Below are positions 1 to 6,357 of a stretch of 6,357 nucleotides of DNA, piece after piece (position 1 is the stretch's first letter; each line of letters opens with the position of its first letter). Source of the DNA: Bacillota bacterium (GTDB lineage: Bacteria; Bacillota_I; Bacilli_A; Acholeplasmatales; Acholeplasmataceae); the NCBI GenBank assembly GCA_023458995.1, contig JAEWVV010000067.1, forward strand, positions 1-6,357. The letters are read 5' to 3'. The notes under the pieces are model-generated. The model was not told the origin of the DNA. It searched no databases and saw only the letters and a program-made list of their open reading frames with translations. The translations under genes were made by a program, and so were the position numbers.

Positions 1-560
1 TTCCTATCGTTATCATTATCTTATTGATCGTAGCGCTTGGGTTTACATCAACTGCAGCATTTGCTTACTGGCAAGATGTATCAAGAGTAGGGAACGTCGT
101 TATCAGATTTGATGGTGAAGATGCGAATTTAATTGTTGAACAAGTATCAGATGAGTTCAATGGCAGACTAGTTCCTGAAGGATTTGTATTCTTCGAAGGT
201 GAAGTCGAAGAAGTTGTGTTTGAATATGAGGTCAGAATTGATAAAGAACTCGTTCAAACAATGAATCTCATTGTAGAAGCAATTGATGTAAAAATTGGTG
301 AAACAGATGAATATGCTCATTTAGTTGATGTTCAAGTTGGACTAGCCAAAGATAAATTCGAGTATGAGATTTTTAACAGCATTGTCACCGTAAGGGTTGT
401 TGTAAAAATACAAGAACCTATCGATTCAGCAGAAGCGATCGAAAGAGATTTAGACCCTAGTTTAGTGAATGTAGAAGATTCAGAGGCTGCATATAACTTT
501 ATTAAGGGAGAAACGATTAGTTTTAAAATCAACTTTAGTGTAACACCAAGAGAAAGTTAA
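1..560 (+). CDS. TasA/camelysin-like secreted protein with SipW-type signal peptide (5' end missing)
   Basis: The reading frame is open from the first complete codon at position 3, so the true start lies upstream. The TTG at 24 lies inside the hydrophobic core of the signal peptide and is not a credible start. The visible N-terminus is a long Ile/Leu/Val run followed by AAFAYWQD, which matches the end of a SipW-dependent signal peptide. The mature part is about 160 residues, acidic, cysteine-free and rich in alternating hydrophobic beta-strand patterns, with no second membrane segment. It shares landmarks with the next protein: LVPxGF (nt 168-185), then a Val-rich strand, a late [Q/N]EP motif, and a C-terminal strand ending in FSV. 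This makes the two paralogues. By family logic (TasA, CalY/camelysin) it is a secreted matrix or fibre subunit. Secretion and SipW dependence are well supported; fibre formation is inferred. An alternative is a minor accessory subunit, as TapA is in Bacillus. Confidence 0.75.
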   Translation, partial: PIVIIILLIVALGFTSTAAFAYWQDVSRVGNVVIRFDGEDANLIVEQVSDEFNGRLVPEGFVFFEGEVEEVVFEYEVRIDKELVQTMNLIVEAIDVKIGETDEYAHLVDVQVGLAKDKFEYEIFNSIVTVRVVVKIQEPIDSAEAIERDLDPSLVNVEDSEAAYNFIKGETISFKINFSVTPRES

Positions 561-596
561 AAAAGATAGTAAAGAATAAAAAAGAAAAGAAATAAC

Positions 597-602
597 AAGG
601 AG
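597..602 (+). promoter_or_regulatory. Ribosome binding site of the second TasA-like gene
   Basis: AAGGAG lies 7 nt before the ATG at 610, in a purine-rich 49-nt intergenic stretch (561-609). No terminator or clear promoter is visible there, so this gene is probably cotranscribed with the gene before it. Confidence 0.75.
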
Positions 603-609
603 AAAAAGC

Positions 610-1173
610 ATGAAAAAAAGAGGTTTAATTATTAGTGTATTAGTTATGTTAGCAGTGATTACATCAGGTTTCACATATGCATTCTGGGCAGCTGGAATTG
701 CAGCAAGTTCAAATGAAAAAACTGGTACAATTAAAGTTGGTGCCGGTGAAACTGTACAATCAGCAGTTAGTATCACAGAAGCAGTAAGTAGCCAAGGCGT
801 AAACCAAAAATTAGTGCCAGCTGGTTTTGCTGATGGCGATGAAATCACATCACTCACATTACAATTTAATGTAACCTGGACATCTGCAGATGAAAATTCA
901 GCAAATGGTGGGGATGCGAAAGGTTTAGAAAGCACATTAACTGTTGCAAAAGTATCTGCAATGGCAGGATCAACTGATGTATCAAGTTTATTTAATGTGA
1001 CAGGTACTCTATCATATTCCATTACATCTGATGCAGCTGCTCCAACATTAGTCACTGTAACAGTAACAATGAATGAACCAGGAACAATTGCACTCTATCA
1101 AGCAGTTGCTAATCAAAATGTTGTTTTAACATTATCATTTAGCGTTGCAGCTACATCAACTCCAGCAGCTTAA
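610..1173 (+). CDS. TasA/camelysin-like secreted protein, candidate major fibre subunit
   Basis: This is a complete 187-residue protein. It has a basic start (MKKR), a hydrophobic core (about residues 5-20) and the SipW-type end FTYAFWAAG (residues 21-29). The mature domain of about 160 residues is rich in Ala, Ser, Thr and Val, low in charge and free of Cys, as expected for a self-associating beta-sandwich. Shared landmarks with the upstream gene are LVPAGF (68-73), MNEP (154-157) and the final LSFSV strand. The composition is less charged than that of the acidic paralogue upstream. It sits last before a strong hairpin, an arrangement compatible with high expression of a structural subunit. 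The TasA/CalY family assignment rests on signal-peptide type, size, beta pattern and the SipW-like genes downstream; sequence identity to TasA itself cannot be shown here. It could also be a surface protein or protease-like camelysin. It is not named tasA because the specific orthology is unproven. Confidence 0.75.
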   Translation: MKKRGLIISVLVMLAVITSGFTYAFWAAGIAASSNEKTGTIKVGAGETVQSAVSITEAVSSQGVNQKLVPAGFADGDEITSLTLQFNVTWTSADENSANGGDAKGLESTLTVAKVSAMAGSTDVSSLFNVTGTLSYSITSDAAAPTLVTVTVTMNEPGTIALYQAVANQNVVLTLSFSVAATSTPAA

Positions 1174-1207
1174 TCAATTAAGTTACCACTTATATCTTTA
1201 ATCAAAT

Positions 1208-1231
1208 GGCGGCTATTAGTTAGCCGCCTTT
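1208..1231 (+). terminator. GC-rich hairpin between fibre-like and CBM-repeat genes (terminator or attenuator)
   Basis: GGCGGCTA (1208-1215) pairs perfectly with TAGCCGCC (1221-1228) around a 5-nt loop, and TTT follows. The stem is far more GC-rich than its surroundings. The T tract is only three bases before an A, so termination may be partial. That would leave abundant TasA-like mRNA and lower read-through into the repeat protein, whose ribosome binding site begins 13 nt after the stem. Confidence 0.7.
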
Positions 1232-1240
1232 AGTAAATGA

Positions 1241-1247
1241 AAGGAGG
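1241..1247 (+). promoter_or_regulatory. Ribosome binding site that fixes the start of the CBM-repeat gene
   Basis: AAGGAGG lies 7 nt before the ATG at 1255. An in-frame ATG at 1237 would place this site inside the coding region and add six residues (MKGGYK), so 1255 is preferred as the start. Confidence 0.85.
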
Positions 1248-1254
1248 ATATAAA

Positions 1255-2838
1255 ATGAAAACTTTATCAAGTAAATTAAAACTTTCAGTTATCATTTTTT
1301 TAGTTTTGATATCCTCTTTTTTAGTATCCTCATCATTTGCCTATTTTGCATCAGGTATTTCTGATTCGACATCTGATAAAGCAGAATTTATCTATATTGG
1401 TGAATGGGGACTTGAAGCAGGAGCACCAACAGGTATTCCTGAATTTGTGTTAGGTGCTATCTACAGTGTTGGTGATTATGTTTGGTATGAAGGTAAAATA
1501 TATCAAATCCTAAATAACGGATATACAACAACACCACCACCTTCTACTGCCACTTATGGATCATTTAATGATATTACACATATTTATGTTCCAACAAATA
1601 CTTATTCAGAAAATGATATAGTCCTTCATAACGATTCATTCTATAAAGCTCTTAACTCAGGCATTGCTAACAGCAATGAACCTGGTACGAATGGTCAAGG
1701 TTGGTTTGATATGCATTCTTTTGAATGGTCATCTGGTCAAGCGTACACAAAAGATAATGTTGTACTCTATAACAACAAATTATGGATTGCAACAGTAAAT
1801 TACTCGCTGCATCAAAATGTACCAGGTACATCATTGCATTGGAGACAGTTAGGTACAATCCAGTGGAATCCCAATGTTACATATCAACTCAATGACCATG
1901 TCATCTATAATGGAACACTCTATTATGCAGCACTCGGTCATAACTTAGATGCTACTCCAGGAACAAACGGTTCATGGCGATTAAAGGGATCTATCGATTG
2001 GAGTCCTTATGCTATTTATAATACCAATGACATTGTTAAGTATAATGGGTTGTATTATAAGGCTGGTTGGTGGACTCAAAATAACGTACCAACAAGTGGT
2101 GGACCATGGACATTAACATCAGTCAATCCTTATACAGCTGGTACGAATTATAATGTCAATGATATCGTTATCTACAACGGGAAAGTCTATAAGTCTGTAA
2201 ACCAATCGCGTTCAAGAAGTTATGCTCCAGGTACAGCATACAATGCGTGGAATCAAATTGACACTGCAGAATGGCGTTGGTTTAATGTTTATGTTGCAAC
2301 AGACCATGTGATTCATAATGGAGGTATTTATAAACCTTCAGATCTAACAAATGCAAACGCAAATGAACCAGGAACGTCTTATAATGCATGGAATAGAGTT
2401 GACACAGATACATATCAACCCTATAACAGATATACATCAAACAGCTATGTTTTCCATAACGGCAACATTTTTAAAGTTGTTAATGAAACTAACGCAAATG
2501 CGCATGAACCAGGGACATTCTATAATGCATGGAATCTAATCAATGATTCAGAATGGCATTGGTTTAATGTTTATCAGCTAAATGATTATGTCTTTTATCA
2601 AGACTTCGCATATCGTGTTGTTAACGCAAACAATGCAAATAATAACGTAATTCCCGGTAGCGTCAACAACGCATGGAACCGTGTTGGTACTCTATATTAC
2701 CAGTCCTATAATAGATATAATCAAAATGATATTGCGATTTACGAAAATGTAGCATATATTGCGCTTGCAACATCGACTAATATTACTCCAGGACAAGCAG
2801 GTTCAGAGGCTTACTGGGCACTTTATAGTAATAGCTAG
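1255..2838 (+). CDS. Secreted multi-CBM5/12-like repeat protein with SipW-type signal peptide
   Basis: This 527-residue protein starts at the ATG spaced correctly from AAGGAGG. Residues 1-29 form a signal peptide (basic MKTLSSKLK, hydrophobic core, SSSFA) followed by YFASG, the same SipW-type end as in the neighbouring secreted proteins. A short linker ending in IYIGEWG (46-52) leads into ten tandem repeats of about 44-48 residues (about 64-524). The repeat consensus is an aromatic, then Y-x3-ND-x-V-x-YNG-x-x-Y, a variable Asn-rich loop, PGT, and a Trp. This is the pattern of carbohydrate-binding modules of family 5/12 (chitin- or glucan-binding). No catalytic domain, sortase motif or C-terminal anchor is visible, so the protein appears to be a pure glycan-binding or adhesive surface component. 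It follows the TasA-like genes after an attenuator-like hairpin. Which glycan it binds cannot be read from the sequence, and several repeats (1, 2 and 10) are divergent. Confidence 0.8.
   Translation: MKTLSSKLKLSVIIFLVLISSFLVSSSFAYFASGISDSTSDKAEFIYIGEWGLEAGAPTGIPEFVLGAIYSVGDYVWYEGKIYQILNNGYTTTPPPSTATYGSFNDITHIYVPTNTYSENDIVLHNDSFYKALNSGIANSNEPGTNGQGWFDMHSFEWSSGQAYTKDNVVLYNNKLWIATVNYSLHQNVPGTSLHWRQLGTIQWNPNVTYQLNDHVIYNGTLYYAALGHNLDATPGTNGSWRLKGSIDWSPYAIYNTNDIVKYNGLYYKAGWWTQNNVPTSGGPWTLTSVNPYTAGTNYNVNDIVIYNGKVYKSVNQSRSRSYAPGTAYNAWNQIDTAEWRWFNVYVATDHVIHNGGIYKPSDLTNANANEPGTSYNAWNRVDTDTYQPYNRYTSNSYVFHNGNIFKVVNETNANAHEPGTFYNAWNLINDSEWHWFNVYQLNDYVFYQDFAYRVVNANNANNNVIPGSVNNAWNRVGTLYYQSYNRYNQNDIAIYENVAYIALATSTNITPGQAGSEAYWALYSNS
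1444..2826 (+). repeat. Ten tandem protein repeats of 44-48 codons (CBM5/12-like)
   Basis: The [N/G]D-x-V core recurs at about residues 74, 121, 167, 214, 259, 303, 350, 397, 444 and 492 of the encoded protein. Early repeats differ strongly from each other, while repeats 7-10 stay recognisably similar at DNA level. For example, the 24-nt stretches at 2269-2292 and 2551-2574 differ by one base and lie exactly 282 nt (two 141-nt units) apart. Confidence 0.85.
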
Positions 2839-2856
2839 CATTATTTATAAGAAACA

Positions 2857-2885
2857 TACACAAACTATGCAATTTATGTTATAAT
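2857..2885 (+). promoter_or_regulatory. Probable sigma-A promoter for the signal peptidase genes
   Basis: An extended -10 element, TGTTATAAT (2877-2885), contains a perfect TATAAT at 2880-2885. A partial -35 box, TACACA (2857-2862, four of six consensus bases), lies 17 nt upstream of the TATAAT. The 85-nt gap between genes (2839-2923) otherwise shows no clear terminator for the preceding gene, so read-through from upstream may add to this promoter. Confidence 0.65.
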
Positions 2886-2908
2886 TTCCCTGATTAAAAC
2901 AATCTCTT

Positions 2909-2914
2909 GAGGGG
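2909..2914 (+). promoter_or_regulatory. Ribosome binding site for a GTG start
   Basis: GAGGGG lies 9 nt before the GTG at 2924. It supports that non-ATG codon as the start of the first signal peptidase gene. Confidence 0.7.
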
Positions 2915-2923
2915 AATGATATC

Positions 2924-3487
2924 GTGGAAACGAAAACTAAGAAAGCATTAAGTTTAGCCGGGTCAATCGTCTTTTTTGCACTAGCAGGATTGTTGATTCT
3001 CTATATTTTACTTGAACTCTTTTTACCAAATATGACAATCAAAGTGTTCCAGTTTAAACCGTATGTCGTCGTTACTGAAAGTATGGAACCTGTGATTGAT
3101 GTCGATGATTTAATTATCGTAACCAATCCTAATGTTGATAAGTTAAATCCAGGTGACATCATTACCTTTAGAGCAGATATCGATTATAACGGAACAAAAG
3201 AAGTTGTCACTCACTATATCAATTCCATTACAGAAACAGAAGATGGATATAGAATTAGAACCAATCGATATGGCAGCACAGTTCCAGATACATGGATTTT
3301 ATCAGGTGATGATGTTATTGGTGTCTATCAATTTCGTGTTAGACAACTCGGTGTCTTCGTTAACTTTATTAAGAGCCCTTTTGGTATCGCAGCGGTTGCT
3401 GTTAACGTGATAATCATTGGTGCTATTGTTTATATCGTTAAATCTGGTAAAAAGGAAAAAAAAGAAGAACAAAAACCAGAAGCTTAG
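2924..3487 (+). CDS. SipW-like (ER-type) signal peptidase I, catalytic residues present
   Basis: This 187-residue membrane protein with a GTG start probably cleaves the signal peptides of the TasA-like and repeat proteins at the outer face of the membrane. A first membrane segment spans about residues 9-34. The catalytic box TESMEP follows with nucleophile Ser53, then DDLIIV, NPGDIITF (75-82) and THYI with His97. His in place of the usual bacterial Lys is the hallmark of the archaeal/ER/SipW class. PDTW (Asp122) and GDDVIG (Asp129/130) match the later conserved Asp-containing boxes. A second membrane segment (about 153-172) precedes a Lys/Glu-rich cytoplasmic tail. The overall topology matches SipW. 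The gene sits behind its own likely promoter and is followed 12 nt later by a degenerate paralogue. Two more family members occur here, so it is not called sipW outright. Confidence 0.88.
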   Translation: METKTKKALSLAGSIVFFALAGLLILYILLELFLPNMTIKVFQFKPYVVVTESMEPVIDVDDLIIVTNPNVDKLNPGDIITFRADIDYNGTKEVVTHYINSITETEDGYRIRTNRYGSTVPDTWILSGDDVIGVYQFRVRQLGVFVNFIKSPFGIAAVAVNVIIIGAIVYIVKSGKKEKKEEQKPEA

Positions 3488-3499
3488 GACGTGATTTGA

Positions 3500-4117
3500 T
3501 TGAATGAATTTCTTACAACTGAGCAACTTGTCCTAAAACTGCAATTACAGCAGAATAAACCAATAGCTGAAATTAATAATGAGAAAAAAGTAGTAAGTCA
3601 TAACAAAAGATCAAAAATCAGTAAAATCATTTACTGGATTATTGTTGGATTAATGGCTATATACATGGTATTCTCAATTATACCAATCGTATTCAAAGAT
3701 CGTGCAGTTAACATTCTAGGGTTAACGACGATGCTTGCAGTTCCTAATGATCAAGAACTTGATGAAGAGTTAACATCGGATGTGATCTATGTTAGAAAAT
3801 TCAAGTTTGAAGACGTGAATATAGGGGACCGCATTGTTATCTTTGGAAAGTTTGGTACAGATTTGTATTGGGTTGAAGAAGTAGTTGCAATTGATGAAGT
3901 CAACAGAACACTCGATACAACATTTGGATATTTTGTCAAAAATACATATCAAGAAGATGAAATAAGAGCAACCTTCAGTCACCATGCAAATAACCTTTCT
4001 ACCGTCTTTTATGTATCGACGACACCTAGAGGTTTCCTATCACTTTTCTTCATTGAAGTATTGATTATGGGAATAATCTATTACTATTTTATCCGAAAAC
4101 CCAAAGAAAAAAAGTGA
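3500..4117 (+). CDS. Degenerate SipW-like signal peptidase paralogue, probably catalytically inactive
   Basis: This 205-residue protein starts at TTG (3500). An in-frame TGA directly precedes that codon, the next in-frame ATG would cut into the first membrane segment, and AGGA (3486-3489), overlapping the previous stop codon, is 10 nt upstream. It has a polar N-terminal extension of about 40 residues, a membrane segment (about 42-65), an extracytoplasmic domain and a second membrane segment (about 178-197) ending in RKPKEKK, close to the tail of the third peptidase. The domain aligns with its neighbours at SDVIYV (93-98) and NIGDRIVIF (107-115). Where they have SMEP it reads around DQELDE, with no Ser, and where they have THYI it reads around WVEEVV, with no His. 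It is therefore likely a pseudoenzyme. It could be a partner subunit or substrate-presenting factor, or a relic under weak constraint. The frame is intact, which argues against recent decay. Confidence 0.72.
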   Translation: MNEFLTTEQLVLKLQLQQNKPIAEINNEKKVVSHNKRSKISKIIYWIIVGLMAIYMVFSIIPIVFKDRAVNILGLTTMLAVPNDQELDEELTSDVIYVRKFKFEDVNIGDRIVIFGKFGTDLYWVEEVVAIDEVNRTLDTTFGYFVKNTYQEDEIRATFSHHANNLSTVFYVSTTPRGFLSLFFIEVLIMGIIYYYFIRKPKEKK

Positions 4118-4145
4118 ACCTTCTCTGTTAAGAAAAGGTTCTTTT
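4116..4145 (+). terminator. Rho-independent terminator overlapping the stop codon of the inactive paralogue
   Basis: GAACCTT (4116-4122) pairs with AAGGTTC (4135-4141). After one mismatch, TCT (4124-4126) pairs with AGA (4131-4133) around a GTTA loop. TTTTA follows, the run of T being 4142-4145 after the closing C. The stem is AT-rich, so strength is moderate. It lies just 13 nt ahead of the next gene. Confidence 0.65.
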
Positions 4146-4148
4146 ATT

Positions 4149-4154
4149 AGGTGA
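4149..4154 (+). promoter_or_regulatory. Ribosome binding site with ambiguous start for the third peptidase gene
   Basis: AGGTGA directly abuts the ATG at 4155 and lies 3 nt before the ATG at 4158. Two further in-frame ATG codons occur at 4170 and 4173. The spacing best suits 4158, but the N-terminus could differ by up to six residues without affecting the first membrane segment. Confidence 0.5.
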
Positions 4155-4775
4155 ATGATGACTAAACATATGATGAAAAAAATTGGAAATATTATCTTTT
4201 ATATCTTCGCATCAATTCTTTTGATGTTTATTGTTTTGGAGATCATTTTACCTTCAAAAACAATGGATATTCTTGGTTTCAAAGGTTTTGTTGTTGTTTC
4301 ACCCTCGATGGAACCAGAAATCAAAGTAAATGATTTAGTGATTGTAACAAAGATAGAAGAAGAGAATTTAAGTGTTGGAGAAATCATCACTTTTTATACG
4401 TATTTACCAACAGTAAAACTTGATCATGAAGGTAATACGATCTATAAGAGGAGTAAGGTTACGCATTATATTGCAGATTTCTATCATGAAGACGGAAAAA
4501 TCATCATTAAAACGAAAGATTACAGGAAATATCATAACGATGGTAGTTTTGATACATGGAATGATTCAAACGGAGATCCAGTTGAAATCACGTATGATGA
4601 TGTCATTGGTAAAGTCTCATTTAAAGTACCAATGGTTGGATCAATTATCACATTTGGTATGGTTCTTGTACAAAACCCTATCTTTTTAGGACTTATCGTT
4701 TTAAATATAGCGATTATTGTCATTTTGATTAAATATTTAAAGAAACCAAAGGAGAAACCTCATGACGTGGGATGA
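4155..4775 (+). CDS. Second SipW-like (ER-type) signal peptidase I with catalytic residues
   Basis: This is a protein of up to 206 residues, predicted to act at the membrane on SipW-type signal peptides. Residues 11-32 form the first membrane segment. GFVVVSPSMEP contains nucleophile Ser51. DLVIV, LSVGEIITF (72-80) and VTHYI with His104 follow. FDTW (Asp133) and YDDVIGK (Asp148/149) match the later boxes, and a second membrane segment covers about 172-194. It resembles the first peptidase closely but has a longer insert (about residues 81-100, and again 121-145), so substrate preference may differ. It overlaps the start of ung by 14 nt, implying translational coupling. A terminator lies just upstream, so its transcription depends on read-through or on an unrecognised promoter inside the preceding gene. 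Confidence 0.88.
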   Translation: MMTKHMMKKIGNIIFYIFASILLMFIVLEIILPSKTMDILGFKGFVVVSPSMEPEIKVNDLVIVTKIEEENLSVGEIITFYTYLPTVKLDHEGNTIYKRSKVTHYIADFYHEDGKIIIKTKDYRKYHNDGSFDTWNDSNGDPVEITYDDVIGKVSFKVPMVGSIITFGMVLVQNPIFLGLIVLNIAIIVILIKYLKKPKEKPHDVG

Positions 4776-5412
4776 ACTTATTAAAATTGAATTAGCGAAA
4801 CCCTATTTTCAATCACTTGTTACATTCCTTAAAGATGAAGATCATAAGCATCTTGTGCTACCTCCAAAAGATAAAAGACTTTCATGTTTTAAATTAACAC
4901 CCTATGAAGATGTTAAGGTTGTCATTATCGGTCAAGACCCATATCATAATCTTGGTCAAGCTCATGGTTTGGCTTTTTCTGTTGAACAAGGGGATTATCC
5001 ACCTTCACTAAAGAATATCTACCAAGAACTTGTAAGTGACCTAAAAATAGATTATCCAAAAACAGGTAATCTTACCGAATGGGCAAAACAAGGCGTATTA
5101 CTACTTAATACAGTATTAACCGTCGTTGCTCATCAACCGATGAGTCATCAAAAAAGAGGATGGGAAGAATTCACGTTAGAAATTGTTAAGGCTTTAAACA
5201 ATAAAGAACATCCAATCGTATTTATCTTGTGGGGAGCACATGCACAAAAGTTTATACCATTTATTGATACACATAAACATTTGATCATCAAAGCACCACA
5301 TCCATCTCCATTATCAGCACATCGCGGATTTTTTGGATCAAAACCATTTTCTAAAACAAACGCGTTTTTAAAAGATCATCATCTTCATGAGATTGATTGG
5401 TCATTAAATTAA
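4762..5412 (+). CDS. ung: Uracil-DNA glycosylase, family 1
   Basis: This enzyme removes uracil from DNA, produced by cytosine deamination or dUTP incorporation, and so starts base-excision repair in the cytoplasm. It is complete at 216 residues, about normal for the family. The water-activating motif GQDPYH is at residues 57-62 (catalytic Asp59), with Tyr61 and Phe72 in the uracil pocket. LLLNTVLTV (113-121) carries the uracil-recognising Asn116. HPSPLSAHRGFFG (180-192) supplies His180 and the minor-groove loop. GGAG, 7 nt before the ATG at 4762, supports the start. The gene overlaps the preceding signal peptidase gene and is followed 35 nt later by a secreted repeat protein. It has no functional link to secretion, so it is either a resident housekeeping gene around which the surface cluster assembled or it simply shares the transcript. 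No terminator is visible after it. Confidence 0.97.
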   Translation: MTWDELIKIELAKPYFQSLVTFLKDEDHKHLVLPPKDKRLSCFKLTPYEDVKVVIIGQDPYHNLGQAHGLAFSVEQGDYPPSLKNIYQELVSDLKIDYPKTGNLTEWAKQGVLLLNTVLTVVAHQPMSHQKRGWEEFTLEIVKALNNKEHPIVFILWGAHAQKFIPFIDTHKHLIIKAPHPSPLSAHRGFFGSKPFSKTNAFLKDHHLHEIDWSLN

Positions 5413-5434
5413 TATCATTTAGGTTTGAAAAGTT

Positions 5435-5441
5435 AGGAGGG
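5435..5441 (+). promoter_or_regulatory. Strong ribosome binding site pointing to a CTG start
   Basis: AGGAGGG lies 6 nt before a CTG at 5448. An in-frame TAA at 5442-5444 rules out any start further upstream. The next permissible start, TTG at 5463, is 21 nt from this site. Confidence 0.7.
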
Positions 5442-5447
5442 TAAACT

Positions 5448-6357
5448 CTGAAAAAAAGAAAATTGATCGTTGAGATCTTGTTAACAATCCTTGTTGTATC
5501 TAACATTTCTTTTTCATTTGCTTATTGGGCAAATCAAGTTTACGGAACTCATAACACTGGTGATGGAGCCATCATAATCGGTGATTGGCCTCATATTCCT
5601 GATGATGCAAACGCAGGTATCGGTAATGAACCTGGAGAAAATGTCATCACTTTGGACATGATTGGTTCAGAAGAATATCCAGAATATCCGATTGATGGAG
5701 ACTATGTTATAGTTGAAGATATCATCATTGATGATACGTTTGTTCCTCAGGAAAACTTTACAGGAACTCTTGATGGACAAGGGAATACTGTCATCTATGA
5801 TCTGAGTACAGAAAATCAAGATAATGTAGGAATATTCAATAATAATGAAGGTACGATTAAAAATCTTACGGTTACCGATGGTTCTTTAGAAACAACTTCT
5901 GATGTTGGAAGTCAAACAGCAGGTTTTGTTGTGGGTACTAATTACGGAATCATAGAAAATGTGTTCATAGATAACGGTGTAATCAACGTTGATGTGAATG
6001 TGAATAGTTCACAAGACCAATTTATTAAAGTTGGTGCCATTGCTGGTGTAAATTATGGTACGATTCGAAATTCAAGTGCTGATGTCACTATTTATGCGAC
6101 TATTACAGCATCTGGATCAGGTTATGCAGCGATTGACTCTGGTGGTTTGGTTGCTGAAAACCATGGTCTAATTGAAAACAGTCATACATCAGGTGATTTT
6201 TATGCGACCAACGCATATAACGGAACAAGTAATAACTACTTTGCGTTAGGTGGATTAGTCGGGGTTATTATCGGTGTATCAACTGCTCAACTCGTGAATG
6301 TTTCATCATCGATGAACATTCATGCAACAATCAGTGGAACAAACACTGCACCAGCAC
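5448..6357 (+). CDS. Secreted GLUG-repeat beta-helix protein with SipW-type signal peptide (3' end missing)
   Basis: The frame stays open from 5448 to the window end, giving 303 codons so far. The start appears to be CTG, because it alone fits the strong ribosome binding site and gives the basic KKRK segment a signal peptide needs. The hydrophobic core (about 6-22) ends in FSFAYWANQ, the same SipW-type end as the other secreted proteins here. GAIIIGDWP (40-48) resembles the segment at the same place in the CBM-repeat protein. FTGTLDGQGNTV (104-115) is the classic lead-in to GLUG motifs. At least five GLUG-like units of the form GGLVGxNxGxIxNS follow (about 127-145, 158-177, 195-214, 231-250, 267-288). 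Such repeats build beta-helices in surface adhesins and M26-type proteases. No catalytic domain is visible in the part present. Binding target and anchoring are unknown. Confidence 0.8.
   Translation, partial: MKKRKLIVEILLTILVVSNISFSFAYWANQVYGTHNTGDGAIIIGDWPHIPDDANAGIGNEPGENVITLDMIGSEEYPEYPIDGDYVIVEDIIIDDTFVPQENFTGTLDGQGNTVIYDLSTENQDNVGIFNNNEGTIKNLTVTDGSLETTSDVGSQTAGFVVGTNYGIIENVFIDNGVINVDVNVNSSQDQFIKVGAIAGVNYGTIRNSSADVTIYATITASGSGYAAIDSGGLVAENHGLIENSHTSGDFYATNAYNGTSNNYFALGGLVGVIIGVSTAQLVNVSSSMNIHATISGTNTAPA
5826..6311 (+). repeat. Five GLUG-like motif repeats
   Basis: The encoded units read VGIFNNNEGTIKNL, AGFVVGTNYGIIEN, VGAIAGVNYGTIRNS, GGLVAENHGLIENS and a weaker GGLVGVIIG unit. They are spaced about 31-37 residues apart. 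The Gly/Asn positions are conserved while the strands between them vary. Confidence 0.8.

Follow-up and report, generated by a model that had tools for sequence, protein, structure and literature searches.

Bacterial signal peptidases are regarded as single-subunit enzymes, and the inactive members of their family have so far been known one by one (SipA, SpsA). The locus described here raises the question of what a signal-peptidase-like protein without its catalytic residues does when its gene is kept beside genes for intact relatives. The stretch of DNA that we analysed (the window, 6,357 nucleotides) carries four genes for secreted proteins, three signal-peptidase-like genes that we call A, B, and C, and ung, all on one strand (Table 1). 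The signal peptides of the three secreted proteins encoded upstream of A end at an aromatic pair. The first of these proteins, truncated by the start of the window, scores 13.1 bits with the NCBIfam model TIGR04088 (cognate_SipW), under its cut-off of 19; small genes comparable to the second lie upstream of A at other loci, as judged by eye. Within 5435-5465, the gene after ung has an apparent CTG start at 5448 behind an AGGAGG; the ORF list places its start at a TTG at 5463. Between B and C lies a terminator-like hairpin (4116-4141) of 11 pairs, whose T-rich tail lies on the minus strand. Folded as RNA of the plus strand, it has -11.5 kcal/mol (z -2.42), and it may partly uncouple C from A and B.

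Table 1. Features of the window, and c-di-GMP-I riboswitches at related loci. Positions refer to the window unless a locus is named.
Feature	Position	Strand	Basis or remark
Candidate client, secreted, 5'-truncated, TasA/TapA-like	3..560	+	Open ORF; SipW-type signal peptide end AFAYW
Small TasA-like candidate client, secreted	610..1173	+	ORF; signal peptide end TYAFW
Secreted protein, six CBM5/12-type stretches	1255..2838	+	Pfam PF02839, 105.6 bits; signal peptide end SFAYF
Gene A, SipW/ER-type signal peptidase	2924..3487	+	187 aa, GTG start; TIGR02228, PF10502
Gene B, S26-like pseudo-peptidase without Ser/His pair	3500..4117	+	205 aa, TTG start
Polar N-terminus of B, predicted cytosolic, residues 1-38	3500..3613	+	Alignment of 26 B
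Pseudo-active site PNDQ, B residues 82-85, replaces Ser box	3743..3754	+	Joint alignment
Tyr123-Trp124 of B, replaces catalytic His strand (THYI)	3866..3871	+	Alignment
Gene C, SipW/ER-type signal peptidase	4155..4775	+	206 aa, ATG start; TIGR02228
ung, uracil-DNA glycosylase	4762..5412	+	NCBIfam, 307.5 bits; overlaps end of C
Further secreted protein, 3' end beyond window	5448..6356	+	PF07581 GLUG motif; signal peptide end SFAYW
c-di-GMP-I riboswitches	L002:4157-4231, L082:853-930, L085:611-684, L090:704-777, L122:537-610, L128:113-190	+	
c-di-GMP-I riboswitches	L083, L086, L087, L088 (three), L118, L120, L127	-	Minus strand of the locus, the strand of the cluster

The outer proteins, A and C, belong to the ER-type signal peptidase I family (SipW) both by family model and by residues. 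TIGR02228 matches A with 63.2 bits and C with 52.2 bits, above the NCBIfam cut-off of 51.85, and A also matches Pfam PF10502 (29.3 bits). The sequence-only reading of this locus had stated that both keep the catalytic Ser and His, and these can be read directly in the window: Ser53 (codon 3080-3082) and His97 (codon 3212-3214) in A, Ser51 (codon 4305-4307) and His104 (codon 4464-4466) in C. In the predicted structure of A, pLDDT is 31-47 around the Ser loop.

B falls outside this family, having neither a family model match nor a Ser/His pair. No S26 model of NCBIfam or Pfam matches the B of the window, TIGR02228 matches one of 26 B proteins (best E 0.0078), and no Pfam or NCBIfam model so far covers or names the B family. 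Profile-profile comparison (hhalign) relates it to both neighbours, with 97.6% for B-C and 97.0% for B-A, against 4.6% and 2.9% for the reversed-profile controls. When the membrane segments are removed, B-C still reaches 95.9% (reversed 7.2%), and B-A just 42.3% (reversed 0.3%). Moreover, the B profile matches the intact S26 peptidase of genome G169 at 1.8e-12. These controlled comparisons and this match rule out a chance likeness between proteins with two membrane segments. At the level of sequence profiles, B is thus a diverged S26 homologue and belongs to the S24/S26 (LexA/signal peptidase-like) superfamily. A search of PDB sequences with the B profile returned a coiled-coil-type entry, 8qag, at 9.1e-5 (positions 7-73), and two further matches above 0.3. 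In G169, another S26-like protein without a Ser box (L096:3009-3554), encoded two genes before the intact S26 peptidase, is matched by the B profile at 1.3e-7.

The two membrane segments attributed to B by the sequence-only reading are predicted at residues 39-67 and 175-199, with both tails in the cytosol. Its extra polar N-terminus, put at about 40 residues, is present; the true excess is nearer 30, because about 38 residues precede the first segment in B and 6-7 do so in A and C. In B proteins of the window's order, this N-terminus carries the motif (F/Y/L)(L/M)(T/S)T(D/E/N)(E/Q)L, as seen in the alignment of 26 B.

We aligned 78 proteins jointly, 26 each of A, B, and C, from the window and 25 genomes. 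B has neither Ser nor His in the catalytic columns (0 of 26 for each), as claimed from the window alone; a second alignment mode gave the same result for Ser and again no His. The Ser column of these B proteins is occupied by Asp (10), Asn (8), Thr (6), Val (1), and Lys (1). Extending the count to 45 B proteins (the set is described below) gives no His at the aligned site or within three residues of it, and a Ser exactly at the site in one (G377), within one residue in three (also G336 and G511), and within three residues in ten. None of the 45 has Ser and His together at or near the site. Other residues are kept: Gln85 in 40 of 45 B proteins (51 of 59 alignment rows) and Trp124 in 39 of 45. 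Among 33 database proteins, two have His in the Tyr123 column, neither of them with a Ser within one residue of the site.

Profile searches showed B to be widespread. In the family of G002 (88 genomes), 25 genomes have B at an E-value of 2.1e-25 or better; the whole order (160 genomes) yields the same 25, along with a fragment from G037, at the edge of a contig, and a diverged copy in G005. A second order (90 genomes) adds 18 B at 1e-10 or better, and a sample of the class (395 genomes) adds one more, G217, which belongs to neither order. The set of 45 B thus comprises the window, the 25 genomes of the first order, and 19 others, i.e., 44 genomes besides the window in at least three orders; the G037 fragment and the G005 copy are excluded. 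The latter (E 1.2e-18; no Ser, and a His near the site) lies away from ung and without C (L077/L126), next to a TasA-like gene and an A-like protein that lacks Ser and His. Weaker profile matches were not counted as B (G007, G014, G079-G081, G089, G098, G150, G151, G158), and we inspected G079, G080, G081, and G089 among them. In the class sample, the weak matches that we inspected are intact or other S26 proteins (G169, G445, G471, G210, G298); those outside the inspection are G234, G260, G304, G371, G409, G417, G429, G447, G452, and G486. A contig search returned no relative when made with the B sequence alone and three loci when made with the alignment. Viral contigs and phage records yielded no B at the search sensitivity applied.

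The order A-B-C-ung is found in all 25 genomes of the first order, with B frames open in 25 of 25, which rules out an annotation or frameshift artefact. The 19 further loci are more varied. Eleven have A-B-C (in L089 part of the locus is masked), three have A-B with no C adjoining (G272, G515, G516), one has A-B at a contig end (G509), two have B-C without A (G336, G511), and two have B alone (G228, G502; the G502 gene is cut by a contig end). Overall, A-B-C occurs in order at 37 of 45 loci, and B adjoins a peptidase bearing Ser and His at 43. Genes A and B are in the same frame in the window, with stop codons between them, and in one metagenomic protein (P0146, 361 aa, one contig, source ENA) an A with Ser and His is joined to B in a single frame. 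Adjacency and this one fusion link B genetically to the peptidases, which is an indirect sign of a complex. The refuting condition set by the sequence-only reading came out in its favour: the intact form without Ser and His is conserved among orthologues, neither randomly truncated nor missing from the locus of relatives.

The two neighbours of B have fared differently. C keeps Ser, Met, Pro, and His without exception in the joint alignment (Ser 26/26, His 26/26), and it has both catalytic residues in 39 of 39 cases once other orders are included (13 of 13 in the second set). A has Ser in 18 of 26 and His in 18 of 26, and both in 33 of 41 overall, including 15 of 15 in the 19 loci of other orders and the class sample. 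At the remaining eight of 41 loci A lacks both residues, each time beside an intact C. Ser is replaced by Thr in seven and by Gln in one, His by Tyr in seven and by Ala in one; Thr may serve as nucleophile in the seven, although their His is also gone. These eight genes (L024-L031) have the motif YDTMEP in six cases. They form one group with long branches in the A tree (support 100/100) and require two changes on the ung tree, implying one or two losses. The proposal that a pseudo-peptidase is retained between two active enzymes thus stands for the retention, seen in 44 other genomes, but not as a rule for the neighbours: besides the eight changed A, C is not beside B at three loci, A is missing at two, and B lies apart at two.

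Coding sequences indicate that B is under purifying selection. In 11 close pairs, dN/dS (Nei-Gojobori) is 0.052-0.198 for B and 0.039-0.125 for A, and it is 0.047-0.140 for C (10 pairs, one being saturated); these values are rough, since dS in many cases approaches or exceeds 1. Between the window and L004, identity is 56% for B, 62% for C, 81% for A, and 80% for ung. Rate correlation adds little on mechanism. As to origin, ung was found in 19 of the 22 searched genomes without full-length B. A single peptidase bearing Ser and His precedes it, at the place of C, in nine of these; a tenth such case is G037, itself a B genome, and the remaining nine have no peptidase directly upstream of ung. 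It thus looks as if C were the older resident and A-B had been added there. C adjoins ung in the window's order only, and since A-B-C lies away from it in other orders, the trio is not tied to ung. A THF riboswitch lies just downstream of ung in L001 (3336-3427), L002 (8388-8479), and L003 (2494-2585). It precedes a gene for a small membrane protein, presumably folate-transporter-like, in L001 and L003; in L002 the contig ends.

The genes around the trio tell what it may serve. At 25 loci the gene before A encodes CBM-type repeats in 17 (by a loose pattern) and a TasA-like protein in six (by eye), and two loci start too late. We scanned 18 stretches for RNA families, and 13 have a c-di-GMP-I riboswitch on the strand of the cluster, shortly before a client gene. 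These are all the scanned stretches that hold the 5' part of a client cluster. The five others lack this part: the window begins within its first client gene, L001, L003, and L119 start too late, and L084 carries a stand-alone gene for B with a helix-turn-helix domain (HTH-B). Given these riboswitches and the types of client, A-B-C as a whole likely serves the secretion of a surface matrix under c-di-GMP control.

The strongest hint to the function of B comes from fusions that the sequence-only reading had not seen. A scan for DNA-binding domains in 44 of the 45 B (all but G453) found an HTH_3 domain fused to the N-terminus in G228, G502, and G521, and an HU domain fused to the C-terminus in G377, each on a predicted cytosolic tail; the other 40 have no recognised DNA-binding domain. 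The fusions fit the topology predicted for B, with its two tails in the cytosol, and they hint that B connects clients outside with the inside of the cell. In G521 and G377, the fused gene lies inside an A-B-C cluster. In G228 and G502, HTH-B is encoded elsewhere; at the client locus, A adjoins C and no B intervenes. Judged by these fusions, sensing is as plausible a role for B as a structural one.

Taking together the S26 profiles, the lack of a catalytic pair over 45 loci, the fixed neighbourhood, the purifying selection on B, the unchanging pair in C, and the DNA-binding fusions, we lean, with slightly more belief than doubt, towards B acting beside its SipW-type neighbours A and C as a partner that binds clients without cleaving them; the association of the three is a proposal. 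B would be embedded in the membrane, its two tails facing the cytosol and its pseudo-active domain the exterior. There, the groove with which its intact relatives cut would hold TasA-like and CBM-repeat clients by their signal peptides or by early mature segments. B would stabilise or select these clients and pass them to C (or to an intact A) for cleavage. The cytosolic tail would signal client load, being short in most lineages and a DNA-binding domain itself in four genomes.

The main rival, which we judge rather unlikely but worth serious attention, is that B is a free-standing membrane sensor and transcription regulator derived from a signal peptidase, reading unprocessed clients and acting on DNA or an adaptor without being a peptidase subunit. 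The four fusions speak for it, and so do the genomes in which HTH-B stands apart from adjoining A and C (the truncated gene of G502 being one of the two). The excerpt available of one study also reports a second role of B. subtilis SipW in surface-adhered biofilms (PMC4238804). Set against this, most scanned B proteins carry no recognised DNA-binding domain, and the A-B fusion and the adjacency of the genes favour a link at the protein level. In G228 and G502, a simple word search turned up no convincing operator common to the HTH-B promoter and the client locus; in each genome that promoter and the leader of the client locus share one near-match word, which was judged to be due to chance.

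Less probable still is that B is an assembly chaperone for secreted fibre proteins, acting after or beside cleavage, as has been proposed for streptococcal SipA and pili. B tracks the peptidases, not one type of client, and both its second membrane segment and the fusions in four genomes count against such a role. We give very little credence to an active hydrolase that uses another nucleophile or base at the site (e.g., Asp/Thr84, Gln85, Glu126): the site is conserved and Thr recurs in the Ser column, but that column is mixed, and the His column has no constant base, His or otherwise. That B is what remains of a third peptidase gene in decay, as suggested by the missing catalytic pair and by the faster divergence of B relative to its neighbours (window versus L004), is already contradicted by the open frames, the low dN/dS, and the conservation across orders, and is scarcely credible.

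The partner reading can be extended to a wider picture that we find possible, if on the doubtful side. The signal peptidase would be a heteromer of paralogues, with C as the constant catalyst, A being switched off in some lineages, and an old, dead B that recognises signal peptides on the outside and relays the secretion load to the inside, in some lineages straight to DNA through its own HTH or HU domain, at matrix loci controlled by c-di-GMP. If B is a subunit or a sensor, the way in which the eukaryotic signal peptidase complex was built up would have a parallel in bacteria, and secretion at the membrane would be coupled directly to the control of genes. At this locus, a dead paralogue is kept with intact relatives across orders; its neighbour A is without these residues, too, in one group, and in four genomes the dead paralogue is fused to DNA-binding domains. 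Our literature search, with most subscription journals outside its coverage, returned no recognisable report of a pseudo-peptidase beside SipW.

Among the closest known systems is the tapA-sipW-tasA operon of Bacillus subtilis. A and C share with its SipW the ER-type class (TIGR02228) and the matrix context, but the operon has one peptidase, whereas here there are two and a pseudo-copy. According to the excerpt available, the SipW client TasA has Phe at P2' and is poorly cut by LepB; like TasA, the proteins encoded beside A and C have signal peptides that end before aromatic residues (PMC10269814). SipW itself is described, in the available part of the report, as one bifunctional protein; here, a separate dead copy may carry the second role (PMC4238804).

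Inactive homologues offer a second comparison. SipA of Streptococcus pyogenes is presented, in the excerpt at hand, as having a signal-peptidase fold with Asp48 and Gly85 in place of Ser and Lys, as inactive, and as essential for pilus polymerisation; B does not share this pattern, its Ser column being mixed and its base site mostly Tyr-Trp (PMC4049620). B also differs from SipA in having Ser-His peptidases as its nearest relatives, in its conserved Gln and Trp, in a second membrane segment, and in the usual place of its gene between two peptidase genes. The spsA and spsB genes of Staphylococcus aureus are adjacent, and we know of no client genes or DNA-binding fusions beside SpsA. As here, SpsA and SpsB are an inactive and an active homologue of type I signal peptidase in one organism; SpsA, without two catalytic residues, is described in the excerpted source as dispensable (PMC12445088).

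In the eukaryotic signal peptidase complex, as the available part of the source puts it, the catalytic subunit SEC11 is joined by other membrane subunits, SPCS1-3 (PMC13385932). The C profile matches SEC11C at 6.5e-12. To our knowledge, SPCS1-3 are not S26 homologues; B, in contrast, is an S26 paralogue of the catalyst and its putative partner. Finally, although they belong to other protease families than B, iRhoms and other pseudoproteases provide, in the excerpts available, precedents for dead homologues that handle clients or regulate their active relatives (PMC6451368, PMC10211241).
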